Of a stretch of DNA of 64,000 bases, positions 1 through 64,000 are shown piece by piece. The position numbers and the translations under genes are program-made. Position 1 is the stretch's first letter. Every line of letters starts with the position of its first letter. A model generated the notes under the pieces. It was not told where the DNA came from and searched no databases. It saw only the letters and a program-made list of their open reading frames with translations. The stretch is taken from assembly GCF_000336775.1 (NCBI RefSeq), contig NZ_AOLJ01000011.1, positions 222,078 through 286,077 on the forward strand, in the 5' to 3' direction. This stretch comes from Haloferax gibbonsii ATCC 33959. Its GTDB lineage: Archaea > Halobacteriota > Halobacteria > Halobacteriales > Haloferacaceae.

Positions 1-16
1 GTAGTTTTCAGGAGAA

Positions 17-91
17 TAGCGGGAGGTAGATTTGAACTACCGATCTCCGGGTTATGAGCCCGGCGGAATCTCCTGGCTATCCCATCCCGCT
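17..91 (-). tRNA. Initiator tRNA-Met (CAU)
   Basis: Read on the minus strand this 75-nt sequence folds as a tRNA. The acceptor stem is AGCGGGA/TCCCGCT with discriminator A, the anticodon loop is CTCATAA, and the T-loop is of the TTCAAAT type. The A1-U72 pair and three consecutive G-C pairs at the bottom of the anticodon stem (GGG/CCC) mark it as initiator rather than elongator tRNA. Haloarchaeal elongator tRNA-Met usually carries an intron; none is present here. CCA is not encoded. A TATA-like element (GTCTTAACAAT on the minus strand, about 112-122) lies at the expected distance upstream. Confidence 0.93.
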
Positions 92-151
92 GAATCAACA
101 AACGAGTCTGCTATTGTTAAGACTTCTGTTTCGGCCGCTGTGTGTCAATTT

Positions 152-619
152 TCACCGTGAGTCGCGCTGACTCGAACGGGTCGCGATGCGCCACGTGAAC
201 AGGCTTTCTGCGACGTAGTTCAGGAGCATCGACGCGCCGATAGCGAGGGGGAGCGGGATGAGTTCCCAGAGGTCGATGCCGGCGACCGGAATCGACAGCG
301 GAACCTCGCCGAGCGCCCGAACGACGAGCACCTGCACGAGGAGGCCGCCGCTCCTCACGAGGTTCGACTTCACGAAGCGCCGGACCTTCGCGGTGAGCAG
401 GTCCGAGCCGGCCCCCGCGAACGTCCAGCGGTCGTTGATGACGAACATGATGATGATTGCGAGCTCCGCGCCGGCGAGCTTCGCGAGTTCGTTGGCGACG
501 CCGAAAAAGACGATGAGGAGACTGCTCAACGAGAGGTCGAACACCGCGCCGACCGCGCCGACGGAGGCGAACTTGCCGAATCGGGTGCCGGAGACGAGCG
601 CCGAGAGCCGGTCAGTCAT
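152..619 (-). CDS. GtrA family membrane protein
   Basis: 155 aa with four hydrophobic segments (roughly 18-40, 45-65, 88-108, 118-142), the usual size and topology of GtrA/DPMS-type proteins. GtrA proteins are thought to flip or bind polyprenyl-phosphate sugars at the membrane. The start overlaps the end of the upstream glycosyltransferase gene by 8 bp, so the two are surely co-transcribed and probably act together: the GT2 enzyme charges the lipid carrier and GtrA handles it in the membrane. Family assignment rests on topology, size and this typical pairing. The substrate sugar is unknown. Confidence 0.85.
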   Translation of the reverse strand: MTDRLSALVSGTRFGKFASVGAVGAVFDLSLSSLLIVFFGVANELAKLAGAELAIIIMFVINDRWTFAGAGSDLLTAKVRRFVKSNLVRSGGLLVQVLVVRALGEVPLSIPVAGIDLWELIPLPLAIGASMLLNYVAESLFTWRIATRSSQRDSR

Positions 620-1397
620 CCGTGACCTCCGCCGAGAACTGCTCGACGAGGGTCCGCTCGTCGTTCCGAGCGTCGATGAGTTCGTGGAGGCGGTCCTCGC
701 GAATCGTCCGGGCGCGGTGGCGCGACCGAAGGAGCCCGCGGGCCATCTTGAGCGTCGTGTCGACCGGCGAGACCGTCGAGTTCGGCTGGTCCTCCCAGAC
801 GACCGGCACCTCGGCCACGCGGTGGCCGAACGCGCCCGAGACGGCGATGAGTTCGATGTCCCACGCGAATCCGGGTTCGTACAGGTGGGTCCGAACGTCG
901 GCCCACGCCGCGGCGGTGATGGCCTTCGCGCCGCACTGGTAGTCGTACAGCGGGACTTCGGTCAGGTGGCGGGCCAGCCACGCGAAGCCGTCGCCGAGGT
1001 AGCGCCGAGCGACCGTCTGGTGGGAGGCGACGGTCGCGTTCGGGTGACGGCGCGACCCCACGGCGAGGTCGGACCCCTCGCGGACGGCGGCGACGACGTT
1101 CGCCATCGACGCGGCCGGGGTGCTCCCGTCGGCGTCGGCGAACGAGAGGATGTCCGTGCGGAGCGACTCGAACCCGGCGGTGATGGCCGCGCCCTTGCCG
1201 CGACGGGCGTCGACCGGGTTCACGTGAGCGACGGCGGGGAGGGCGTCGAGGGCGTCGAGCGTCTCGGGCCGCGGCGCGTCGAGTTCGACCCGGACCACCT
1301 CGGGGTCCAGTTCCTCGACGAGAGCGTGGACGTAGGGGACCAGACGCTCTGGGTCGGGTCGATAGGCGGGGACCACCACCCCGACAGACTGCGACAT
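612..1397 (-). CDS. Family 2 glycosyltransferase (dolichyl-phosphate hexose synthase type)
   Basis: 261 aa. The N-terminus (VGVVVPAYRPDPERL) is the typical GT2 first strand. The nucleotide/metal-binding acidic motif appears as SFADADGST near residue 95, and there is a YDYQCGAK-like acceptor region. No C-terminal membrane anchor is evident, so it is probably cytoplasmic and membrane-peripheral. GT2 enzymes of this kind transfer a hexose from NDP-sugar to polyprenyl phosphate. The start was chosen at MSQSVGVVVP; the open frame continues far upstream only as antisense to the next gene. It lies upstream of gtrA with an 8-bp overlap. Sugar specificity cannot be read from sequence. Confidence 0.88.
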   Translation of the reverse strand: MSQSVGVVVPAYRPDPERLVPYVHALVEELDPEVVRVELDAPRPETLDALDALPAVAHVNPVDARRGKGAAITAGFESLRTDILSFADADGSTPAASMANVVAAVREGSDLAVGSRRHPNATVASHQTVARRYLGDGFAWLARHLTEVPLYDYQCGAKAITAAAWADVRTHLYEPGFAWDIELIAVSGAFGHRVAEVPVVWEDQPNSTVSPVDTTLKMARGLLRSRHRARTIREDRLHELIDARNDERTLVEQFSAEVTDD

Positions 1398-1493
1398 GCA
1401 CGACCATTCACTCAACGGGGTAAAAAGCGAACCGCTCTGTTTCGCACCGGCCATCACAAAACGTATTGCATCCGCGGCGCAGTCATCGGACAG

Positions 1494-3857
1494 ATGGAGT
1501 ACGCCCTCGTTGTCCGGTGGTTGCTGCTGTTCGCGGCCCTCTGGGCGGTCGGCCTTCCCCTCGCGACCCGCCTGTTCCGACGCCTTCCCGGTCGCGGTGC
1601 CGGACTCGCCCTCCCCGTCTCGCTCGTCGTCTTGACCCTTCCCGCCTACTACGTCGGCCACCTCTCGTTCGGCCCCGTGGCCCTCGTCGCCGGCGTCGGG
1701 ACGCTCCTCGTCGCGTCCGCGGTCGCGGGCCTCGACCTCGGCGCGCTCCGCCGCGGCGACCTCCGACTCGCGTCCGACCTCGACATCGACCGGCGCGCCG
1801 TCGCCGACGCGGCCGCGGTGTTTCTCGTCGCCTTCCTGTTCGCGGTCTCGCTCCGGGCGCTCGACCCGTCGGTCCACGCCGGCGGCGGCGAGAAGTTCCT
1901 CGACTTCGGCCTCCTCCAGTCGCTCGCCCGCGCGTCGGTCCTCCCGCCGGAGGACATGTGGTTCGCCGGCGAGCCGGTCCGCTACTACTACGGCGGCCAC
2001 CTCGTCTCGATTCTCCTCGCGCGGCTCACCGCCACCGACCCGTCGTTCGCCTACAACCTCGCGCTCGCCGGCTTCTTCGGCTTCCTCGTCACCGCGGCGT
2101 TCGAACTCGGGCGCGGGGTCGCCGCCGCCTCGGGGGCGAACGGTCGAATCGGCGGCCTGCTCTCGGCGTTCTTCGTCGGCTTCGCCAGCAACCTCGTCAC
2201 CGCGGGGCGGTTCGCCCTCGCCGCGCTCCCCGAGGGGCTCCGGCGACCCCTCGCGCGAGCCGTCGCCGAGCGCTCGCAGTACACCGTCGAGCAGGTGATC
2301 GCCGGAACCTCGAACTTCTCGTACTGGAGCGCGAGCCGCGTGATTCCGGGTACCATCAACGAGTTCCCGCTTTTCGCGTGGCTCAACGGCGACCTCCACG
2401 CCCACATGATGGGCACGCCGTTTCTGCTCCTCGCGGCCGGCCTCGCCTTCGCGTACTTCCGGACGCCGGAGGAGGCGGTCGGCGAGCGCCGACTCCTCGT
2501 CGCCGCGACGACGCTCGTCGGCGCGCTCCAGGTCGTCGTCGACACGTGGAGTTTCCCGTCGGTGTTCGGCGTGCTGTTCCTCGGGATGGTCTTCGCGCCC
2601 GCACGGCCGTGGACGCTGTTTCCCGGTCGGGAGCGCGTTCGCTCGGTCGTCGGCGACGACCCAGTTGCCGGTGAAGTAGCGCGACTCGTTGGGACGGTCG
2701 CGGCGGTCGGACTCGCCGGCGTCGTCGCCGCCGTGCTCGCGAGTCCGTTCCTCCTCGGCGCGGTCGCGGGCGGTGGAAGCGCCCGGACGGTCGAGATTCT
2801 CGCGCCCGACCAGCGGAGCGGGTTCGGCGCGCTGGCGCTCGTCCACGGGGCGTTCCTCGCGGCGTTCGCGGGCTACTACGTCCGTCGCCTCGGGGCGCAG
2901 GACGGCCTCGGCGGCCGCGAGTGGGCCGCGCTCCTCGGGAGCTTCGCGGTGCTGACCGTCGTCGCCGCCGTCCACTCGTTCGCCGCGCTCGCGCTCGTCG
3001 CACCCCTCGTCGCCGTCGGTTGGGTGCTCCTCCGGTTCGCCGACGACCCGCGGTTCGAGACGGTGCTCGTCGTCGCCGGCGCGGGCCTCGTGACGCTCGT
3101 CGAGCTCATCTACGTGAACGAGCAGGCCGGCCCCGGTCGGATGAACACGGTGTTCAAGACGTACATGCAGGTCTGGGTGCTCTGGGGGAGTGCGATGGGT
3201 GCCGTGCTGGCCGGCTTCGTCGGCGACGCGGTCGCCGCGAGCGACGTGTCGCTTCCGAGGGTCGACCTCAGCGTCCGCGGGGGGGCGGTCAGCGTCGTCG
3301 GGGTCGCGTTCGTCGTCCTCCTCGTCGCGTCCACGTCGGTGTACGGCGGACTGGCCGTCGCCGCCCACGCGGACACCCCCCGGCAGGAGGAGACGCTGGA
3401 CGCGACGGCCTTCGCGGAGTGGTGGCACGAAAACGAATCGACCGCAATCACGTGGCTCGACGAGAACGTCGAGGGCAACCCGACGATGCTCACCGCGCCG
3501 GGGACGACGTGGTCGGCGACCGTGAGCGACGAGCGCGAGACCGTCATGTACGGCTGGCGCGGGAATCCCGAATCGAGCCTGACCGGCGTGCCGACGGTCG
3601 CCGGCTGGGCGCACGAGGTCGGCTACCGCGGGCCCGACGCCTACTACGACCGCGTGCGTGACGTGGACGCGATGTACGTCGGCAACGAGTCGACGCGGGC
3701 GCGGCTCGTCGAGCAGTACGAGGTTCGGTACGTGTGGGTCGGACCGGGCGAGCGCGCCCGCTACGGGGAAATAGAGACGGACGTGGCGTGGCTGACGCCG
3801 GTCCACCGGTCGGGCTCGGTCACGGTCTACGAGGTAGAAGAAGCGAGACTACCTTAG
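1494..3857 (+). CDS. DUF2298 (Chlor_Arch_YYY) multi-spanning membrane protein
   Basis: 787 aa with a dozen or more hydrophobic helices across its length. The diagnostic RYYYGGHL motif at about residue 163 is characteristic of the 'YYY' family (DUF2298), found in archaea and Chloroflexi. Other conserved-looking patches are FPLFAWLNGDLHAH near 290 and GPGRMNTVFKTYMQVW near 545. The C-terminal ~130 residues are soluble and acidic. The family resembles GT-C glycosyltransferases or oligosaccharyltransferases but has no proven activity. It is divergent from the GT2-gtrA pair with only 96 bp between starts, which suggests a joint role in lipid-linked glycosylation. ATG 1494 begins the first hydrophobic helix; upstream in-frame sequence is a shadow of the opposite strand. 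Confidence 0.85.
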   Translation: MEYALVVRWLLLFAALWAVGLPLATRLFRRLPGRGAGLALPVSLVVLTLPAYYVGHLSFGPVALVAGVGTLLVASAVAGLDLGALRRGDLRLASDLDIDRRAVADAAAVFLVAFLFAVSLRALDPSVHAGGGEKFLDFGLLQSLARASVLPPEDMWFAGEPVRYYYGGHLVSILLARLTATDPSFAYNLALAGFFGFLVTAAFELGRGVAAASGANGRIGGLLSAFFVGFASNLVTAGRFALAALPEGLRRPLARAVAERSQYTVEQVIAGTSNFSYWSASRVIPGTINEFPLFAWLNGDLHAHMMGTPFLLLAAGLAFAYFRTPEEAVGERRLLVAATTLVGALQVVVDTWSFPSVFGVLFLGMVFAPARPWTLFPGRERVRSVVGDDPVAGEVARLVGTVAAVGLAGVVAAVLASPFLLGAVAGGGSARTVEILAPDQRSGFGALALVHGAFLAAFAGYYVRRLGAQDGLGGREWAALLGSFAVLTVVAAVHSFAALALVAPLVAVGWVLLRFADDPRFETVLVVAGAGLVTLVELIYVNEQAGPGRMNTVFKTYMQVWVLWGSAMGAVLAGFVGDAVAASDVSLPRVDLSVRGGAVSVVGVAFVVLLVASTSVYGGLAVAAHADTPRQEETLDATAFAEWWHENESTAITWLDENVEGNPTMLTAPGTTWSATVSDERETVMYGWRGNPESSLTGVPTVAGWAHEVGYRGPDAYYDRVRDVDAMYVGNESTRARLVEQYEVRYVWVGPGERARYGEIETDVAWLTPVHRSGSVTVYEVEEARLP

Positions 3858-4114
3858 GCCGCGCCGCGCTCGCGGACGACTTCGACGGCCTCGGCGTCGA
3901 CGCCCTCGGTTTCGAGCCAGTGCGGGACGAACTCGCGCTTTTCGAACGCCTCGCGCTCGTCTTCGGTGCCGACGGTGCACCACAGCTGGACGCGGTCGGG
4001 ACCGTGCCAGTCGCCCTGTCGGTCGACCGAAAAGAGGACGTACTCCTCGCCGTCGTACTCGATGACGCCGTCGCGGCGGACGCCGGGGTCGCCGTGGATG
4101 ATGAGCTTCTTCAT
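3854..4114 (-). CDS. Small conserved haloarchaeal protein (HAH_0734-like)
   Basis: 86 aa, soluble and acidic, without membrane segments or Cys. It begins MKKLIIHGDPGVRRDGVIEY and has a central aromatic stretch (GDWHGPDRVQLWCTVG). It resembles what I remember as the HAH_0734 family of uncharacterised halophile proteins. The gene converges on the DUF2298 gene: their stop codons overlap by four bases (TTAG), so the two transcripts must read into each other. No function can be inferred. Confidence 0.72.
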   Translation of the reverse strand: MKKLIIHGDPGVRRDGVIEYDGEEYVLFSVDRQGDWHGPDRVQLWCTVGTEDEREAFEKREFVPHWLETEGVDAEAVEVVRERGAA

Positions 4115-4271
4115 GTGCCGGGATTGGCACAGTCACCGCTTAATCGCTTCGGCTTCGGGCGTGCGGCGCGCGGCGGGGGAATCACGGACGGTGCAGTCAC
4201 CGTGGGCTGCCCACACGTGACACGGCGAACGCCCGGTCGCGGCGAGTTCAGGGGCCGCGTCGAACCAAACG

Positions 4272-4281
4272 GGTTTTAACG
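4272..4281 (+). promoter_or_regulatory. TATA box of the rpl44e operon
   Basis: GGTTTTAACG lies about 38 bp before the rpl44e ATG, suggesting a short leader of about 10-12 nt. The roughly 200 bp from 4115 to 4315 otherwise holds nothing I recognise. Confidence 0.5.
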
Positions 4282-4315
4282 GGCCACACCAAAACCCAGC
4301 ACAAGGTCGATATCT

Positions 4316-4597
4316 ATGCAGATGCCACGCCGTTTCAACACGTACTGCCCGAACTGCAAGGGTCACCACGAACACGAAGTGGAGAAGGTCCGGAAGGGAC
4401 GCCCGACCGGCATGAAGTGGAACGCCCGTCAGACGCGACGCGGCAAGGCCACGATCGGTAACGCCGGTAAGTTCTCCAAGGTTCCCGGTGGCGACAAGCC
4501 GACGAAGAAGACCCACCTGAAGTACATCTGCTCCGACTGTGGCAAGGCCCACATGCGCGAGGGCTGGCGCGCCGGTCGCCTGGAGTTCCAGGAGTAA
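4316..4597 (+). CDS. rpl44e: 50S ribosomal protein L44e
   Basis: 93 aa, the normal length for archaeal L44e. The zinc-binding pairs C11-x2-C14 and C72-x2-C75 are intact, and the conserved core [14 protein letters not shown] is present. L44e sits near the E site of the large subunit. It is the first gene of a tightly packed operon with rps27e, eif2a, nop10 and a PAC2 gene, an order conserved in euryarchaea. Two starts, MQMPRRF or MPRRF, are possible; the first is used because archaeal homologues commonly begin MQMPRRF. Confidence 0.97.
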
Positions 4598-4600
4598 ATC

Positions 4601-4795
4601 ATGGCAGGAAACTTCTACAAGGTCGCGTGCAGCGACTGCGAGAACGAACAGGTCGTCTTCGGAAAAGCCTCCTCGGTCGTCAACTGCGCCGTCTGCGGGA
4701 CGACCCTCGCCACGCCGACCGGCGGCAACGCCGAATTCCACGGCGAGGTCGTCGAGACGGTCGAGCGTCGCGACAGCGACGAACTTGAGGCGTAA
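4601..4795 (+). CDS. rps27e: 30S ribosomal protein S27e
   Basis: 64 aa with a complete zinc ribbon (C10-x2-C13 and C29-x2-C32). It starts 3 nt after the L44e stop codon, so translation is likely coupled. S27e is a small-subunit protein of archaea and eukaryotes. Length and motif spacing are standard. Confidence 0.97.
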   Translation: MAGNFYKVACSDCENEQVVFGKASSVVNCAVCGTTLATPTGGNAEFHGEVVETVERRDSDELEA

Positions 4796-4813
4796 CTCCC
4801 TGGAGGACCTCGT

Positions 4814-5614
4814 ATGAAGTACAGCGGATGGCCTGACCCCGGCGAACTCGTCGTCGGAAAGGTAGACGACATCGCGGACTTCGGCGTCTTCGTCGACCTC
4901 GAAGAGTACGAAGACAAACGCGGCCTCTGCCACATCAGCGAGGTCGCCAGCGGATGGATTAAGAACGTTCGCGACCACGTCCGCGAGGGACAGACAGTCG
5001 TCGCTAAAGTGCTCGAAGTCAACGAGAGTTCCCAGCAGATCGACCTCTCGATAAAGGACGTCAACGAGCACCAGCGCAAAGAGAAGATTCAGGAGTGGAA
5101 AAACGAGCAGAAGGCCGACAAGTGGATGGCGCTGGCGTTCGGCGAGGACATCGCCGACGACCGCTACCAGTCCATCGCCAACGCCCTGCTCGCCGAGTTC
5201 GAATCGCTCTACGACGGCTTCGAGCAGGCCGCGATTCACGGTCTCGAGGCGCTCGAAGACGTCGAACTCGACGACGACGAGCTCGAAGCCATCGTCGAGA
5301 CCGCGCGCCAGAACGTGTCGGTCCCCTTCGTCAACGTCACCGGCTACGTCGACCTGCGCTCGCCCGCGGGCGACGGCGTCGACGACGTGAAGGAGGCCCT
5401 CAAAGCCGCCGAGGGCGACGACGAAATCGGCGACGAAATCGAACTGTCGGTCACGTACGTCGGCGCGCCCGAGTACCGCGTGAAGGTCAAAGCGCCCGAC
5501 TACAAGACCGCCGAGACGGAGCTCGAATCGAGCGTCGCTCGGGCCCGCGAGGTCATCGAGGCCGCGGGCGGAACCGCGGAGTACCACCGCGAACGCAGCG
5601 GCGACGAAGAGTAA
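4814..5614 (+). CDS. eif2a: Translation initiation factor aIF2 subunit alpha
   Basis: 266 aa. An S1/OB RNA-binding domain occupies residues 10-80 (the first ~20 residues run [21 protein letters not shown], with [12 protein letters not shown] further on), followed by the helical middle domain and the C-terminal alpha-beta domain that contacts aIF2-gamma. The trimeric factor delivers Met-tRNAi to the small subunit. A good Shine-Dalgarno sequence (GGAGG, 4802-4806) precedes ATG 4814 by 7 bases, as expected for an internal operon cistron. Length and order (after S27e, before Nop10) match other archaea. Confidence 0.97.
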
Positions 5615-5618
5615 TCGC

Positions 5619-5804
5619 ATGAAGTCTGACATCCGGGTGTGCAGCGCGTGGCGCGACCGCCACGACCGCCCGGTGTACTCACTTTCTGAGACCTGTCCGG
5701 AGTGTGGCGCAACCACAGAGAACAGCGCGCCCGCACCGTACAACCCAGAAGACCCCTACGGCGAGTACCGCCGCGCTCGGAAGCGCCGGCTCGCCGAGGA
5801 ATAG
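5619..5804 (+). CDS. nop10: H/ACA RNP protein Nop10
   Basis: 61 aa, starting 4 nt after the eif2a stop. The archaeal Nop10 signature is recognisable (SLSETCPECG then APAPYNPEDPYGEYRR). Nop10 joins Cbf5, Gar1 and L7Ae in the guide-RNA pseudouridylation complex. The N-terminal zinc ribbon is incomplete: C8, C26 and C29 remain, but the partner of C8 in the usual first CxxC pair is absent. Identity is clear from the motif and the operon. Confidence 0.95.
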   Translation: MKSDIRVCSAWRDRHDRPVYSLSETCPECGATTENSAPAPYNPEDPYGEYRRARKRRLAEE

Positions 5805-5825
5805 CCGTCTTCGGCTACCGACGCT

Positions 5826-5833
5826 CTCTTAAC
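5826..5833 (+). promoter_or_regulatory. TATA box before the PAC2-family gene
   Basis: TCTTAACC lies about 25-28 bp upstream of ATG 5856. The PAC2 gene can therefore also be transcribed as a leaderless mRNA, independently of the ribosomal operon. Confidence 0.5.
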
Positions 5834-5855
5834 CGGCGCGTCCGCCACTACGTGC

Positions 5856-6623
5856 ATGGACGACATCGAAATCGAGGCTGTCGAGGAGGTCGACCTCACC
5901 GACCCGGTCCTCATCGAGGGACTGCCGGGCGTCGGGAACGTCGGCAAACTCGCCGTCGAGCACCTGCTGGAGGAGTTCGAGGAGGCCACGCTGGTCCGCC
6001 GCGTCTACGCCGACGTGTTCCCGCCGCAGGTGAGCATCGACGAGGGCGTCGCCGAGCTGACCCACGCCGCGATTCACGCCGTCGAGACGCCCGGTGAGGG
6101 GCCGGACCTGCTCCTCCTGACGGGCGACCACCAGGCGCAGTCCAACGAGGGTCACTACCACCTCACCGACGCCTTCCTCGACGTGGCCGAGGAGTTCGGC
6201 GTCGAGCGACTGTTCGCGCTGGGCGGCGTCCCGACCGGCGAGCTCGTCGACGAGCCGTCGGTCCTCGGCGCCGTCGCCGACGAGTCCCGTCTCGACGAAC
6301 TCGAAGCGGCGGGCATCGAGTTCCGAGAGGACGAACCCGCCGGCGGCGTCGTCGGCGTCTCGGGACTGCTTCTCGGCCTCGGGAGTCGCCGCGGCCTCGA
6401 CGCGACGTGCCTGATGGGCGAGACGAGCGGCTACCTCGTCGACCCCCAGAGCGCGCAGGTCGTCATCGAGGTCCTGCAGGACCTCCTCGAGTTCAGCGTC
6501 GACTTCGAATCGCTCGAAGAGCGCGCCGAGGAGATGAAGGAGGTCGCCGCGAAGATTCAGGAGATGCAACAGCAGCAGCAGGGCGGCATCGCCAGCGACG
6601 ACGACCTCCGGTACATCGGCTGA
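5856..6623 (+). CDS. Proteasome assembly chaperone (PAC2) family protein
   Basis: 255 aa. The N-terminal LIEGLPGVGNVGKLAVEHL motif (about residues 18-36) and the LLLTGDHQAQSNEGHYHLTD stretch near 85 are typical of the archaeal PAC2-like family, thought to help assemble the 20S proteasome. The C-terminus is a coiled-coil-like acidic helix ending in a run of four Gln. It lies 51 bp after nop10 and has its own TATA box. The chaperone role is inferred from the family and not proven for haloarchaea. Confidence 0.88.
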   Translation: MDDIEIEAVEEVDLTDPVLIEGLPGVGNVGKLAVEHLLEEFEEATLVRRVYADVFPPQVSIDEGVAELTHAAIHAVETPGEGPDLLLLTGDHQAQSNEGHYHLTDAFLDVAEEFGVERLFALGGVPTGELVDEPSVLGAVADESRLDELEAAGIEFREDEPAGGVVGVSGLLLGLGSRRGLDATCLMGETSGYLVDPQSAQVVIEVLQDLLEFSVDFESLEERAEEMKEVAAKIQEMQQQQQGGIASDDDLRYIG

Positions 6624-6666
6624 GGTCGCGTCGACCGGCGCGGCCCGACTCGTTTTCGAACGGAGT

Positions 6667-7566
6667 TTAGGCTTCGATGATGTCGTCGTCTGCGAACTCC
6701 GGGACGACGACCTCGCCGTCGAGCGACTGCACCGCGCGACCGCCGACGCGTATCTCCGCGCCGACCCGCACGCGGACGGTGCCCGGCCGGTCCACGAAGT
6801 GGCCCTGTTCGAAGCGGAGTTCGTCCGGCATGGAGTCGAACGCGCCCACTTGCCGGAGGTACGCGCCGCACGCACCCGCGGCGGTGCCGGTCGCGGGGTC
6901 CTCGGAGATGCCGATGCCGGGCGCGAAACACCGCGCGTGGAGCGTGGAGTCGCCGTCGATGGCGTCGAAGGTGAAGGCGTAGACGCCCGCCGCGTCGTGT
7001 TCGGCGGCGAGGTCGGCGATGGCGGCGTCGTCGGGGTCCGCACCCGAGAGGTGTTCGAGGAAGTTGACCGGGACGACGAGGAAGGGAAGCCCCGTGGAGG
7101 CGACCGCGACGGGGAGGTCCGCACCCACGTCGCGGAGGGCGGCGTCGTCGACGCCGAGCGCCGCCGCGAGGCGGTCGTAGTCGACTTCCAGGGGACGCAC
7201 CGTCGGCGCGTTCTGCGTCATCCACACCTCCCCGAGGTCGCCGAGTTCGATGTCGAGGGTGCCGACGTTCGTCTCCAGCGTGTGGGTACCCGGTTCGAGT
7301 TCGCGCTCGGCCGCGAGGTGAGCGTGGGCCGCGATAGTCGCGTGTCCGCAGAGGTCGACTTCCTGCTTCGGCGTGAAGTAGCGGATGCGGCGGTCCGCGG
7401 CGGCCGACGAGCAGACGAACGCCGTCTCGCTCGCGCCGAGTTCGGCGGCGACGGCGCGCATCTGTTCCGCGTCGAGTCCGTCGGCGTCGGGGACGACTCC
7501 GGCCGCGTTACCGGACAGCGGTTCGGTCGTGAAGGCGTCGACGAGGAGGGCGCGTCGGCTATCCAT
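6667..7566 (-). CDS. PhzF family isomerase-like protein
   Basis: 299 aa, standard PhzF size. Family features include VDAFTTEPLSGNAAGVV at the N-terminus, the SETAFV segment with the conserved acidic residue, the DLCGHATIAAHAHL repeat element and GISEDPATGTAAGACGAYL. PhzF proteins are two-domain diaminopimelate-epimerase-fold enzymes. Most homologues outside phenazine producers have unknown substrates, so a phenazine role should not be assumed. ATG 7566 (MDSRRALLVD) is preferred over an upstream in-frame ATG because the family starts with the first beta strand here. Confidence 0.9.
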   Translation of the reverse strand: MDSRRALLVDAFTTEPLSGNAAGVVPDADGLDAEQMRAVAAELGASETAFVCSSAAADRRIRYFTPKQEVDLCGHATIAAHAHLAAERELEPGTHTLETNVGTLDIELGDLGEVWMTQNAPTVRPLEVDYDRLAAALGVDDAALRDVGADLPVAVASTGLPFLVVPVNFLEHLSGADPDDAAIADLAAEHDAAGVYAFTFDAIDGDSTLHARCFAPGIGISEDPATGTAAGACGAYLRQVGAFDSMPDELRFEQGHFVDRPGTVRVRVGAEIRVGGRAVQSLDGEVVVPEFADDDIIEA

Positions 7567-7674
7567 GGAAAGGCGCACTACACGGCGATGTATCAAACCA
7601 GCGGGTCGGCGGTCACGTCACGAGAGAGAAGGGAAGAGCGCGATACGAGCGCGGGTCGGTCGGTGTCGGCCGAT

Positions 7675-7845
7675 TCACGCGCGGGTCCACCGGACGCGGC
7701 CGCTCGTTTGAGCTGCGCCGTCGCCCTGCATCACTTCGCGCATGTTCATACAGGCTGGGCACCCGACGACCTCGTCCATGTCGTTGCCGAAGACGCGGAC
7801 GAAGTCGCGGGAGACGAACTCACCACAGTTACCACACGTGTGCAT
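7675..7845 (-). CDS. Small zinc-finger protein (56 aa, two CxxC)
   Basis: Read on the minus strand this short frame encodes 56 residues beginning MHTCGNCGEFVSRDF. C4-x2-C7 and C29-x2-C32 form a likely zinc ribbon around a VRVFGNDMDEVVGC core. It fits a common haloarchaeal family of CxxC microproteins (I believe DUF7563) with no known function. An AT-rich stretch with TATA-like sequence precedes the gene. It is too short for most ORF callers, but the two CxxC pairs and sensible spacing make it a real gene. Confidence 0.75.
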   Translation of the reverse strand: MHTCGNCGEFVSRDFVRVFGNDMDEVVGCPACMNMREVMQGDGAAQTSGRVRWTRA

Positions 7846-8055
7846 TCTGTTTCACCTACAAATCCGCATACTCCGGCACTCGACATAACTATGCCCCTTG
7901 TTAACATACGTTAGTGTCCGCCTGAACGACGGGTTCCCCGGTTAGTCACCGAATAACGTCGGTTCGAGCGGTTTTGATACGGCGACACACGGGCGGAGCG
8001 AGTCGTACAGATTAAAGGGCGTCAGGCGCGGCAGTACGCACGGTGAACGGAAGAT

Positions 8056-8769
8056 ATGGGCGACCTCCCCGACGAGTTTAACTGTACTATCACGAACTGG
8101 GAGTACATCTACGGCCTCTGCCGCGACGTTTCGGACGAGGTCAAGACATCCGAGTTCGAACCCGACGTCATCGTCGCGTTGGCCCGCGGCGGCTGGTTCG
8201 CCGGCCGCTGCATCTGTGACTTCCTCGGGTTGGACGACCTGACGAGCCTGAAGATGGAACACTACGTCGGGACGGCCCAGAAATCGAACGAGCCGGAGGT
8301 GCGCTACCCGATGCCGGAAGGCAGCGTCGAGGGCAAGGACGTGCTCATCATCGACGACATCGCCGACACCGGCGGCTCCATCAAGCGCGCACACGAGTAC
8401 GTCAACGAGCGCAACGCGGGCGAGGTCCGGACCGCGACGCTCCAACTCCTCCAGACCAGCGAGTTCGAACCCGACTACGTCGGCGAGCGCCTCGAAGAGT
8501 GGGCGTGGGTCGTCTACCCGTGGAACTTCATCGAGGACATGATAGACCTCACCTCGGGCGTCATGGCGAAGGCCGACGACGACACCTTCGAACTCGAAGA
8601 CGTCCGCCACTACCTCGCGGAGTTCCACGACGTGGACCGCATCGAGATGGAAATCGCCCAACCCGACCGGATGCCGGAAGTCATGTCCGAGATGGAGCGC
8701 CGCGGCTACGTCGAGTCCACCGGCGACGGCGCGTGGCGACTCCTCGAAAACGACGGCGTCGGGGCCTGA
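8056..8769 (+). CDS. Phosphoribosyltransferase (xanthine/hypoxanthine type)
   Basis: 237 aa. The PRPP-binding loop VLIIDDIADTGGS is at about residues 97-109, and the first loop reads ALARGGWFAG near 47. The size and the extra C-terminal ~70 residues, rich in acidic helices, are typical of a haloarchaeal purine phosphoribosyltransferase family often annotated as xanthine or hypoxanthine PRTase. It probably converts a free purine base plus PRPP to the nucleotide. An AT-rich TATA-like box (AGATTAAAGG, about 8009-8018) implies a short leader. The base specificity is not certain. Confidence 0.87.
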   Translation: MGDLPDEFNCTITNWEYIYGLCRDVSDEVKTSEFEPDVIVALARGGWFAGRCICDFLGLDDLTSLKMEHYVGTAQKSNEPEVRYPMPEGSVEGKDVLIIDDIADTGGSIKRAHEYVNERNAGEVRTATLQLLQTSEFEPDYVGERLEEWAWVVYPWNFIEDMIDLTSGVMAKADDDTFELEDVRHYLAEFHDVDRIEMEIAQPDRMPEVMSEMERRGYVESTGDGAWRLLENDGVGA

Positions 8770-8802
8770 GCGCGGACGCGTTCGGTTCGGCCCGGCTTCG
8801 TT

Positions 8803-9601
8803 CGACTGCTTCGACGCTGTTGAATCCACCTGAGTTTGATAGAACCGATTAGTCGGGAGAACGACCATCGAATCGGACGGGCGTCCGGCGGTCGGTCGCT
8901 CAGGCACCCATGTTCGCCACTTTCTCGGCGAACTCGGCGTGGAGGTCGGCGTGGTGATGGACGATTTTCCACTCGCCCTTCTCCTGCCGGTAGACGTTGG
9001 TCGTCCGGCCCTCCAGGGACATGGGTTCACCCGCAAAAGTCCACGACACCGACTCGGTGCAGAGTTCGTACGCAGCGTCGCCGATGACGCGGATGACCTG
9101 GTCCGCTCGGATGACCGTGCCATCCGCACTCGCCGATGCGACTCCGGCGAAGGACCCAGAGACGGCCTCCCAACCCTCTTCCCGTCCACCGATTGGGTGC
9201 ATGGTCGTCACGTCGTCCTCGTGTGACCAGATGTCCGCCATGGAGTCGGCATTCCCGTTCGCCATCGCTTCCAGCGCCCCGTAGAACTGGTCGGATGCGG
9301 CTCGGACGCCGGCTTCGGCTGCTACGCGTTTTGTAGACATTACAAACCTCAAGATAACGACGGCTCCAGAGGATATATACTAAATCTATGATATTTCGTA
9401 CGGTCATCTATTTCGGACGTTTCGCCGGGAGGAGCCCGACTCCTCGTTTCGACCGGAGTGAGAGAGAGTGGCTGTACACGTCGGTAGCGGACTGCTCGAA
9501 CCGACGCTGGATGCGAGACTCGCACCCCGTATTCAGCACGGTCTCGACAAACTGTCACCAACCTTGAATTTCAACAGAGCCGCGTGTCCGACTGCTTCGA
9601 C
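8803..9601. repeat. Segment bracketed by 13-bp direct repeats (possible element relic)
   Basis: The 13-mer CGACTGCTTCGAC occurs exactly at 8803-8815 and again at 9589-9601 in the same orientation. Just inside the left copy is GCTGTTGAATCC (from 8816). Near the right copy the opposite strand reads GGCTCTGTTGAAATT (9580 back to 9566). Thus CTGTTGAA appears as an inverted pair pointing inward. The interval is about 0.8 kb and holds only the NTF2-like gene and AT-richer non-coding DNA, with no transposase. The arrangement resembles a small transposon or MITE relic but is not diagnostic. Confidence 0.4.
8900..9340 (-). CDS. NTF2-like (SnoaL/DUF4440-type) protein
   Basis: 146 aa, starting at MSTKRVAAEAG. 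The cone-shaped NTF2-like fold is recognisable from the order of an N-terminal helix pair with FYGALEAMANGNADSMADIW, the VTTMHPIGGREEGWEAV segment, and C-terminal strands ending EWKIVHHHADLH. Such proteins are small-molecule-binding or stress-related, and no specific activity can be given. An in-frame ATG four codons upstream is less likely. A TATA-like run (GATATATACTAAATC) lies in the AT-rich DNA upstream. The gene is isolated and enclosed by direct repeats, so acquisition by transfer is possible. Confidence 0.82.
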   Translation of the reverse strand: MSTKRVAAEAGVRAASDQFYGALEAMANGNADSMADIWSHEDDVTTMHPIGGREEGWEAVSGSFAGVASASADGTVIRADQVIRVIGDAAYELCTESVSWTFAGEPMSLEGRTTNVYRQEKGEWKIVHHHADLHAEFAEKVANMGA

Positions 9602-9698
9602 CGTCGGCTTCAACGCCCCTCCGACCGCTCACACTCGACCGCCGCCCGGACTCGTCCGAAGCGAAACGTTCGTTTGCGTGACGGACCTCGGCACGCGC
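9341..9698. other. 358-bp intergenic region, partly AT-rich
   Basis: The left third is AT-rich and probably carries the promoter of the NTF2-like gene. The middle holds the right inverted CTGTTGAA motif and the right 13-bp direct repeat described separately. The last ~90 bp precede the AEC transporter. Open frames here have atypical composition and no recognisable protein. No RNA gene is seen. Confidence 0.5.
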
Positions 9699-10673
9699 AT
9701 GTCGCTGTTTTCTATCTTCGTCACCGCGCTCCTGCCGATTCTCGCCATCGGCGCGGTGGGGTTCGCCCTCGGCCGCGTCCGCGACGTGGACCCCGAGCCG
9801 CTCAACACGGTCACGGTGTACGTCCTCGCGCCGGTCCTCGTGTTCTACAGCCTCGCGACGACCGAACTCGCCGGCGAGACGCTGGCGACCATCACCGCCG
9901 GCGTCGTCGTCTACCACGTCGCCATGCTCCTCGTCGCGGGCGGCATCGCCCGACTCGCGGGCGTCTCCGAACCGCTTCTCGGCGCGCTCGTCCTCGTCGC
10001 CGCCTTTCCGAACTCAGGCAACTACGGCATCCCCGTCAGTTCGTTCGCCTTCGGCGACACCGGCCGCTCGACGGCCGTCGTCTACCTCGCCGTCCAGAGC
10101 GTCCTCATCTACACGCTGGGCGTGTACATCGCCGGACGAGGGACCGACCGTGACGACGGCGCGCCGGGATGGCGCGTCGGCCTCGAACGCATCGTCCGCA
10201 TCCCGCTCGTCTACGCCGTCGTCGCCGCGCTCGCGGCTCGCTGGCTCGGTGTCGTCCCGCCGACGGGCGTCCCCGCGATGGAGACGCTCAGGCTCGTCGG
10301 CGACTCGTCGATTCCGATGATGCTCCTCATCCTCGGCATCCAACTCGCGGGGGCCGACCTCGGCTCGACGCTCTCGGAGGTCGGCGTCGTCGCCGCGCTC
10401 AAGATAGTCGTCGCGCCCGCGGTCGCCGTCGGCGTCGCGCTCGTCGCCGGTTTCGGCGACCCGACGGTCGCGCGGACGTTCGTCCTCGAATCCGCGATGC
10501 CCGCCGCGGTCACGCCGCTCATCCTCGTCGCGGAGTTCGGCGACGCCACCGGAACCGGCTCGGCCACCTCGCTCGCCGAGTTCGTCTCCGCGGCCGTCTT
10601 CGCGACGACCCTCCTCAGCGTGCCCGCGCTCTCGGTGCTCATCTACCTCTTGAACCACGGCTTCGTGGTGTAG
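9699..10673 (+). CDS. AEC family transporter (auxin efflux carrier type)
   Basis: 324 aa with about ten hydrophobic segments in two halves. The conserved AAFPNSGNYGIPVSSFAFG motif near residue 105 and the second-half ESAMPAAVTPLILVAEFG motif near 266 are typical of AEC/BASS-fold carriers. These export or import organic anions such as malate in bacteria; the archaeal substrate is unknown. ATG 9699 (MSLFSIFVTALLPIL) begins the first helix; the longer open frame upstream is not protein-like. Confidence 0.88.
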   Translation: MSLFSIFVTALLPILAIGAVGFALGRVRDVDPEPLNTVTVYVLAPVLVFYSLATTELAGETLATITAGVVVYHVAMLLVAGGIARLAGVSEPLLGALVLVAAFPNSGNYGIPVSSFAFGDTGRSTAVVYLAVQSVLIYTLGVYIAGRGTDRDDGAPGWRVGLERIVRIPLVYAVVAALAARWLGVVPPTGVPAMETLRLVGDSSIPMMLLILGIQLAGADLGSTLSEVGVVAALKIVVAPAVAVGVALVAGFGDPTVARTFVLESAMPAAVTPLILVAEFGDATGTGSATSLAEFVSAAVFATTLLSVPALSVLIYLLNHGFVV

Positions 10674-10718
10674 GCCCCGTTTCGCCACGATTTTGTGCGC
10701 TCTCTCCCACCTCCGAGT

Positions 10719-11579
10719 ATGAAGATCGGATTCATCGGTGGCAGCGGTATCTACGAGGCGCTCCCGCTGGAGAACACCCGCGAGGAACCCGTCGAGACGC
10801 CGTTCGGCGAGCCCTCGACGACGCCCGTCGTCGGCGAGTTCGGCGACACCGGCCGCGAGGTCGTCTTCCTCCCGCGACACGGCCCCGACCACCAGCACTC
10901 GCCGACGACGCTCCCCTACCGCGCGAACATCTTCGCGCTCAAGAAACTGGGCGTCACCCACGTCCTCGCCAGCAACGCCGTCGGCAGTCTCAAAGAGGAC
11001 CTGCCGCCGCAGACGCTCGTCGTCCCCGACCAGATTTACGACCGCACGAAACACCGCCCGCTTACGTTCTTCGACGAGGGCATCGTCGTCCACCAGCCCT
11101 TCGCGATGCCGTACGACGAGGAACTCGTCTCCATCCTCGCTGAGGCCGCCGAGGAGGCGACCGACGCGCGGGTCCAAGCGGGCGGCACCTACGTCTGCAT
11201 CGAGGGTCCCTCGTACTCCACGAAGGCCGAAAGCGAGCACTACCGCGCGCAGGGCTGGGACGTCATCGGCATGACGACCATCCCCGAGGCCAAACTCGCC
11301 CGGGAGGCCGAGATGGCCTACGCGACCATCACCGGCGTCACCGACTACGACGTCTGGAAGGAAGACAGCGAAGTCACCCTCGACGAGGTGCTGAAGAACG
11401 CCGCCGCCAACGAGGAGGCAATCAAGGAGACCGTCGAGGCCGCCATCCGCAAGATACCCGACGGCCACGAGACCGACAGCCACGCCGCGCTCGAAGGGAC
11501 CATCAACACGCCCGACGAGGCCATCCCCGCCGAGACGAAAGAAAAGCTCGCGCCGCTCATCGACAAGTACGTCGACTGA
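10719..11579 (+). CDS. mtnP: S-methyl-5'-thioadenosine phosphorylase
   Basis: 286 aa. Purine-nucleoside-phosphorylase family motifs are present: GFIGGSGIYEA at the N-terminus, FLPRHGPDHQHSP (phosphate/ribose binding) near 60, the ASNAVGSL segment near 92 and the base-site region YVCIEGPSYSTKAES. It cleaves methylthioadenosine, the by-product of polyamine synthesis and other AdoMet use, with phosphate. It starts 45 bp after the AEC gene with a weak TATA-like ATTTTGTGC upstream. The length is slightly above the bacterial average because of an acidic C-terminal helix, common in halophiles. Confidence 0.93.
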   Translation: MKIGFIGGSGIYEALPLENTREEPVETPFGEPSTTPVVGEFGDTGREVVFLPRHGPDHQHSPTTLPYRANIFALKKLGVTHVLASNAVGSLKEDLPPQTLVVPDQIYDRTKHRPLTFFDEGIVVHQPFAMPYDEELVSILAEAAEEATDARVQAGGTYVCIEGPSYSTKAESEHYRAQGWDVIGMTTIPEAKLAREAEMAYATITGVTDYDVWKEDSEVTLDEVLKNAAANEEAIKETVEAAIRKIPDGHETDSHAALEGTINTPDEAIPAETKEKLAPLIDKYVD

Positions 11580-11588
11580 GCCGGCGCT

Positions 11589-12065
11589 TCAGTCGTTCAG
11601 TTCTGCGGATTCTTCCGAACCGTCCTCCGGCACCGGGACCTCGCGTTCACCGCGCGCCACCTCGTCGTCCGGCGAGAACTCGACCGCGTGACAGCGTTCG
11701 CAGTACTCGTTTTCCCCGCGGTCAGTCGTCGCGAGCGGGATGCCGGCCGCGACGAGTTGCGTGCTGAACTCCCGAGCGACGCCGCTGTCGTCCGACTCGC
11801 CGCAGACGACGCACTCGCGGACCGCCCGCGGCGACGTGACCACCTCGCGGACGCGGCCGAACGAGGTCGGACTGTACGAGACGTAGCCGGGGAAGTAGCA
11901 GTGCAACCAGAAGATGGGCAAGAAAAACAGGAGCGCCCACGTCCAGATGGCAGACTGGGGAAACAGAATCGCCGCCGCGAGCGCCGCGAACAGCGTCGAC
12001 GTGACGAGCGAAACCGCGACCGTCAACCGCCGGAGCGTGCTGGAGAGCAGGGTCGGATGGGACAC
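11589..12065 (-). CDS. Membrane protein with cytoplasmic zinc-ribbon-like domain
   Basis: 158 aa. Two hydrophobic helices (about 13-35 and 40-62) are followed by a soluble part with CVVCG at ~85 and CERC at ~123, plausibly one split zinc site, and an acidic tail. I do not recognise the family. It converges with mtnP (10 bp between ends) and is 32 bp downstream of scpA on the same strand, so it may be the last cistron of the smc operon. Confidence 0.7.
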   Translation of the reverse strand: MSHPTLLSSTLRRLTVAVSLVTSTLFAALAAAILFPQSAIWTWALLFFLPIFWLHCYFPGYVSYSPTSFGRVREVVTSPRAVRECVVCGESDDSGVAREFSTQLVAAGIPLATTDRGENEYCERCHAVEFSPDDEVARGEREVPVPEDGSEESAELND

Positions 12066-12097
12066 GTCCGAGAGTGACGGCGGGTCCGATAAAATAG

Positions 12098-13249
12098 CTA
12101 GTCGTCCGCGATGGCCTCGGCTTCGAGTTCGGGGTCGTCGGCGTCGTCATCGGTATCGTCGGAGCCGTCGACGGCCGTCTCGGCTTCCGACGCGTCAGTT
12201 CCGTCGGCGTCCGGGTCGACCTCCGACCCCGCGCCGGGGTCGGCGTCGAACACCTCGGGGTTCCGAATCCAGAGGTCGCCGAACAGGTCGTCCTGCTTGA
12301 GGTAGACCGTGCTCCGGTGGGACAGAAACAGGAGCGCGAGATAGGTCGTCATCACCGTGTCGGCCACGTCGCGGACCTCGGCGAACAGCACCTCGTCGCG
12401 GCCCTTCTGGTAGTGCGTCGCGAGCACGTCGCCGACGGCTTCGACGACCGCCTCGATATCCTCGTTGTGGGCGGTCCCGGTCACGTCGTCCTCCGTGGGT
12501 TCGCCCGCGCCGCGCATCTCGCCGGGCGTGTGGTAGTCGAGCGTCTGCGTCCCCCGGGAGAAGCCGCGCGGCGATTCCGAGGTGTCGTACTCGCGGCGGC
12601 GCTTCCACCACGACCCGCGTTCGACCTCCCGGAGTTCGCGGACGAGTTCGTCCAGCGTTTCGGGCGACCCGCGGGCCTGCTTGCGTTCGAGTCGGCGGTC
12701 CATCTCGTCTTCCAGCGCGTCGATGGGGTCGAAACCGGGCGGACCGCCGTCGTCGTCGCCGGGGTGACCTTCGTCGCCGCCGCCCTGTAAGGCGAGTTCC
12801 CACGGTTCGAGTTCCTCCTCGTCGGGTTCGTCCGGCGCGAGGAGTTCGTCGGACTTCATGCGCAGGAGGACGCTCGCGTAGAACAGCGCCCGCCCGGTCG
12901 TCCGGAGGTCCATCGCGTCGAGGCGGTTCAGGAAGGCGTCTGTGACCTCCACGATGTCGATATCCCACGGGTCGATGGTGCCCTCCTTCGCGAGTTGGAC
13001 GAGGAGTTCGACCGGTTCGACCTCGTCGTCGTCGGTCTCCGAGACGTCTTCCGGGAGAACCTCGTCCATCGCGTCGGGTTCGGTGGGGCCGGCGGAGTCG
13101 GCGGCGTCCGGAGTGGTGTCGGCCGCGGAACCCGACTCGGCGTCGTCGCCGCCGAACGAGAAGACCGCGTCGTCATCGTCATCCTCGTCGCTCGCATCGC
13201 GCTCGCCACGCCCGCGAGAGAGGTTCAGTTCGGGGATGTCGTCAGTCAT
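12098..13249 (-). CDS. scpA: Segregation and condensation protein ScpA
   Basis: 383 aa. The kleisin N-terminal motif is VEPVELLVQLAKEGTIDPWDIDIVEV followed by FLNRLDAMDLRTTGRALFYASVLLRMKS (about residues 95-155, each stretch trimmed here to its key part), and the C-terminal winged-helix region is FAEVRDVADTVMTTYLALLFL. An acidic, low-complexity extension of about 90 residues precedes it. ScpA bridges the SMC heads. The start codon overlaps the smc stop by 8 bp, a direct genetic link. No ScpB gene is in the window, as is common in haloarchaea. A longer reading upstream only retraces smc in another frame. Confidence 0.93.
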   Translation of the reverse strand: MTDDIPELNLSRGRGERDASDEDDDDDAVFSFGGDDAESGSAADTTPDAADSAGPTEPDAMDEVLPEDVSETDDDEVEPVELLVQLAKEGTIDPWDIDIVEVTDAFLNRLDAMDLRTTGRALFYASVLLRMKSDELLAPDEPDEEELEPWELALQGGGDEGHPGDDDGGPPGFDPIDALEDEMDRRLERKQARGSPETLDELVRELREVERGSWWKRRREYDTSESPRGFSRGTQTLDYHTPGEMRGAGEPTEDDVTGTAHNEDIEAVVEAVGDVLATHYQKGRDEVLFAEVRDVADTVMTTYLALLFLSHRSTVYLKQDDLFGDLWIRNPEVFDADPGAGSEVDPDADGTDASEAETAVDGSDDTDDDADDPELEAEAIADD

Positions 13250-16200
13250 CCGCCGGAACCTCCGCTTCCACGTCCGCGTCGGCTCCGCCGCCGTCACCAC
13301 CGTCGGCGTCGTCGCCGTCGTCGTCGCTTCCGCTGTCGTCGCCGTCGAATCCGTCCGCGTCGCCTCCGTCGCCTCCATCGCTTCCGGGGCCGTCGTCGCC
13401 GCCGAACTGGATACCCGTGACGGCGCTGACGTTGTCGCCCTGCATCGTCACGCCGATGGCGCGCTCGGCGCGTTCGAGCAGCGCGGAGCGGTGCGAGACG
13501 ACGACGAACTGGGCGTCGCCCGCGAGGTCGTCGACCATCTGGCCGACGCGCTCGGCGTTCGCGGCGTCGAGGAAGGCGTCCACCTCGTCGAGCGCGTAGA
13601 ACGGCGCGGGGTTGTGCCGCTGGATTGCGAAGATGAACGCGAGCGCCGTCAGCGACTTCTCGCCGCCGGACATGGCGTCGAGGCGCTGGATGGGCTTGTC
13701 GCCCGGCTGGGCCTTCATCGTCAGCCCCTCCTCGAATGGGTCTTCCGGGTTCTCCAACTGGAGGTGGCCCGTCCCGTTCGACAGGCGCTCGAAGATGTCG
13801 GTGAAGTTCTCGGCGATGGCGTCGAACGACTCCATGAACGTCGCCTTCTTCTGGGACTCGTACTGGTCGATGCGGTCGGCGATGGCGTCTCGCTCTTCGA
13901 CCAGCACGTCGCGGCGCTCCTGGAGGGATTCGAGGTCGGCCTTCACGTCGTCGTACTCGTCGATGGCGAGCATGTTGACCGGTTCGAGTTCCTCCATCTC
14001 CTCGGTGAGCCGCTCGATTTCGGACTCGACCGTATCGTGGTCGGGAATCTCGTCGGGGTCGTAGTCGCCGACCTGCGACTCGAGTTCGTCGATTTCCCAC
14101 TCGAGGCGCTCCGCGGCCGAGCGCATGCTTTCGAGCTTCGATTCGACCGCGTTCACCCGGTCTTTCTTCTCGTCGCGGGCGCTCCGAGCCTCCCGGAGGT
14201 CGCCCTGGAGCTCCGTGCGGTCCTCCTTGAGGTCGACCAGTTCCTCCTCGAGTTCGGCGACCGCCTCGCGCTTTGCTTCGAGGTCGCCCTCGCGCTCCTC
14301 GATTTTCGACTCCGCCTCGGAGATGGACTTCCGGGCCTCAGCTTTGCGGTTCTGGGCGGCCTCGACCGTGTCGTGGAGGTCGTCGACCGCGTCTTCCGCG
14401 TACTGCTTTTCGAGCTGAATCTCGTTGAGCCGGCCGTCGAGCGTGGACATCCGGTCTTCGAGGTCGTCGATGTCCGCGCGAATGTCGTCGGCGCGGGCGG
14501 TGAGTTCCGGAATCTCGGAGTCCGCGAGTTCGGTCTCGATGTCCTCGATTGCGGCCTCGACCGTCTCGATTTCGTCGTCGAGGTCGGCGATTTCGTCGTC
14601 GAGGTCGGACATCTGTTCGTCCACCGACTCGCGTTCGGACTGGAGTTCGTCGAGGCGGTCGTCGAGGCGGTCGATTTCGGCTTCGGCGTCCTCGATGTCC
14701 TCCTCGGCGTCCTCGATTTCGCGCTCGATGGTCCGGACGCGGTCGGCGGCGTCGGAGGCCCGGCCGCGGGCGTCGTCGAGGTCGTCGTCGATGTCCCGAA
14801 TCTCGCCGTTGAGCGAGCGACGGCGGTCTTCGAGCTTCGTGATTTCCTTCGCGAGGCGTTCGAGTTTGCCCTCGCCGGACTTCGAAAAGGAGTAGCGAGA
14901 GCCGCCGCCGGAGCCGCCGGTCATCGCGCCGGAGCGCTCGACGAGGTCGCCGTCGAGGGTGACCATGCGGTAGTCGCCCATCAGGTCCCGAGCGGTCTCC
15001 ATGTCCTCGACGACGAGCGTCGAGCCGAGGACGTACGAGAAGACGGACTCGTACTGACTGTCGTAGTCGACGAGGTTGCGCGCGAAGTCGACGACGCCGG
15101 GGTTGTTGGGCTTGCGCGGCAGGCTCCGGTTGTCCATCTTCGTGATGGGCAGGAACGTCGCGCGGCCCGCGTTGCGGGACTTCAGGTGGTCGATACAGGA
15201 CGACCCCACGCCGTCGTCGTCGACGACGACGTTGGCGAGGCGGCCGCCGGCGGCCGTCTCACACGCCTTGGCGTACTCGCCGTCGACGGAGCCGAGTTGG
15301 CCGACCGCGCCGTGAACGCCGGAGATGCCGGCGTTGAGGATGGTCGTGACGGCTCGGGGCCAGGAGTTGTCGCCGTCCTTCCCGGCGCGGGCTTCGAGGC
15401 GGGCGTACTCGGACTGCTTGGTCTGGAGTTCGTCCGTGACCTCCGAGAGTTCGTCGTTCAGTTCGGCCTTCTCGGCCTGCAGGTCCTCGATGACGCCGTC
15501 TATCTTCGCCTTGTTCTTCTCGGCGGTGTCGAGTTCGCTGTGCAGGTCGGAGACCGTCGCCTTCAGTTCGGGGATGCGCTCGCGGGCGCGTTCGAGTTCG
15601 TCCCGCGTCTCCGAGATCTGGTTCGAGCGGCGGCGCGCGTCGTCGAGCAGGCGGTCCTTGGCGCGCTGGCGGTCGTTCTTCTCGTCTTTGAGCTCGTCGA
15701 GCGTCTCCTTTCTCGCCGCGAGTTCGGACTTCAGTTCGTCGAACTCGGTGTCGACCGAGTCGATTTCGGCCTGCACCTCGGAGAGTTCGACCCGCTTGGA
15801 CTGGATGTCGCTTTTGACCGACGCCTTCTCGACTTTGACCTCGCGGATGTCGTCTTCGAGGTCGTCGATCTGTTCTTGCTTGCGGTCGATGTCGACGAAC
15901 GCCTTCCGGCGCTCGGCCTCGGCGTCGTCGCGCTTTTCCTCGGCGGCCTCGATGGCGTTTTCGAGCCGGGAGATGTCGCCTTTTATCTCCTCCATCTCCG
16001 ACTTGATTCGGAGCTGTTCGTCCTCGCCCTTGCGCTCGATTTCGCGGGTGAGGTCTTCGAGGTCCTCTTCGAGACGGGTGACCTTGCCCTGTCGCTCGTC
16101 GAGTTCGGCCTGTAGGTCTTCGAGGTCGGCCTCCGTGGACTCGATGCGCGATTCGGTCCGCGAGAGGTCGTCGCGCTTGTCTTCGAGCTCCGCGGCCTTC

Positions 16201-16952
16201 AGGTAGCCCTCGTACTCTTCTTTCTCCTCGCGGAGTCCCTTGTAGGTGAGCGCGGTCTCGCGCTCGTCGGCGAGTTGGTCGAGGCGCGTCTCCTTTTCCT
16301 CGATGCGGAGGTCCGCCTCGTCGACGCGCTCTTCGACCGCCTCCAACTCCTCGAAGGCGGCGTCTTTCTTCTCGTCGAACTCGGCGACGCCCGCGATTTC
16401 GTCGATGATGCCCCGCCGCTGGTAGGGCGTCATGTTGATTATCTCGGTCACGTCGCCCTGCATGACGACGTTGTAGCCCTCGGGGGTGATGCCCGCCTGG
16501 GCGAGCAGGTCCTTGATGTCCGAGAGGTTGACGGAGCGCTCGTTGAGGTAGTAGTACGAGTAGTAGTTGTCCGGCGTCTCCTTGACGCGGCGCTTGATGG
16601 TTATCTCCTCGACGTCGCCGACCTTGTCGGTGCCGGCGGCGTTGACGACCTGCGACCGGTCGAGCGTCCCCTCGGAGTTGTCGAGGACGACCGTGACGCT
16701 GGCCTCCTTGGGCTGTTTCGCGGCCTCGTCGCTCCCGTCGGCGTGACCGGGATTGTAGATGAGGTCCGTCAGCTTCTCGGCGCGAATCCCGCGGGTGCGG
16801 GCGAGACCGAGCGCGAAGAGGACGCCGTCGATGATGTTCGATTTGCCGGAACCGTTCGGGCCCGTAACGACCGTGAAATCCTCGTAGAACGGGATGCGAG
16901 TCGGCCGCCCGAAGCTCTTGAAACCGTCAAGGACGAGCTCTTTGATGTGCAT
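13242..16952 (-). CDS. smc: Chromosome segregation protein SMC
   Basis: 1236 aa, a full-length SMC. Walker A is GPNGSGKSN at residues 31-39. The first long coiled coil runs about 170-500, and the hinge near 530-640 contains GVHGAVGQLGSV. The second coiled coil runs about 680-1010, then the ABC signature DAMSGGEKSL and Walker B YALDEVDAFLDAAN. The last ~55 residues are an Asp/Gly-rich tail absent from most homologues. SMC is an ATP-driven DNA loop organiser. It is followed by scpA (8-bp overlap) and preceded by a small coiled-coil gene. Confidence 0.97.
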   Translation of the reverse strand: MHIKELVLDGFKSFGRPTRIPFYEDFTVVTGPNGSGKSNIIDGVLFALGLARTRGIRAEKLTDLIYNPGHADGSDEAAKQPKEASVTVVLDNSEGTLDRSQVVNAAGTDKVGDVEEITIKRRVKETPDNYYSYYYLNERSVNLSDIKDLLAQAGITPEGYNVVMQGDVTEIINMTPYQRRGIIDEIAGVAEFDEKKDAAFEELEAVEERVDEADLRIEEKETRLDQLADERETALTYKGLREEKEEYEGYLKAAELEDKRDDLSRTESRIESTEADLEDLQAELDERQGKVTRLEEDLEDLTREIERKGEDEQLRIKSEMEEIKGDISRLENAIEAAEEKRDDAEAERRKAFVDIDRKQEQIDDLEDDIREVKVEKASVKSDIQSKRVELSEVQAEIDSVDTEFDELKSELAARKETLDELKDEKNDRQRAKDRLLDDARRRSNQISETRDELERARERIPELKATVSDLHSELDTAEKNKAKIDGVIEDLQAEKAELNDELSEVTDELQTKQSEYARLEARAGKDGDNSWPRAVTTILNAGISGVHGAVGQLGSVDGEYAKACETAAGGRLANVVVDDDGVGSSCIDHLKSRNAGRATFLPITKMDNRSLPRKPNNPGVVDFARNLVDYDSQYESVFSYVLGSTLVVEDMETARDLMGDYRMVTLDGDLVERSGAMTGGSGGGSRYSFSKSGEGKLERLAKEITKLEDRRRSLNGEIRDIDDDLDDARGRASDAADRVRTIEREIEDAEEDIEDAEAEIDRLDDRLDELQSERESVDEQMSDLDDEIADLDDEIETVEAAIEDIETELADSEIPELTARADDIRADIDDLEDRMSTLDGRLNEIQLEKQYAEDAVDDLHDTVEAAQNRKAEARKSISEAESKIEEREGDLEAKREAVAELEEELVDLKEDRTELQGDLREARSARDEKKDRVNAVESKLESMRSAAERLEWEIDELESQVGDYDPDEIPDHDTVESEIERLTEEMEELEPVNMLAIDEYDDVKADLESLQERRDVLVEERDAIADRIDQYESQKKATFMESFDAIAENFTDIFERLSNGTGHLQLENPEDPFEEGLTMKAQPGDKPIQRLDAMSGGEKSLTALAFIFAIQRHNPAPFYALDEVDAFLDAANAERVGQMVDDLAGDAQFVVVSHRSALLERAERAIGVTMQGDNVSAVTGIQFGGDDGPGSDGGDGGDADGFDGDDSGSDDDGDDADGGDGGGADADVEAEVPADD

Positions 16953-16966
16953 GGGTTGGTGTTCAC

Positions 16967-17034
16967 GCGGGCGACGCCCGCAGGTGGAGCGCGCCGCATG
17001 AACACGGGGCGCGCTCGCGTCGGACGGCGCGCCC
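16967..17034 (-). other. Two GC hairpins between the coiled-coil gene and smc
   Basis: In the 84-bp spacer there are two perfect inverted repeats: GCGGGC-GAC-GCCCGC at 16967-16981, and GGGCGCGC (17007-17014) with GCGCGCCC (17027-17034) around a 12-nt loop. Neither is followed by a T-run. They could act as an mRNA processing or stabilising structure between the two cistrons or as a partial terminator. Confidence 0.5.
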
Positions 17035-17036
17035 GA

Positions 17037-17345
17037 TTACGCGACGATGATGTCGTCGTCGGGGGTCTCGCCGTCGCCTTCGTCAGTCTCGTCGGTCTCG
17101 TCCGGTTTAGTCTCATCGCCGTCGGCCGGCGCCGCCTCGTCGGCCTCGGCGGGCTCCGCGGCGGACTCGGCTTCGGTCTCCCAGTCGCCGCGGCGGGTCG
17201 CGGCCCGCGAGGGGACGTCCACGTCGTTGGCGTCTTCGAGCTGGCGAAGCCGTTCTTTGGTCTCGACGAGTTCCTCGGTGAGCCCGTTCACGGCGGCCTG
17301 CAGTTCTGCGACTTTGGATTCGAGTTCCTCCACCCGGTTACTCAT
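17037..17345 (-). CDS. Small coiled-coil protein upstream of smc
   Basis: 102 aa. Residues 1-40 (MSNRVEELESKVAELQAAV onward) form a clear heptad-repeat coiled coil. The remainder is a low-complexity Asp/Glu/Ala/Pro tail ending DDIIVA. I recognise no catalytic domain. It is the first gene after a good TATA box and precedes smc by 84 bp on the same strand, so it is likely co-expressed with smc-scpA and could be a partner of the complex. ATG 17345 is chosen because it begins the coiled coil and fits the TATA distance. Confidence 0.75.
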   Translation of the reverse strand: MSNRVEELESKVAELQAAVNGLTEELVETKERLRQLEDANDVDVPSRAATRRGDWETEAESAAEPAEADEAAPADGDETKPDETDETDEGDGETPDDDIIVA

Positions 17346-17368
17346 GGGTAACATAGCCCCTCGCGTGA

Positions 17369-17379
17369 GACATAAATGT
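17369..17379 (-). promoter_or_regulatory. TATA box of the smc operon
   Basis: Read on the minus strand, ACATTTATGTC is centred about 29 bp before ATG 17345, the expected position for a leaderless transcript of the coiled-coil gene, smc and scpA. Confidence 0.55.
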
Positions 17380-17450
17380 GCGTCAGACAATCACCGAAAA
17401 TGTGATACGTGTGCGGGCGACCCCGCCTTCGCACGCTCGCCGCCGCCGCC

Positions 17451-18773
17451 TCAGTCCCGGTACGACTCGGTCGTCGTCTGCCGGAGCGAGCGGACCGCCT
17501 CGAGGTACGCTTCCCGACTGCGCTTTTCTGCTTTCGCCGCGCGGACCTCGGCCATCGCCTCGGGGCTCGTGAGCAGGTCGACCAGCGTGCAGGCGGTGAG
17601 TTTCGCCGGGATGACGTACGCCATCTCCTCGTCGACGACCCGGAAGTCCCGGGCGTGAATCGCGCCCTCGAAGCCGCCGGTCCACGGGTGGATTCCGGGG
17701 ACGAGTTGCGTGATGTCGCCCATGTCCGTCGAGCCCGAGAGGTGGGCGTGGCCCTCGTCGACGGCGTCGGGGCCGACGACGTCGCGGGCGTTCTCGTCGT
17801 AGAACGCGACCATCGTCTCGTCGGTCCGAAGCGGCATGTAACCGGGGTAGTCCTCGATTTCCACGTCGCCGCCGACGCCCATCGCGCCGGAGGCGAGCGC
17901 CCGGTTGACCGACTCGTTCGCCTCGGAGACGGCCTCGACGGAGGCCGCGCGGACGTACGACTCCATCGTCACCTCTGCGGGGACGACGTTGACGCCGTCG
18001 CCGCCGCGGGTGATGATGGGGTGGACGCGGACGTGGTCCTCGTCGCGGAAGCGCTCGCGCTGGGCGTGGACCGCGTTCATCCCGAGCATCGCGGCGTTGA
18101 GCGCGTTGACGCCCTCTTCGGGGGCCGCGCCGGCGTGCGCCTCGGCCCCGCGGTAGGTGACGAACTTGCCGACGAACCCGTTCGTCGAGAAGTCGCTCGT
18201 AATCGTCCGCTCGGGCGTGTCGCTGCCGGCGTGCATCATCGCGGCGGCGTCCCAGTCGTCGACGTAGCCGCGGCGGATGAGCTCCTGTTTGCCGCCGAAG
18301 AACTCGATGTCGCCCGCTTCGAGCAGGTCGCGGCGGTAGTCGAGGTCGAGATACTCCTCGGCCGGGACGGCGACGAACTCGACCGCACCGTCGAGGTCGT
18401 CGACGACGCCGCTTTCGACGAGGCCGAAGGCGGTCCCGACGAGGTGCGCGAGCTGGGCGTTGTGGCCGCAGGCGTGGACCGCGCCGGTCTCGGGGTCCGC
18501 CATCGGGTGGTCCGGGTTGACGAGCGCGTCGAGTTCACCGAGGACGGCCGCGACGAAGTCGCCCTCGCCGGCTCTGGCGCGCGCGCCGGTAATCGCCAGT
18601 TCCGTCTCCACGTCGAGGTCGAGGTCCTCGAAGAGAGAGACGACCTTCTCGGTCGTCTTGACTTCCTTGTAGCCGAGTTCCGGTTCGGCTTGCACGTCCT
18701 TCGCGAAGGCGATGATTTCGTCGGCGCGGTCGTCGATAGCGTCGCAGACGCGGGTTTTGAGGTCTGCAGTCAT
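17451..18773 (-). CDS. M20 family amidohydrolase/peptidase
   Basis: 440 aa. The metal-binding motif AVHACGHNAQLAHLVG is at about residue 97. The PAEEYLDLDYRRDL segment near 140 replaces the usual catalytic Glu region, and AEAHAGAAPEEGVNALNA is the dimerisation (lid) domain. The family includes aminoacylases, hippurate hydrolases and IAA-amino-acid hydrolases, so the substrate is probably an N-acylated amino acid or amide. It is divergent from gatB with 108 bp between starts. The specificity is uncertain. Confidence 0.87.
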   Translation of the reverse strand: MTADLKTRVCDAIDDRADEIIAFAKDVQAEPELGYKEVKTTEKVVSLFEDLDLDVETELAITGARARAGEGDFVAAVLGELDALVNPDHPMADPETGAVHACGHNAQLAHLVGTAFGLVESGVVDDLDGAVEFVAVPAEEYLDLDYRRDLLEAGDIEFFGGKQELIRRGYVDDWDAAAMMHAGSDTPERTITSDFSTNGFVGKFVTYRGAEAHAGAAPEEGVNALNAAMLGMNAVHAQRERFRDEDHVRVHPIITRGGDGVNVVPAEVTMESYVRAASVEAVSEANESVNRALASGAMGVGGDVEIEDYPGYMPLRTDETMVAFYDENARDVVGPDAVDEGHAHLSGSTDMGDITQLVPGIHPWTGGFEGAIHARDFRVVDEEMAYVIPAKLTACTLVDLLTSPEAMAEVRAAKAEKRSREAYLEAVRSLRQTTTESYRD

Positions 18774-18848
18774 CTGAGTCGCGTGTCGAGACGGGGCGGG
18801 AGGTGATAAGTGACGCCGCCAAGGGGCGTAGCCGCGGCCGGTCCCGTT

Positions 18849-18857
18849 AGTCTTTAG
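18849..18857 (+). promoter_or_regulatory. TATA box of gatB
   Basis: GTCTTTAGC lies about 26-33 bp upstream of ATG 18882, consistent with a leaderless gatB mRNA. Confidence 0.5.
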
Positions 18858-18881
18858 CCCACCGCCGTCGAAGCGCGCCCA

Positions 18882-20372
18882 ATGACTGCGCAAGCGCTCG
18901 AACAGCGCGAACTCGCGGTCGTCATCGGGTTGGAGGTCCACGTTCAACTCGAGACGGCCACGAAGATTTTCTGTAGCTGTTCGACCGAGCCTGCCGAGGA
19001 CGAGGAGCCGAACACCCGCGTGTGCCCCGTCTGTCTCGGGCTGCCGGGCGCGCTCCCGGTGCTCAACGAGGCGGCGGTGGAGTCGGCGGTCAAAATCGGC
19101 AAGGCGCTGAACGCCGATATCGCCGAGGACACCCGCTTCCACCGGAAGAACTACTACTACCCCGACCTGCCCAAGAACTTCCAAATTACCCAGTACGACG
19201 CGCCCATCTGCGCCGACGGGACGCTGGAGGTGTCCGTCGAGGGCACCCGCCGGGACATCGGCATCACGCGCGCCCACCTCGAAGAGGACCCCGGCAGCCT
19301 CCAGCACAAAGGCGGCAGCATCGACACGGCGGACTACACGCTCGTCAACTACAACCGCGCCGGCACGCCGCTGGTCGAAATCGTCACCGAGCCCGACTTC
19401 CGGAGCCCCCAGGAGACCCGCGCGTTCCTCGCGAAGCTCGAAGAGGTGCTCGAATACCTCGGCGTGTTCGACGCCACCCGCGACGGCTCGCTCCGCATCG
19501 ACGCCAACATCTCGCTCGTCCCCGCCGACGAGGTCGACGACGACGGCTCGATTTCCGACGAGGCGCTCGAAGCGGCCAACCGAACCGAGGTCAAGAACAT
19601 CTCCAGCCACAAGGGCGCAGAGAAGGCGCTGGCCTACGAGGTCACCCGTCAGAAGAACGCCATCAAGCGCGGCCGCGCCGTCGAACAGGAGACGCGCCAC
19701 TGGGACGAGTCCCGCGGCATCACCGTCTCGATGCGCTCGAAGGAAGAAGAAAAGGACTACCGCTACTTCCGCGAGGCCGACCTCCCGCCGCTGCAGGTCG
19801 CCCACTGGAAGGAGGAGATTCCGATTCCGGAACTCCCCGACGCCCGCCGCGAGCGCTTCCACACCGAGTACGGCATCGACGAGGAGTCCGCCTCGAAGCT
19901 CACCTCGACCAAGGAGGTCGCCGACTTCTTCGAGGACGTGGCCGCCGAGTTCGACGCCGACCTCGCCGCGACGTGGGTCGCCGACAACCTGCTCGGCGAA
20001 CTCAACTACCGCGACATGCACATCACGGACGTGTCGGACCGCCTCGACGAGTTCACGCGGCTGGTCGAACTCGTCGACGCCGACGAGGTGACGACGAAGA
20101 ACGCCGAGGAAATCGTCCTCCGCGAGATGCTCGACGAGGGCAAGGACCCCGACACCATCGTCGACGAAGAAGGGCTCGGCAAGGCCGACGACGACGAAAT
20201 CGGCGGCTTCGTGCAGGAAGCCATCGACGAGAACCCCGACGCCGTCGAGGACTACCACGACGGCGAGGGCGGCGCGCTGAACTTCCTCGTCGGGCAGGTC
20301 ATGCAGAAGTCCAAGGGGAGCGCCGACCCCGGCACGGTGAACCAGTTGCTCCGCGAGCGACTGGACGAATAA
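18882..20372 (+). CDS. gatB: Asp-tRNA(Asn)/Glu-tRNA(Gln) amidotransferase subunit B
   Basis: 496 aa. The GatB cradle domain begins VVIGLEVHVQLETATKIFC. The zinc-binding Cys set CSCS and CPVCLGLPGALPVLN follows near residues 31-62, then RKNYYYPDLPKNFQITQYD. The C-terminal ~130 residues form the helical Yqey-like tRNA-binding domain. With GatA and GatC, not in this window, it amidates mischarged tRNA; in archaea GatCAB mainly makes Asn-tRNA, with GatDE making Gln-tRNA. It is monocistronic here. Confidence 0.96.
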   Translation: MTAQALEQRELAVVIGLEVHVQLETATKIFCSCSTEPAEDEEPNTRVCPVCLGLPGALPVLNEAAVESAVKIGKALNADIAEDTRFHRKNYYYPDLPKNFQITQYDAPICADGTLEVSVEGTRRDIGITRAHLEEDPGSLQHKGGSIDTADYTLVNYNRAGTPLVEIVTEPDFRSPQETRAFLAKLEEVLEYLGVFDATRDGSLRIDANISLVPADEVDDDGSISDEALEAANRTEVKNISSHKGAEKALAYEVTRQKNAIKRGRAVEQETRHWDESRGITVSMRSKEEEKDYRYFREADLPPLQVAHWKEEIPIPELPDARRERFHTEYGIDEESASKLTSTKEVADFFEDVAAEFDADLAATWVADNLLGELNYRDMHITDVSDRLDEFTRLVELVDADEVTTKNAEEIVLREMLDEGKDPDTIVDEEGLGKADDDEIGGFVQEAIDENPDAVEDYHDGEGGALNFLVGQVMQKSKGSADPGTVNQLLRERLDE

Positions 20373-20438
20373 CCGACCGTCTTCGGTTTCTCTTCTCCGC
20401 GACGAGCGGCCGTTTCCTGTCAGGCCCGGCGAGCGTGA

Positions 20439-21131
20439 CTACGACCAGTCGTCGTCATCGTCGCGCCCGAACAGCATCGCCGACCCGAGGACGACCGCGA
20501 ACCACGTCAGGGCCTCCTCGGCCGCCGGCGACGCCGGAAGCGGGCGGTCCACGCCGGTCCGGTAGACGAGGAAGTAGTCGCCGTCGAGTTCGAACACTCT
20601 CGCGCCCGCGTTCGCCGACCAGAGTTCGTGGTCCGCCGTCGCCGACCCGTCTTCGATAGCCGCCCACGCGGTCGGGTATCGGTCCGGGGGGCGGGCCACG
20701 TCGTCCAGCGCCGCCGCGGCCGAGACGCGCGCCGTCGAGAGGACGTACCGGCCGTCCTCCCACGTCGATTCGCGCTCGAAGACCCGGCCGTCGTAGTAGA
20801 CGAGATACAGTTCGTCGGCGTCGAGGTGCCCGGAGCCGGATTTCACGTCGGGGTGGTCCACCGCGAGCGACCCGTTCAGGGTCGCGGCCTCCAGCGCGCA
20901 GTAGCGAGTCACCGACGACCCGACCGAGCAGGCGAAGCCGTCGATGCCGTGCCACAGGTCGGAGCGCGCATCACGGTCGGGCACGACGAGTCGGTCGTCC
21001 TCGACCCCGATTTCGGCTGACTCGTAGGTGTACGTCGGTCCGGTGAGCCCGAGCGTCGGGCCCCAAAGCGGCGTGAGAATCAGGAGGACCGCGAGGCCGA
21101 GACGGAGGTGTTCGGTGGAGGGCTGTCGCAT
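20439..21131 (-). CDS. Uncharacterised membrane-anchored protein
   Basis: 230 aa. There is an N-terminal hydrophobic segment (10-30), an extracytoplasmic-looking region of about 160 residues with two Cys (FACSVGSSVTRYCAL), and a C-terminal helix (about 203-222) followed by an acidic DDDDDW tail. It looks like a bitopic or double-anchored haloarchaeal surface protein. I do not recognise the family. It converges with gatB. Confidence 0.68.
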   Translation of the reverse strand: MRQPSTEHLRLGLAVLLILTPLWGPTLGLTGPTYTYESAEIGVEDDRLVVPDRDARSDLWHGIDGFACSVGSSVTRYCALEAATLNGSLAVDHPDVKSGSGHLDADELYLVYYDGRVFERESTWEDGRYVLSTARVSAAAALDDVARPPDRYPTAWAAIEDGSATADHELWSANAGARVFELDGDYFLVYRTGVDRPLPASPAAEEALTWFAVVLGSAMLFGRDDDDDWS

Positions 21132-21206
21132 GGCGCTCCCTTCCGACCCGTCGAGGAAAGTCGTTCTGCTGTCAGGTCAGCCGGTGGAGGGCGATGGTGG
21201 CCGAGA

Positions 21207-22634
21207 CTAGTCGTCACCCGCCGCCGGCGTCGCCCCGCGGTCGAGGACGCCCTCGCGCCACGTGCCGAGCCGGAACCACGCGACGGCGACGGCGAAGGAG
21301 GTGACGGCACCGACGACGTACGCCCACCAGAGGCCTTCGACGCCCCGCGCGAGCCCCGAGACGGTGCCGACGACCGGGAGGGAGACGGTCCACGTGAACG
21401 CGACCGCGAGGGCGACCGGAACGCGGAAAATCCACCGCGAGAGGAACGACAGCGCCATCGCGGCCTTGGTGACGCCCGCGCCGCGGAACGCTCCCTGAAT
21501 CACCATCACGCCGCCGAAGAACGCCCACGACGGGGCGACGATGCGGAGGAACGTCACGCCCGCGTCGATGACCGGCTGTTCGTCAATAAAGAGACGCATC
21601 GCCTCGGCCGGGAAGGCCACCACGAGCCCCGCGGCGGCGAAGAGCAGCCCCATCGTCCCCGCCATCGCGGTCCACGCGACCGAGGCGGCCCGGTCGGGCG
21701 TCCGCGCGCCGAGGTTCTGGCCGACGCCTGTCGCCGTCGCCTGCCCGACCGCGCCGGAGACGGTCCACGAGACGGACATGAGGCGGACGCCGATGCCGTA
21801 GGCCGCGGTCGGCGTCGGTCCGAACCGAGCGACGAACGCCGCCATCACGACCGCGGAGAAGCTCCGCGCCCAGCCGTCGAGCGTCGCGGGATAGCCGATA
21901 TCGACCAGCTTTCTGAGGCGCTCGGGGTCGGGTCGGAGGTCGGTGGGGCGGAGTCTGACTCCCCAGTCGCCGCGCAGGAGGATGTAGACGCCGGCGGCCG
22001 TCGCGAACAGTCGGGCGACGAGCGTCGCAATCGCCGCGCCGCGGGTCCCCATCCCCGCGATTGGGCCCCAGCCGATGATGAGAATCGGGTCGAGGACGAC
22101 GTTGAGGCCGGCGGAGGCGACCATGAGCCACATCGCGGTCTTCGTGTCGCCCGCGCCCTGTAGCGCCGCCCGGAACGCGAAAAACAGGAACGTGAGCGGG
22201 AGCGAGAGGAAGATGACCTCGATGTAGGCGAGCGCCTCGGTGAAGACGGCTCCCTCCGCGCCGATGAGTTCTAAAAGCGGATGTCTGAACGCGAAGCCGG
22301 CGACGGCGAGAACGACCGACACGGCGAGGGTGAGAAGCACCGTCTGGCCGACGACGCGGTCGGCCTCGCGGTCCTCGCCCGCGCCGACGTGCTGCGAGAC
22401 GAGGGCGATGGTCGCCGCGGTGATTCCCATCGCGGTCGAGACGAACATCCAACTCGTCGGGAACATGAGCGAGACGGCGGCGACGGCGTCCGCACCGACG
22501 CGGCCGACCCAGAACACGTCCGCGAGGTTGTACAGCGTCTGGAGGAGGTTTCCCGCGACGAGCGGCCACGAGAGCGAGAGCAGTTTGGGCGCTATCGCCC
22601 CCTCGGTCATGTCGACTCGCGAGTCACCCGACAC
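21207..22634 (-). CDS. MATE family efflux transporter
   Basis: 475 aa with about twelve hydrophobic helices in two similar halves, the normal MATE size. Typical motifs are SWPLVAGNLLQTLYNLADVFWVGR at the start of half one (residues ~20-43, key part trimmed) and FLPTSWMF-like and AYGIGVRL stretches. MATE carriers export cationic drugs or metabolites with Na+ or H+. The start may be ATG 22634 or the ATG eight codons later. No linked regulator is present. Confidence 0.88.
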   Translation of the reverse strand: MSGDSRVDMTEGAIAPKLLSLSWPLVAGNLLQTLYNLADVFWVGRVGADAVAAVSLMFPTSWMFVSTAMGITAATIALVSQHVGAGEDREADRVVGQTVLLTLAVSVVLAVAGFAFRHPLLELIGAEGAVFTEALAYIEVIFLSLPLTFLFFAFRAALQGAGDTKTAMWLMVASAGLNVVLDPILIIGWGPIAGMGTRGAAIATLVARLFATAAGVYILLRGDWGVRLRPTDLRPDPERLRKLVDIGYPATLDGWARSFSAVVMAAFVARFGPTPTAAYGIGVRLMSVSWTVSGAVGQATATGVGQNLGARTPDRAASVAWTAMAGTMGLLFAAAGLVVAFPAEAMRLFIDEQPVIDAGVTFLRIVAPSWAFFGGVMVIQGAFRGAGVTKAAMALSFLSRWIFRVPVALAVAFTWTVSLPVVGTVSGLARGVEGLWWAYVVGAVTSFAVAVAWFRLGTWREGVLDRGATPAAGDD

Positions 22635-22709
22635 GGTCTCAGGTTCGGCGGGCGGAGGTTATCGCTTCTGGTGTCACGCGGCGTCGCGGCCGCATCGGCG
22701 AACACACAC

Positions 22710-22723
22710 CTTCGCGCGCGAAG
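22710..22723. repeat. 14-bp perfect palindrome upstream of topA
   Basis: CTTCGCGCGCGAAG is its own reverse complement and lies in the 187-bp divergent region between the MATE and topA genes, about 65 bp before the topA TATA element (GGTTTAGGAC, about 22788). It could be an operator. High GC makes a chance palindrome less surprising. Confidence 0.35.
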
Positions 22724-22821
22724 CGCGCTCACCCGCACGCCCGTATCCGCGCGCGTTGAGGCGTCTACACCCCGAATTCGGCACGAAAGGTTTAGGACAA
22801 CCCCCGACATATCGCCGCTCA

Positions 22822-25344
22822 ATGAGTAGGGGTCCGGAACTCATCATCACCGAGAAGGACAACGCCGCGAGGCGCATCGCCGACATCCTGAGCGGCGAGA
22901 CCGCCTCCGCGGAGCGAATGAACGGCGTGAACGTCTACAAGTGGGGCGGCAAGCGCTGCATCGGGCTGTCGGGCCACGTCGTCGGCGTGGACTTCCCGCC
23001 GGAGTACAACGATTGGCGCGACGTGGAGCCGGTCGAACTCATCGGCGCGCCCGTCGAGAAACACCCCACGCAGGAGAACATCGTCGCCGCGCTCCGCCGG
23101 CTCGCCCGCCGCGCGGGGACGGTCACCATCGCGACCGACTACGACCGCGAGGGTGAACTCATCGGGAAAGAGGCGTACGAGCTCGTCCGCGACGTGAACG
23201 AGGACGTGCCCGTCGACCGCGTGCGGTTTTCCTCCATCACGAAGCGCGAGGTGACGGAGGCGTTCGAGAACCCCGACGACCTCGACTTCAACCTCGCCGC
23301 GGCGGGCGAGGCCCGACAGATTATCGACCTCGTCTGGGGGGCCGCGCTCACGCGCTTCCTCTCGCTTTCGGCCCGCCAGCTCGGCAACGACTTCATCTCG
23401 GTCGGTCGCGTGCAGGGACCGACGCTGAAGCTCATCGTCGACCGCGAGCGCGAAATCGAGGCGTTCGACCCCGAGGACTACTGGGAGCTGTTCTCCAAGC
23501 TGACGAAGGACGCCGACGGCGACGCCGAGTCCTTCGAGGCGCAGTACTTCTACCTCGACGACGACGGCACCGAAGCCGAGCGCATCTGGGACGAGGAGTC
23601 CGCGGAGTCGGCCTACCAGACGCTTCTCGGCGTCGAGTCCGCGGAAGTCGCGTCGGTCAACCGCCGCACGCGGACCGACACGCCGCCCGCGCCGTTCAAC
23701 ACCACGCAGTTCATCCGCGCCGCCGGCTCCATCGGCTACTCCGCCCAGCGGGCGATGAGCATCGCCGAGGACCTCTACACGGCCGGTTACATCACCTACC
23801 CGCGGACCGACAACACGGTGTACCCCGACGACCTCGACCCGCGCGAACTGCTCGGCGCGTTCGAGGGCGACCGCCGGTTCAAGGAGGACGCCGAATCCCT
23901 CCTCGAACAGGAGGAAATCGAGCCCACCGAGGGCGACAACGAGACGACAGACCACCCGCCGATTCACCCGACCGGCGAACTCCCCTCGGCGTCCGACCTC
24001 ACCGAAGACGAGTGGGACGTCTACGAACTCGTCGTCCGACGCTTCTTCGCCACCGTCGCCGAGGACGCCGTCTGGGAGCACCTCCGCGTCGTCGCCGAGG
24101 TCGAGGGGCTCTCGCTGAAGGCCAACGGCAAGCGCCTGCTCGAAGCGGGCTACCACGACGTCTACCCGTACTTCAACTCTACCGAGTCGTTCGTGCCGGA
24201 CGTCGAGGAAGGCGAGTCGCTCGTGCTGTCCGACACGCACCTCGACGCCAAGCAGACCCAGCCCCCCCGGCGCTACGGCCAGTCGCGGCTCATCGAGACG
24301 ATGGAACAGATGGGCATCGGGACGAAGGCGACCCGCCACGACGTGATTCAGAAGCTCTACGACCGCGGCTACATCGAGAGCGACCCGCCGCGACCGACCC
24401 GGCTCGCGCGGGCGGTCGTGGAGGCCTCCGAGGACTTCGCGAAACTCATCGTCAGCGAGGAGATGACCTCGCAGCTCGAATCCGACATGCTGGCCATCGC
24501 CCGCGGCGAGGCCACCCTCGAAGACGTGACCGAAGAGTCCAAAGAGATGCTCCAGGACGTGTTCGAGGGGCTGATGGAGTCCCGCGAGGAGCTCGGAAAA
24601 CAGCTCCAAGACTCGCTGAAAGCCGACAAGACGGTCGGCACCTGTCCCGAGTGCGGCGGCGACCTCGTCGTCAGAAAGAGCCGCCGCGGCTCGTACTTCA
24701 TCGGCTGTGACTCCTATCCCGACTGCACCTACACGCTCCCGCTTCCCTCCACGGGCAAGCCGCTCATCATGGAGGAGTCCTGCGAGGAACACGACCTCCA
24801 CCACATCAAGATGCTCGCCGGGCGCAAGACGTTCGTCCACGGCTGCCCGCTCTGTAAGGCCGAGGAGGCCGACGAGGAAGACGACCTCGTCATCGGGACG
24901 TGTCCCGAATGTGGAGACGAACACGACGGCGACCTCGCCATCAAGCGCCTCCGGTCTGGCTCCCGGCTCGTCGGCTGTACCCGCTATCCCGACTGCGACT
25001 ACTCGCTGCCGCTGCCCCGTCGCGGCGACATCGAGGTGACGGACGAGTCCTGCGAGGAACACGACCTGCCAGAGCTCCGGATTACGTACGAAGGCGACCG
25101 CGAACCGTGGGAGCTCGGCTGTCCCATCTGCAACTACCGAGAGTATCAGGCCCAGCAGAACGGCGAGGGCGGCTCCGACCTAGAGAGCATCAGCGGTATC
25201 GGCGCGAAGACCGCCGAGAAACTGAAAGACGCCGGCATCGAGGACGTGAAGACGCTGAAGGCGTCCGAACCCGACGACATCGCGGCGAAAGTCGAGGGCG
25301 TGGGCGCGGATACGGTTCGGAAGTGGCAGACCGCGGCGGACTGA
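22822..25344 (+). CDS. topA: DNA topoisomerase I (type IA)
   Basis: 840 aa. The N-terminal Toprim domain begins [19 protein letters not shown], and its metal-binding TDYDREGE is near residue 110. The catalytic Tyr is Y326 in [10 protein letters not shown]. The C-terminus carries zinc fingers ([12 protein letters not shown]...C-x5-C; CEEHD...[21 protein letters not shown]) and a final helix-hairpin-helix domain of about 50 residues ([20 protein letters not shown]). It relaxes negative supercoils. The start is at MSRGPELI, with a TATA-like box about 30 bp before it. Confidence 0.96.
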
Positions 25345-25411
25345 ACGACAAACCGTAACGTCACAGACACGAACCGGCCGATACCACCCGAACCCCTCAT
25401 TTCATCCGCAC

Positions 25412-25419
25412 GCTTTTTA
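25412..25419 (+). promoter_or_regulatory. TATA box of the GGGP synthase gene
   Basis: GCTTTTTAC lies about 27-33 bp before ATG 25445, in a short 100-bp spacer after topA. Confidence 0.5.
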
Positions 25420-25444
25420 CGCCCCCTCAAGCAAAGAGCGACCA

Positions 25445-26167
25445 ATGAGCTATCCGTGGGAAGACTGGGATCATATCACCAAAATCGACCCTGACAAGGA
25501 CCTCGTCGACGGCGAGACGTTCGAAGACGTGTGTGAGACGGGCACCGACGCCCTCGAAATCGGCGGCACGCTCGACATCACAGAGGAGAAGATGGAGCGC
25601 GTCATCGAGGCGACCTCGAAGTACGACGTGCCAATCTACCAGGAGCCGTCGAACCCCGGCGTCGTCATCGACGACGACGCGCTTGACGGCTACCTCATCC
25701 CGACGGTGTTCAACGCGAGCGACTCGTTTTGGATCACCGGCGCGCACAAGGAGTGGGTCCGCATCGAAGACGGCCTCGACTGGGACCGCACCCACACCGA
25801 GGCGTACATCGTGTTGAACCCCGAGTCGTCGGTCGCCGAGTACACCGACGCCGACACCGACCAGTCCGCCGAGGACGTGGCCTCCTTCGCCCGCGTCGCC
25901 GAGAAGATGTTCGGCCAGAGAATCATCTACGTCGAGTACTCCGGCACCTACGGCGACCCCGAGAAGGTCGGCGCGGCGCACGACGCGCTCGACGACGCGA
26001 CGCTGTTCTACGGCGGCGGCATCCACGACTACGACACCGCCTACGAGATGGGTCAGCACGCGGACGCGGTCGTCGTCGGCAACCTCCTGCACGACGAGGG
26101 CGTCGACGCGGTCCGCGAGACGGTCGAGGGCGCGAAGGACGCGACGGCCGAACTCGTCGCGGAGTAA
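25445..26167 (+). CDS. Geranylgeranylglyceryl phosphate synthase
   Basis: 240 aa TIM-barrel protein. The phosphate-binding end shows [30 protein letters not shown] and [12 protein letters not shown], the GGGPS/PcrB signature. It joins sn-glycerol-1-phosphate to geranylgeranyl-PP by the first ether bond of archaeal lipids, at the cytoplasmic membrane face. The size and the N-terminal [16 protein letters not shown] match the haloarchaeal branch of the family. It is monocistronic. Confidence 0.95.
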
Positions 26168-26191
26168 TCCCCACGGGCGCGGTTTCGTCTT

Positions 26192-26950
26192 CTACGCCGA
26201 CTCCATCGACTCGGCCGACCCCGAGTTCACGCCGCCAGCGTGTGACTGCCGAGACGCATCGACGCCGAGCGCCGACGCGTTCGGCGCGCCGCGACCGAGG
26301 AGCGTCGCCGACGCGACGAGAAAGCAGAACGACGCGGTCGCGGCGAGCGCGGTGCCGACGGCCGGCACCGCGGCGCAGAGGGAGACGAGCAGGCCGGCCA
26401 CGAAGCCGACGAGCGCGACCCCAGAGGCGACGCCGATAAACGAGCGGTCGAACGCGATGTCGCGCGCGACCGGAATCGCCGCGGCGAGCGACCCCTCGCG
26501 GGCGAGGGCGACCGTGGCGGCCACCGAGAGATACGAGCCCATCAGTGCCGCGAGGCCGGCCGCGACGAGACCGACGGTTTCGAGCGCGGAGAGGCCGAGG
26601 AGCCCGAGCATCGCCGGATTGGTCGCATACGTGAGCGTCGCAAGCGAGAGTCCGGAACCCGGAAGCGCGGCGGTCGCGAGGCCGACTGCGGGGAGTTGGA
26701 GCGCGACGAGCGCGGCCGAGAGACGAGCGCCGTCGGCGACCATGTCGGTGTAGTCGTCGAACGACGGGAGCGCGGTCGCGTCGCGGTCGCCGGCGCGAAC
26801 GAGGCGGACCACGTAGCCCGCAAGGAGAACGCCCGCGAGCGGCGTGGCGAACGACGCGAGCGTCGCGAGGACGCCGACGAGCGTCGTATCGAACGAGGTG
26901 TCTTCGGCGAGCGGGAGGGCGAACGCGGCTTCGAGGTCTGAAACGTCCAT
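26192..26950 (-). CDS. DUF4013 domain membrane protein
   Basis: 252 aa with six hydrophobic segments. The N-terminal half carries the DUF4013-type pattern, with a pair of helices separated by [26 protein letters not shown] (key part: [10 protein letters not shown] near 65). The C-terminal 30 residues are polar and Ser/Asn-rich. The function is unknown and it is likely a cytoplasmic-membrane protein. It converges with the GGGP synthase gene. Confidence 0.82.
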
Positions 26951-27031
26951 GTCCGAGGCGAGGTGGCCGCGGGTTCGGATATAAACCTCAGCATCGGAGC
27001 CGCCGCGGTGGAAGGGAGAAGCGATTCCGAT

Positions 27032-27616
27032 TCACTCCTCGTCGGTCGGCTCACCGTCCCAGTAGCCGACTTCGGCGTCTCGCGGGTAGTAGCCGTGGAG
27101 CGTCCGGGCGTTCTTGTCGCCGCCCGGCGGCGCGCCGCAGAACACCCCGACTTTGTCGGAGTCCGGGTAGCCCGTCACGTCGGGGTGGTTCATGGTCGAG
27201 AGCGCGAGGTACCGGAGCGGTTCGTCGCCGTCGTTCTCGATTTGTCTCGCGTAGTCGGCACCGGCGGGGAGCGCGACGTAGGTATCCGGTTCGAGGTCGA
27301 GGTCGGCCGCGCCCTCTCGTGTCCGGAGCGTGCCCGTTCCGGAGAGCACGTACAGCGCCTCTTCGTTACCTTCGTGGTAGTGGGTCGGCCACGGGCGCTT
27401 CCCCGGCGGGACCTCGTAGAGCGAGCAGCCGAGGTCGCGGCCGCCGGCGCGTTCGGCGAGTCGCTTCCGGCGGAACGCGAAGCGGTCGCCTCGCTCGCTT
27501 TCGGACCAGTCGAGGTCGGCGACGCGGGCGGCGTTGGGTGCTGGGCCGGACTCCGAGGAAGCGTCCGCGTCGGTTCGCGGTTCGTCCGCCGGCGCGTCCG
27601 GTGAGTCGGGAGCCAT
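27032..27616 (-). CDS. Cupin domain protein
   Basis: 194 aa. A cupin beta-barrel lies at residues ~75-150: cupin motif 1 is [21 protein letters not shown] (metal ligands in HYHxxxxE), and motif 2 is around [15 protein letters not shown], which lacks the usual His. There is a disordered acidic Asp/Pro N-terminus of about 45 residues. Similar proteins are sugar or small-ligand binders. ATG 27616 (MAPDSPDAP) is preferred to an upstream in-frame start in non-protein-like sequence. It is divergent from aspS. Confidence 0.85.
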
Positions 27617-27742
27617 ACCGGGAGGACACGCGCAGCGAACTAAGTACCACGGTACCACAGACCCCGTCAACGAGTACCCCACATCGTCCCGCTTCTCGGT
27701 GGATTCGACACTCGAACGCGTCCGAGCGAGGCGAAGACACGA

Positions 27743-27751
27743 TGTTTAAGA
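27743..27751 (+). promoter_or_regulatory. TATA box of aspS
   Basis: TGTTTAAGA sits 24-32 bp upstream of ATG 27775, fitting a leaderless aspS transcript. Confidence 0.55.
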
Positions 27752-27774
27752 CGAACGGTCGGGAACCACGTCGT

Positions 27775-29079
27775 ATGCGAAACCGAACGTACACGGCCGA
27801 CGCCGAACCCGGTGACACGGTCACCGTCGCCGGCTGGGTCCACGAAGTTCGTGACCTCGGCGGCATCGCGTTTCTGATTCTCCGGGACACCTCCGGCAAG
27901 ATTCAGGTCAAGTTCGAGAAAGACGAGATGGACGACGACCTCGTCGAGACGGGTCTCGGCGTCCACCGCGAGAGCGTCATCTCCGTGACCGGCGAGGTCG
28001 CAGAGGAGCCCCGCGCGCCGACGGGCGTCGAAGTCACGCCCGAGAGCCTCGACGTCATCGCCGAGGCCGAAGCGCAGCTCCCGCTCGACCCCTCCGGCAA
28101 GGTCGACGCCGAGCTCTCGACGCGCCTCGACAACCGCACGCTCGACCTCCGCAAGGACGAGGTCAAGGCCATCTTCGAGATTCGCGCCGAGGTCCAGCGC
28201 GCCGTCCGCGAGCAGTTCCGCGACCTCCGCGCCACCGAGATCAACACGCCGAAAATCGTCGCCACGGGGACCGAGGGCGGCACCGAGCTCTTCCCCATCA
28301 CGTACTTCGGCAAGGAGGCGTTCATGAACCAGTCGCCGCAGCTGTTCAAGCAGCTGATGGTCGGTTCCGGACTCGAACGCGTCTTCGAGGTCGGGCCCAT
28401 CTTCCGCGCCGAAGAGCACAACACGCCCCGCCACCTCAACGAGGCGACCTCCATCGACTTCGAGTCGGCGTTCATCGACCACACCGAGGCGATGGACGTG
28501 TGCGAGGCCGTCGTCAAGGCCGCCTACGAGGCCGTCGAGGAGCACTGCCAGGACGAACTCGAAGCGCTCGGTCTGGAAGACGAGTTCGAAGCGCCGTCCG
28601 GCGAGTTCCCGCGGCTCAGCTACGAGGAGGCCATCCAGCGCATCAACGCCACGGGCAAGCTCGACGAGCAGCTCGTCTGGGGCGACGACCTCCCCACCGA
28701 GGGCGAGAAGGCACTCGGCGAGGACGTCGGCGAGCACTACTTCATCACCGACTGGCCCAGCGAGATCAAGCCGTTCTACATCAAGGACCACGACGACGAC
28801 GAGACGCTCTCGACGGGCTTCGACATGATGCACCCGAACATGGAGCTCGTCTCGGGCGGCCAGCGTGAACACCGCTTCGACCACCTCGTCGCCGGCTTCG
28901 AGCAGCAGGGCCTCGACCCCGACGCGTTCGAGTACTACACGAAGATGTTCAAGTACGGCATGCCCCCGCACGCCGGCTTCGGACTCGGCGGCGAGCGACT
29001 CATCATGACGATGCTCGGACTGGAGAACATCCGGGAAGCGGTTCTGTTCCCGCGCGACCGGCAGCGCCTGTCGCCCTAG
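27775..29079 (+). CDS. aspS: Aspartyl-tRNA synthetase
   Basis: 434 aa, archaeal class IIb type without the bacterial insertion domain. An OB anticodon-binding domain occupies residues 1-105 ([20 protein letters not shown]). Class II motif 2 is [14 protein letters not shown] and motif 3 is [15 protein letters not shown]. The start was set at [13 protein letters not shown], where the OB fold begins; in-frame upstream sequence is non-coding. Whether it also charges tRNA-Asn (non-discriminating) cannot be decided from this sequence alone. Confidence 0.96.
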
Positions 29080-29096
29080 GCGACGGCGCAACACGA

Positions 29097-29137
29097 GCGC
29101 GGGAGCAACGCCACGCGTTGCGAGTGAGCTCCCGCGC
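29097..29137 (+). terminator. GC hairpin downstream of aspS
   Basis: A perfect 10-bp inverted repeat, GCGCGGGAGC (29097-29106) and GCTCCCGCGC (29128-29137), encloses a 21-nt loop that itself contains AACG...CGTT. A T6 run occurs further on at about 29192-29197. It probably helps end or stabilise the aspS transcript. Confidence 0.55.
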
Positions 29138-29267
29138 GACTGCCACCATCTGAGCCCGTACGGGCGAAGACGCACCCACCGGCGCGCCCCATTTTTTGCG
29201 AAACAGTCGTTACCTCCCGGACACGTTAGAACACCATGCACGAACGTCGTCGTCGCGAGGGATACCG

Positions 29268-29708
29268 ATGACCGACCCGAAGCGAATCGTCGACGACGCC
29301 ATCGACGGCGCGGGCGACGACGAGGACTCGGCGCTCGAAGAGCTGGTCGCCGGCGTCGTCATGGGGCTCATCTTTCTGGTCGGATTCGGCCTGCTCGCGC
29401 TCGGAGTGTCGTGGTTCTGGATCGTCTTTCCGGTCGGTTTCGCGGGCGTGCTCCCCGCCGCGATAGCTCTCGTCCGCATCTACGAGTCCCGCCGCGGCGG
29501 CGACGCGGGCGAGTCGTTGACGACCGAGACCGAAGACGCGCTCGAAACGCTCCGCCGGCGCTACGCGACCGGCGAGCTCTCCGAGGAGGAGTTCGAGGCG
29601 AAAGTCGAGCGGCTGTTGGAGACGGAGACGGTCGCGGACGCTCGCAAAACGGCGGAATCGCGACGAACGACCCGGGAGGACGAAGCGACCGAATACGAGC
29701 GTTCCTGA
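29268..29708 (+). CDS. SHOCT domain membrane protein
   Basis: 146 aa. Two hydrophobic helices (about 28-50 and 52-70) are followed by a SHOCT (short C-terminal) motif at about residues 88-115: ALETLRRRYATGELSEEEFE, an amphipathic helix-turn-helix. SHOCT motifs are generally thought to mediate oligomerisation. ATG 29268 (MTDPKRIVDDAID) is used. The remaining C-terminus is charged. The function is unknown. Confidence 0.8.
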   Translation: MTDPKRIVDDAIDGAGDDEDSALEELVAGVVMGLIFLVGFGLLALGVSWFWIVFPVGFAGVLPAAIALVRIYESRRGGDAGESLTTETEDALETLRRRYATGELSEEEFEAKVERLLETETVADARKTAESRRTTREDEATEYERS

Positions 29709-29779
29709 GTCAGACTCGATACGAACACGGACGCGACGAAACGCAACACCGTTAACCGACCCCCGTCGTAGAACGACCG

Positions 29780-30613
29780 ATGAGCGACGACGCGACGGCG
29801 TTCGTGCCCGGCCACGTCACGGGCTTTTTCAGCGCCCACCCCGCCGCCGACCCGGCGGTCGCCGGTTCCCGCGGCGCGGGGCTGACACTCTCCCACGGCG
29901 TCACCGTGACGGTCGAACCGGCGCAGGAGACGACCGTCACCCTCGACGGCGAGGCGGTCGAGATGCCGCCCGTGGCGGACGTACTTGCGGCGCTCGGCGC
30001 GACGGCCGCGGTCGACGCCGAAAGCGACCTGCCCCTCGGCGCGGGCTTCGGCGTCTCGGGCGCGATGGCGCTCGGGACCGCGCTGGCGGCGAACGCCGTC
30101 TTCTCCCGCGGACGCTCGGAAAACGAACTCGTCACCCTCGCCCACGTGGCCGAGGTCCGCGCGGGGACCGGCCTCGGCGACGTGGTCGCGCAGGCCCGCG
30201 GCGGGATGCCGATTCGGGTCGAACCCGGCGCGCCGGCCCACGGCCGGATGGACGGCGTCCCCGCGCGCCCCGAGATCGAGTACGTCGCGTTCGGCGGGCT
30301 CTCGACGGCCGACGTGCTGTCGGGAGACACGACAGCACTCACCGCCGCCGGCGAGGCGGCCCTCGAAGAGCTCCGCGCCGAGCCGACGCTCGACCGCTTC
30401 GTCGCCGAGTCGCGACGGTTCGCCCGCGACGCCGGCCTGTTGACCGACCGGGTCGAAGCCGCAATCGACGACGTGCGCGCGGCCGGCGGCGACGGGGCGA
30501 TGGCGATGCTCGGCGAGACGGTGTTCGCGGTCGGGACGGGGCTGTCGGACGCTGGCTACGACCCAGAGCGCTGTCGCGTCCACCCCGCCGGCGCGACGCT
30601 GCGGAGCGAGTAG
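29780..30613 (+). CDS. Pantoate kinase
   Basis: 277 aa GHMP-superfamily kinase. FVPGHVTGFFSAHP at the N-terminus and the ATP-binding loop LPLGAGFGVSGAMALGTAL near residue 87 are typical of archaeal PoK. It phosphorylates pantoate, and the product is used by phosphopantothenate synthetase, encoded next. The pair replaces the bacterial PanC/PanK route to CoA. A TATA-like CGTTAACCG (about 29750-29758) fits a leaderless start. Confidence 0.92.
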   Translation: MSDDATAFVPGHVTGFFSAHPAADPAVAGSRGAGLTLSHGVTVTVEPAQETTVTLDGEAVEMPPVADVLAALGATAAVDAESDLPLGAGFGVSGAMALGTALAANAVFSRGRSENELVTLAHVAEVRAGTGLGDVVAQARGGMPIRVEPGAPAHGRMDGVPARPEIEYVAFGGLSTADVLSGDTTALTAAGEAALEELRAEPTLDRFVAESRRFARDAGLLTDRVEAAIDDVRAAGGDGAMAMLGETVFAVGTGLSDAGYDPERCRVHPAGATLRSE

Positions 30614-30709
30614 GCGGCCGCGAGGGCGACCTCGCGGTCGGGGGCGGTGCGGAATCCCGCCCGCGCCGATGAGAAAACGTGTTACTGTCGCGGCGACGAC
30701 CCACCACCA

Positions 30710-31468
30710 ATGAGCGACATCGAGATTCCCGAGAGCCACCCGAGATACCAGTCGCTTCTCACCCGCCACCGCATCGAGGAAGGCGTCGAGAAGGGTATCA
30801 CGAGCCGACAGGGACTCATCGCGCAGGGGCGCGGCGAGGCGTTCGATTACCTCCTCGGCGAGCGGACGATTCCGAGCGCGGACGAGGCCGCGCGGGCGGC
30901 CGCGGCGCACCTCCTGCTCGCCGACCACCCGGTCATCTCGGTCAACGGGAACGTCGCGGCGCTCTGCCCCGGCGAAATCGTCGAACTCGCGGCGGCCGTC
31001 GACGCCGACATCGAAGTCAATCTGTTCAACCGCACCGACGAGCGCATGCGGGCCATCGTCGACCACCTGCGCGACCACGGCGCGGACGAGGTGAAGGGAC
31101 TCACCGCCGACGGGCGGATTCCGGGCATCGACCACGAGCGCGCGAAGGTCGACGCCGACGGCATCGGGAGCGCCGACGTGGTCGTCGTCCCGCTGGAGGA
31201 CGGCGACCGGGCCGAGGCGCTCGGCGCGATGGACAAAGTCGAAATCGTCGTCGACCTCAACCCGATGTCGCGGTCGGCGCAGGTCGCCACGGTCCCCATC
31301 GTGGACAACATCGTTCGCGCCGTGCCGAACATCACCGCTCACGCCCGCGACCTGCGAGACGCGGGCGCGACGCGCGAGGAACTGGAGACCATCGTCGTCG
31401 AGTTCGACGCCGACGCCGCCCTCGACGCGGCAGAGCGAGCGATTCGTGCGGGCACAGACGACGAGTAA
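30710..31468 (+). CDS. 4-phosphopantoate--beta-alanine ligase (phosphopantothenate synthetase)
   Basis: 252 aa. Family-typical elements are IPESHPRYQSLLTRHRIEEG at the start, PVISVNGNVAALCPGEIVEL near 75, NLFNRTDERM near 105 and VVDLNPMSRSAQVA near 182. It condenses 4-phosphopantoate with beta-alanine using ATP. It lies 96 bp after pantoate kinase on the same strand, completing the archaeal two-step branch. The start is at MSDIEIPESH. Confidence 0.94.
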   Translation: MSDIEIPESHPRYQSLLTRHRIEEGVEKGITSRQGLIAQGRGEAFDYLLGERTIPSADEAARAAAAHLLLADHPVISVNGNVAALCPGEIVELAAAVDADIEVNLFNRTDERMRAIVDHLRDHGADEVKGLTADGRIPGIDHERAKVDADGIGSADVVVVPLEDGDRAEALGAMDKVEIVVDLNPMSRSAQVATVPIVDNIVRAVPNITAHARDLRDAGATREELETIVVEFDADAALDAAERAIRAGTDDE

Positions 31469-31568
31469 GCGACCGAACCGGATAGTTCGGCCCCCGCTAC
31501 CCGCTCGGTTTGACGCGCGGCACCCTCTCCACAGAAATTATTTTTCGTTGATACTCATACCGACGACT

Positions 31569-31709
31569 ATGCTCTCCACCGATTCGGACGCGCCCGACGA
31601 AGGCGGGGCGACGGACGCTTCGACCGATGACACGGCCGACGAAGACGGCGAGAGCGACACGTCGCTTCTGGACCGCCTCGTCGACGTGCTGTGGATTCTC
31701 CCGTGGTGA
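31569..31709 (+). CDS. 46-aa acidic microprotein with hydrophobic C-terminus
   Basis: MLSTDSDAPDEGG begins an Asp/Thr/Glu-rich stretch of 32 residues that ends in an amphipathic to hydrophobic tail, SLLDRLVDVLWILPW. AT-rich TATA-like sequence (AATTATTTTTCG, about 31536-31547) lies 22-33 bp upstream, as for leaderless genes. The gene ends 6 bp before the convergent molybdopterin-protein gene. No homologue family is known to me. Composition and promoter argue that it is real. Confidence 0.55.
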   Translation: MLSTDSDAPDEGGATDASTDDTADEDGESDTSLLDRLVDVLWILPW

Positions 31710-31715
31710 GCGTCG

Positions 31716-32789
31716 CTATCCGAACCCGCTCACCAGCACCGCGAGCCACTGGGCCGGGTCGCGTCGTCGGCGCACCTCGACCGCATCGACCCACTTGACC
31801 CACTGGAAGCCGCGTCGGTTCGGCGCGACCAGTCGGAGCGGCGCGCCGTGGCCGTGCGAGAGCGGTTCGCCGCCGACGCGGGTCGCAAGCAACATCTCCC
31901 GGGCCTCCGCGATTGGGAAGGACCACCGGAAGCCCGTCACCGACCGGACCGTCACCCACCGCGCTGACGAGTGAACACCGGCGCTATCGAGCGCGTCACC
32001 GAGTCTCACGCCGGTCCAGTTCTGCTCGGTGTACCACCCGCTCGTGCAGTCCAAGAGGACCGACCGCGTCTCGTCGGGCGCGAGGTCCGCCCGGTCGAGT
32101 TCGAGCGGACGGTCGACCAGTCCCGCGACCGAAAGGGACCACGAGTCGTGGTCGACGGGGTCGGGGTCGTCGGCGACCCAACTCGTCACCGGAAAGGCGT
32201 CGTTGCCCTCGCCGGGCGGGAGCGGCCGCGACCCGGTGAATCGTCGACCGACGCCGCGGAGCGACCCCACCGTCTCGGTCGCGCGGTAGCTCGCCGCGCC
32301 GAAGACGAGTATCGCGCCGTACTGGAGCGCCCGGCGTCGCTCCGCGAAGTCGACCGCGCGGGGTGCGCGGAAGCGCGCCCGGAGGTGGACGAGAAGGACT
32401 GGAATGACGAGCAGGCCGAAGCCGATGTGGACGTTGAGAAGCGTCCAGAAGGCGATTCGGACCTCGACGCCGAGCACCCACGCGATGCCGGTGCCGAGTG
32501 CCGCGAGCGCGACGACCGCGAGGAGAATCGAGACGGCTGTGTGGCGGTCCCGGAGCCGCGAGTCGACCACGCGGTGGCGGACCCGATAGAGTTTGAAGCC
32601 GACGAGCGCGACCAGCGAGAGGCCGGCGACGCCGTGGACGACGAACAGGAGGCCGTTGGCCGGATGGCCGGCCCCGAGGCTCAGCACGCCCGAGAGCGTC
32701 TCGAAGACGACGAGCGCGAAGATGGACCAGTCGACCGCCCGCGACGGCGGCTCGAACCGCCGGAGCGCGCGGGTCGCGCGGCTTGCCAT
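31716..32789 (-). CDS. Sulfite-oxidase-like molybdopterin protein fused to membrane domain
   Basis: 357 aa. The N-terminal ~175 residues contain four or five hydrophobic helices with His at 52, 121 and 135, resembling a cytochrome-b561/YedZ-like domain. The C-terminal part is an oxidoreductase molybdopterin-binding domain: LSVAGLVDRPLEL near 219, the Mo-ligand Cys at 248 in LLDCTSGWYTEQNW, and LSHGHGAPLRLVAPNRRGFQWVK near the end. No signal peptide is seen, so the Mo domain may stay on the cytoplasmic side, unlike exported MsrP. It probably reduces or oxidises a small sulfur or other oxo substrate. Confidence 0.85.
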   Translation of the reverse strand: MASRATRALRRFEPPSRAVDWSIFALVVFETLSGVLSLGAGHPANGLLFVVHGVAGLSLVALVGFKLYRVRHRVVDSRLRDRHTAVSILLAVVALAALGTGIAWVLGVEVRIAFWTLLNVHIGFGLLVIPVLLVHLRARFRAPRAVDFAERRRALQYGAILVFGAASYRATETVGSLRGVGRRFTGSRPLPPGEGNDAFPVTSWVADDPDPVDHDSWSLSVAGLVDRPLELDRADLAPDETRSVLLDCTSGWYTEQNWTGVRLGDALDSAGVHSSARWVTVRSVTGFRWSFPIAEAREMLLATRVGGEPLSHGHGAPLRLVAPNRRGFQWVKWVDAVEVRRRRDPAQWLAVLVSGFG

Positions 32790-32866
32790 GAGAAGTGATA
32801 GCGTTTCGAACGGGAATAGGGTGTCGAGAGAGACGGCGAGAACGGAGCCGGGCGCGAAACGAAGAT

Positions 32867-32908
32867 GGGGACGGAGACGGAGACGGGGACGGGGACGGGG
32901 ACGAAGAC
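32867..32908 (+). repeat. Hexanucleotide tandem repeat (GGGGAC/GGAGAC)7
   Basis: Seven consecutive 6-bp units read GGGGAC, GGAGAC twice, GGGGAC three times, then GAAGAC. The tract lies in the 142-bp spacer between the starts and stops of the two flanking minus-strand genes, directly downstream of the GST-like gene. It is a microsatellite that could vary in length between strains. Confidence 0.85.
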
Positions 32909-32931
32909 GAGCGCGAAAACCGAGCGGCGGT

Positions 32932-33912
32932 TCAGTCGTCGGCCGTCAGCGCCGCGGGGAGGTCCGCCGGAAGGCGGTCGCGGTCGTGTTCCGCCTCGAA
33001 GTCGAGGTCGGGGCCGACGCCGTAGATGCGCTTGGGGTTGATGTCGCCGTGGCTGACGAAGTAGTGCCGGACGATGTGGTCCATGTTGACCGTCTTTGCG
33101 ACCCCCGGAAGCTGGTAGAGTTCCTTCGTGTAGTTCCAGAGGTTGTCGTACTCGTGGATGGCCTTCTTGTTACACTTGAAGTGCGTGTGGTAGACGTGGT
33201 CGAAGCGAATCAGCGTCGCGAACATCGCGATGTCCGCCTCGGTGAGCACGTCGCCGGCGAGGAACCGCTGGTCGTCGAGGACCTCGTCCCAGTGGTCCAG
33301 CGCGTCGAACAGTTCCTCGACGGCCTCCTCGTAGGCTTCTTGGGTCGTCGCGAATCCGGCGCGGTAGACGCCGTTGTTGACCGGCTCGTAAATCTCGTCG
33401 ATGAGGCGGTCGACCTCCTCCTCGTAACCGTCGGGGTTGAGGTCCACGTCGTTGTCGGCGATGGGGTCGAACGCCTCGTCGAGCATCCGCATTATCTCGC
33501 GTGACTCGTTGTTGACGATAGTCTCGCGCTCTTTGTCCCACAGCACGGGCACGGTGACGCGCCCGGTGAACTCGTCGTCGGCGCGGAGGTAGATGTCGCG
33601 GAGGAACTCCTCGCCGTACAGCGGGTCCGGGAGGTCCTCGGAGAACTCCCAGCCGTCGTCGATGCGGACGGGTTCGACGAGCGACAGCGAAATCGCGTCT
33701 TCGAGGCCCTTCAGCGCGCGCGTCATCGCGGTGCGGTGTGCCCACGGGCACGCCCGACAGATGTAGAGGTGGTATCGCCCGGCCTCGACCGGGAACCGCT
33801 CGTCCTCGCCGACCCAGTTGCGGAAGTCGGTCGTCTGGCGCTCGAACTCGCCGTCTTCGTTGTTGGCGACGAACTTGTCGGTTCGCCACTCGCCTTCGTA
33901 GAGCATGTTCAT
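32932..33912 (-). CDS. Glutathionyl-hydroquinone-reductase-like GST family protein
   Basis: 326 aa, the size of the YqjG/ECM4 group (Xi-class GST) rather than ordinary ~200-aa GSTs. The N-terminal thioredoxin-fold site is LYICRACPWAHRTAM, with the presumed catalytic Cys at 55, followed by VPVLWDKERETIVNNESREI. An all-helical C-terminal domain contains FLAGDVLTEADIAMFATLIRFD. Haloarchaea mostly contain gamma-glutamylcysteine in place of glutathione, so the natural thiol may be that. Two starts (MNMLYEG or MLYEG) are possible. Confidence 0.88.
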   Translation of the reverse strand: MNMLYEGEWRTDKFVANNEDGEFERQTTDFRNWVGEDERFPVEAGRYHLYICRACPWAHRTAMTRALKGLEDAISLSLVEPVRIDDGWEFSEDLPDPLYGEEFLRDIYLRADDEFTGRVTVPVLWDKERETIVNNESREIMRMLDEAFDPIADNDVDLNPDGYEEEVDRLIDEIYEPVNNGVYRAGFATTQEAYEEAVEELFDALDHWDEVLDDQRFLAGDVLTEADIAMFATLIRFDHVYHTHFKCNKKAIHEYDNLWNYTKELYQLPGVAKTVNMDHIVRHYFVSHGDINPKRIYGVGPDLDFEAEHDRDRLPADLPAALTADD

Positions 33913-34161
33913 GCTACCACGACCTGGAGTGCTCGCATGTCCGTCCGTTGGGACCTGAACACCAAAAGTTGGGAGGCGACATCGGTGTAACCGGCCGGCT
34001 ATCCGGGGCGGCGACGCATGTCGTCACCTCGTGTAAGAGAGTCGTCAGAATCGGCACAGCCCCGTGTGATTCGATTACACAGTCACACCCGCGCGACTAA
34101 CTCGGTGACTGTCAGTTTGAGAAAAAGCCATCATAGATTATGACAATTGTGGGGATGTCGC
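33913..34161. other. 249-bp divergent promoter region (GST-like / E1-alpha)
   Basis: No gene is seen. An imperfect palindrome, GTGTGATTCGATTACAC, lies about 34062-34078, and AT-rich TATA-like sequence (CATCATAGATTATGACAA) sits just before the E1-alpha start. It may hold operators for either gene. Confidence 0.4.
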
Positions 34162-35196
34162 ATGGTGGTACTAGACATCGAGACGGAGGATGGACAGCGC
34201 GAGGCGCTTCGCCGGATGCTCACGATTCGAGCGTTCGACACGAAAGCGGCCGACCTATTCAGCGACGGCGAACTCCCCGGGTTCGTCCACCTCTACGTCG
34301 GTGAGGAAGCGGTCGGGGTCGGCGCGTGTTCGGCCCTCGAATCGGACGACTACATCACGAGCACCCACAGGGGACACGGCCACTGCATCGCGAAGGGCCT
34401 CGACCCGGACCTGATGATGGCCGAACTGTTCGGCAAGGCCAACGGCTACTGTAACGGCAAAGGCGGGTCGATGCACATCGCGGACGTCGACGCGGGGATG
34501 CTCGGGGCGAACGGCATCGTCGGCGCGGGGCCGCCGCTGGCGACGGGTGCCGCGCTCACCTCGCATCTGAAGGGCGAAGACACCGTCGCGCTGGCGTTCT
34601 TCGGCGACGGCGCGGTCGCACAGGGACAGGTCCACGAGGCCATCAACCTCGCGGCGACGTGGAACCTCCCGGCGGTGTTCCTCGTCGAAAACAACCAGTA
34701 CGGCGAGGCGACACCCGTCGAGAAACAGCACAACGTCCAGAACCTCAGCGAGACCGCGGAGGCGTACAACATCCCCGGTTTCACCGTCGACGGGATGGAC
34801 ATCACCGCGGTCTACGAGGCCGTCAAGGAGGCGCGCAAGCGGGCCGCCGACGGCGAGGGACCGACGTTCATCGAGGCCGAGACGTATCGGTACCACGGCC
34901 ACTTCGAGGGCGACCAACAGCCGTACCGGACCGAGGAGGACGTCGCGATTTGGAAGGACCGCGACGCCATCGAGTCGTTCAAGCGACGACTCGTGGACGC
35001 GGGGACGATAACCGAAGACGAGTTCGACGAGATGAAAGCCGAAATCGACCAGCAGATCGAAGACGCCGTCGGGAAGGCGAAAGACGCGGCGTACCCGGAC
35101 CCGAGCGAGGCGTACGAAGACATGTTCAACGCGGCCGTTCCGGAGATTAGCGACTTCTCCAGCGGGATGCGGGCCGACGGAGGTGAGGACCGATGA
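34162..35196 (+). CDS. 2-oxoacid/acetoin dehydrogenase E1 component, alpha subunit
   Basis: 344 aa. The TPP-binding motif runs from GDGAVAQGQVHEA to the Asn of FLVENNQYG. Other E1-alpha hallmarks are STHRGHGHCIAKGLD, GKGGSMHIADVDAGMLGANGIVG (key part GSMHIAD) and the RYHGHFEGD phosphorylation-loop region. It decarboxylates a 2-oxo acid or cleaves acetoin on TPP. ATG 34162 is preferred over a TTG 15 bp upstream. It overlaps the E1-beta gene by 4 bp. The acoX-like third gene hints at acetoin, but haloarchaea have several such complexes and the substrate is open. Confidence 0.9.
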   Translation: MVVLDIETEDGQREALRRMLTIRAFDTKAADLFSDGELPGFVHLYVGEEAVGVGACSALESDDYITSTHRGHGHCIAKGLDPDLMMAELFGKANGYCNGKGGSMHIADVDAGMLGANGIVGAGPPLATGAALTSHLKGEDTVALAFFGDGAVAQGQVHEAINLAATWNLPAVFLVENNQYGEATPVEKQHNVQNLSETAEAYNIPGFTVDGMDITAVYEAVKEARKRAADGEGPTFIEAETYRYHGHFEGDQQPYRTEEDVAIWKDRDAIESFKRRLVDAGTITEDEFDEMKAEIDQQIEDAVGKAKDAAYPDPSEAYEDMFNAAVPEISDFSSGMRADGGEDR

Positions 35197-36203
35197 GCAC
35201 CGAGACCAGCAGCGGGACCGGCCCGGACCAGACGAAGGAGATGACCATCCGGGAGGCGATTCGACTCGCCCTCCGCGAGGAACTCGAACGCGACGACGAC
35301 GTGTTCGTCATGGGCGAGGACGTCGGGAAGTTCGGCGGCGTCTACGAGGTCACAGGCGACCTCGTCGAGCAGTTCGGCGAGGAGCGCGTCCGCGACACGC
35401 CCATCAGCGAAGCCGGCTTCATGGGCGCGGCGGTCGGCGCTGCGGCGACCGGAACGCGGCCGGTCGTCGAAATCATGTTCTCGGACTTCATCGGCGTCTG
35501 CTCCGAGCAGATAATCAACCAGATGGCGAAGAACCGCTACATGTTCGGCGGTAAGACGGAGATGCCCGTCACCGTCAGAACGACCGAGGGCGGCGGGAGC
35601 GGCGCGGCCAGCCAGCACTCCGGGACGATTCACACGTGGTTTGCCCACTTCCCCGGCGTGATGGCCGTCGCGCCCGCGACGCCGGCGTCCGCCAAGGGGC
35701 TGTTGAAGTCGGCCATCCGGTCCGACGACCCGGTCATCGTCTTCGAGAACAAGCAGATATACGAACAGAAGGGCGAGGTGCCGCTCGACGACGACTTCAC
35801 CATCCCAATCGGCACCGCGAGCGTCGAGCGCGAGGGCGAGGACGTGACCGTCGTCGCCACCCAGCGCATGGTCGGCGAGTCGCTCGAACTCGCCGAGGAA
35901 CTCGCGGGACAGACGAGCGTCGAGGTCATCGACCTCCGGTCGCTCTACCCGATGGACACCGAGACGCTGGTCGAGAGCGTCAAAAAGACCGGTCGCCTCG
36001 TCATCGCCGACGAAAGCCCGCTGTCGTACGGGACCCACGCTGAGGTGGCGACGCGCGTCATGGAGAACGCGTTCTACAGCCTCGACGCGCCCATCCAGCG
36101 GGTCGGCGTCGCCGACGTTCACATCCCCTTCAGCCCCGCGCTCGAAGAGGAGGTGCTTCCCCACGGCTCCGACGTGGAAGCCGCAATCAACCGCATCGTG
36201 TAA
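35193..36203 (+). CDS. 2-oxoacid/acetoin dehydrogenase E1 component, beta subunit
   Basis: 336 aa transketolase-like protein. MTIREAIRLALREELERDDD, FVMGEDVGKFGGVYEVTGDL and RVRDTPISEAGFMGAAVGAA near the N-terminus are typical. The C-terminal transketolase domain has VIDLRSLYPMDTETLVESVKK (key part DLRSLYPMD). It pairs with E1-alpha to form the heterotetramer. The start codon overlaps the alpha stop (ATGA), a sign of coupled translation. A 16-residue polar N-terminal extension precedes the conserved part. Confidence 0.92.
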   Translation: MSTETSSGTGPDQTKEMTIREAIRLALREELERDDDVFVMGEDVGKFGGVYEVTGDLVEQFGEERVRDTPISEAGFMGAAVGAAATGTRPVVEIMFSDFIGVCSEQIINQMAKNRYMFGGKTEMPVTVRTTEGGGSGAASQHSGTIHTWFAHFPGVMAVAPATPASAKGLLKSAIRSDDPVIVFENKQIYEQKGEVPLDDDFTIPIGTASVEREGEDVTVVATQRMVGESLELAEELAGQTSVEVIDLRSLYPMDTETLVESVKKTGRLVIADESPLSYGTHAEVATRVMENAFYSLDAPIQRVGVADVHIPFSPALEEEVLPHGSDVEAAINRIV

Positions 36204-37214
36204 GTGACGACCACTATCGGTCTCGTCGTCAACCCCGCCGCCGGCCGCGACATCCGTCGGCTCACCGGCGGCGCGAGCGTCAGTAACAACTACGCGAAAC
36301 GCCGCACCGCGGGCTGTGTCCTCGCGGGGCTGACGCTCGCCGACGACGTGGACGTGCTCGTCATGCCCGACAGCACGGGGCTCGCCGACCGCATCGTCGA
36401 CGACGCGCCCGATGAACTCGGCGTCGAGTTCGTGGACATGACGGTCACGGCGTCGGGACGGGACAGCAGAACGGCCGCGGCCCACTTCGCGGACCACGCC
36501 GACGCCGTCGTCGTCCTCGGCGGCGACGGCACGACGCGGGACGTGGCCCAGACCATCGGCGACGTGCCGGTCGTGAGCATCTCGACGGGGACGAACAACG
36601 TCGTCCCGACGCCCGTCGACGGCACCGTCGCGGGCGCGGCCGCCGCGCTCGTCGGAAGCGGAGCCGTCCCCGCCGCGGAGGCGACGACGCGCCACGGGAC
36701 CATCGAGGTCAACGTCGTCCGGGCCGAACAGACGACGGTCATCCGCGGGCTCGCAACCGTCGGCGTTCTCGACCGCCCCTTCGTCGGCACGCGGGCGATT
36801 CTCGACCCGAGCGACATCGTCGGCGGCGTCGTCTCGCGGTCGTCGCCCGCCGAAATCGGGCTCTCGGGAATCGCCGGCGGTCTCGTCACGCACCGGCCGG
36901 ACGACCCCGGCGGCGTCGGCTTCCGACTGGCTCGCGACGGCGAGAGCGGAGCGACCGCCCCAACGACGGTCAGGGCGATTACCGTCCCCGGACGACTCTC
37001 GACGGTCGACGTGGCTGAACACCGCGTCCTCGACGACGGCGAGGACTACGCGTTCGAGGTCGACCGCGGGGTCGTCAGCGTCGACGGCGAGCGGGAACAC
37101 GAGGTGCGAAACGGGACCGTCCGCCTCCGCCCGGTGAGCGACGGCCCGCGACTGGTCGACGTCGAGTCGGTCCTCGAACGAGCGGCCAGCGACGGGCGCT
37201 TCAGGCTCGGGTGA
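36204..37214 (+). CDS. ATP-NAD kinase-like protein (AcoX type)
   Basis: 336 aa. The N-terminal GLVVNPAAGRDIRR and the VVLGGDGTTRDVAQ motif near residue 104 belong to the NAD kinase/diacylglycerol kinase fold. The longer C-terminal beta domain and the position right after E1-alpha/beta match AcoX of bacterial acetoin operons, whose role is unresolved. The GTG start directly abuts the E1-beta TAA, so the three genes form one operon. A true NAD-phosphorylating activity is only inferred. Confidence 0.85.
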   Translation: MTTTIGLVVNPAAGRDIRRLTGGASVSNNYAKRRTAGCVLAGLTLADDVDVLVMPDSTGLADRIVDDAPDELGVEFVDMTVTASGRDSRTAAAHFADHADAVVVLGGDGTTRDVAQTIGDVPVVSISTGTNNVVPTPVDGTVAGAAAALVGSGAVPAAEATTRHGTIEVNVVRAEQTTVIRGLATVGVLDRPFVGTRAILDPSDIVGGVVSRSSPAEIGLSGIAGGLVTHRPDDPGGVGFRLARDGESGATAPTTVRAITVPGRLSTVDVAEHRVLDDGEDYAFEVDRGVVSVDGEREHEVRNGTVRLRPVSDGPRLVDVESVLERAASDGRFRLG

Positions 37215-37216
37215 GC

Positions 37217-37269
37217 CGGCGGCCCCGACCCGGCCCGGCCTGACCGACCAGTTCGGCCGCCGATTTTTT
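37217..37269 (+). terminator. Hairpin plus T6 after the E1-acoX operon
   Basis: CGGCGGCC (37217-37224) pairs with GGCCGCCG (37255-37262), followed by A and six T (37264-37269). This looks like an intrinsic-type terminator placed between the convergent acoX and E2 genes; the T-run touches the E2 stop codon. Confidence 0.55.
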
Positions 37270-38756
37270 CACCGCCCGCCGGCGGCGATGACGAGCGACC
37301 ACGGGTTCTCGACGTGTTCGACGAGCGTGCCGAGCATGCGGGCCGCGTCCGCCCCGTCGACGATGCGGTGGTCGAACGACAGCGAAAAGGAGATAACTCG
37401 CCGGACGGCCACGTCGCCGTCGTCGGTCGGCACGGCCTCCCGGCGAATCGTGTTGACGCCGAGGATGGCGACCTGCGGCGGGTTGATGACCGGGTCGAAC
37501 GACTCGACGCCGAGGACGCCGAGGTTCGAGACGGTGAACGTGCCCCCCGAGAGGTCGTCCATCGTGAAGTCACCCGACAGCGCCCGCTGGGTGACCTCGG
37601 CGCGGGTCTCGGCGAGTTCGGCGAGCGACAGCGAGGCCACGTCGCGGACGACCGGCGCGATGAGTCCCTCGTCGATATCGACCGCGATGCAGACGTTGTG
37701 CTCCCCGTGGAGCCTGTGGACGCCGTCCTCGAAGGTCGCGTTGAACTCGGGGTGTTCGTCGAGGGACGCCGAGAGCGCGAGGAGCAGTACGTCCGTTATC
37801 GACACGTCCACGCCGAGGGCGTCGTCGGCGGCGTTCGCCGCGGCGAGCAGTTCCTCCGCGTCGGCGCGGCGGTCGATTGTGACGTGGACCGCCTCACGGT
37901 AGCTCTCGCCGAGGCGGTCGGCGATGGTGCGGCGCATCCCCGACAGCGGCCGCTCCGTCTCGACCGGTTCGCTCGCGGCGGTCGCATCGGCCCCGGCGGT
38001 CGCCGGCGAGTCGGTTGCCGCCGCGCTCGCGCCGCCCGCCGCCCGCACGTCGGACTCGGTGATGCGGCCGTTCTGTCCCGTGCCCTCGACCGCCGCGATG
38101 TCGACGCCGAGTTCGCGGGCGAGGCGGCGGGCGCTCGGCGGGGCAAACACGCGCTTGTCCGCCGTGTCGGCGGTCGCTCCGGAGTCGTCGGTCTCGGCGG
38201 GCGTCGCGGACTCCGCCGCGGCTTCCACGTCGCTCTCGGTGATTGCCCCCTGCGGCCCGGTTCCCTCGACGGCCGTGAGGTCGAGCCCGAGGTCGTCCGC
38301 GAGTCGCTTCGCGCGCGGCGACGCGCGGACCTCGCCGTTCCCTGACGCCCCGCTCGACCCGCTCGACCGTCGTTTCGCCACCGACGAGGCGTCGCCAGTC
38401 GCCGCCGTCTCGGTCGTCTCGGCCGTGCCAGCGTCCGCCGCCGCGTCGTCAGTCGCGGCGGATTCCTCGCCACCCTCGCCGACGCCCGCGTCCGCCTCCA
38501 ACTGGGTGATGTCCTCGTCCGCACCGGCGACGATTGCCAGCGCGCCGCCGGGCGCTGTCGACTCGCCCTCGGCGAGGACGACGCGCCGCAGGACGCCGTC
38601 TTCCTTGGCGTCGATTTCCGCCGTCGTCTTCTCCGACTCGATTTCGGCGATTGGCTCGCCCTCGGTGACCTCGTCGCCCTCCGAGACGAGCCACGCCGAG
38701 AGCTCGCCCGACTTCATCTCCAGTCCCAGTTTGGGCATCTTGACTACGTACGCCAT
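37269..38756 (-). CDS. 2-oxoacid dehydrogenase E2 (dihydrolipoamide acyltransferase)
   Basis: 495 aa. One lipoyl domain occupies residues 1-80, with the lipoylated Lys at 43 in IESEKTTAEI. Ala/Thr-rich linkers follow, with two consecutive peripheral-subunit-binding domains: about 143-180 (RASPRAKRLADDLGLDL) and 203-240 (FAPPSARRLARELGVDI). The CoA-acyltransferase domain runs from about 265 to the end, with the catalytic DHRIVDGA motif at 462-469. It transfers the acyl group to CoA. Start ATG 38756 (MAYVVKMPKLG) fits a TATA box at 38780-38789. No E3 gene is nearby. Confidence 0.93.
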   Translation of the reverse strand: MAYVVKMPKLGLEMKSGELSAWLVSEGDEVTEGEPIAEIESEKTTAEIDAKEDGVLRRVVLAEGESTAPGGALAIVAGADEDITQLEADAGVGEGGEESAATDDAAADAGTAETTETAATGDASSVAKRRSSGSSGASGNGEVRASPRAKRLADDLGLDLTAVEGTGPQGAITESDVEAAAESATPAETDDSGATADTADKRVFAPPSARRLARELGVDIAAVEGTGQNGRITESDVRAAGGASAAATDSPATAGADATAASEPVETERPLSGMRRTIADRLGESYREAVHVTIDRRADAEELLAAANAADDALGVDVSITDVLLLALSASLDEHPEFNATFEDGVHRLHGEHNVCIAVDIDEGLIAPVVRDVASLSLAELAETRAEVTQRALSGDFTMDDLSGGTFTVSNLGVLGVESFDPVINPPQVAILGVNTIRREAVPTDDGDVAVRRVISFSLSFDHRIVDGADAARMLGTLVEHVENPWSLVIAAGGR

Positions 38757-38847
38757 GGCAGTAACATACACAATAGAACGTGATATACCTAGGTCGGCGG
38801 GTCCGCCGACCAACAGGCTTTACTACTAGGTGATATCACTAGGTGAT
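38757..38847. promoter_or_regulatory. Divergent E2/thi4 promoter with palindrome and tandem repeat
   Basis: This 91-bp spacer contains, from left to right, the E2 TATA box (GGTATATCAC on the minus strand, 38780-38789), then a perfect 9-bp inverted repeat GGTCGGCGG-GT-CCGCCGACC (38792-38811). Next comes the thi4 TATA-like CTTTACT (about 38818-38824), then two exact 12-bp tandem copies of ACTAGGTGATAT (38825-38836 and 38838-38849) ending in the thi4 start codon. The palindrome is placed next to both BRE/TATA elements and the tandem repeat covers the thi4 transcription start. Both look like regulator sites. Confidence 0.6.
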
Positions 38848-39771
38848 ATGTCGTTCGACGGATTCACCGACGCGACAGAAGCACAGGTCACACGCGCGAT
38901 TTCGGACTCGTGGATGGAGGAGTTCCGCGAGCGCACCGACACCGAAGTCATCGTCGTCGGCGGCGGTCCCTCCGGCCTCGTCGCGGCCAAGGAACTCGCC
39001 GAGCGCGGCGTCGACGTGACCATCGTGGAGAAGAACAACTACCTCGGCGGCGGCTTCTGGCTGGGCGGCTTCCTCATGAACAAGGTGACCGTCCGCGACC
39101 CGGCCCAGCGCGTCCTCGACGAACTCGGCGTCCCCTACGAGGAGAGCGACGAGGCCGAGGGGCTGTACGTCGCCGACGGCCCGCACGCCTGTTCCGCGCT
39201 CATCAAGGCCGCCTGCGACGCCGGCGCGAAAATCCAGAACATGACCGAGTTCACCGACGTCGTCCTCCGCGAGGACGACCGCGTCGGCGGCATCGTCATG
39301 AACTGGACGCCGGTCCACGCGCTCCCGCGCGAACTCACCTGCGTCGACCCCATCGCGGTCGAGTCCGACCTCGTCCTCGACGCGACGGGCCACGACGCGG
39401 TCGTCCTCTCGAAGCTCTCCGAGCGCGGCGTCCTCGACGTGAACGGCATCGAACACGCCAAGGAACACAACACGGGCATGGACAAGACCGCCGACGGCGA
39501 GTACGGCGCGCCCGGCCACGACTCGCCCGGCCACGACTCGATGTGGGTCTCCGAGAGCGAAGACAGCATCGTCGACGCGACGGGCGTCGTCCACCCCGGC
39601 GTCGTCGCCTCCGGCATGGCCGTCGCCACCGCCCACCACCTGCCGCGCATGGGCCCGACGTTCGGTGCCATGCTGCTGTCCGGCCGACAGGCGGCGCAGT
39701 CCTGCCTCGACGAACTCGGCCGCGACGCGCCCGAAGTGAGCATCTCCGGGCCCGCTCCGGCCGACGACTGA
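38848..39771 (+). CDS. thi4: Thiazole synthase Thi4 (ADP-thiazole biosynthesis)
   Basis: 307 aa. The dinucleotide-binding motif [17 protein letters not shown] is at about residues 35-51. The active-site loop contains Cys165 in [12 protein letters not shown], and the C-terminal part has [25 protein letters not shown] (key part GMAVATAHH). Thi4 builds the adenylated thiazole of thiamine from NAD and glycine. As I recall, H. volcanii Thi4 depends on this Cys165, like the yeast single-turnover sulfur-donor enzyme, whereas methanogen enzymes have His here and use sulfide. ATG 38848 is set by the homologue N-terminus MSFDGF. Confidence 0.95.
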
Positions 39772-39849
39772 CCGTCTCCCGACGGTCCGATTGTCGGTTC
39801 CCCCGACGCCTCTGACACTTGTTTCGGGTCGCTCCCGACCCGTTTTCCG

Positions 39850-40317
39850 TTACTGCTGGACTCCCTCGCGTTCCTGTTCGTGAACCCAGCCGAGCGTTCG
39901 CCGGATTCGCGCCCACCCACGGTTCCACACGAGCAGGAAGCCGGGGACGGCACCGACAGCGAACAACGCGAGATAGTACTGTAACTCGACGACCGGCGGG
40001 TACGCCACCGACGCGACTACGTCAACGAGTCGCAGCGCGAACCAGAGCTGTGCCGCGACGAAGTGACTGATGACGAAGGTTCCGACCAGTCGCTCCTGAA
40101 CGCCCGCCGGTTCGGGCCGCCCGCCGATTCGACTCCGGTAGAGCAGATACCCGACGACGAGCGGTTGGAAGACGACACAGCCGAGCGCCCACAGGAGACT
40201 CGCGTTACTCCCCCGCTCGGCGGCGTCGAGAGACACCCAGTAGCCGACGAGCCCCAAGAACAAGAGGTGAAACGCGTTGAAGGGCGCGCCGAGAAGCTCC
40301 GCGAGGAACGAGGCCAT
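39850..40317 (-). CDS. Uncharacterised four-helix membrane protein
   Basis: 155 aa with hydrophobic segments at about 10-30, 40-60, 80-105 and 112-132, and a charged C-terminus (RTLGWVHEQERE). No Cys pairs or enzymatic motifs are seen and I do not recognise the family. It lies 67 bp after the methyltransferase gene on the same strand. ATG 40317 (MASFLAELLG) or an ATG five codons upstream may be the start. Confidence 0.7.
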   Translation of the reverse strand: MASFLAELLGAPFNAFHLLFLGLVGYWVSLDAAERGSNASLLWALGCVVFQPLVVGYLLYRSRIGGRPEPAGVQERLVGTFVISHFVAAQLWFALRLVDVVASVAYPPVVELQYYLALFAVGAVPGFLLVWNRGWARIRRTLGWVHEQEREGVQQ

Positions 40318-40383
40318 GCCACCGGTTGACACCGGGGCGACATATCGCTTCTGTCGGCCGGTCGGACCACACGCCGGCGATTG

Positions 40384-41097
40384 CTACTTCACGACGCCCG
40401 CACGGACCCGCGCGAAGCCGAGCGCGTGGGTCGTCTCGTGGGCCACCCGACACCGCGATTCGAGCGTCCGGTGGGCCGCGACGAGCCGCCGGTTCAGCAT
40501 CTTCGTCGGCGACGCGCGCATCGTGCGCGACCCGGGCGGCGCGGTGGCGCGGACGAGCGCCCGAAACGCCGGATTGAGCGGTCGCCAGCGCGGGTCGGTC
40601 GTCTCCGCGAGGTCGACGAGACAGAGTCGCCCGCCGGAGCCGACGAGGTCCGCCCACGACGAGACCACGGCCGCGGGGTCGTCGAACATCCCCGAGACGA
40701 AGGTGGCGAGGACGGCGTCCGGGGACTCGGCGAGTCCGCGTGCGACCGGCGGCCGAGTCGCGTCGGCGCGAACGAGGTGGACGTTCGGGGAGTCGCGGGT
40801 CCGCTCGCGGGCCACGTCGAGGACGCCGGGGGAGAAATCGACGCCGACGACAGTTCCCTCGGGACCGACGCGCTCGGCGAGGTACGGGAGGTTCGCGCCC
40901 GTCCCGCAGCCCATCTCGACGACCGTCTCGCCCGGGGCGAGCGCGAGCGCGTCGGCGGCTTCGGTTCTGACGCTCCCGACGCCGGGCGCGCGGCGGGCGA
41001 GCGCGTCGTACAGCGTCGCCCAGCGGGTGTAGAACGACTGGGCGACCGACGACGGGGAGCGAGAACGGGAACGGGAGTTGGGCTGTTCGGCTGTCAT
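40384..41097 (-). CDS. Class I SAM-dependent methyltransferase
   Basis: 237 aa. AdoMet motif I is VVEMGCGTGANLPYL (about residues 59-73), then VVGVDFSPGVLDVARER (motif II) and ADATRPP. It resembles the UbiE/phospholipid-N-methyltransferase-like group, with FYTRWATLYDALARR before motif I. There is an Arg/Ser-rich N-terminus of about 18 residues. It lies 10 bp after thiR and so belongs to the dcd-thiR-methyltransferase operon. The substrate is unknown. Confidence 0.87.
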   Translation of the reverse strand: MTAEQPNSRSRSRSPSSVAQSFYTRWATLYDALARRAPGVGSVRTEAADALALAPGETVVEMGCGTGANLPYLAERVGPEGTVVGVDFSPGVLDVARERTRDSPNVHLVRADATRPPVARGLAESPDAVLATFVSGMFDDPAAVVSSWADLVGSGGRLCLVDLAETTDPRWRPLNPAFRALVRATAPPGSRTMRASPTKMLNRRLVAAHRTLESRCRVAHETTHALGFARVRAGVVK

Positions 41098-41107
41098 GGG
41101 ACGGGCC

Positions 41108-42007
41108 TCAGAGCAGGACGCGGACCACGTCGGCGACGGCGGGCGCGTCGGGGCCGAGGATGTACGTGATGGGTTCGATGCCGTAGCCGCCGCTCTGGTA
41201 GACGACGAACGTCTCCGGCAGGTCGCGGGCGGTGAGGAGTTCGCGGACCGGGTCGGTCGGCGCGTCCGGGTCGAACTCGATGCACTCGTAGCCCGCGGCT
41301 TCGAGGTCCTCGATGACGCCCGCGTCGTAGACGATGTTGAGCGCGGCGTTCACGTCGGCACCGGCGGCGCGGGCCGAAAGCAGGACGCCCGCGACGTGGC
41401 CGCTAACGCCGAACTCGGGTTCGCCGGGAACGGTCGCCTGTCCCTTCACGTCGAAGATGCGGCCGGGGATGGCGGCCACGTCGTCGACGCTGTCGGCGTC
41501 CGGGAGCGACTCCACGAGGTTGGAGCCGACGTTCGGGATGAGCCCCGCGAAGCCGGAGGTGTTCGTGAGCATGCGGAGGCCGCGGCGGACCGACGAGCGG
41601 ACCTGCTCGACGGTTCGGAGGCGACCCTCGGGGTCGTGGATGCTCCGGAAGCCGTCGTGGGAGGCGAGTTCGGGCATCTCCTCTTCGTGGAGGTCCGACA
41701 GCAGGTCACCCTCTTCGAGTTGGCGGATGAGGACCTCGGCCTCGACGAGCGCCTGCACGGGCGTCATGTCGCCGGTGGCGAGGCCGTCGCCGACGCGGGA
41801 GACGAGGTCGACGACGCGGGGGTCGGTGGCGACCCGCTCGTTCGTGGCGACCTCGCCGTGAGCGTACTTCGAGACGGCGCTCTGGCTGATACCGAGCGCC
41901 TCGGCGACCTCCGACTGGGTGAACCCGCGGTCGCGGAGGTCCTCCGCGAGGAGCGCGCGGAACGTCGGGAGGAACGCGTCCACGACGATTTCTTCGATGA
42001 ACTTCAT
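41108..42007 (-). CDS. thiR: Thiamine regulator ThiR (HTH + ThiN-like domain)
   Basis: 299 aa. An N-terminal helix-turn-helix occupies about residues 26-52 ([21 protein letters not shown]), followed by a linker. A C-terminal ThiN (thiamine-phosphate-synthase-like) domain of about 170 residues starts near 125, with [17 protein letters not shown] and [15 protein letters not shown]. Archaeal proteins with this architecture and no separate kinase domain have been described as ThiR, a thiamine-phosphate-sensing repressor of thiamine genes. The nearby thi4 gene, with its repeat-rich promoter, is an obvious candidate target. Its start overlaps the dcd stop by 3 bases (ATGA arrangement). Confidence 0.85.
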
Positions 42008-42591
42008 TCGTCGCCACCGAACTCGGGGTCCGAGCTGAGCCGCGACGCCTGCGGCCCGCGCTGGCCCTGATACTTCGAGCCGCGTTCGACCCCGTAGGGG
42101 CGGTCGGCGGGCGACTTCATCTCCGTGAACACGAGCTGAGAGATGCGCATGCCGGGGGTGAGCGCGACCGGCGCGGTGCCGAGGTTCGACAGTTCGAGCG
42201 TGATTTGGCCCTCGTAGCCGGGGTCGACGATGCCGGCGGTCGCGTGGATGACGACCGCGAGGCGACCGAGGGAAGAGCGCCCCTCGACGGTCGCCAGCAG
42301 GTCGTCCGGAATCGCCACGCGCTCTTTGGTCGTGCCGAGGACGAAGTCGCCGGGGTGGAGGATGAAGTCGTCGCCCTCCGGGACGTGCGTCTCGCGGACG
42401 TACTCGGAGACTTCGTGCTCTCGGTTCGGGTGGATACAGGAGATGTTCGTGCGCTGGAACTCCAGGAATTCGGTGCCGAGGCGGAGGTCGACGCTCGCTG
42501 GCTGGACCTGCATGTCCACGTCGTCTATCGGGTCGACCACGAGGTCACCCTCGGCGAGGCGTGCGAGGATGTCCGAGTCGGAGAGTATCAT
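42004..42591 (-). CDS. dcd: dCTP deaminase
   Basis: 195 aa. Trimeric dUTPase-fold motifs are [12 protein letters not shown] at the N-terminus, [16 protein letters not shown] near 32, and the catalytic segment [35 protein letters not shown] near 110-145 (key residues R-S-S-L-G and the Glu of GYEGQ). It makes dUTP from dCTP for dTMP synthesis. ATG 42591 is chosen at the conserved MILSDxDI; the longer frame upstream is not conserved-looking. It is the first gene of the operon with thiR. Confidence 0.93.
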
Positions 42592-42658
42592 ACTCGAAGG
42601 GAGCGCGACGCGGACAAGTAAATCCACCTTCTCGGCGGGAGGTGCCACCTAGTCTCGG

Positions 42659-42676
42659 CGGGGCGACACCGCCCCG
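42659..42676 (-). terminator. GC stem-loop between the Yip1-like gene and dcd
   Basis: CGGGGCG-ACAC-CGCCCCG is a perfect 7-bp stem with a 4-nt loop, just downstream of the minus-strand Yip1-like gene and 68 bp before dcd. It has no T-run, so it is only a possible terminator. Confidence 0.4.
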
Positions 42677-42711
42677 TCTCGGTTTGGAGACGACACCCCG
42701 CTCGGCGCGGC

Positions 42712-43452
42712 TCAGATGAGTTCGAACAGGAGGCCGACGAGACTCAGGCCGACGGTGACGACCGCGGCCGATTCGACGTCGAGGTCGCGGGCGCGGGCCA
42801 TCCCGTAGGTCCGGACGTACGTCGCCCACGCGACCGTGATAACCACGACGACCCCGCTGACGAGGCCGAAGCCCGACAGCGCGGACTGCATCGCGGTGAC
42901 CGCGGCCTCGGGGGTCGACGGGAGGTCGATTCGCGGGAGGACGTAGGCGAGGTAGCCGGCGAGCGCGAGGGCGCGGGCCGCGCTCGGGACCATCCCCCAC
43001 GCGGCGACCGTCAGGGACTCGGCGAAGCCGCCCTCGCCGCCGACGAGCGAGGTGCCGAGGTGGAGCATCGCCCCCTCGAAGAGCCAGAACAGCGGCACGC
43101 CGACGAGCATCGCCCACGGGACCCACGAGATTTCGTCCCAGACGAGGTCGCCGAGGCGCTCGTCGAGCTGTTCGGGGACCGAGGGGTCGCAGCCCGCCGG
43201 CGCGTCCATGTCGGCGAACGGGCCGCCCTCTTCGTAGTTTTCGCACATCCATTCCGGCGCGTGCGCGGGGTTGTCGACGCTGACCTGCTGGTCGAGCTGT
43301 TGGGTGAACGTGACGAGGATGCCGCCGGTGGCGGCTGCAACGACGAGCGTCACGAGCGCGACGACGGCGAGCGCCCGCCCGGTGTCGAGCGGTCGCGGCC
43401 GCGACGCGAAGTACTCGCGCGGCTTGAGGAGGGGCGTTCGGGGACCTGCCAT
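42712..43452 (-). CDS. Yip1-like membrane protein
   Basis: 246 aa. It begins [20 protein letters not shown], the 'P-x-x-F/YF' N-terminus typical of archaeal Yip1-domain proteins. A hydrophobic helix is at 30-52. A soluble loop of about 60 residues containing two Cys ([10 protein letters not shown] and AGCDPS, possibly a disulfide outside the membrane) follows, then four more helices. The function is unknown. It is divergent from pth2. Confidence 0.78.
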
Positions 43453-43547
43453 CGGTCGAACCACGGAGATGTCGGTGAAATGTCTTCTGCCCGCACGCGA
43501 CGCCCGCGATGGGAGGACATTTACCGCGTCGGCGGGGAGTAGCGGGC

Positions 43548-43886
43548 ATGAAACAGGCCATCGTCGCACGCGCCGACCTCGGCATGGGCCGGGGAAAGCT
43601 CGCCGCGCAGGTCGCCCACGCCTCGCTGTCCGCCTACGAGGACACCGACTCGCAGACCCGGAAGCGCTGGAAGGGCGAGGGACAGAAGAAAGTCGTCCTC
43701 AAGGCCAACGGCGAGTCCGAACTGTTCAAACTCGCCGACAAGGCCGAGCGAGCGGGTATCCCCCACGCCATCATCCGCGACGCGGGGCACACGCAACTCG
43801 ACCCCGGCACGGTGACGGCGCTCGCCGTCGGCCCCGCCGACGACGAATCGGTCGACCGCGTGACCGGCGACCTCTCGCTGTACTGA
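43548..43886 (+). CDS. pth2: Peptidyl-tRNA hydrolase Pth2
   Basis: 112 aa, the normal archaeal Pth2 length. [27 protein letters not shown] carries the catalytic-region residues (key part [14 protein letters not shown]), followed by [12 protein letters not shown] and [21 protein letters not shown]. It releases peptides from drop-off peptidyl-tRNA. The stop codon shares one base with the truD start (TGATG), so the two are translationally linked. Confidence 0.96.
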
Positions 43887-45274
43887 TGCGCGAGGCACAC
43901 CCGCTGGAGCGCGCAGTCGGCATCGACAGCTACGTGAGCGACGCCGACGGCGTCGGCGGCCGCCTTCGGGTCGCCCCCGAGGACTTCCGCGTGCGCGAAC
44001 TCGAACTCGACTCGCTGAACGTCCGCCCGCCGGACGCGCCGACCGGCGACTTCCCGAACCTCGTCCTCCGCGTCACCCTCCGCGGCTGGGACACCAACGA
44101 CTTCGCGGGGCGGCTCTCGGACGAACTCGACGCGAGCAGAGAGCGCGTCTCGTGGGCCGGCACGAAGGACAAACACGCCGTGACGACCCAACTGTTCACG
44201 GTCAACGGCGGCGACGCCGACGACGTGCCCGAGATTCCGAACGCCGACATCGAGGTCGTCGGCCGCCTCGGCCGCACGCTGAACTTCGGCGACCTCGCGG
44301 GCAACGGGTTCCGCATCCGCGTCCGCGACCCCGAGAACCCCGAAAACGCCGCGGCCGTCACCGACGCCCTCGCCGAGTTCGGCGGCCGCGACGAGCGCGT
44401 CGGCGTCCCGAACTTCTTCGGCCACCAGCGGTTCGGCAGCATCCGCCCCATCACCCACACAGTCGGCCTGCACGTCGTCCGCGGCGAGTGGCGCGAGGCC
44501 GTGTTGGCGTACTGCGGCGGACCGACCGAGGACGAACCCGAGGAGACGCAGGAAGGCCGCGCCGTCGTCGACGAGGAAGCCGCGTCGGCCGACCCCGACT
44601 GGCACCGCGCGCTCGACCGGATTCCGGGCTACCTCGGCTACGAGCGCGGCATGCTCCACCGACTCGCCGAGGACGGCGCGGAGACCGACGAGGACTGGCG
44701 CAACGCGCTCGAATCGGTCCCGTCGAACCTCCAGCGACTGTTCGTCAACGCCGCGCAGTCCTACGCGTTCAACCGGATGCTCTCGGAGCGCCTCGACCGC
44801 GGCCTCCCGTTCGACGAACCCGTCGAGGGCGACGTGGTCTGCTTCGCCGACCGCGACGCGCCCGAGGGGCTGGAGCTCCCCGACGTGAGCCGACTCCAGA
44901 CCGCGACGGGCCGCCGCGTCGAGGTCATGGGCCGACACATCGAACGCGGTCGCGCGTTCGTCACGGCCCCGCTCGTCGGCACCGACACCGAACTCGCCGA
45001 GGGCGAGCAGGGCGACATCGAGCGGGCCGTCCTCGACGACCTCGACCTCGAACCGGGCGACTTCGACCTCCCCGGCAACTTCCGGTCGACCGGGACGCGC
45101 CGGGCGATTCTCGTCCGCACCGACCTCGACGTTGACCGCGAGGGCGGCACCGACGGCGATGGCGACGCTGACGACGCTGGTGACGACCTCGTCTTCGACT
45201 TCGCGCTCCCCCACGGCTCGTACGCGACGGCCGTGATGCGCGAGTACCTGAAGGCCGGCCCGCTCGACCTCTGA
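43886..45274 (+). CDS. truD: tRNA pseudouridine(13) synthase TruD
   Basis: 462 aa. The TruD catalytic motif [12 protein letters not shown] has the catalytic Asp at 95. FRVRELEL near 34 and FFGHQRFGS near 178 are further family landmarks. The insertion (TRUD) domain spans about 200-360. An acidic insertion near 425 is typical of halophiles. It modifies U13 of certain tRNAs. The start is at [12 protein letters not shown] overlapping the pth2 stop. Confidence 0.95.
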
Positions 45275-45295
45275 AACGGGAATCGAGACGCGAAC

Positions 45296-46108
45296 TTACT
45301 GTTTTGCGGCGCTTGCCGCGGGGCTGGCTCCCGCCCGTCGCTCGGCGTCCGCGGTGCGCGTGGTCGCGTAGCCGATGGCCGCGAAGGGAAGCGAAAAGAG
45401 CGTCGCGGCGACCGCGAACCCGACCGCGAGACCGACGGTCTCCAACCGGAAGCCGGCGGCCTCCGCGGCCGGCGGGAAGTACGACCACGCGGGGATTGCG
45501 AACGCGAGCGCCGAGACCGTCGCGCCGAGGCGGAACCGGCCGCGGGCGCTGGCGACGCCGAGCGCGTAGCCGACCGCCAGCGGGAGCGCCAGCGTCGCGG
45601 TTCGGGCGACCGAGGGACCGGCGACGAGCGACGCGGCGACACCGCCGAGCGCGACGGGGGCCATCGCGTACAGCGACCCGGTGACGACGCCCTCGGCGTT
45701 CGAGCGGCCGGCGAAGACGGCACCGCCGGCGGCGAGGAGCGCGACGCCCGCGCCGGCGACGACGACGGGTCTGTCGCGGGCGAAGACGACGACGAGCGGG
45801 ACGGCCGCGGAGGCGACGAGCGCGAACGCGAGTTCGGCGGTCGTCCGCGTGTCCGAGGGGTCGCGGTGGGCGACGAACGCGCGGAAGCTCCCGGCGGCGA
45901 CCCACGCGAGAACGGCGAAGAGCGCCGTCGAGAGGGGCGCGGCCCGGCGGAGGTACGAGGCGACAGCGAGACCCGTATCGAGCGCCGACTGGCCCAGTTG
46001 CGTGGCGAGACGGACGGTCGTCTCGGGGTCGAGTGCGAGCGCGACCAGTCCGACGAAACCGGCGAGCGCGAGCGGCGACAGCGATGCGAGAAGGGCGCGG
46101 CGGCGCAT
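45296..46108 (-). CDS. Uncharacterised multi-spanning membrane protein
   Basis: 270 aa with about eight Ala/Val-rich hydrophobic segments and no conserved catalytic residues that I can identify. ATG 46108 (MRRRALLASLSPLAL) gives a positively charged N-terminus before the first helix. It converges with truD. I cannot name a family. Confidence 0.7.
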   Translation of the reverse strand: MRRRALLASLSPLALAGFVGLVALALDPETTVRLATQLGQSALDTGLAVASYLRRAAPLSTALFAVLAWVAAGSFRAFVAHRDPSDTRTTAELAFALVASAAVPLVVVFARDRPVVVAGAGVALLAAGGAVFAGRSNAEGVVTGSLYAMAPVALGGVAASLVAGPSVARTATLALPLAVGYALGVASARGRFRLGATVSALAFAIPAWSYFPPAAEAAGFRLETVGLAVGFAVAATLFSLPFAAIGYATTRTADAERRAGASPAASAAKQ

Positions 46109-46234
46109 ACGAAGTGGACTCTCGGACACGGGGACGAATATGTTTCGCCGGGCGAACCGCGCGTCGGGGACCGCGTCGCGTCCGGACCGACCCGCATAAA
46201 CGGCCTTTTGTACGCGCACGCCCGACACGTCGAT

Positions 46235-46960
46235 ATGCACTGTCGGCGGTGTGGAAACCCGTTAGAGAAGCCGGGAGACTACTGTCTCACCTGCAACACC
46301 GCCAACTGCGACGCCGTCGTGGCCGTCTTCGAGGCCGACCGCGCGACGCTGACGTTTCTCGACGAGGAGGACGTGCTCGGCGAGACGACCGTCACGACGA
46401 TTCCCGAGTCGGACGACGAGACGAAGGTCGTCCAGCTCCGCAACTTCGCCGGTCTCGTCGCCGACGAGATTCGGCGCAAGCGCCCCGAAACCGTGTACGC
46501 CGCGGGCGAGCGCGACCCGCTCCGAGAGACGCGCGCCCAACTCCACCACGAGTTCTACCGCGTCTCCGACGACGACCCGGTCCAGCGCGTCCTCGACACC
46601 CGCGGCGAGCGGACGCTGGAGGTCGTCGACATCCCGCCCGCGGAGAAGTTGGGCGGGAGCCACAGCACGCTCATCGGCGGGCGACGGGGCCGCCGGGCGA
46701 TCGGCGTCGTCGCCGGCCACCCGCACGTCAAGAAGGTCATTCCCGGTCCCATCGACGCCGGGGGCACCGGGTCGCGGACGGGGCTCCGGGCGAAGGTCAC
46801 CCGCGCCGACGACAACGGCAACGTCAGACTCCTCCTGCGAGACGGGTCGAGCGTCCAGGAGAACCGCATCGTCACGACGGCGATGAACCGCGAGACGGGC
46901 GAGCGCGTCCGCGACGACCTGAACGAGGCGCTGCGAGAAGACGAGTTACAAGACACGTAG
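46235..46960 (+). CDS. DUF2103 domain zinc protein
   Basis: 241 aa. An N-terminal zinc ribbon, MHCRRCGNPLEKPGDYCLTC (C3/C6/C17/C20), is followed by the conserved DUF2103 core with EKLGGSHSTLIGGRRGRRAI and HPHVKKVIPGPI. These archaeal proteins have been proposed to bind nucleic acid, but none is proven. It is divergent from the membrane-protein gene. The start is set by the zinc ribbon. Confidence 0.87.
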   Translation: MHCRRCGNPLEKPGDYCLTCNTANCDAVVAVFEADRATLTFLDEEDVLGETTVTTIPESDDETKVVQLRNFAGLVADEIRRKRPETVYAAGERDPLRETRAQLHHEFYRVSDDDPVQRVLDTRGERTLEVVDIPPAEKLGGSHSTLIGGRRGRRAIGVVAGHPHVKKVIPGPIDAGGTGSRTGLRAKVTRADDNGNVRLLLRDGSSVQENRIVTTAMNRETGERVRDDLNEALREDELQDT

Positions 46961-46998
46961 CGGAGGAAAACACGCCGGGCCGGAATCGAGTGGCCGAC

Positions 46999-48003
46999 TC
47001 AGGCCGACTCGGCGGCCCCCTCGGCGACCGTCTCGATGTGAATCGGCTCCGTCTCGGCTTCGTCGCGCTGCGTTTCGTACCACGCGACCGTCTCGGCGAT
47101 GGCGTCTCGCAGCGGCGTCGGTTCGACGGCGTCGCCGAACGTCTCGCGGAACTTCGCGTCGCGGACGACGTACGGCTCCTCGAAGGCGTAGCGCATCTCG
47201 GAGAGTTCCTTCAGCGGCGCGCTCAGGTAGCCGCCGAGGGTCAGCGCGAGCCCCGGAGCGGCGATGATGCGCGGGAAGCCGGGGTCGACGTCGGCGGCCT
47301 CGTAGACGAGGTCGACGAAGCGGCGCGTCGAGACCGTCTCGGGGTTCGGGACGTGCCAGACCTCGCCGAGGGCCTCGTCGCGCTCGCCGAGGAGGACGAG
47401 CGCCCGCGCGAAGTCGGGGACGTAGGTGTAGGTGTGGGCGAGTCGCGGGTCGCCGAACACCTTCGCGCGCTTGCCCGCGACGGCGGCCCCGAACACCTGC
47501 TCGCCGACGGCCGACTCGCGGACGCGCGGGCCGAAGAAGTCGCTGGCGCGGCCGATGGTGGCCTCGATGCGGCCCGCCTCGTGGGCGTCGAGGACGATGT
47601 CGGCGCACTCGGCTCTGGCCTGTCCCTTCGGGCCGGTGGCGGCGTACGGGAGGTCCTCGGTGAGACGGACCTGCACCGGGCCGTACATGTAGAGGTTCTC
47701 GGCGACGACGAGGCGCGCGCCGGCGGCTTCGGCTCCCGCGACGATGCCGCGGGTGAGGTCGGGGAACAGTTCGGGCCACTCGTCGTACGGCGGTTGGGCG
47801 CAGTGGTAGACGACAGCCGCGTCCGCGAACGCGGCGACGGCGCGGTCGGGGTAGAGCACGTCCGCGAGGCGGCTCTCGACGCCCTCGGGGAGGTAGTCAG
47901 GTTCGTGACGCGTCACCGCGGCCACGTCCGCCCCGCGCTCCCTGAGCTGTTCCATCACCGCGAGTCCGACCGGGCCGGCACCGACCACCACGTGTTGTGT
48001 CAT
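46999..48003 (-). CDS. NAD-dependent epimerase/dehydratase family protein
   Basis: 334 aa extended SDR fold. The NAD(P)-binding motif is VVGAGPVGLAVMEQL at the N-terminus. The active-site region reads ENLYMYGPV at about 120, with Tyr-x-Tyr in place of a clear YxxxK. Later segments are YTYVPDFARALVLLG and WHVPNPETVSTRRF. It probably acts on a nucleotide-sugar or related small molecule. ATG 48003 (MTQHVVVGAG) starts the Rossmann strand; an upstream in-frame ATG is less likely. Confidence 0.85.
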   Translation of the reverse strand: MTQHVVVGAGPVGLAVMEQLRERGADVAAVTRHEPDYLPEGVESRLADVLYPDRAVAAFADAAVVYHCAQPPYDEWPELFPDLTRGIVAGAEAAGARLVVAENLYMYGPVQVRLTEDLPYAATGPKGQARAECADIVLDAHEAGRIEATIGRASDFFGPRVRESAVGEQVFGAAVAGKRAKVFGDPRLAHTYTYVPDFARALVLLGERDEALGEVWHVPNPETVSTRRFVDLVYEAADVDPGFPRIIAAPGLALTLGGYLSAPLKELSEMRYAFEEPYVVRDAKFRETFGDAVEPTPLRDAIAETVAWYETQRDEAETEPIHIETVAEGAAESA

Positions 48004-48070
48004 GGTCTCCCGTACGCGCGCCGGCGACAAAGCGGTGTCTAGGCCCGTCACATGCCGAGACGACTCGTAG

Positions 48071-48080
48071 GGTTTATCCA
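48071..48080 (+). promoter_or_regulatory. TATA box of the rpl37ae operon
   Basis: GGTTTATCCA lies about 27-35 bp before ATG 48106, giving a leaderless or nearly leaderless transcript. Confidence 0.55.
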
Positions 48081-48105
48081 TACCGGCGAGGTAGTTCGCG
48101 GTACT

Positions 48106-48375
48106 ATGGCCGACAAGAAGGCTCGATCCGTCGGTAGTTCCGGGCGCTTCGGCGCGCGGTACGGCCGCGTCGCTCGACGCCGCGTCAAGGAAATCGAAGC
48201 AGAGATGCGCAACTCCAAAGTCGACGGCGACGACGTCACCCGCGTCGGAACCGGCATCTGGAAGAACGAAGAGACCGGCGAGGTCTTCACCGGCGGTACC
48301 TACCGCCCGCAGACCCCCGCAGGCAAGCAGGTCCGCCGTTCCATCCGCGCCGCGCTCACCGGCGAGGACGAATAA
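48106..48375 (+). CDS. rpl37ae: 50S ribosomal protein L37Ae
   Basis: 89 aa. The start [24 protein letters not shown] and the end [21 protein letters not shown] identify L37Ae. All four zinc-binding Cys of the family are missing: where CPxCG and CxxC should flank the GIW motif, this protein has [20 protein letters not shown] with no Cys at all. The fold is presumably held by other contacts. It is the first gene of an operon with rpoP, pcc1, pfdB and a DUF3194 gene. Confidence 0.95.
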
Positions 48376-48408
48376 CTCCCAAGTAGCCTCGACTCTTCAC
48401 ATCTCACA

Positions 48409-48543
48409 ATGAGCTACAAGTGTTCCCGGTGCAAGCGCGATGTCGAACTGGACGAGTTCGGTGGCGTCCGCTGTCCGTACTGCGGGCACCGCGTCCTCCT
48501 GAAGGAGCGGTCCCCCAACGTCAAAGAAGTCGCCGTCGAGTAG
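48409..48543 (+). CDS. rpoP: DNA-directed RNA polymerase subunit P (Rpo12)
   Basis: 44 aa: [19 protein letters not shown] then [19 protein letters not shown]5-x2-C8 and C22-x2-C25 form the zinc ribbon of Rpo12/RPB12, and the C-terminal Arg/Lys tail binds the polymerase core. It lies between rpl37ae and pcc1, with a 1-bp gap to the next gene. It is too short for a standard ORF cut-off, but the identity is unambiguous. Confidence 0.95.
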
Positions 48544-48544
48544 C

Positions 48545-48814
48545 GTGCGTCCAGCGCACAGCGCTTCGCTCGAATTCGACTATTCTGAGGAGCGGCGCGC
48601 ACGCGTCGTCGAGCGGAGCGTCGCCGTCGAGGAAGGCGAGATAGACGACGCCCGGTCGGGTGCCCGCGTCGACCGCGAGGGACGGACCGTCGTCGTCACC
48701 GTCGAGGCCGACGACCTCGTCGCGCTCCGCGCGGGCCTGAACTCGTGGATACGCCTCGTCGAGACCGCAGAGCGCGTCGCGGACGTCGGCGAGCCACTGT
48801 CCGGGTCCGCGTAG
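48545..48814 (+). CDS. pcc1: KEOPS complex subunit Pcc1
   Basis: 89 aa with GTG start, one base after the rpoP stop. The pattern SASLEFDYSEERRARVVERSV ... ADDLVALRAGLNSWIRLVETAE fits the small alpha/beta Pcc1 fold; the C-terminal RAxxNSxxR-like motif is present. Pcc1 dimerises and bridges Kae1 in the KEOPS complex that makes t6A37 in tRNA. The operon position after rpoP is conserved in archaea. Confidence 0.88.
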   Translation: MRPAHSASLEFDYSEERRARVVERSVAVEEGEIDDARSGARVDREGRTVVVTVEADDLVALRAGLNSWIRLVETAERVADVGEPLSGSA

Positions 48815-48857
48815 GAGACCGCGGGTGTTTTAGGGCCGGCGTCCCGTCGGTTCGGGT

Positions 48858-49241
48858 ATGCAGGGAAGTCTGCCGCCGGAAGCCCAAGAGAAGCTCGAAG
48901 AACTGCAGAACCTTCAGGAGACCGCCCAGAACGTCTCCGAGCAGAAGCAGTCCTCCGAGACCGCGCTCAACGAAGCACAGACGGCGCTCACCACGCTCGA
49001 GGAAATCGACGCTGACTCCAAGATGTACCGCGAGGTCGGCGAACTCCTCATCGAGACCGACTACGAAGCGGCCAAGGACGACCTCGAAGAGAAGGTCGAG
49101 AGCCTCGAAGTGCGCGTCGAACAGCTCACGAAGCAGGAGACGCGCGTGCAGGAGAAGTTCGAGAGCCTGCAGGAAGAGCTCCAGCAGATGCTCCAGGGCG
49201 GCGCGGGCGGCGCGGGTCCGATGGGCCCCGGCGGCGCGTAA
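48858..49241 (+). CDS. pfdB: Prefoldin subunit beta
   Basis: 127 aa. Two long coiled-coil helices (about 5-50 and 70-112) flank a beta hairpin ([20 protein letters not shown]) with the prefoldin-beta signature KMYREVG. The tail is a Gly-rich [14 protein letters not shown]. With the alpha subunit it forms the hexameric jellyfish chaperone that hands unfolded proteins to the thermosome. Its stop is directly followed by the next start codon. Confidence 0.95.
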
Positions 49242-49496
49242 ATGCCACAGCCGACGGACGAAGAAGTGGTCCAGACCGCCGCGGAGGCGGCTGAGGGCCT
49301 CATCTTCGCCCGCTTCAAGCAGTCTCGCGTCAAGGACTTCGACGTCACCGTGACGTTCGAAGACGGCGTCCTCGACGTGGACGTGTACGTCAACGCGCCC
49401 GACGACGCCGACGACGCGGAAGCCGTCGCCGAGGAGGCGGCGCTGACGGCGCAGGAGGCCGTGGACGAACTGTTCGCGGCCGCCGACGAAGAGTAA
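49242..49496 (+). CDS. DUF3194 family protein
   Basis: 84 aa, acidic, starting immediately after the pfdB TAA. VEDFDVTV-like and LDVDVYVNAP strands flank two helices; this small archaeal family (DUF3194) is regularly found behind prefoldin beta. The function is unknown, and a role linked to protein folding or translation is only inferred from the operon. Confidence 0.85.
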   Translation: MPQPTDEEVVQTAAEAAEGLIFARFKQSRVKDFDVTVTFEDGVLDVDVYVNAPDDADDAEAVAEEAALTAQEAVDELFAAADEE

Positions 49497-49679
49497 GGGA
49501 CGTTCTCGCGGGCACCCCCCGCACTCGGTTTTTCCCGGTGAGCGGCGCCGCCGACTCGACCCTCACGCGGAGCGAGCGTCGTCGATTTGCAGGGTTGGTT
49601 TTGGATTCCGCAAGTATCACTCCATTCGGGCGTGGTACCACGCGACATAGTTATACATGATAGTGGTGTATGTTACCTC

Positions 49680-49886
49680 ATGTCAATCAGAAGGACGCCG
49701 AGAGGGACGACCGCACTGGACCGGTTGCGAGAGCGATACAGCGAGGCCGACCTCACCTGTTCGAAGTGCGGCTTCACCGACAGCGACGGTGAGTGGTCCG
49801 CCAAGACGACCGGGTCGAGCGTGTTCTACCGACGGGTCTGTCCGAGTTGCGGCGCTATCGAAACGCGGACGCTCTCGCTGAAGTAG
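49680..49886 (+). CDS. Zinc-finger microprotein (HVO_0649-like)
   Basis: 68 aa. LTCSKCGFTDSDGEW and RRVCPSCGAIETRTL give C28-x2-C31 and C53-x2-C56, a complete zinc ribbon. It resembles a haloarchaeal family I remember as HVO_0649. The TATA element GTTATAC (about 49649-49655) is 25-31 bp upstream of ATG 49680, indicating a leaderless gene. The upstream ~180 bp is AT-richer and otherwise empty. The role is unknown. Confidence 0.8.
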   Translation: MSIRRTPRGTTALDRLRERYSEADLTCSKCGFTDSDGEWSAKTTGSSVFYRRVCPSCGAIETRTLSLK

Positions 49887-49995
49887 TGCGACGGGGGGCT
49901 GCTCGTCGCTCGAATCGAATCGTGAGTGGCGACGCGGCCGGCGGCGAGAGCGGAACTGAGAGCGAAGGCGAGGGCGACGAGCGGCGGCGAGTCGC

Positions 49996-51909
49996 CTACG
50001 CGAGGAAGAACACGAGCAGGCTGACGGCCATCGCCGCGAGGATGAGCGCGAGCGCGAGCGCCCCGCCCATCGAGACGACGACGTTGGCGTGGCTGGCGAG
50101 CGTCTCGGTGCGGTCGTTGCCGAAGATCGTCACCTCGACGCGCTCGGTCGCCATGCCGGCGACGACGGGTTCGGCGTCCGCGAGCGCCTCGTCGACGAGG
50201 CGCTCGATGGTCTCGCGGAGTTCGTCGGGGTCGATGGCCGCGCCGACCTGATTTTCCGCCTCGACGGTGTTGACGATGTGCGTGTCGGTCGTCATCACCT
50301 CGGCGATGTCGGCTTTCGCGTTCGGCCCGGTCGTGAGTCCCTCGACGATGCGGTCGCGCAGCCCCGGTTCCATGTTGTTCCCGTCGATGAGGACGTACGC
50401 GGTCGTCTGGTCGCCGACGCTCGTCGCGGCCACGCGGATGCCCAGCGGCCCGATGCCCTCCCGGGGCGTCCAGTCGGTCGGGTCGAAGGCCGTCCCCAGC
50501 GAGAGCGAGTCGTGCGACGACGCCGAGAGTTCCTCGCCCGCGAGTCCGGCGGCGGTAATCATGTCGAACGACCGCTTGCTCCCCGGGGTGACGTGGCCGA
50601 GGTCGGCCCCTTGGAGCCCGTTGTTGCAGTTGTGGGCGTCGACGAGGAGCACGTCCCGGAGGCCGCTCGTGCGGGCCTCGGCGGACGCCGAGAGGCCGAC
50701 CGCGTACTCGACGTCGTCGGCGAACTGCGGGGCGTACGTCGACACGAGGAGCGCGTCGTCGCCGAAGCGCTGGCCGAGCATCTTCGCGTCGCCGGACTGC
50801 ACGCGGACGCTTTCTGTCACGTCGGAGCTGTACTCGATGCTCTCGTAGGCGTCGTCGGCCGCGTCGAGGACCACGTCGACCTCGCGCTCGGTCACGAGGT
50901 TGAAGTCGTGGCCGGCGGTCGCGTGCGGCGGGAACGCGAGGCCCTCGGCGCGTCGGGCGACGCGTTCGGGGAAGTTGCCGCCGCCGATTTCGCCCATCGG
51001 CCCGGGGTGAATCATCGGCAGGACGAAGCGGGCCTTCTCGGTGCCGTCCTCGCGCTCGAACGAGAGCACGGTGACGGGGACGATTGCCTCCTGGCCGAGC
51101 TGTTCGAAGAAGTCCTCAAGCTCGCGGGTGCCCTCGGCGATGTGGCCGATGAAGCCGCGGATGAAATCGAGGACGGATACCCCGAGGCTCCGACGCCACG
51201 GGCGGTCGACGATGCGGAGGAAGACGTAGACGCCGAGAGCGTACACCACGCAGGTGATAGCGAGGAGTTGGAAGTGGCTCAGGGCGATAGCCGACAGCTC
51301 CGGCGGTGCCCGGTCGGGACGGGCGAGATACGGCATCAGATAGGCGTCGAGGATGGGACCGCCGACCTCGAAGAAGCGGAGCGTCCCGCTGTAGACGAAC
51401 AGGAGCGCGGCGGACGTGAGGGTCTGGATGCTCGCCGGGACCGCCGCGATGAGCAGCGACGACCGCGAGACGGCCATCACGATGAGCAGGCGGAAGGCGA
51501 ACACCGACGCGAGGGCGACCACGAGCGCGTCGAAGATGAACGTCTGGCCGAGGCCCGTGAAGACGGAGACGATGGCGGCCCCGGTGAGGAACGTGACGAT
51601 GATTACCTCGCCGGCGAGTGCGAGGAGCGACGAGCGGTTGTGCGTCAGTTTCCCGCCGACGAACCGGTCGACGCCGGTGGTCCCGAACGCCGCGACGACG
51701 GTCGGAATCCCGATGAAGAAGATGCCTTCCCAAGCGTCTCTGCCGAGGAAGAAGATACCCCGCCACGAGCTGGCGAGGTCCCCGGAGTCGAACGCCCCGA
51801 TGCCCGCCATCGCGGCGACGAGCAGGGCGAACCCGAGACTCGTGTACCAGCTGGGCGCGCGGAAGATGAACCGCGAGAGCCCAGCGAGGTCGCTCTGGGT
51901 GGAGGTCAT
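49996..51909 (-). CDS. DUF2070 family membrane protein
   Basis: 637 aa. Seven or so hydrophobic helices fill the first ~270 residues, then a large soluble domain (about 290-600) with conserved-looking VTVLSFEREDG, MIHPGPMGEIGGGNFPERVA, LLVDAHNCN and GPLGIRVAATSVGDQTTAYVLIDGNNM (key parts only), and a final C-terminal helix. The MIHPGPMG and DAHN motifs suggest a metal-site hydrolase-like domain in an archaea-specific family. The reaction is unknown. Confidence 0.85.
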   Translation of the reverse strand: MTSTQSDLAGLSRFIFRAPSWYTSLGFALLVAAMAGIGAFDSGDLASSWRGIFFLGRDAWEGIFFIGIPTVVAAFGTTGVDRFVGGKLTHNRSSLLALAGEVIIVTFLTGAAIVSVFTGLGQTFIFDALVVALASVFAFRLLIVMAVSRSSLLIAAVPASIQTLTSAALLFVYSGTLRFFEVGGPILDAYLMPYLARPDRAPPELSAIALSHFQLLAITCVVYALGVYVFLRIVDRPWRRSLGVSVLDFIRGFIGHIAEGTRELEDFFEQLGQEAIVPVTVLSFEREDGTEKARFVLPMIHPGPMGEIGGGNFPERVARRAEGLAFPPHATAGHDFNLVTEREVDVVLDAADDAYESIEYSSDVTESVRVQSGDAKMLGQRFGDDALLVSTYAPQFADDVEYAVGLSASAEARTSGLRDVLLVDAHNCNNGLQGADLGHVTPGSKRSFDMITAAGLAGEELSASSHDSLSLGTAFDPTDWTPREGIGPLGIRVAATSVGDQTTAYVLIDGNNMEPGLRDRIVEGLTTGPNAKADIAEVMTTDTHIVNTVEAENQVGAAIDPDELRETIERLVDEALADAEPVVAGMATERVEVTIFGNDRTETLASHANVVVSMGGALALALILAAMAVSLLVFFLA

Positions 51910-52075
51910 TTCCCGAACAGACAGAACGGAGGCCGGTAAATGTCTCGGCTTGCTTCCGAGGAACGACCGTGGGAGACCGCGTCGTGTCGCCGGGATGCGA
52001 TTTTCTCCCGCGGCGGCGGGGAGAGTCTGGTCGCGGCGACAGACCAACGCGAGTCGCCGCGGACCGCGAGACGGC

Positions 52076-52627
52076 CTACTGCTCGCAGATGTCGATGAAG
52101 TTCTCGAAGACTTCCTCGCCCTCGTCGGTGTGGGCGACCTCGGGGTGCCACTGGACGCCGTAGAGGTCGCGGTCGGCGTCGCTCATGGCCTCGATGGTAC
52201 ACACGTCGCTCGTGGCGGTGTGGGTGAAGCCCTCGGGGACCTCCTTGACCTCGTCGGCGTGGCTGGCCCAGACGCGGGTCTCGGGGGCGAGCGAGCCGAT
52301 GAGCGGGTCGTCCTCGTCGAGGATTTCCACGTCCACGTCGGCGTAGCCGCCGTAGTCGCCGGAGCCGACGCGGCCGTCGAGTTCTTCGGCGAGAATCTGC
52401 ATGCCGAGACAGATGCCCAAGACGGGCACGTCGAGGTCGAGGTAGTCGGGAGAGCGGCCGATGCGGTCCATGTCGGGGCCGCCGGAGAGGACGATGCCGT
52501 CCGCGTCGATGTCCGCGGGGTCGGTGTCGTTGTCGACGAGTTCGGTGTCGACGCCGAGGTCGCGGAGCGCGCGCCGTTCGAGGTGGGTGAACTGCCCGTG
52601 GTTGTCGATGACGACGATGCGGGTCAT
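52076..52627 (-). CDS. guaAA: GMP synthase subunit A (glutamine amidotransferase)
   Basis: 183 aa class I glutamine amidotransferase. The nucleophile Cys lies in VLGICLGMQILAEEL (about residue 76), and the His-Glu pair is in YGVQWHPEVAHTD (about 164). Archaea split GMP synthase into this glutaminase and a separate ATP-pyrophosphatase subunit, which is not in the window. ATG 52627 (MTRIVVIDNHGQF) is preferred because the fold starts there. Confidence 0.93.
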   Translation of the reverse strand: MTRIVVIDNHGQFTHLERRALRDLGVDTELVDNDTDPADIDADGIVLSGGPDMDRIGRSPDYLDLDVPVLGICLGMQILAEELDGRVGSGDYGGYADVDVEILDEDDPLIGSLAPETRVWASHADEVKEVPEGFTHTATSDVCTIEAMSDADRDLYGVQWHPEVAHTDEGEEVFENFIDICEQ

Positions 52628-52742
52628 GTCCCGGATTGGACCACCGTGCCTAAAAGTCAATCGAAGAGTGGTCGAGATACGCGTATCCGTGCATCAGATT
52701 GGCACGTCGGAGGTGGTTGGGGGCGAGAGTCGCCACGGCGAC

Positions 52743-53267
52743 TCACTCGTCGCCGGCGCGGTCCCGGGCCGTCTGAAATCCGAGTTCGTCGAGTTCCTTC
52801 GTCCGGCGGCCCTCCCGCTCGGCGAGTGCCTCGACGTCGGGCGAGGCGTCGTCGTCGATGCGGGCGAACGACTTGTGGACCTTCGTGTGGCACCACCGAC
52901 ACAGCGCGACCGTGATTTCGTGCGAGGGTTCGTCGCCGTCGCGGCCGCCGTACGACAGGTGGTGTTCTTCGAGTAACGGGCGGGCGGCCGAGTCGTGGGC
53001 CATGCGAACCTCTACGAGGCCGCAGCGGACGCACTCGCGGCCGTTCGTCGTCGACGCGTAGTGCGGGCAGTCGCGGAAGTCACAGCCCTCCGCGGCCGCG
53101 ACGCACTCGTAATCCGCTCGGGCGCGCTCGCGGGCGAACGCCGGGTCGCGGTCGGCGTACTCGCGGGCGAGGCGACACGCGCCGTCGCTCGTGAGGTGGT
53201 CGCAGCGACCGGCGTGGTCGTAGGGGTCGTCGACTCCCACGGGCGTCCCTGTCGGCGTCCGCTCCAT
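52743..53267 (-). CDS. HNH-like zinc-binding protein
   Basis: 174 aa. It is Cys/His rich: CDFRDCPHYAS, CVRCGLVEV, then EEHHLSYGGRDGDEPSHEIT and ALCRWCHTKVHKSF, the last two resembling the HH...N...H arrangement of HNH nucleases. It may be the haloarchaeal family I know as DUF7097. Nuclease activity is not proven; the central Asn/His residues should be checked in an alignment. It is divergent from the DUF192 gene. Confidence 0.75.
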   Translation of the reverse strand: MERTPTGTPVGVDDPYDHAGRCDHLTSDGACRLAREYADRDPAFARERARADYECVAAAEGCDFRDCPHYASTTNGRECVRCGLVEVRMAHDSAARPLLEEHHLSYGGRDGDEPSHEITVALCRWCHTKVHKSFARIDDDASPDVEALAEREGRRTKELDELGFQTARDRAGDE

Positions 53268-53369
53268 GGGGCGCGTTCGGGGCGGGGCGGGCCTAAACGT
53301 TGCTCTCGACGGCGGACGACCCGCCGTCTCGGCGGTGGATTCATCACGCGCGCCGTCGAAGCCGGCGTC

Positions 53370-53717
53370 GTGAGACTCGTCCACCGACAGAACGGAACCC
53401 AATCGACACTCGCGTCGGACGTCGAGACGGCCGACTCGTTTCTCTCGCAGGCGCGCGGGCTGATGTTCCGCGGCTCCGTGCCGGACGACTACGCCCTCGT
53501 GTTCCGGTTCGACGACGCCGACCGCCACAGCCTCCACATGGTGTTCGTCCCGTTCGACATCGACGCGCTCTGGCTCGTCGGCGACGAGGTGACGAAGAAA
53601 AAGCGACTGTCGGCGTGGACGGGTATCGGCTTCGGCATGGCCGACACCATCATCGAACTCCCCGCGGGCGCGGCCGACGGCGTGGAACCCGGCGATTTGG
53701 TCGAACTCTCCGAGTAG
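53370..53717 (+). CDS. DUF192 family protein
   Basis: 115 aa from a GTG start. ADSFLSQARGLMFRGSVPDD, HSLHMVFVPFDIDALWLVGD and GFGMADTIIELPAGAADGVEPGDLV are the DUF192 hallmarks, a small beta-barrel of unknown function that is often exported in bacteria. Here the GTG leaves no signal peptide, so a cytoplasmic location is likely. An alternative upstream start cannot be excluded. Confidence 0.85.
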   Translation: MRLVHRQNGTQSTLASDVETADSFLSQARGLMFRGSVPDDYALVFRFDDADRHSLHMVFVPFDIDALWLVGDEVTKKKRLSAWTGIGFGMADTIIELPAGAADGVEPGDLVELSE

Positions 53718-53806
53718 GCGTTCGAACCGACAGCCGCGGGAGCCACCGACTGAACGCGCTTCCAACGACACCCCCGTCGAGACACCAATTTCTGTCGGAA
53801 CCATCT

Positions 53807-53816
53807 CTTTTATACA
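53807..53816 (+). promoter_or_regulatory. TATA box upstream of the leader ORF and citramalate synthase gene
   Basis: CTTTTATACA is a strong TATA element. It predicts transcription starting about 53838-53843, at the short ORF below and 60-100 nt before the synthase start codons. Confidence 0.6.
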
Positions 53817-53842
53817 CTCGACGACATATGTGTTCAACTACT

Positions 53843-53920
53843 ATGTCGGGACCTACCACACCGACGGAGGATAGAGTAAGTCGTCGCGAGACGGCTGGCT
53901 GTGAAATTCGACGGTTCTAA
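53843..53920 (+). CDS. Short upstream ORF (25 aa, possible leader peptide)
   Basis: ATG 53843 opens MSGPTTPTEDRVSRRETAGC plus five residues, ending TAA at 53918-53920; an in-frame ATG at 53828 would add MCSTT. It sits at the transcription start predicted by the TATA box and is in a different frame from the synthase that follows. It has several Thr and Arg codons but no Leu run and a single Ile, so a classic leucine attenuator is not evident. It may influence translation of the downstream gene by coupling. Confidence 0.4.
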   Translation: MSGPTTPTEDRVSRRETAGCEIRRF

Positions 53921-53942
53921 CCTACAAGGACACGATTCTACC

Positions 53943-55481
<1,539 letters not shown>

Positions 55482-55573
55482 GAAAACGACCCCGCTTCTT
55501 CGCGCCCGCTCCCGCTCTCCGGGCCTTGCTCGCGGGTGACCGAGTTCGCTCTGAGACCGCAGTCTACACCGAC

Positions 55574-55753
55574 TTACTGCGTGTCTTTTGCGACGAGGTA
55601 GGTCCAGCCGCCCCGGCGCTCGAACCCGATAGCGGCGTCGCCGAGTTCCGTCTCCGCGAAGTCGGCGACGCGGCCGGTCCGGACCGTCGTCACGTCGATG
55701 CGTCGCGTCCCGTCCCGTTCGCTCGTGTCCGCGCTTGCTACGTTCGCACTCAT
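55574..55753 (-). CDS. Hypothetical 59-aa protein
   Basis: It begins MSANVASADTSERDGTRRID and ends GFERRGGWTYLVAKDTQ. It is small and soluble, with strand-rich predicted composition. It resembles a recurrent class of haloarchaeal single-domain microproteins, but I cannot name it. It converges with the synthase gene, with 92 bp between ends. Confidence 0.55.
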   Translation of the reverse strand: MSANVASADTSERDGTRRIDVTTVRTGRVADFAETELGDAAIGFERRGGWTYLVAKDTQ

Positions 55754-55856
55754 ACGTTGGCCGACGCGGGCAGGGGATATGTATCGCATCCTAGTAGAGT
55801 GAAAGTGAAATCGAGAGACTGCGCGGGGGAGGCGCTCACGCGGGGGAGAGCGCGAC

Positions 55857-56018
55857 TCAGGTCGAACTCGGCTTCGAGCCCAGTCCGAAGGTGATGAGAG
55901 TGGCTACGATGACGAACGCGACGCCGAAGTAGCCGGCAAGTCGGTAGACCTCGATGGTGAGCAACAGGAACAGGAGGGCGATGATGACTTCGAGTCTGTG
56001 TTCGAGTGTGGCGTCCAT
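55857..56018 (-). CDS. Two-helix membrane microprotein (53 aa)
   Basis: Minus-strand frame MDATLEHRLEVIIALLFLLL then a short polar turn (TIEVYRLAGY) and a second helix, FGVAFVIVATLITFGLG. The two helices are of membrane-spanning length. It was found by reading the strand directly; a longer overlapping open frame on another phase is not protein-like. The function is unknown. Confidence 0.6.
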   Translation of the reverse strand: MDATLEHRLEVIIALLFLLLTIEVYRLAGYFGVAFVIVATLITFGLGSKPSST

Positions 56019-56122
56019 ACGGTCCACCATTCATGTCTGATTAGTAACTATTTCGGCAGGCGAAGCGTGAGCCGTCTGGCGTATCAGAACCGATTTGCAA
56101 TCCAGTCTGGACTACCGAAACG

Positions 56123-56794
56123 ATGGTTGGGTTCACGGAGCGCGAGCGGTCGGGAGTGTACAAGTCGATATACGCGCGGCGGGATATCAGGCGGTTCGGC
56201 GACGATCCGGTCCCGGAGGAGACGCTGGCGCGACTGCTCGACGCCGCGCATCACGCCCCGAGCGTCGGCTTCTCGCAACCGTGGGACTTCGTCGTCGTCG
56301 AGGACGCCGAGACGAAGGCGGCCGTCGCGTCCATCGCGGAGCGGGCGATTGCGGCGGCCCGCGAGGGCTATCGAGAGCCCCGGAAATCGGAGTTTGGCCG
56401 GCTGAAGTTGGAGGGCATCACCGACGCCCCGGTGAACATCTGCGTCACCTGCGACCCGACGCGGGACGCGCCGCACGTCCTCGGGCGCAACACGATGCAG
56501 GCGATGGACGCCTACTCGACGTGCCTCGCCGTGCAGAACCTCTGGCTGGCCGCGCGGGCCGAAGGCGTCGGCGTCGGCTGGGTGTCGTTTCTCTACCCGC
56601 ACGAGGTCCGCGAAGTGCTCGGGATTCCGCACCACGTCGAGCCGATTGCGTATCTCTGCGTCGGCTATCCCGAAGCCGGCTTCCCGGAGGAGCCGGTGCT
56701 TCAGCGAGAGGGGTGGCGCGAGCGTCTCGACACGAGCGAACTCGTCCATCGAGAACGGTGGGAGTCCGGGTCGGCGGAGGACATCGACGAGTGA
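56123..56794 (+). CDS. bluB: 5,6-dimethylbenzimidazole synthase (BluB)
   Basis: 223 aa nitroreductase-fold flavoprotein. The N-terminus VYKSIYARRDIRRFGDDPVPEE, the HHAPSVGFSQPWDFVVVED stretch and GWVSFLYPHEVREVLGIPHHVEPIAYLCVGYP (key parts WVSF and CVGYP) match BluB better than ordinary nitroreductases. BluB cleaves reduced FMN to the lower ligand of cobalamin. No other cobalamin genes are adjacent. ATG 56123 fits the conserved start MVGFTERER. Confidence 0.9.
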   Translation: MVGFTERERSGVYKSIYARRDIRRFGDDPVPEETLARLLDAAHHAPSVGFSQPWDFVVVEDAETKAAVASIAERAIAAAREGYREPRKSEFGRLKLEGITDAPVNICVTCDPTRDAPHVLGRNTMQAMDAYSTCLAVQNLWLAARAEGVGVGWVSFLYPHEVREVLGIPHHVEPIAYLCVGYPEAGFPEEPVLQREGWRERLDTSELVHRERWESGSAEDIDE

Positions 56795-56799
56795 GACGG

Positions 56800-57003
56800 C
56801 GGCGCGACGAGACGCGCCGCTCAGAACGTTGTGGCCGCGAGAAGCGCCGAGGGTGAGAGTTGAACCTCACTCGCTCACTGCGTTCGCTCGCTGGTTCAAA
56901 TCTCAGGACGTTGCACACGCGGCCACGGAGTCACGGCGCGACGAGACGCGCCGCTCGAAATGTTGTGGCCGCGAGAAGCGCCGAGGGTGAGATTTGAACT
57001 CAC
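56800..57003. repeat. Duplicated tRNA-Ser 3'-end segment (~70 bp, 134-bp offset)
   Basis: A segment beginning CGGCGCGACGAGACGCGCCG at 56800 recurs at 56934. Both copies continue through TTGTGGCCGCGAGAAGCGCCGAG to a tRNA T-arm-like sequence. The right copy is the 3' part of the intact tRNA-Ser gene. The left copy carries the acceptor 3' strand and a slightly altered T-arm (GAGAGTTGAACCTCAC with an extra base) and then breaks off into low-complexity CGCTCACTGCGTTCGCTCG. This looks like a relic attachment site or a local tandem duplication. Confidence 0.7.
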
Positions 57004-57063
57004 GTGTCCGAATGGACAGTAGATTTCGAATCTACCGCCTTGGCCGGGCTAGGCTACCTCGGC
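56979..57063 (-). tRNA. tRNA-Ser (CGA)
   Basis: Read on the minus strand, the 7-bp acceptor stem is GCCGAGG/CCTCGGC with discriminator G, as expected for serine. The anticodon loop is TTCGAAA (anticodon CGA). There is a long variable arm between anticodon and T stems (TGTCCATTCGGACA), and the T-arm is GTGAG-TTCAAAT-CTCAC. The length is 85 nt without CCA. A TATA-like GGATTAAACT (57089-57098, minus strand) lies about 26-35 bp upstream. Confidence 0.95.
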
Positions 57064-57266
57064 TTCCATCGTTGTCTCTCTCGCGGATAGTTTAATCCGT
57101 TTCGATTTCCGAGGGCCGCGACGAGGACTCACACGGACGCAGTCGGCGAGTCTGTGGCCCAACTGCGTCCGGGCGGGGCGGGGCGGGCAGGACCGACGAC
57201 CGGCGAGTGACCGACCAGAGCGCCGCCGACCAATGGGAATAAGTCGCACGCAGACCCGGGAGGTGT

Positions 57267-58217
57267 ATGGACATCGACACGGCCAGCGAGACGTGCACCG
57301 AGGTGCTCGACGCCATCTCGGAGGCCGTCATCGCCGACCGAGCCTTCCTCGAAACCGTCCTGACGGGCGTCCTCGCCCGCGGCCACGTCCTCCTCGAAGA
57401 CGTCCCGGGAACCGGAAAGACACTCACCGCGCGGAGCGTCGCCACCGCGCTCGGACTGTCGTTTTCCCGCGTGCAGTTCACCCCGGACCTGCTTCCCGCC
57501 GACGTGACCGGGACGAACATCTACGACGAACGCGAGCGGACCTTCGAGTTCTCGCCGGGTCCCATCTTCGCGAACGTCGTCCTCGCCGACGAGATAAACC
57601 GCGCGCCGCCGAAGACGCAGGCCGCGCTCCTCGAAGCGATGGAAGAGGGACAGGTGACCGTCGACGGCGAGACCCACCAGCTCCCGAGGCCCTTCTTCGT
57701 CATCGCCACGCAGAACCCCGTCGAACAGGAGGGGACGTTCACCCTCCCCGAAGCGCAGGTCGACCGGTTCGTCGTGAAGTCGGCCATCGGCTACCCCGAC
57801 CTCGACGGCGAGGTCGAACTCCTCCACCGGCGCGCCGGCCGGAGCGAACAGAGCCCGAGCGTCGAACGCGTCCTCGACCGCGACACCGTCGCCGCCATCC
57901 GCCGCGCGCCCGAGTCGGTCCGCGTCGAGGACGACCTGCTCGAATACATGGCGAGACTCGCGCGGGAGACGCGCACCGACCGCCGAGTCCGCATCGGCGT
58001 CTCGCCCCGCGGGACCCAACGGCTGTTCGAGGCGACCCGCGCCCGCGCCGTCATCGAGGGCCGCGCGTTCGTCACGCCCGACGACGTGAAACGCGTCTCG
58101 CAGTCCGTGCTCGCCCACCGGCTCGTTTTGACCCCGGACGCACGGGTCGAGGACGTGCGGAAATCGGACGTCGTCGACGACGTGCTCGGCCGGGTGACCG
58201 TGCCGACGCTGGAGTGA
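57267..58217 (+). CDS. MoxR family AAA+ ATPase
   Basis: 316 aa. Walker A is LEDVPGTGKTLTA (about residues 43-55), Walker B is VVLADEINRAPPKTQ (about 108), sensor 1 is FFVIATQNPVEQEGTF, and the C-terminal lid carries GVSPRGTQRL. MoxR ATPases act as chaperones that insert metal or cofactors into, or activate, partner proteins with VWA domains, including DUF58 proteins. The DUF58 operon is next door but on the opposite strand, converging on this gene. Confidence 0.93.
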   Translation: MDIDTASETCTEVLDAISEAVIADRAFLETVLTGVLARGHVLLEDVPGTGKTLTARSVATALGLSFSRVQFTPDLLPADVTGTNIYDERERTFEFSPGPIFANVVLADEINRAPPKTQAALLEAMEEGQVTVDGETHQLPRPFFVIATQNPVEQEGTFTLPEAQVDRFVVKSAIGYPDLDGEVELLHRRAGRSEQSPSVERVLDRDTVAAIRRAPESVRVEDDLLEYMARLARETRTDRRVRIGVSPRGTQRLFEATRARAVIEGRAFVTPDDVKRVSQSVLAHRLVLTPDARVEDVRKSDVVDDVLGRVTVPTLE

Positions 58218-58244
58218 GTGGGAGCCGTGCGGCGGACACGCCGC

Positions 58245-58751
58245 TCAGCGCGTGACGACCGTCACGAGCGCGACCACCCCGACCAGCAGTAAGACGACGG
58301 CCGTGATGGGCTGGCCCCCGGCGGCCGCCCGGTCCGCGCCGTAGACGACCGCTGCCCCGACCGCGAGCACGACGAGCGTCGCCGCCGCGTGGACGAGTTC
58401 GAGCCGGAGCGTGTCGGTCTCGCGGCCGAGGTGTTCGCCGACGGACCGCGCGTTCTCCGCGATGTCCCACGCGAGTATCGAGCCGAGCGCGGCGAGGAGG
58501 AGCGCCTCCGTTCCGGCCCCGCTCGCGCCCGCGAAGAGAAGCGAGAGGAAGAACAGCCCGCCCGCGGCGTCGACGATGCGCCGCGAGCCCCGGAACAGCC
58601 CGGCGGCGAGCGCGACCGTCGCGACGAGGCCGCCGACCGCCGCGGTCGACGTGGTGAAGCCGAGCGTGAACGTCGTGAGCCCGGCGACTGACAGCGCCAT
58701 CGCGGTCCCCGTCCGGGTCGGCTTGCGGGTGATTTCGCTCACCGCGACCAC
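58245..58751 (-). CDS. Membrane protein at end of DUF58 operon (DUF7519-like)
   Basis: 168 aa with five or six hydrophobic helices rich in Ala/Val/Leu. It overlaps the DUF58 gene by 13 bp at its start. Proteins of this kind (I believe DUF7519) close the haloarchaeal MoxR-DUF58 locus. The function is unknown, and it is presumably a partner in the same envelope-associated complex. Confidence 0.75.
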   Translation of the reverse strand: MVAVSEITRKPTRTGTAMALSVAGLTTFTLGFTTSTAAVGGLVATVALAAGLFRGSRRIVDAAGGLFFLSLLFAGASGAGTEALLLAALGSILAWDIAENARSVGEHLGRETDTLRLELVHAAATLVVLAVGAAVVYGADRAAAGGQPITAVVLLLVGVVALVTVVTR

Positions 58752-60007
58752 CCCGCTTCGGCCCGCGCGAGCGCGACGCCGAGCGGTTCGTCACCCCAGT
58801 CGAGGACGCGGACGCCGCTCCGCCGGAGTTCGCGGAGCCGCAGGTCGCGCTCGATGCGCGCGAGTCGCGCGCCGATGGTCGCGGTCGTCGTCGGGTCGGG
58901 CGAGACGACCGTCACGGCGTGGCCGTAGGCCTCCAAGCGGCGGGCGACCGACACGCCGTAGTCGTCCACGAGCGGCGAGCAGAAGATGACCTGCGCGTCG
59001 CTGGCGAGCCGACGCCGGAGTCGGCGGACGGCGACGGAGGGGAAAAAGGCCCCGTCCGGCGGCGTCGGCGCGAACGCCGGGTGGGTCGCGAACAGCCGAC
59101 GGGCGCGGGCGCGGTGGTCGGCGCCCGACGAGGGGGCGAGCCAGCACTCGTCGGGCCCGAACGCCGCGACGCCGACGCTGTCGCCGCTGTCGAGGAGCGC
59201 CGAGAAGGCGACGCTCGCGGCGTCGACGGAGCGCTCGACCGCGGTCTCCGCCTCGTCGTCGGGGGCGACGTGCGCCTCCGGGCGGGTGTCGACGACGAGG
59301 ACGACGGCCGCGGCGCGCTCTTCTCTGAACTCCACCGTGGCGAGTTCGCCCGTGCGGGCGCGCCGGTTCCAGTCGATGCGCCGAATCGGGTCGCCGTGGC
59401 GGTACTCGCGGATGGAGGCGAACTCCAGTCCCGACCCCGGCACGTCGGTCTCGACGCGGCCGGCGTACTTCGAGGTGAGGCCGCGAAGCGGCAGGTCGGC
59501 GGTCGCGGCGAGTTCGGGTTCACACCGGAGCGTCGTCTCGGCGCTGACCGTCTCGCGGGACTCGACGGCCCCGCTCGGGTCGCGGACGACGACGACCGTC
59601 TCCTCCCACGCGTGCTCGCCGCGGACGGCCGTGACCGTATAGGTCGCCGTCGCGGTCGCCCCCGGCCTGAGCGCCGTCCCCAGTCGGGCGGGGCCGTCGG
59701 CGACGCCGAGCGCCGGCGGGACGCCGTCGACGACCCGGATGTCGAAAAGCGTCCGCGACCCCTCGTTGGTGACGCGGAGCGTGACCTCGACCTCGTCGTC
59801 GGGGTCGGGCGTCGCGTCCGAGAGGTCGCGCTCGACGCGAAGCGACACCTCGGGAATCGCCGCGACCCGGACGTAGCCGAGCACGACGACGCCGAGGCCG
59901 GCCGCGAGGAGCAGCGACGCCTCGCGGGTGAACACGCCCGCGCCGGCCGCGGCGAGAACGAGGCCGTCGAGACCGGTCCAGCGTTCGGTGTCGAACCCGC
60001 GGCTCAT
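58739..60007 (-). CDS. DUF58 domain protein
   Basis: 422 aa. Two short hydrophobic stretches are near the N-terminus (12-48). A CARDB/DUF11-like beta domain follows (70-160), then the DUF58 motif YRHGDPIRRIDWNRRARTGEL at about 205-225 and a VWA-like region with VVLVVDTRPE. It is typically activated by a MoxR ATPase. It overlaps the upstream DUF7269-like gene by 4 bp and the downstream membrane gene by 13 bp, so this is a tight operon. Confidence 0.9.
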   Translation of the reverse strand: MSRGFDTERWTGLDGLVLAAAGAGVFTREASLLLAAGLGVVVLGYVRVAAIPEVSLRVERDLSDATPDPDDEVEVTLRVTNEGSRTLFDIRVVDGVPPALGVADGPARLGTALRPGATATATYTVTAVRGEHAWEETVVVVRDPSGAVESRETVSAETTLRCEPELAATADLPLRGLTSKYAGRVETDVPGSGLEFASIREYRHGDPIRRIDWNRRARTGELATVEFREERAAAVVLVVDTRPEAHVAPDDEAETAVERSVDAASVAFSALLDSGDSVGVAAFGPDECWLAPSSGADHRARARRLFATHPAFAPTPPDGAFFPSVAVRRLRRRLASDAQVIFCSPLVDDYGVSVARRLEAYGHAVTVVSPDPTTTATIGARLARIERDLRLRELRRSGVRVLDWGDEPLGVALARAEAGWSR

Positions 60008-60576
60008 CGGCGCTCACCCGCGGGACCGTCGTCAGTGCCGATTCGCTCTATCGCGGCGACGGTTCGCCCGGCGCGGTCGGTGAGCGACGACTGTCCAGAC
60101 AGGAAGAGCCGGACGCGCTGTCGGAGCGGAATCGAAACGGACGCGCCGAGAAAGCGCGCGGCGACCGGGTCGTCGGTCCAGCCGCCGGTGTCGAGGAGCG
60201 CGGCCGCTTCCTCGGGGGCGCGGCCGTCGCGGGCGACGAGGGCCTGTGTCGCCCGCGCTTCGAGTCGGTCGACGACTCGCTTGCGGGCGGCCCAGTGGGT
60301 GTGTCGACCCATCGCCGACACGAGGTCGTCGTCGAAGTCGGAGCCGGGTATCGGGACCGCGACTCTCGCCTCCGGGTCGCCGGTGACCGTGGTGTTCATC
60401 GGGGTTTCGCGGCGGCGCTGGACGTACCGAAGCCCCTGAAGCGCCGCGAGCGCCGCGACGAGACCGAGGAAGATGTCCGTCAGTTCGAGGCCGAGCGAGA
60501 CGCCGGCGACGACCGCGAAGCCCGCGGCCGTGGCGACGACGCCGACGAGCAAGAACAGCCGACGCGCGAGCGTCAT
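60004..60576 (-). CDS. Membrane-anchored protein of the DUF58 operon (DUF7269-like)
   Basis: 190 aa. Two hydrophobic helices at about 5-25 and 28-48 are followed by a soluble charged domain of about 135 residues (ETPMNTTVTGDPEARVAVPI onward). ATG 60576 (MTLARRLFLLVGVV) overlaps the stop of the DUF4129 gene by 4 bp. The family name is from memory (DUF7269) and the role is unknown. Confidence 0.75.
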   Translation of the reverse strand: MTLARRLFLLVGVVATAAGFAVVAGVSLGLELTDIFLGLVAALAALQGLRYVQRRRETPMNTTVTGDPEARVAVPIPGSDFDDDLVSAMGRHTHWAARKRVVDRLEARATQALVARDGRAPEEAAALLDTGGWTDDPVAARFLGASVSIPLRQRVRLFLSGQSSLTDRAGRTVAAIERIGTDDGPAGERR

Positions 60577-61565
60577 CGGTCGTCCCCCGTCGCGTCGGCG
60601 TAGGTGGCTTCGATGTTCCTGAGCGCGTCGACCGCGCGGCGCTCGCGCTCCGGCGTCGCCTCGAAGCCGCCGTAGCGGACTTCCTCGAACAGCGTCGTCA
60701 GGTCGCCCACGTCGTCGCGGTCCATGCCCGCGTCGACGGCGGAATCCGCGAACTCGGCCGGCGTCGCGGCGCGGCGGTTCGGTACGTCGAGGAGCGCCGT
60801 CATCTCTCCCCACGCGCGGAACACTTCGTTTTCCACGTCGGCGTCACCGTCTTCGATGCGCTGGGCCGCGGCCCCGGCGGCCCGCCCGACGGCGGCGACG
60901 TTCGGTCCCTCCTCCTCGGCAGCCGGGTCGATTTCGTCGTCGGCCTCGGGCGAGTCGCTGGTCCCGGTGACGAGCAGGAAGACCGCGACGACGAGCGCGA
61001 CCCCCAACAGGAGGCCGAACAGGAGTGTCGGCGGCGAGACGGCCTGTGCCGCGCCGCCGTCGCCGAGACTGCCGCCGCCGCCGGCGGGGAGAAACGACAC
61101 GTTGCGCGCGGCGGCCGCGGCGCGAGACGAAAACGAGAACTCGCGGCGACACGCCGTGAGGAGGGCGAACAGGAGAACGACCGGCGGGCCGAGCGCCACG
61201 AAGATGGCGAGCGGCGGGAGCAACGAGCCGGTCTCTCGGTAGGCGTACGCGCCGAGGAGGACGAAGACGAGGGCGACCCCGGCGAGGATTCCGGGTGAGA
61301 GCAGCCACGGGAGACACGGCGTCGGGATGCTAAGGCCGTCGAACGACCCGCCGGTCGGTTGCACGCCGGTCTCGTCTGTGTCACCAGCGACTGCGCCCCC
61401 GGTCTCGCCGCCACCGAAGCCGACTGGACCGCCGTCGCTGACGACGGTCGAATCGATGGTGGCGGCGACGACCGAGAGGGCGACGACCGCGAGGAGGGCG
61501 AGCGCGAGTGCGCGGAGGGCGGAACGGTCCACGATGGTAGGTAACAGTATGCGGGGTAAAGACAT
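60573..61565 (-). CDS. DUF4129 domain membrane protein
   Basis: 330 aa. The first helix is ALALALLAVVALSVVAAT, further helices lie at about 85-110, 115-140 and 165-190, and the C-terminal DUF4129 domain has EVFRAWGEMTALLDVPNRRA and DLTTLFEEVRYGGFEATPER. DUF4129 proteins are often found with transglutaminase, DUF58 and MoxR genes. It is the first gene of the operon. ATG 61565 is used; a GTG about 11 codons later is possible. The open frame further upstream is origin DNA. Confidence 0.85.
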   Translation of the reverse strand: MSLPRILLPTIVDRSALRALALALLAVVALSVVAATIDSTVVSDGGPVGFGGGETGGAVAGDTDETGVQPTGGSFDGLSIPTPCLPWLLSPGILAGVALVFVLLGAYAYRETGSLLPPLAIFVALGPPVVLLFALLTACRREFSFSSRAAAAARNVSFLPAGGGGSLGDGGAAQAVSPPTLLFGLLLGVALVVAVFLLVTGTSDSPEADDEIDPAAEEEGPNVAAVGRAAGAAAQRIEDGDADVENEVFRAWGEMTALLDVPNRRAATPAEFADSAVDAGMDRDDVGDLTTLFEEVRYGGFEATPERERRAVDALRNIEATYADATGDDR

Positions 61566-62253
61566 TTCGAGGGACGGGGCGGTCGTCGGGACGTGAGCGA
61601 CGTCGTGTCGGCATCCGTTCGGACCGAACGGTGGCCGCGCCTCCCGTGCCGGATGACCGTCCGAACAGACCACCCGTGCAAGTGAACCAGCCGCGGGTAC
61701 GGCGGACGAACGCCGAGGCACGACACCCACACACCACGTTTGCAAGTGAATTGGCGGTGGGAAGGAGGGGCTGGGGAGACACACAGACACCACCGTTGCA
61801 CGTGAAGCGTGGTAACGCCGAGAGGGGGTGGCATCGGCGGGCACTCGGAGAGAGCACGGGTGCAAGTGAACCTCGGTCGCGACTCGAACGTCGTCACCCA
61901 CCACCGTTGCAGGTGGCTTCTCCCGAACTGGACCGTTTACGGGCCGTTCACGACAGAAACGTTTGACTACAAACTGCACCGCGGGCACCGAGACATGTCA
62001 ACGCTTTAGTTGAACTCGCGCTCTGTTGTTCTACTAGCTACTCTCGTATCCTCCTATTCACTTGCAAAAGTGGTGTGTGTCTGTTCAAACGAGTTCACAC
62101 GAACCACGGTATGCGGTACCGAGGGTCAGTTAGAAGGCGACGATTCCGACCCGAACACGCCGCCCATCACCCGACGACACCGCCGCCGCAATTCACATGA
62201 ATCAGATGAAATCGGGGTTTTAAATAAGGGGACGCCACAACGGACCGACGCTA
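61566..62253. other. Putative chromosomal replication origin (oriC2-like)
   Basis: This 688-bp gene-free region lies between the DUF4129 operon (reading away) and orc1/cdc6. It contains an ORB-like repeat array (next entry), G-rich tracts beside several repeats (GGAAGGAGGGGCTGGGG after 61755, AGAGGGGGTGG near 61821) and a clearly less GC-rich core at about 61935-62058 that could be the unwinding element. Repeats left of the core point right and the one right of it points left. Close to orc is the TATA sequence GGTTTTAAATAAGG (about 62216-62229), about 25-38 bp before the ATG. The structure matches haloarchaeal origins, which sit beside their cognate orc gene. Confidence 0.82.
61676..62069. 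repeat. Origin-recognition-box-like repeats (5 direct, 1 inverted)
   Basis: Core TTGCAAGTGAA-type copies: GTGCAAGTGAA 61676-61686; TTTGCAAGTGAA 61739-61750; GTTGCACGTGAA 61796-61806; GGTGCAAGTGAA 61859-61870; degenerate GTTGCAGGTGG 61906-61916. An inverted copy, TTCACTTGCAAAA, is at 62057-62069. Several are preceded by a shared CA-rich flank (ACACACCACG, ACAGACACCACC, and on the inverted copy CAGACACACACCAC), so the full unit is about 20-25 bp. The core loosely resembles the archaeal mini-ORB TTCCAGTGGAAA but is a distinct variant. Confidence 0.78.
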
Positions 62254-63480
62254 ATGCGCCGGTTCGAGCGAAAACAAAACGTCTTCACCAACAAGGACGC
62301 CCTCGGGGAGTCCTACAAGCCCGAGCGCATCGAGGAGCGCGACGACGAGATTTCGGAGTACATGGACGCGCTCCAACCGGTCGTCGACGGCTGGGAGCCG
62401 AACAACGTCTTCCTGTACGGAAACACCGGCGTGGGGAAGACCGCGGTCACCGAGTTCCTCCTCGAGATGCTCCTCGAAGACGTCTCGCAGTACGACGACG
62501 TCGACCTCAGCGTCATCTCCATCAACTGCAAGACCCTCAACTCCTCGTACCAGGTGGCGGTCGAACTCGTCAACGAGCTTCGGCCACCGGGCGCGGAGAT
62601 TAGCTCGACCGGCTACCCCCAACAGACCGTCTTCAAGAAGCTGTTTCAGGAGTTGGACGACGTGGGCGGAACGGTTCTCATCGTCCTCGACGAGGTGGAC
62701 TCCATCGGCGACCGCGACGAACTCCTCTACGAACTCCCGCGGGCGCGTTCGAACGGCAAGCTCGAAGACGCCAAGGTCGGCCTCATCGGCATCTCGAACG
62801 ACTTCAAGTTCCACGACCAGCTCGACCCGCGCGTGCAGGACACCCTCTGCGAGCGCGAACTGCACTTCCCGCCGTACCAAGCGCCCGAACTGCAGAACAT
62901 CCTCGAATCGCGGGCTGAGGTCGCCATCGCCGAGGACGCCTGCGAGGAGGGCGTGCTCAACCTCTGTGCGGCGCTCGCCGCCCGCGACAGCGGGAGCGCG
63001 AGACAGGCGCTCGACCTCCTCCGACTGGCCGGCGAACACGCCGAGAACAAAGACGACGAGCGAATCACGCTCGACCACGTCGACATCGCCCGGCAGAAAC
63101 TCGAACAGGAACGCGTCGTCGAGGGGATGCGCGAACTCACCGAAAACGGTCACTTCGCGCTCCTCGCGGTCGTCTCGAAGGCCGCCCACGACGAGACGCC
63201 GTGTCGGATGCGCGACCTCTATCAGGAGTACCTCCGGCTGTGCAACTCCGCCGGCATCGACCCGCTCGCCCAGCGGTCGGTCCACAACCACCTCTCTGAC
63301 CTCCGGATGCTCGGCATCCTCTCGGCCGAGGAGAACCGCACCGGCTCGCGCGGGAACTACTACAGCTACGCGCTCGACGTCCCCTTCGCCAGCGCGATGG
63401 AAGCGCTCTCGGACGTGCTCGCTCTCGACTCCGTCCTCGACGAGATTCGGAAGACTGCGAAACAGGCCGAGGCAGTCTGA
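62254..63480 (+). CDS. orc: Orc1/Cdc6 family replication initiator
   Basis: 408 aa. The AAA+ domain has Walker A GNTGVGKT (residues 56-63) and Walker B LDEVD (145-149), then ISNDFKFHDQLDPRVQDTL (sensor/ISM region) and SGSARQALDLLRLAGEHAE (sensor 2). The C-terminal winged helix ends about residue 385 (QRSVHNHLSDLRMLGIL). It binds origin repeats and loads MCM. From the surrounding gene order I suspect it is the counterpart of H. volcanii orc5, the oriC2 initiator. The start is at MRRFERKQNVF, with a TATA box 25-38 bp upstream. Confidence 0.94.
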   Translation: MRRFERKQNVFTNKDALGESYKPERIEERDDEISEYMDALQPVVDGWEPNNVFLYGNTGVGKTAVTEFLLEMLLEDVSQYDDVDLSVISINCKTLNSSYQVAVELVNELRPPGAEISSTGYPQQTVFKKLFQELDDVGGTVLIVLDEVDSIGDRDELLYELPRARSNGKLEDAKVGLIGISNDFKFHDQLDPRVQDTLCERELHFPPYQAPELQNILESRAEVAIAEDACEEGVLNLCAALAARDSGSARQALDLLRLAGEHAENKDDERITLDHVDIARQKLEQERVVEGMRELTENGHFALLAVVSKAAHDETPCRMRDLYQEYLRLCNSAGIDPLAQRSVHNHLSDLRMLGILSAEENRTGSRGNYYSYALDVPFASAMEALSDVLALDSVLDEIRKTAKQAEAV

Positions 63481-63597
63481 ACCCCACCGGACGCCGCGGC
63501 CTCCCGAGACCTTTTTCTGAGGCGTGCTGTTCTGAGACGCGACACGCCATTCTCAGACGGTGGTAGTTTCTTAGTGTGCCAGTGAGACGTGAGTAGC

Positions 63598-64000
63598 ATG
63601 ACGAATCTCTCGCCACGACTCTCTACGGGTATCTCCGGACTCGATACAGTGCTGGACGGTGGGCTACTGCCGAACCGGACGTACATGGTCCGTGGAGCGT
63701 CCGGGGCGGGAAAGACTATCGTCGGCTACCACTTCCTGTCCGCCGGGGTCGAACGCGGCGAAGACGTGCTTTTCATCTCCTTCGAAGAGTCCGCGGCCGA
63801 CCTCCGAGCGAACGCCGAGACGCTCGGGTTCGACCTCGCCGCGGTGCCGATTCTCGACCTGAGCCCGTCGCCCGAGGCGTTCCTCGACGACGAGGCGTAC
63901 ACGATGCTGTCGCCGAGCGAGGTCGAAGGGAAATCGACGACGGCCGAACTGAAAGCGGCAATCGAGGAACGTGAACCCGACAGGGTGGTCATCGACCCGC
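63598..64000 (+). CDS. KaiC-like RecA-superfamily ATPase (3' end outside window)
   Basis: 134 residues visible. RLSTGISGLDTVLDGGLLPN is the KaiC/RadA-like start, Walker A is VRGASGAGKTIVG (about residues 32-44), and FISFEESAADLRANAETLG is a typical KaiC-like segment; a Walker B-type VVIDP lies at the very edge. These archaeal KaiC-like proteins often act in signal transduction, not clocks. The gene follows orc by 117 bp and is cut by the window end, so domain number is unknown. Confidence 0.85.
   Translation, partial: MTNLSPRLSTGISGLDTVLDGGLLPNRTYMVRGASGAGKTIVGYHFLSAGVERGEDVLFISFEESAADLRANAETLGFDLAAVPILDLSPSPEAFLDDEAYTMLSPSEVEGKSTTAELKAAIEEREPDRVVIDP

Follow-up and report, generated by a model that had tools for sequence, protein, structure and literature searches.

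In haloarchaea, ORBs are family-specific and carry a G-string (available sections of Wu et al., 2012; PMC3528665). The same sections assign orc2 of Haloferax volcanii to the oriCa family and mention earlier work that had not proven the orc2 origin of this species to be functional. According to the accessible text of two other papers, Orc2 (HVO_0634) is paired with oriC3, one of three active chromosomal origins of H. volcanii (PMC7776575), and a replication peak occurs at oriC3 in this organism (PMC6063281). For Haloarcula hispanica, available portions of the literature describe G-strings of oriC1 that are essential for autonomous replication (PMC3936714) and a box cluster, oriC2D, that was proposed to titrate Cdc6E (PMC3936714; PMC4010727).

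Origin boxes and initiator gene at the orc2 locus

The window, i.e., the whole 64-kb stretch of DNA that was analysed, is part of C11, one of the 30 contigs of this 4.06-Mb genome. An orc1/cdc6 initiator gene, Haloferax orc2, is located at 62254-63480 on the + strand (TIGR02928, 452 bits; PF22703; PF09079). Its product contains Cdc6 lid and winged-helix domains, and its best solved relatives are the Cdc6 homologs 2qby and 2v1u. A sequence-only reading had pointed out six ORB-type repeats upstream of this gene, five of them direct and one inverted, and these were confirmed at 61668-62075. When up to 3 mismatches were allowed, CACCACNNTTGCAAGTGAA had 6 matches in the window, all within this interval, five on the + and one on the - strand; the mean in shuffled sequences was 0.04, and 6 matches were reached in 0 of 100 shuffles. 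The same search yielded no box downstream of orc2 within the window.

The direct copies (+) are found at 61668-61686 (2 mismatches to CACCACNNTTGCAAGTGAA; CA-rich flank and core), 61732-61750 (0 mismatches), 61788-61806 (1 mismatch), 61852-61870 (3 mismatches), and 61899-61917 (3 mismatches), with start-to-start distances of 64, 56, 64, and 47 nt. The fifth copy (TTGCAGGTGGC) is degenerate, and its counterpart is better kept in 11 named Haloferax loci, all 11 of which retain five direct boxes and one inverted box. The inverted sixth copy (62057-62075, -; 0 mismatches) has its G-rich side towards orc2. Four of the six exact occurrences of the 10-mer TGCAAGTGAA in the genome lie at the origin. 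These ORBs, one of them inverted, in intergenic DNA adjoining an orc1/cdc6 gene very probably belong to a replication origin. Other gene-free gaps in the window were listed by a crude gene caller, and at least the largest of these was an artefact, because it contains a peptidase-like reading frame. Genes for a MoxR-type ATPase, a DUF58 protein, and a DUF4129 protein occupy one side of the origin (57267-61538), and a KaiC-like gene follows orc2 (63589-63999).

An AT-richer core flanked by ORBs was also found, to a moderate degree: the stretch at 61918-62056, a candidate unwinding region, has 48% AT, versus a window mean of 32%. Locally, AT rises to 58% in the 60-nt windows that begin at 62026-62030, a value exceeded in 71 of 63,940 such windows, and this peak overlaps the inverted ORB copy.

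Primers published for orc2/oriC3 of H. volcanii (PMC6063281) were aligned to the locus. MHorc2F2 aligned at 62242-62270 with 6 of 29 positions mismatched and its last 21 nt identical, and MHorc2R2 at 61551-61577 with 5 of 27 mismatched, one of these within the last 18 nt; in both primers, the half that carries the engineered restriction site holds most of the mismatches. The two primers thus mark the edges of the intergenic region. Three other orc2/oriC3 primers from that paper gave no convincing match within the window (8-9 mismatches). Orc2 was 96-100% identical to the products of orc genes at the 11 named Haloferax loci, so that the identity of at least 80% used as the oriCa threshold by Wu et al. 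was established against these loci rather than against H. volcanii Orc2. From these sequence comparisons, the locus is in all likelihood the chromosomal origin oriC3-orc2 of Haloferax (oriCa family), and its agreement with oriC3-orc2 supports the proposal of an origin adjoining its cognate orc. This origin is already known and ordinary; only the proposed self-control elements around it, described below, are candidates for something new.

Two expectations on the repeats themselves had to be revised. Their CA-rich flank is present and had been considered unusual; the other strand reads GTGGTGTGTG after TTCACTTGCA, as directly seen in the inverted copy. This flank is the known haloarchaeal G-string (available sections of PMC3528665). 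The direct copies have similar G-rich ends on their other strand, with a weaker one in copy 4 (GTGCTCTCTCC). Nor was a distinctive ORB variant supported: the core, TTCACTTGCAA, differs little from TTCCACTTGAAAC, which looks canonical and occurs once upstream of another orc in the genome, and the same box type is present beside Orc2 orthologs in other haloarchaeal genera. At E <= 1e-150, a class-wide sample of 391 genomes from 86 genera contained Orc2 orthologs in 73 genomes and 25 genera, and a family-wide sample of 170 genomes contained them in 36; the two samples overlap, and the present genome belongs to both. Relatives in other genera showed 58-84% identity, mostly just under the 80% threshold. 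With orthologs in 25 sampled genera and the same box type beside them outside Haloferax, initiator and repeat are not a private pair. Their family-specific pairing was supported, family-specific ORBs being already on record in PMC3528665 as far as its available sections show.

In eight non-Haloferax genomes, 51 of 57 matches to CACCACNNNTDCAAGTGAA (<=1 mismatch) were within 1 kb of orc2. Such clustering at orc2 was observed in 8/8 of these relatives, and the reversed pattern gave no matches. Seven of these eight genomes have boxes on both sides of orc2, and the downstream clusters (e.g., G067:C2:6141-6263) recall oriC2D of H. hispanica. The two most distant of 78 orthologs (L111 and L112; 58-60% identity) have a related G-rich box instead of the ORB core. 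A paralogous orc with 41% identity (L004; G000:C18:108989-110152) has upstream ORBs with a similar core, AACACTTGCAAAACGGTGTG, and finer discrimination between Orc2 and this paralog may therefore be needed.

A remote box cluster without an orc gene

The repeat had been expected to cluster only at the origin. Its strong matches did so, apart from one orc-less cluster elsewhere that is conserved in the genus. A genome-wide ORB search returned one other paired Orc2-type site, at C11:163351-163369 and 163375-163393, and a third, weaker box was found on reading (L115:1547-1565). Together, these three direct boxes form a cluster at G000:C11:163351-163439 (L115:1477-1565), outside the window, between a TRAM-domain gene and a radical-SAM/HHH gene. 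The corresponding site was located in all 15 Haloferax genomes, and a box scan detected at least two boxes there in 13 of them and one in G025 and G026. In the seven genomes with cluster and orc2 on one contig (G000, G027, G029, G031, G032, G033, and G036), they are about 112-141 kb apart. As in datA, a cluster of initiator boxes is thus situated away from both the origin and the initiator gene. No report of this cluster was found in the literature searched, of which coverage was partial, so it may have been published before. A single ORB-like site, CTCCACTCCTGCAAGTGAA, lies far from orc2 in two genomes of one other genus (G062:C5:147080-147098; G063:C4:186310-186328) and may be another remote Orc2 site.

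The cluster could be what is left of a former origin or of a duplicated oriC3 array, with no function today. This reading, which we regard as possible, is favoured by the flanks of its first and third boxes, which resemble those of oriC3 copies 1 and 4 (ACAGACCAC and GAGAGAGCAC), and by the lack of an orc gene in the stretch read around it. In an alignment of the 15 genomes, however, the three boxes are recognisable as aligned positions, diverged in some rows, within intergenic DNA that otherwise aligns poorly; that these positions are kept in 15/15 genomes suggests selection on the cluster. Titration of Orc2 by these boxes, judged from their sequence and conservation, is a conceivable function that we propose with reserve.

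Phased arrays in orc promoters

Between the inverted ORB and the start codon of orc2, the + strand reads TTCACATGA ATCAGATGA AATCGGGG TTTTAAATAA (62192-62227). The first two elements (62192-62209) are 9-bp units that resemble the ORB core, a promoter array identified from the sequence and its orthologs; the others (62210-62227) are a G-rich stretch and a TATA-like box. A genome-wide search for the array motif TTCANNTGANTCANNTGA (<=1 mismatch) gave a single further site, with one mismatch. Arrays of other genera commonly read TTCACTTGA AACAGATGT AGGGGTGG TTTTATA, and some have three 9-bp units. A consensus composed from the same ortholog data, after these had been viewed, scored at least 17/18 in 75 of 78 Orc2 orthologs. 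The best match started at -56 to -69 from the start codon in 75 of 78, and both properties were combined in 73 of 78. In L078, L080, and L112, the best match was elsewhere, and an array-like stretch was still visible before the TATA-like box. Sites resembling the initiator's box are thus present at the orc2 promoter, here and in orthologs. No report of such promoter arrays was found in the literature searched, coverage of which was partial, so earlier publication is possible; in searches with sequence strings, all of the matches listed were seemingly unrelated.

Array-like sequences were also found before orc genes of other families. They read CAGCGGACA CTCCGGACA CTGCGGACA GGGGTGGTTTTATG in L190, GCTTCGGAC GCTTCGGAA GCGGTGGTTTTATG in L172, CTCACTTGA CACACTTGA CTCACTTGA CACAGTTCA CACAGTGGTTATTTATA in L229, and CTCCCGAAA CAGCCGAAA CTCCAGAAC in L158, and these four share the array design despite quite different ORBs. 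In a swap test, a 9-mer from -80 to -38 was scored when it had at least 4 near copies in the distal region of its own orc. This was the case for 45 of 107 orc genes, versus 8% when distal regions of other families were used. Three control windows gave 23, 18, and 27 of 107, and the background of the test is therefore not small. From 150 orc matches, 109 entered the test, and two of these were removed because their upstream DNA was too short, which gave the 107. Excluded beforehand were L184, whose frame was not set, and L238, which had no start; the other left-out matches were mostly a group that begins at about profile position 100 and has unclear starts.

Periodicity was analysed over 12 lags in the region from -90 to -38. 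The set comprised 182 regions in 34 clusters, after removal of three rows that duplicated the Orc2 set, and exclusion of the 20-member cluster L244 from the cluster counts left 33 orc clusters. The mean score was 8.8 at lag 9, versus 6.0-6.9 at the other 11 lags, and lag 9 was the top lag in 17 of 33 clusters (ties counted). Base shuffling gave p <= 0.05 for 8/33 clusters at lag 9 and, at any of the remaining lags, for 0 or 1/33. Four control windows had lag-9 means of 6.9-7.4, and lag 9 ranked first there in 6, 7, 3, and 6 of 33 clusters. As many orc clusters were without a 9-bp signal, the array design is recurrent rather than universal. Upstream of the orc genes L239, L241, and L242, which represent another orc family, tandem repeats of the TTCATTTCGAC type, with a spacing other than 9 bp, extend nearly to the start codon.

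These observations bear on what the array is. Its core and orientation are those of the inverted ORB, in many non-Haloferax orthologs it follows a full inverted ORB at a short distance, and in compact origins it occupies the same window as full boxes, all of which would fit one more diverged origin box instead of a promoter operator. We consider this reading rather unlikely. The position of the array follows the TATA-like box and the start codon (-56 to -69 in 75/78 best matches), whereas that of the full inverted ORB varies from about -85 (L066) to -339 (L033). In addition, relative to a full ORB, the G-rich end of the array is shifted by one 9-bp unit and reaches into the TATA-like box, and comparable 9-bp arrays are found before orc genes whose ORBs differ. 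The recurrence of lag-9 phasing across orc families and a G(N)GGTGG-TTTTAT end common to several orc promoters would also be compatible with binding of an unrelated transcription factor shared by these promoters. This explanation is improbable, as there is no single motif common to all, the unit of each family being similar to its own ORB, and the motif of the Orc2 array hardly occurs elsewhere in the genome. CdrS was set aside as owner of the array, because no orc target is named, and 'orc' does not occur, in the available text of PMC8406309.

A box tried as specific to orc promoters, GTGGTTTTAT, was rejected: it recurs in some of them and is no marker. Of its five matches in this genome, three precede orc genes and the other two are inside reading frames. 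In 39 genomes, 89 matches were counted, versus 37 for a reversed control (summed by hand). Only two of 30 loci examined (about one per genome) had an orc directly downstream, as called with a profile built from five orcs of this genome, and in the 24 genomes common to the box and orc searches, 11 of 59 matches were just upstream of an orc (compared by eye).

Since the array unit resembles each family's ORB, the cognate Orc would be its simplest binder, and autoregulation by Orc2 through the promoter array is the interpretation that we favour by a modest degree. Repression would be somewhat likelier than activation, because the array touches the BRE/TATA region.

Proposed control of Orc2 and comparison with known systems

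By analogy with other archaeal origins, Orc2 would bind the ORBs with its winged helix on the core and its AAA+ part on the G-string, and ORB-bound Orc2 would recruit MCM. That boxes and orc2 are kept in this strain while the origin normally does not fire is highly improbable: dormant haloarchaeal origins with intact boxes have been reported (available text of PMC4595724) and the fifth direct copy is degenerate here, but oriC3-orc2 is conserved across 15 Haloferax genomes and activity of oriC3 was reported in H. volcanii (PMC6063281; PMC7776575; both as available). Orc2 may also regulate its own gene by binding the 9-bp-phased core array next to the TATA-like box of orc2, and the distant orc-less box cluster may titrate the protein. 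In its general form, the proposal is that many haloarchaeal orc families tune, and probably repress, themselves via a 9-bp array of their own ORB core that is joined by a G-rich end to a TATA-like box, and that oriC3 adds a remote, Orc2-titrating cluster; this combined model is plausible and is put forward tentatively.

Such promoter arrays matter because initiator control in multi-origin archaeal cells is largely open. An array unit matched to its family's ORB would allow a direct test of initiator autoregulation in a genetic model, and arrays of this kind could be part of the reason why numerous orc families exist side by side without cross-talk. For long-range titration, the remote cluster offers a specific candidate that can be deleted.

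The closest described system, oriC3-orc2 of H. volcanii, has the same initiator family and inverted, family-specific ORBs upstream of orc2, and comparison via primers and published descriptions revealed no difference in kind. For the remote cluster, the nearest precedent is oriC2-cdc6E with oriC2D of H. hispanica, which likewise has extra cognate boxes outside the origin. However, oriC2D adjoins cdc6E and has 11 boxes, whereas the Haloferax cluster, 112-141 kb away in seven genomes, has about three. The dnaA/datA system of Escherichia coli, as cited in the available portion of PMC3936714, similarly combines initiator sites at the initiator's own promoter with a distant cluster. In contrast to E. 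coli dnaA, the present locus involves an archaeal Orc, a TBP-TFB promoter, and a 9-bp-phased array of ORB cores, with autoregulation only inferred. Sulfolobus Orc1-2, as described in the accessible part of PMC9738581, likewise belongs to the archaeal Orc1-type proteins and binds the promoter of its own gene. It is, however, a non-initiator acting through a hexanucleotide damage-response motif, whereas the array units described here resemble the initiator's own origin box.
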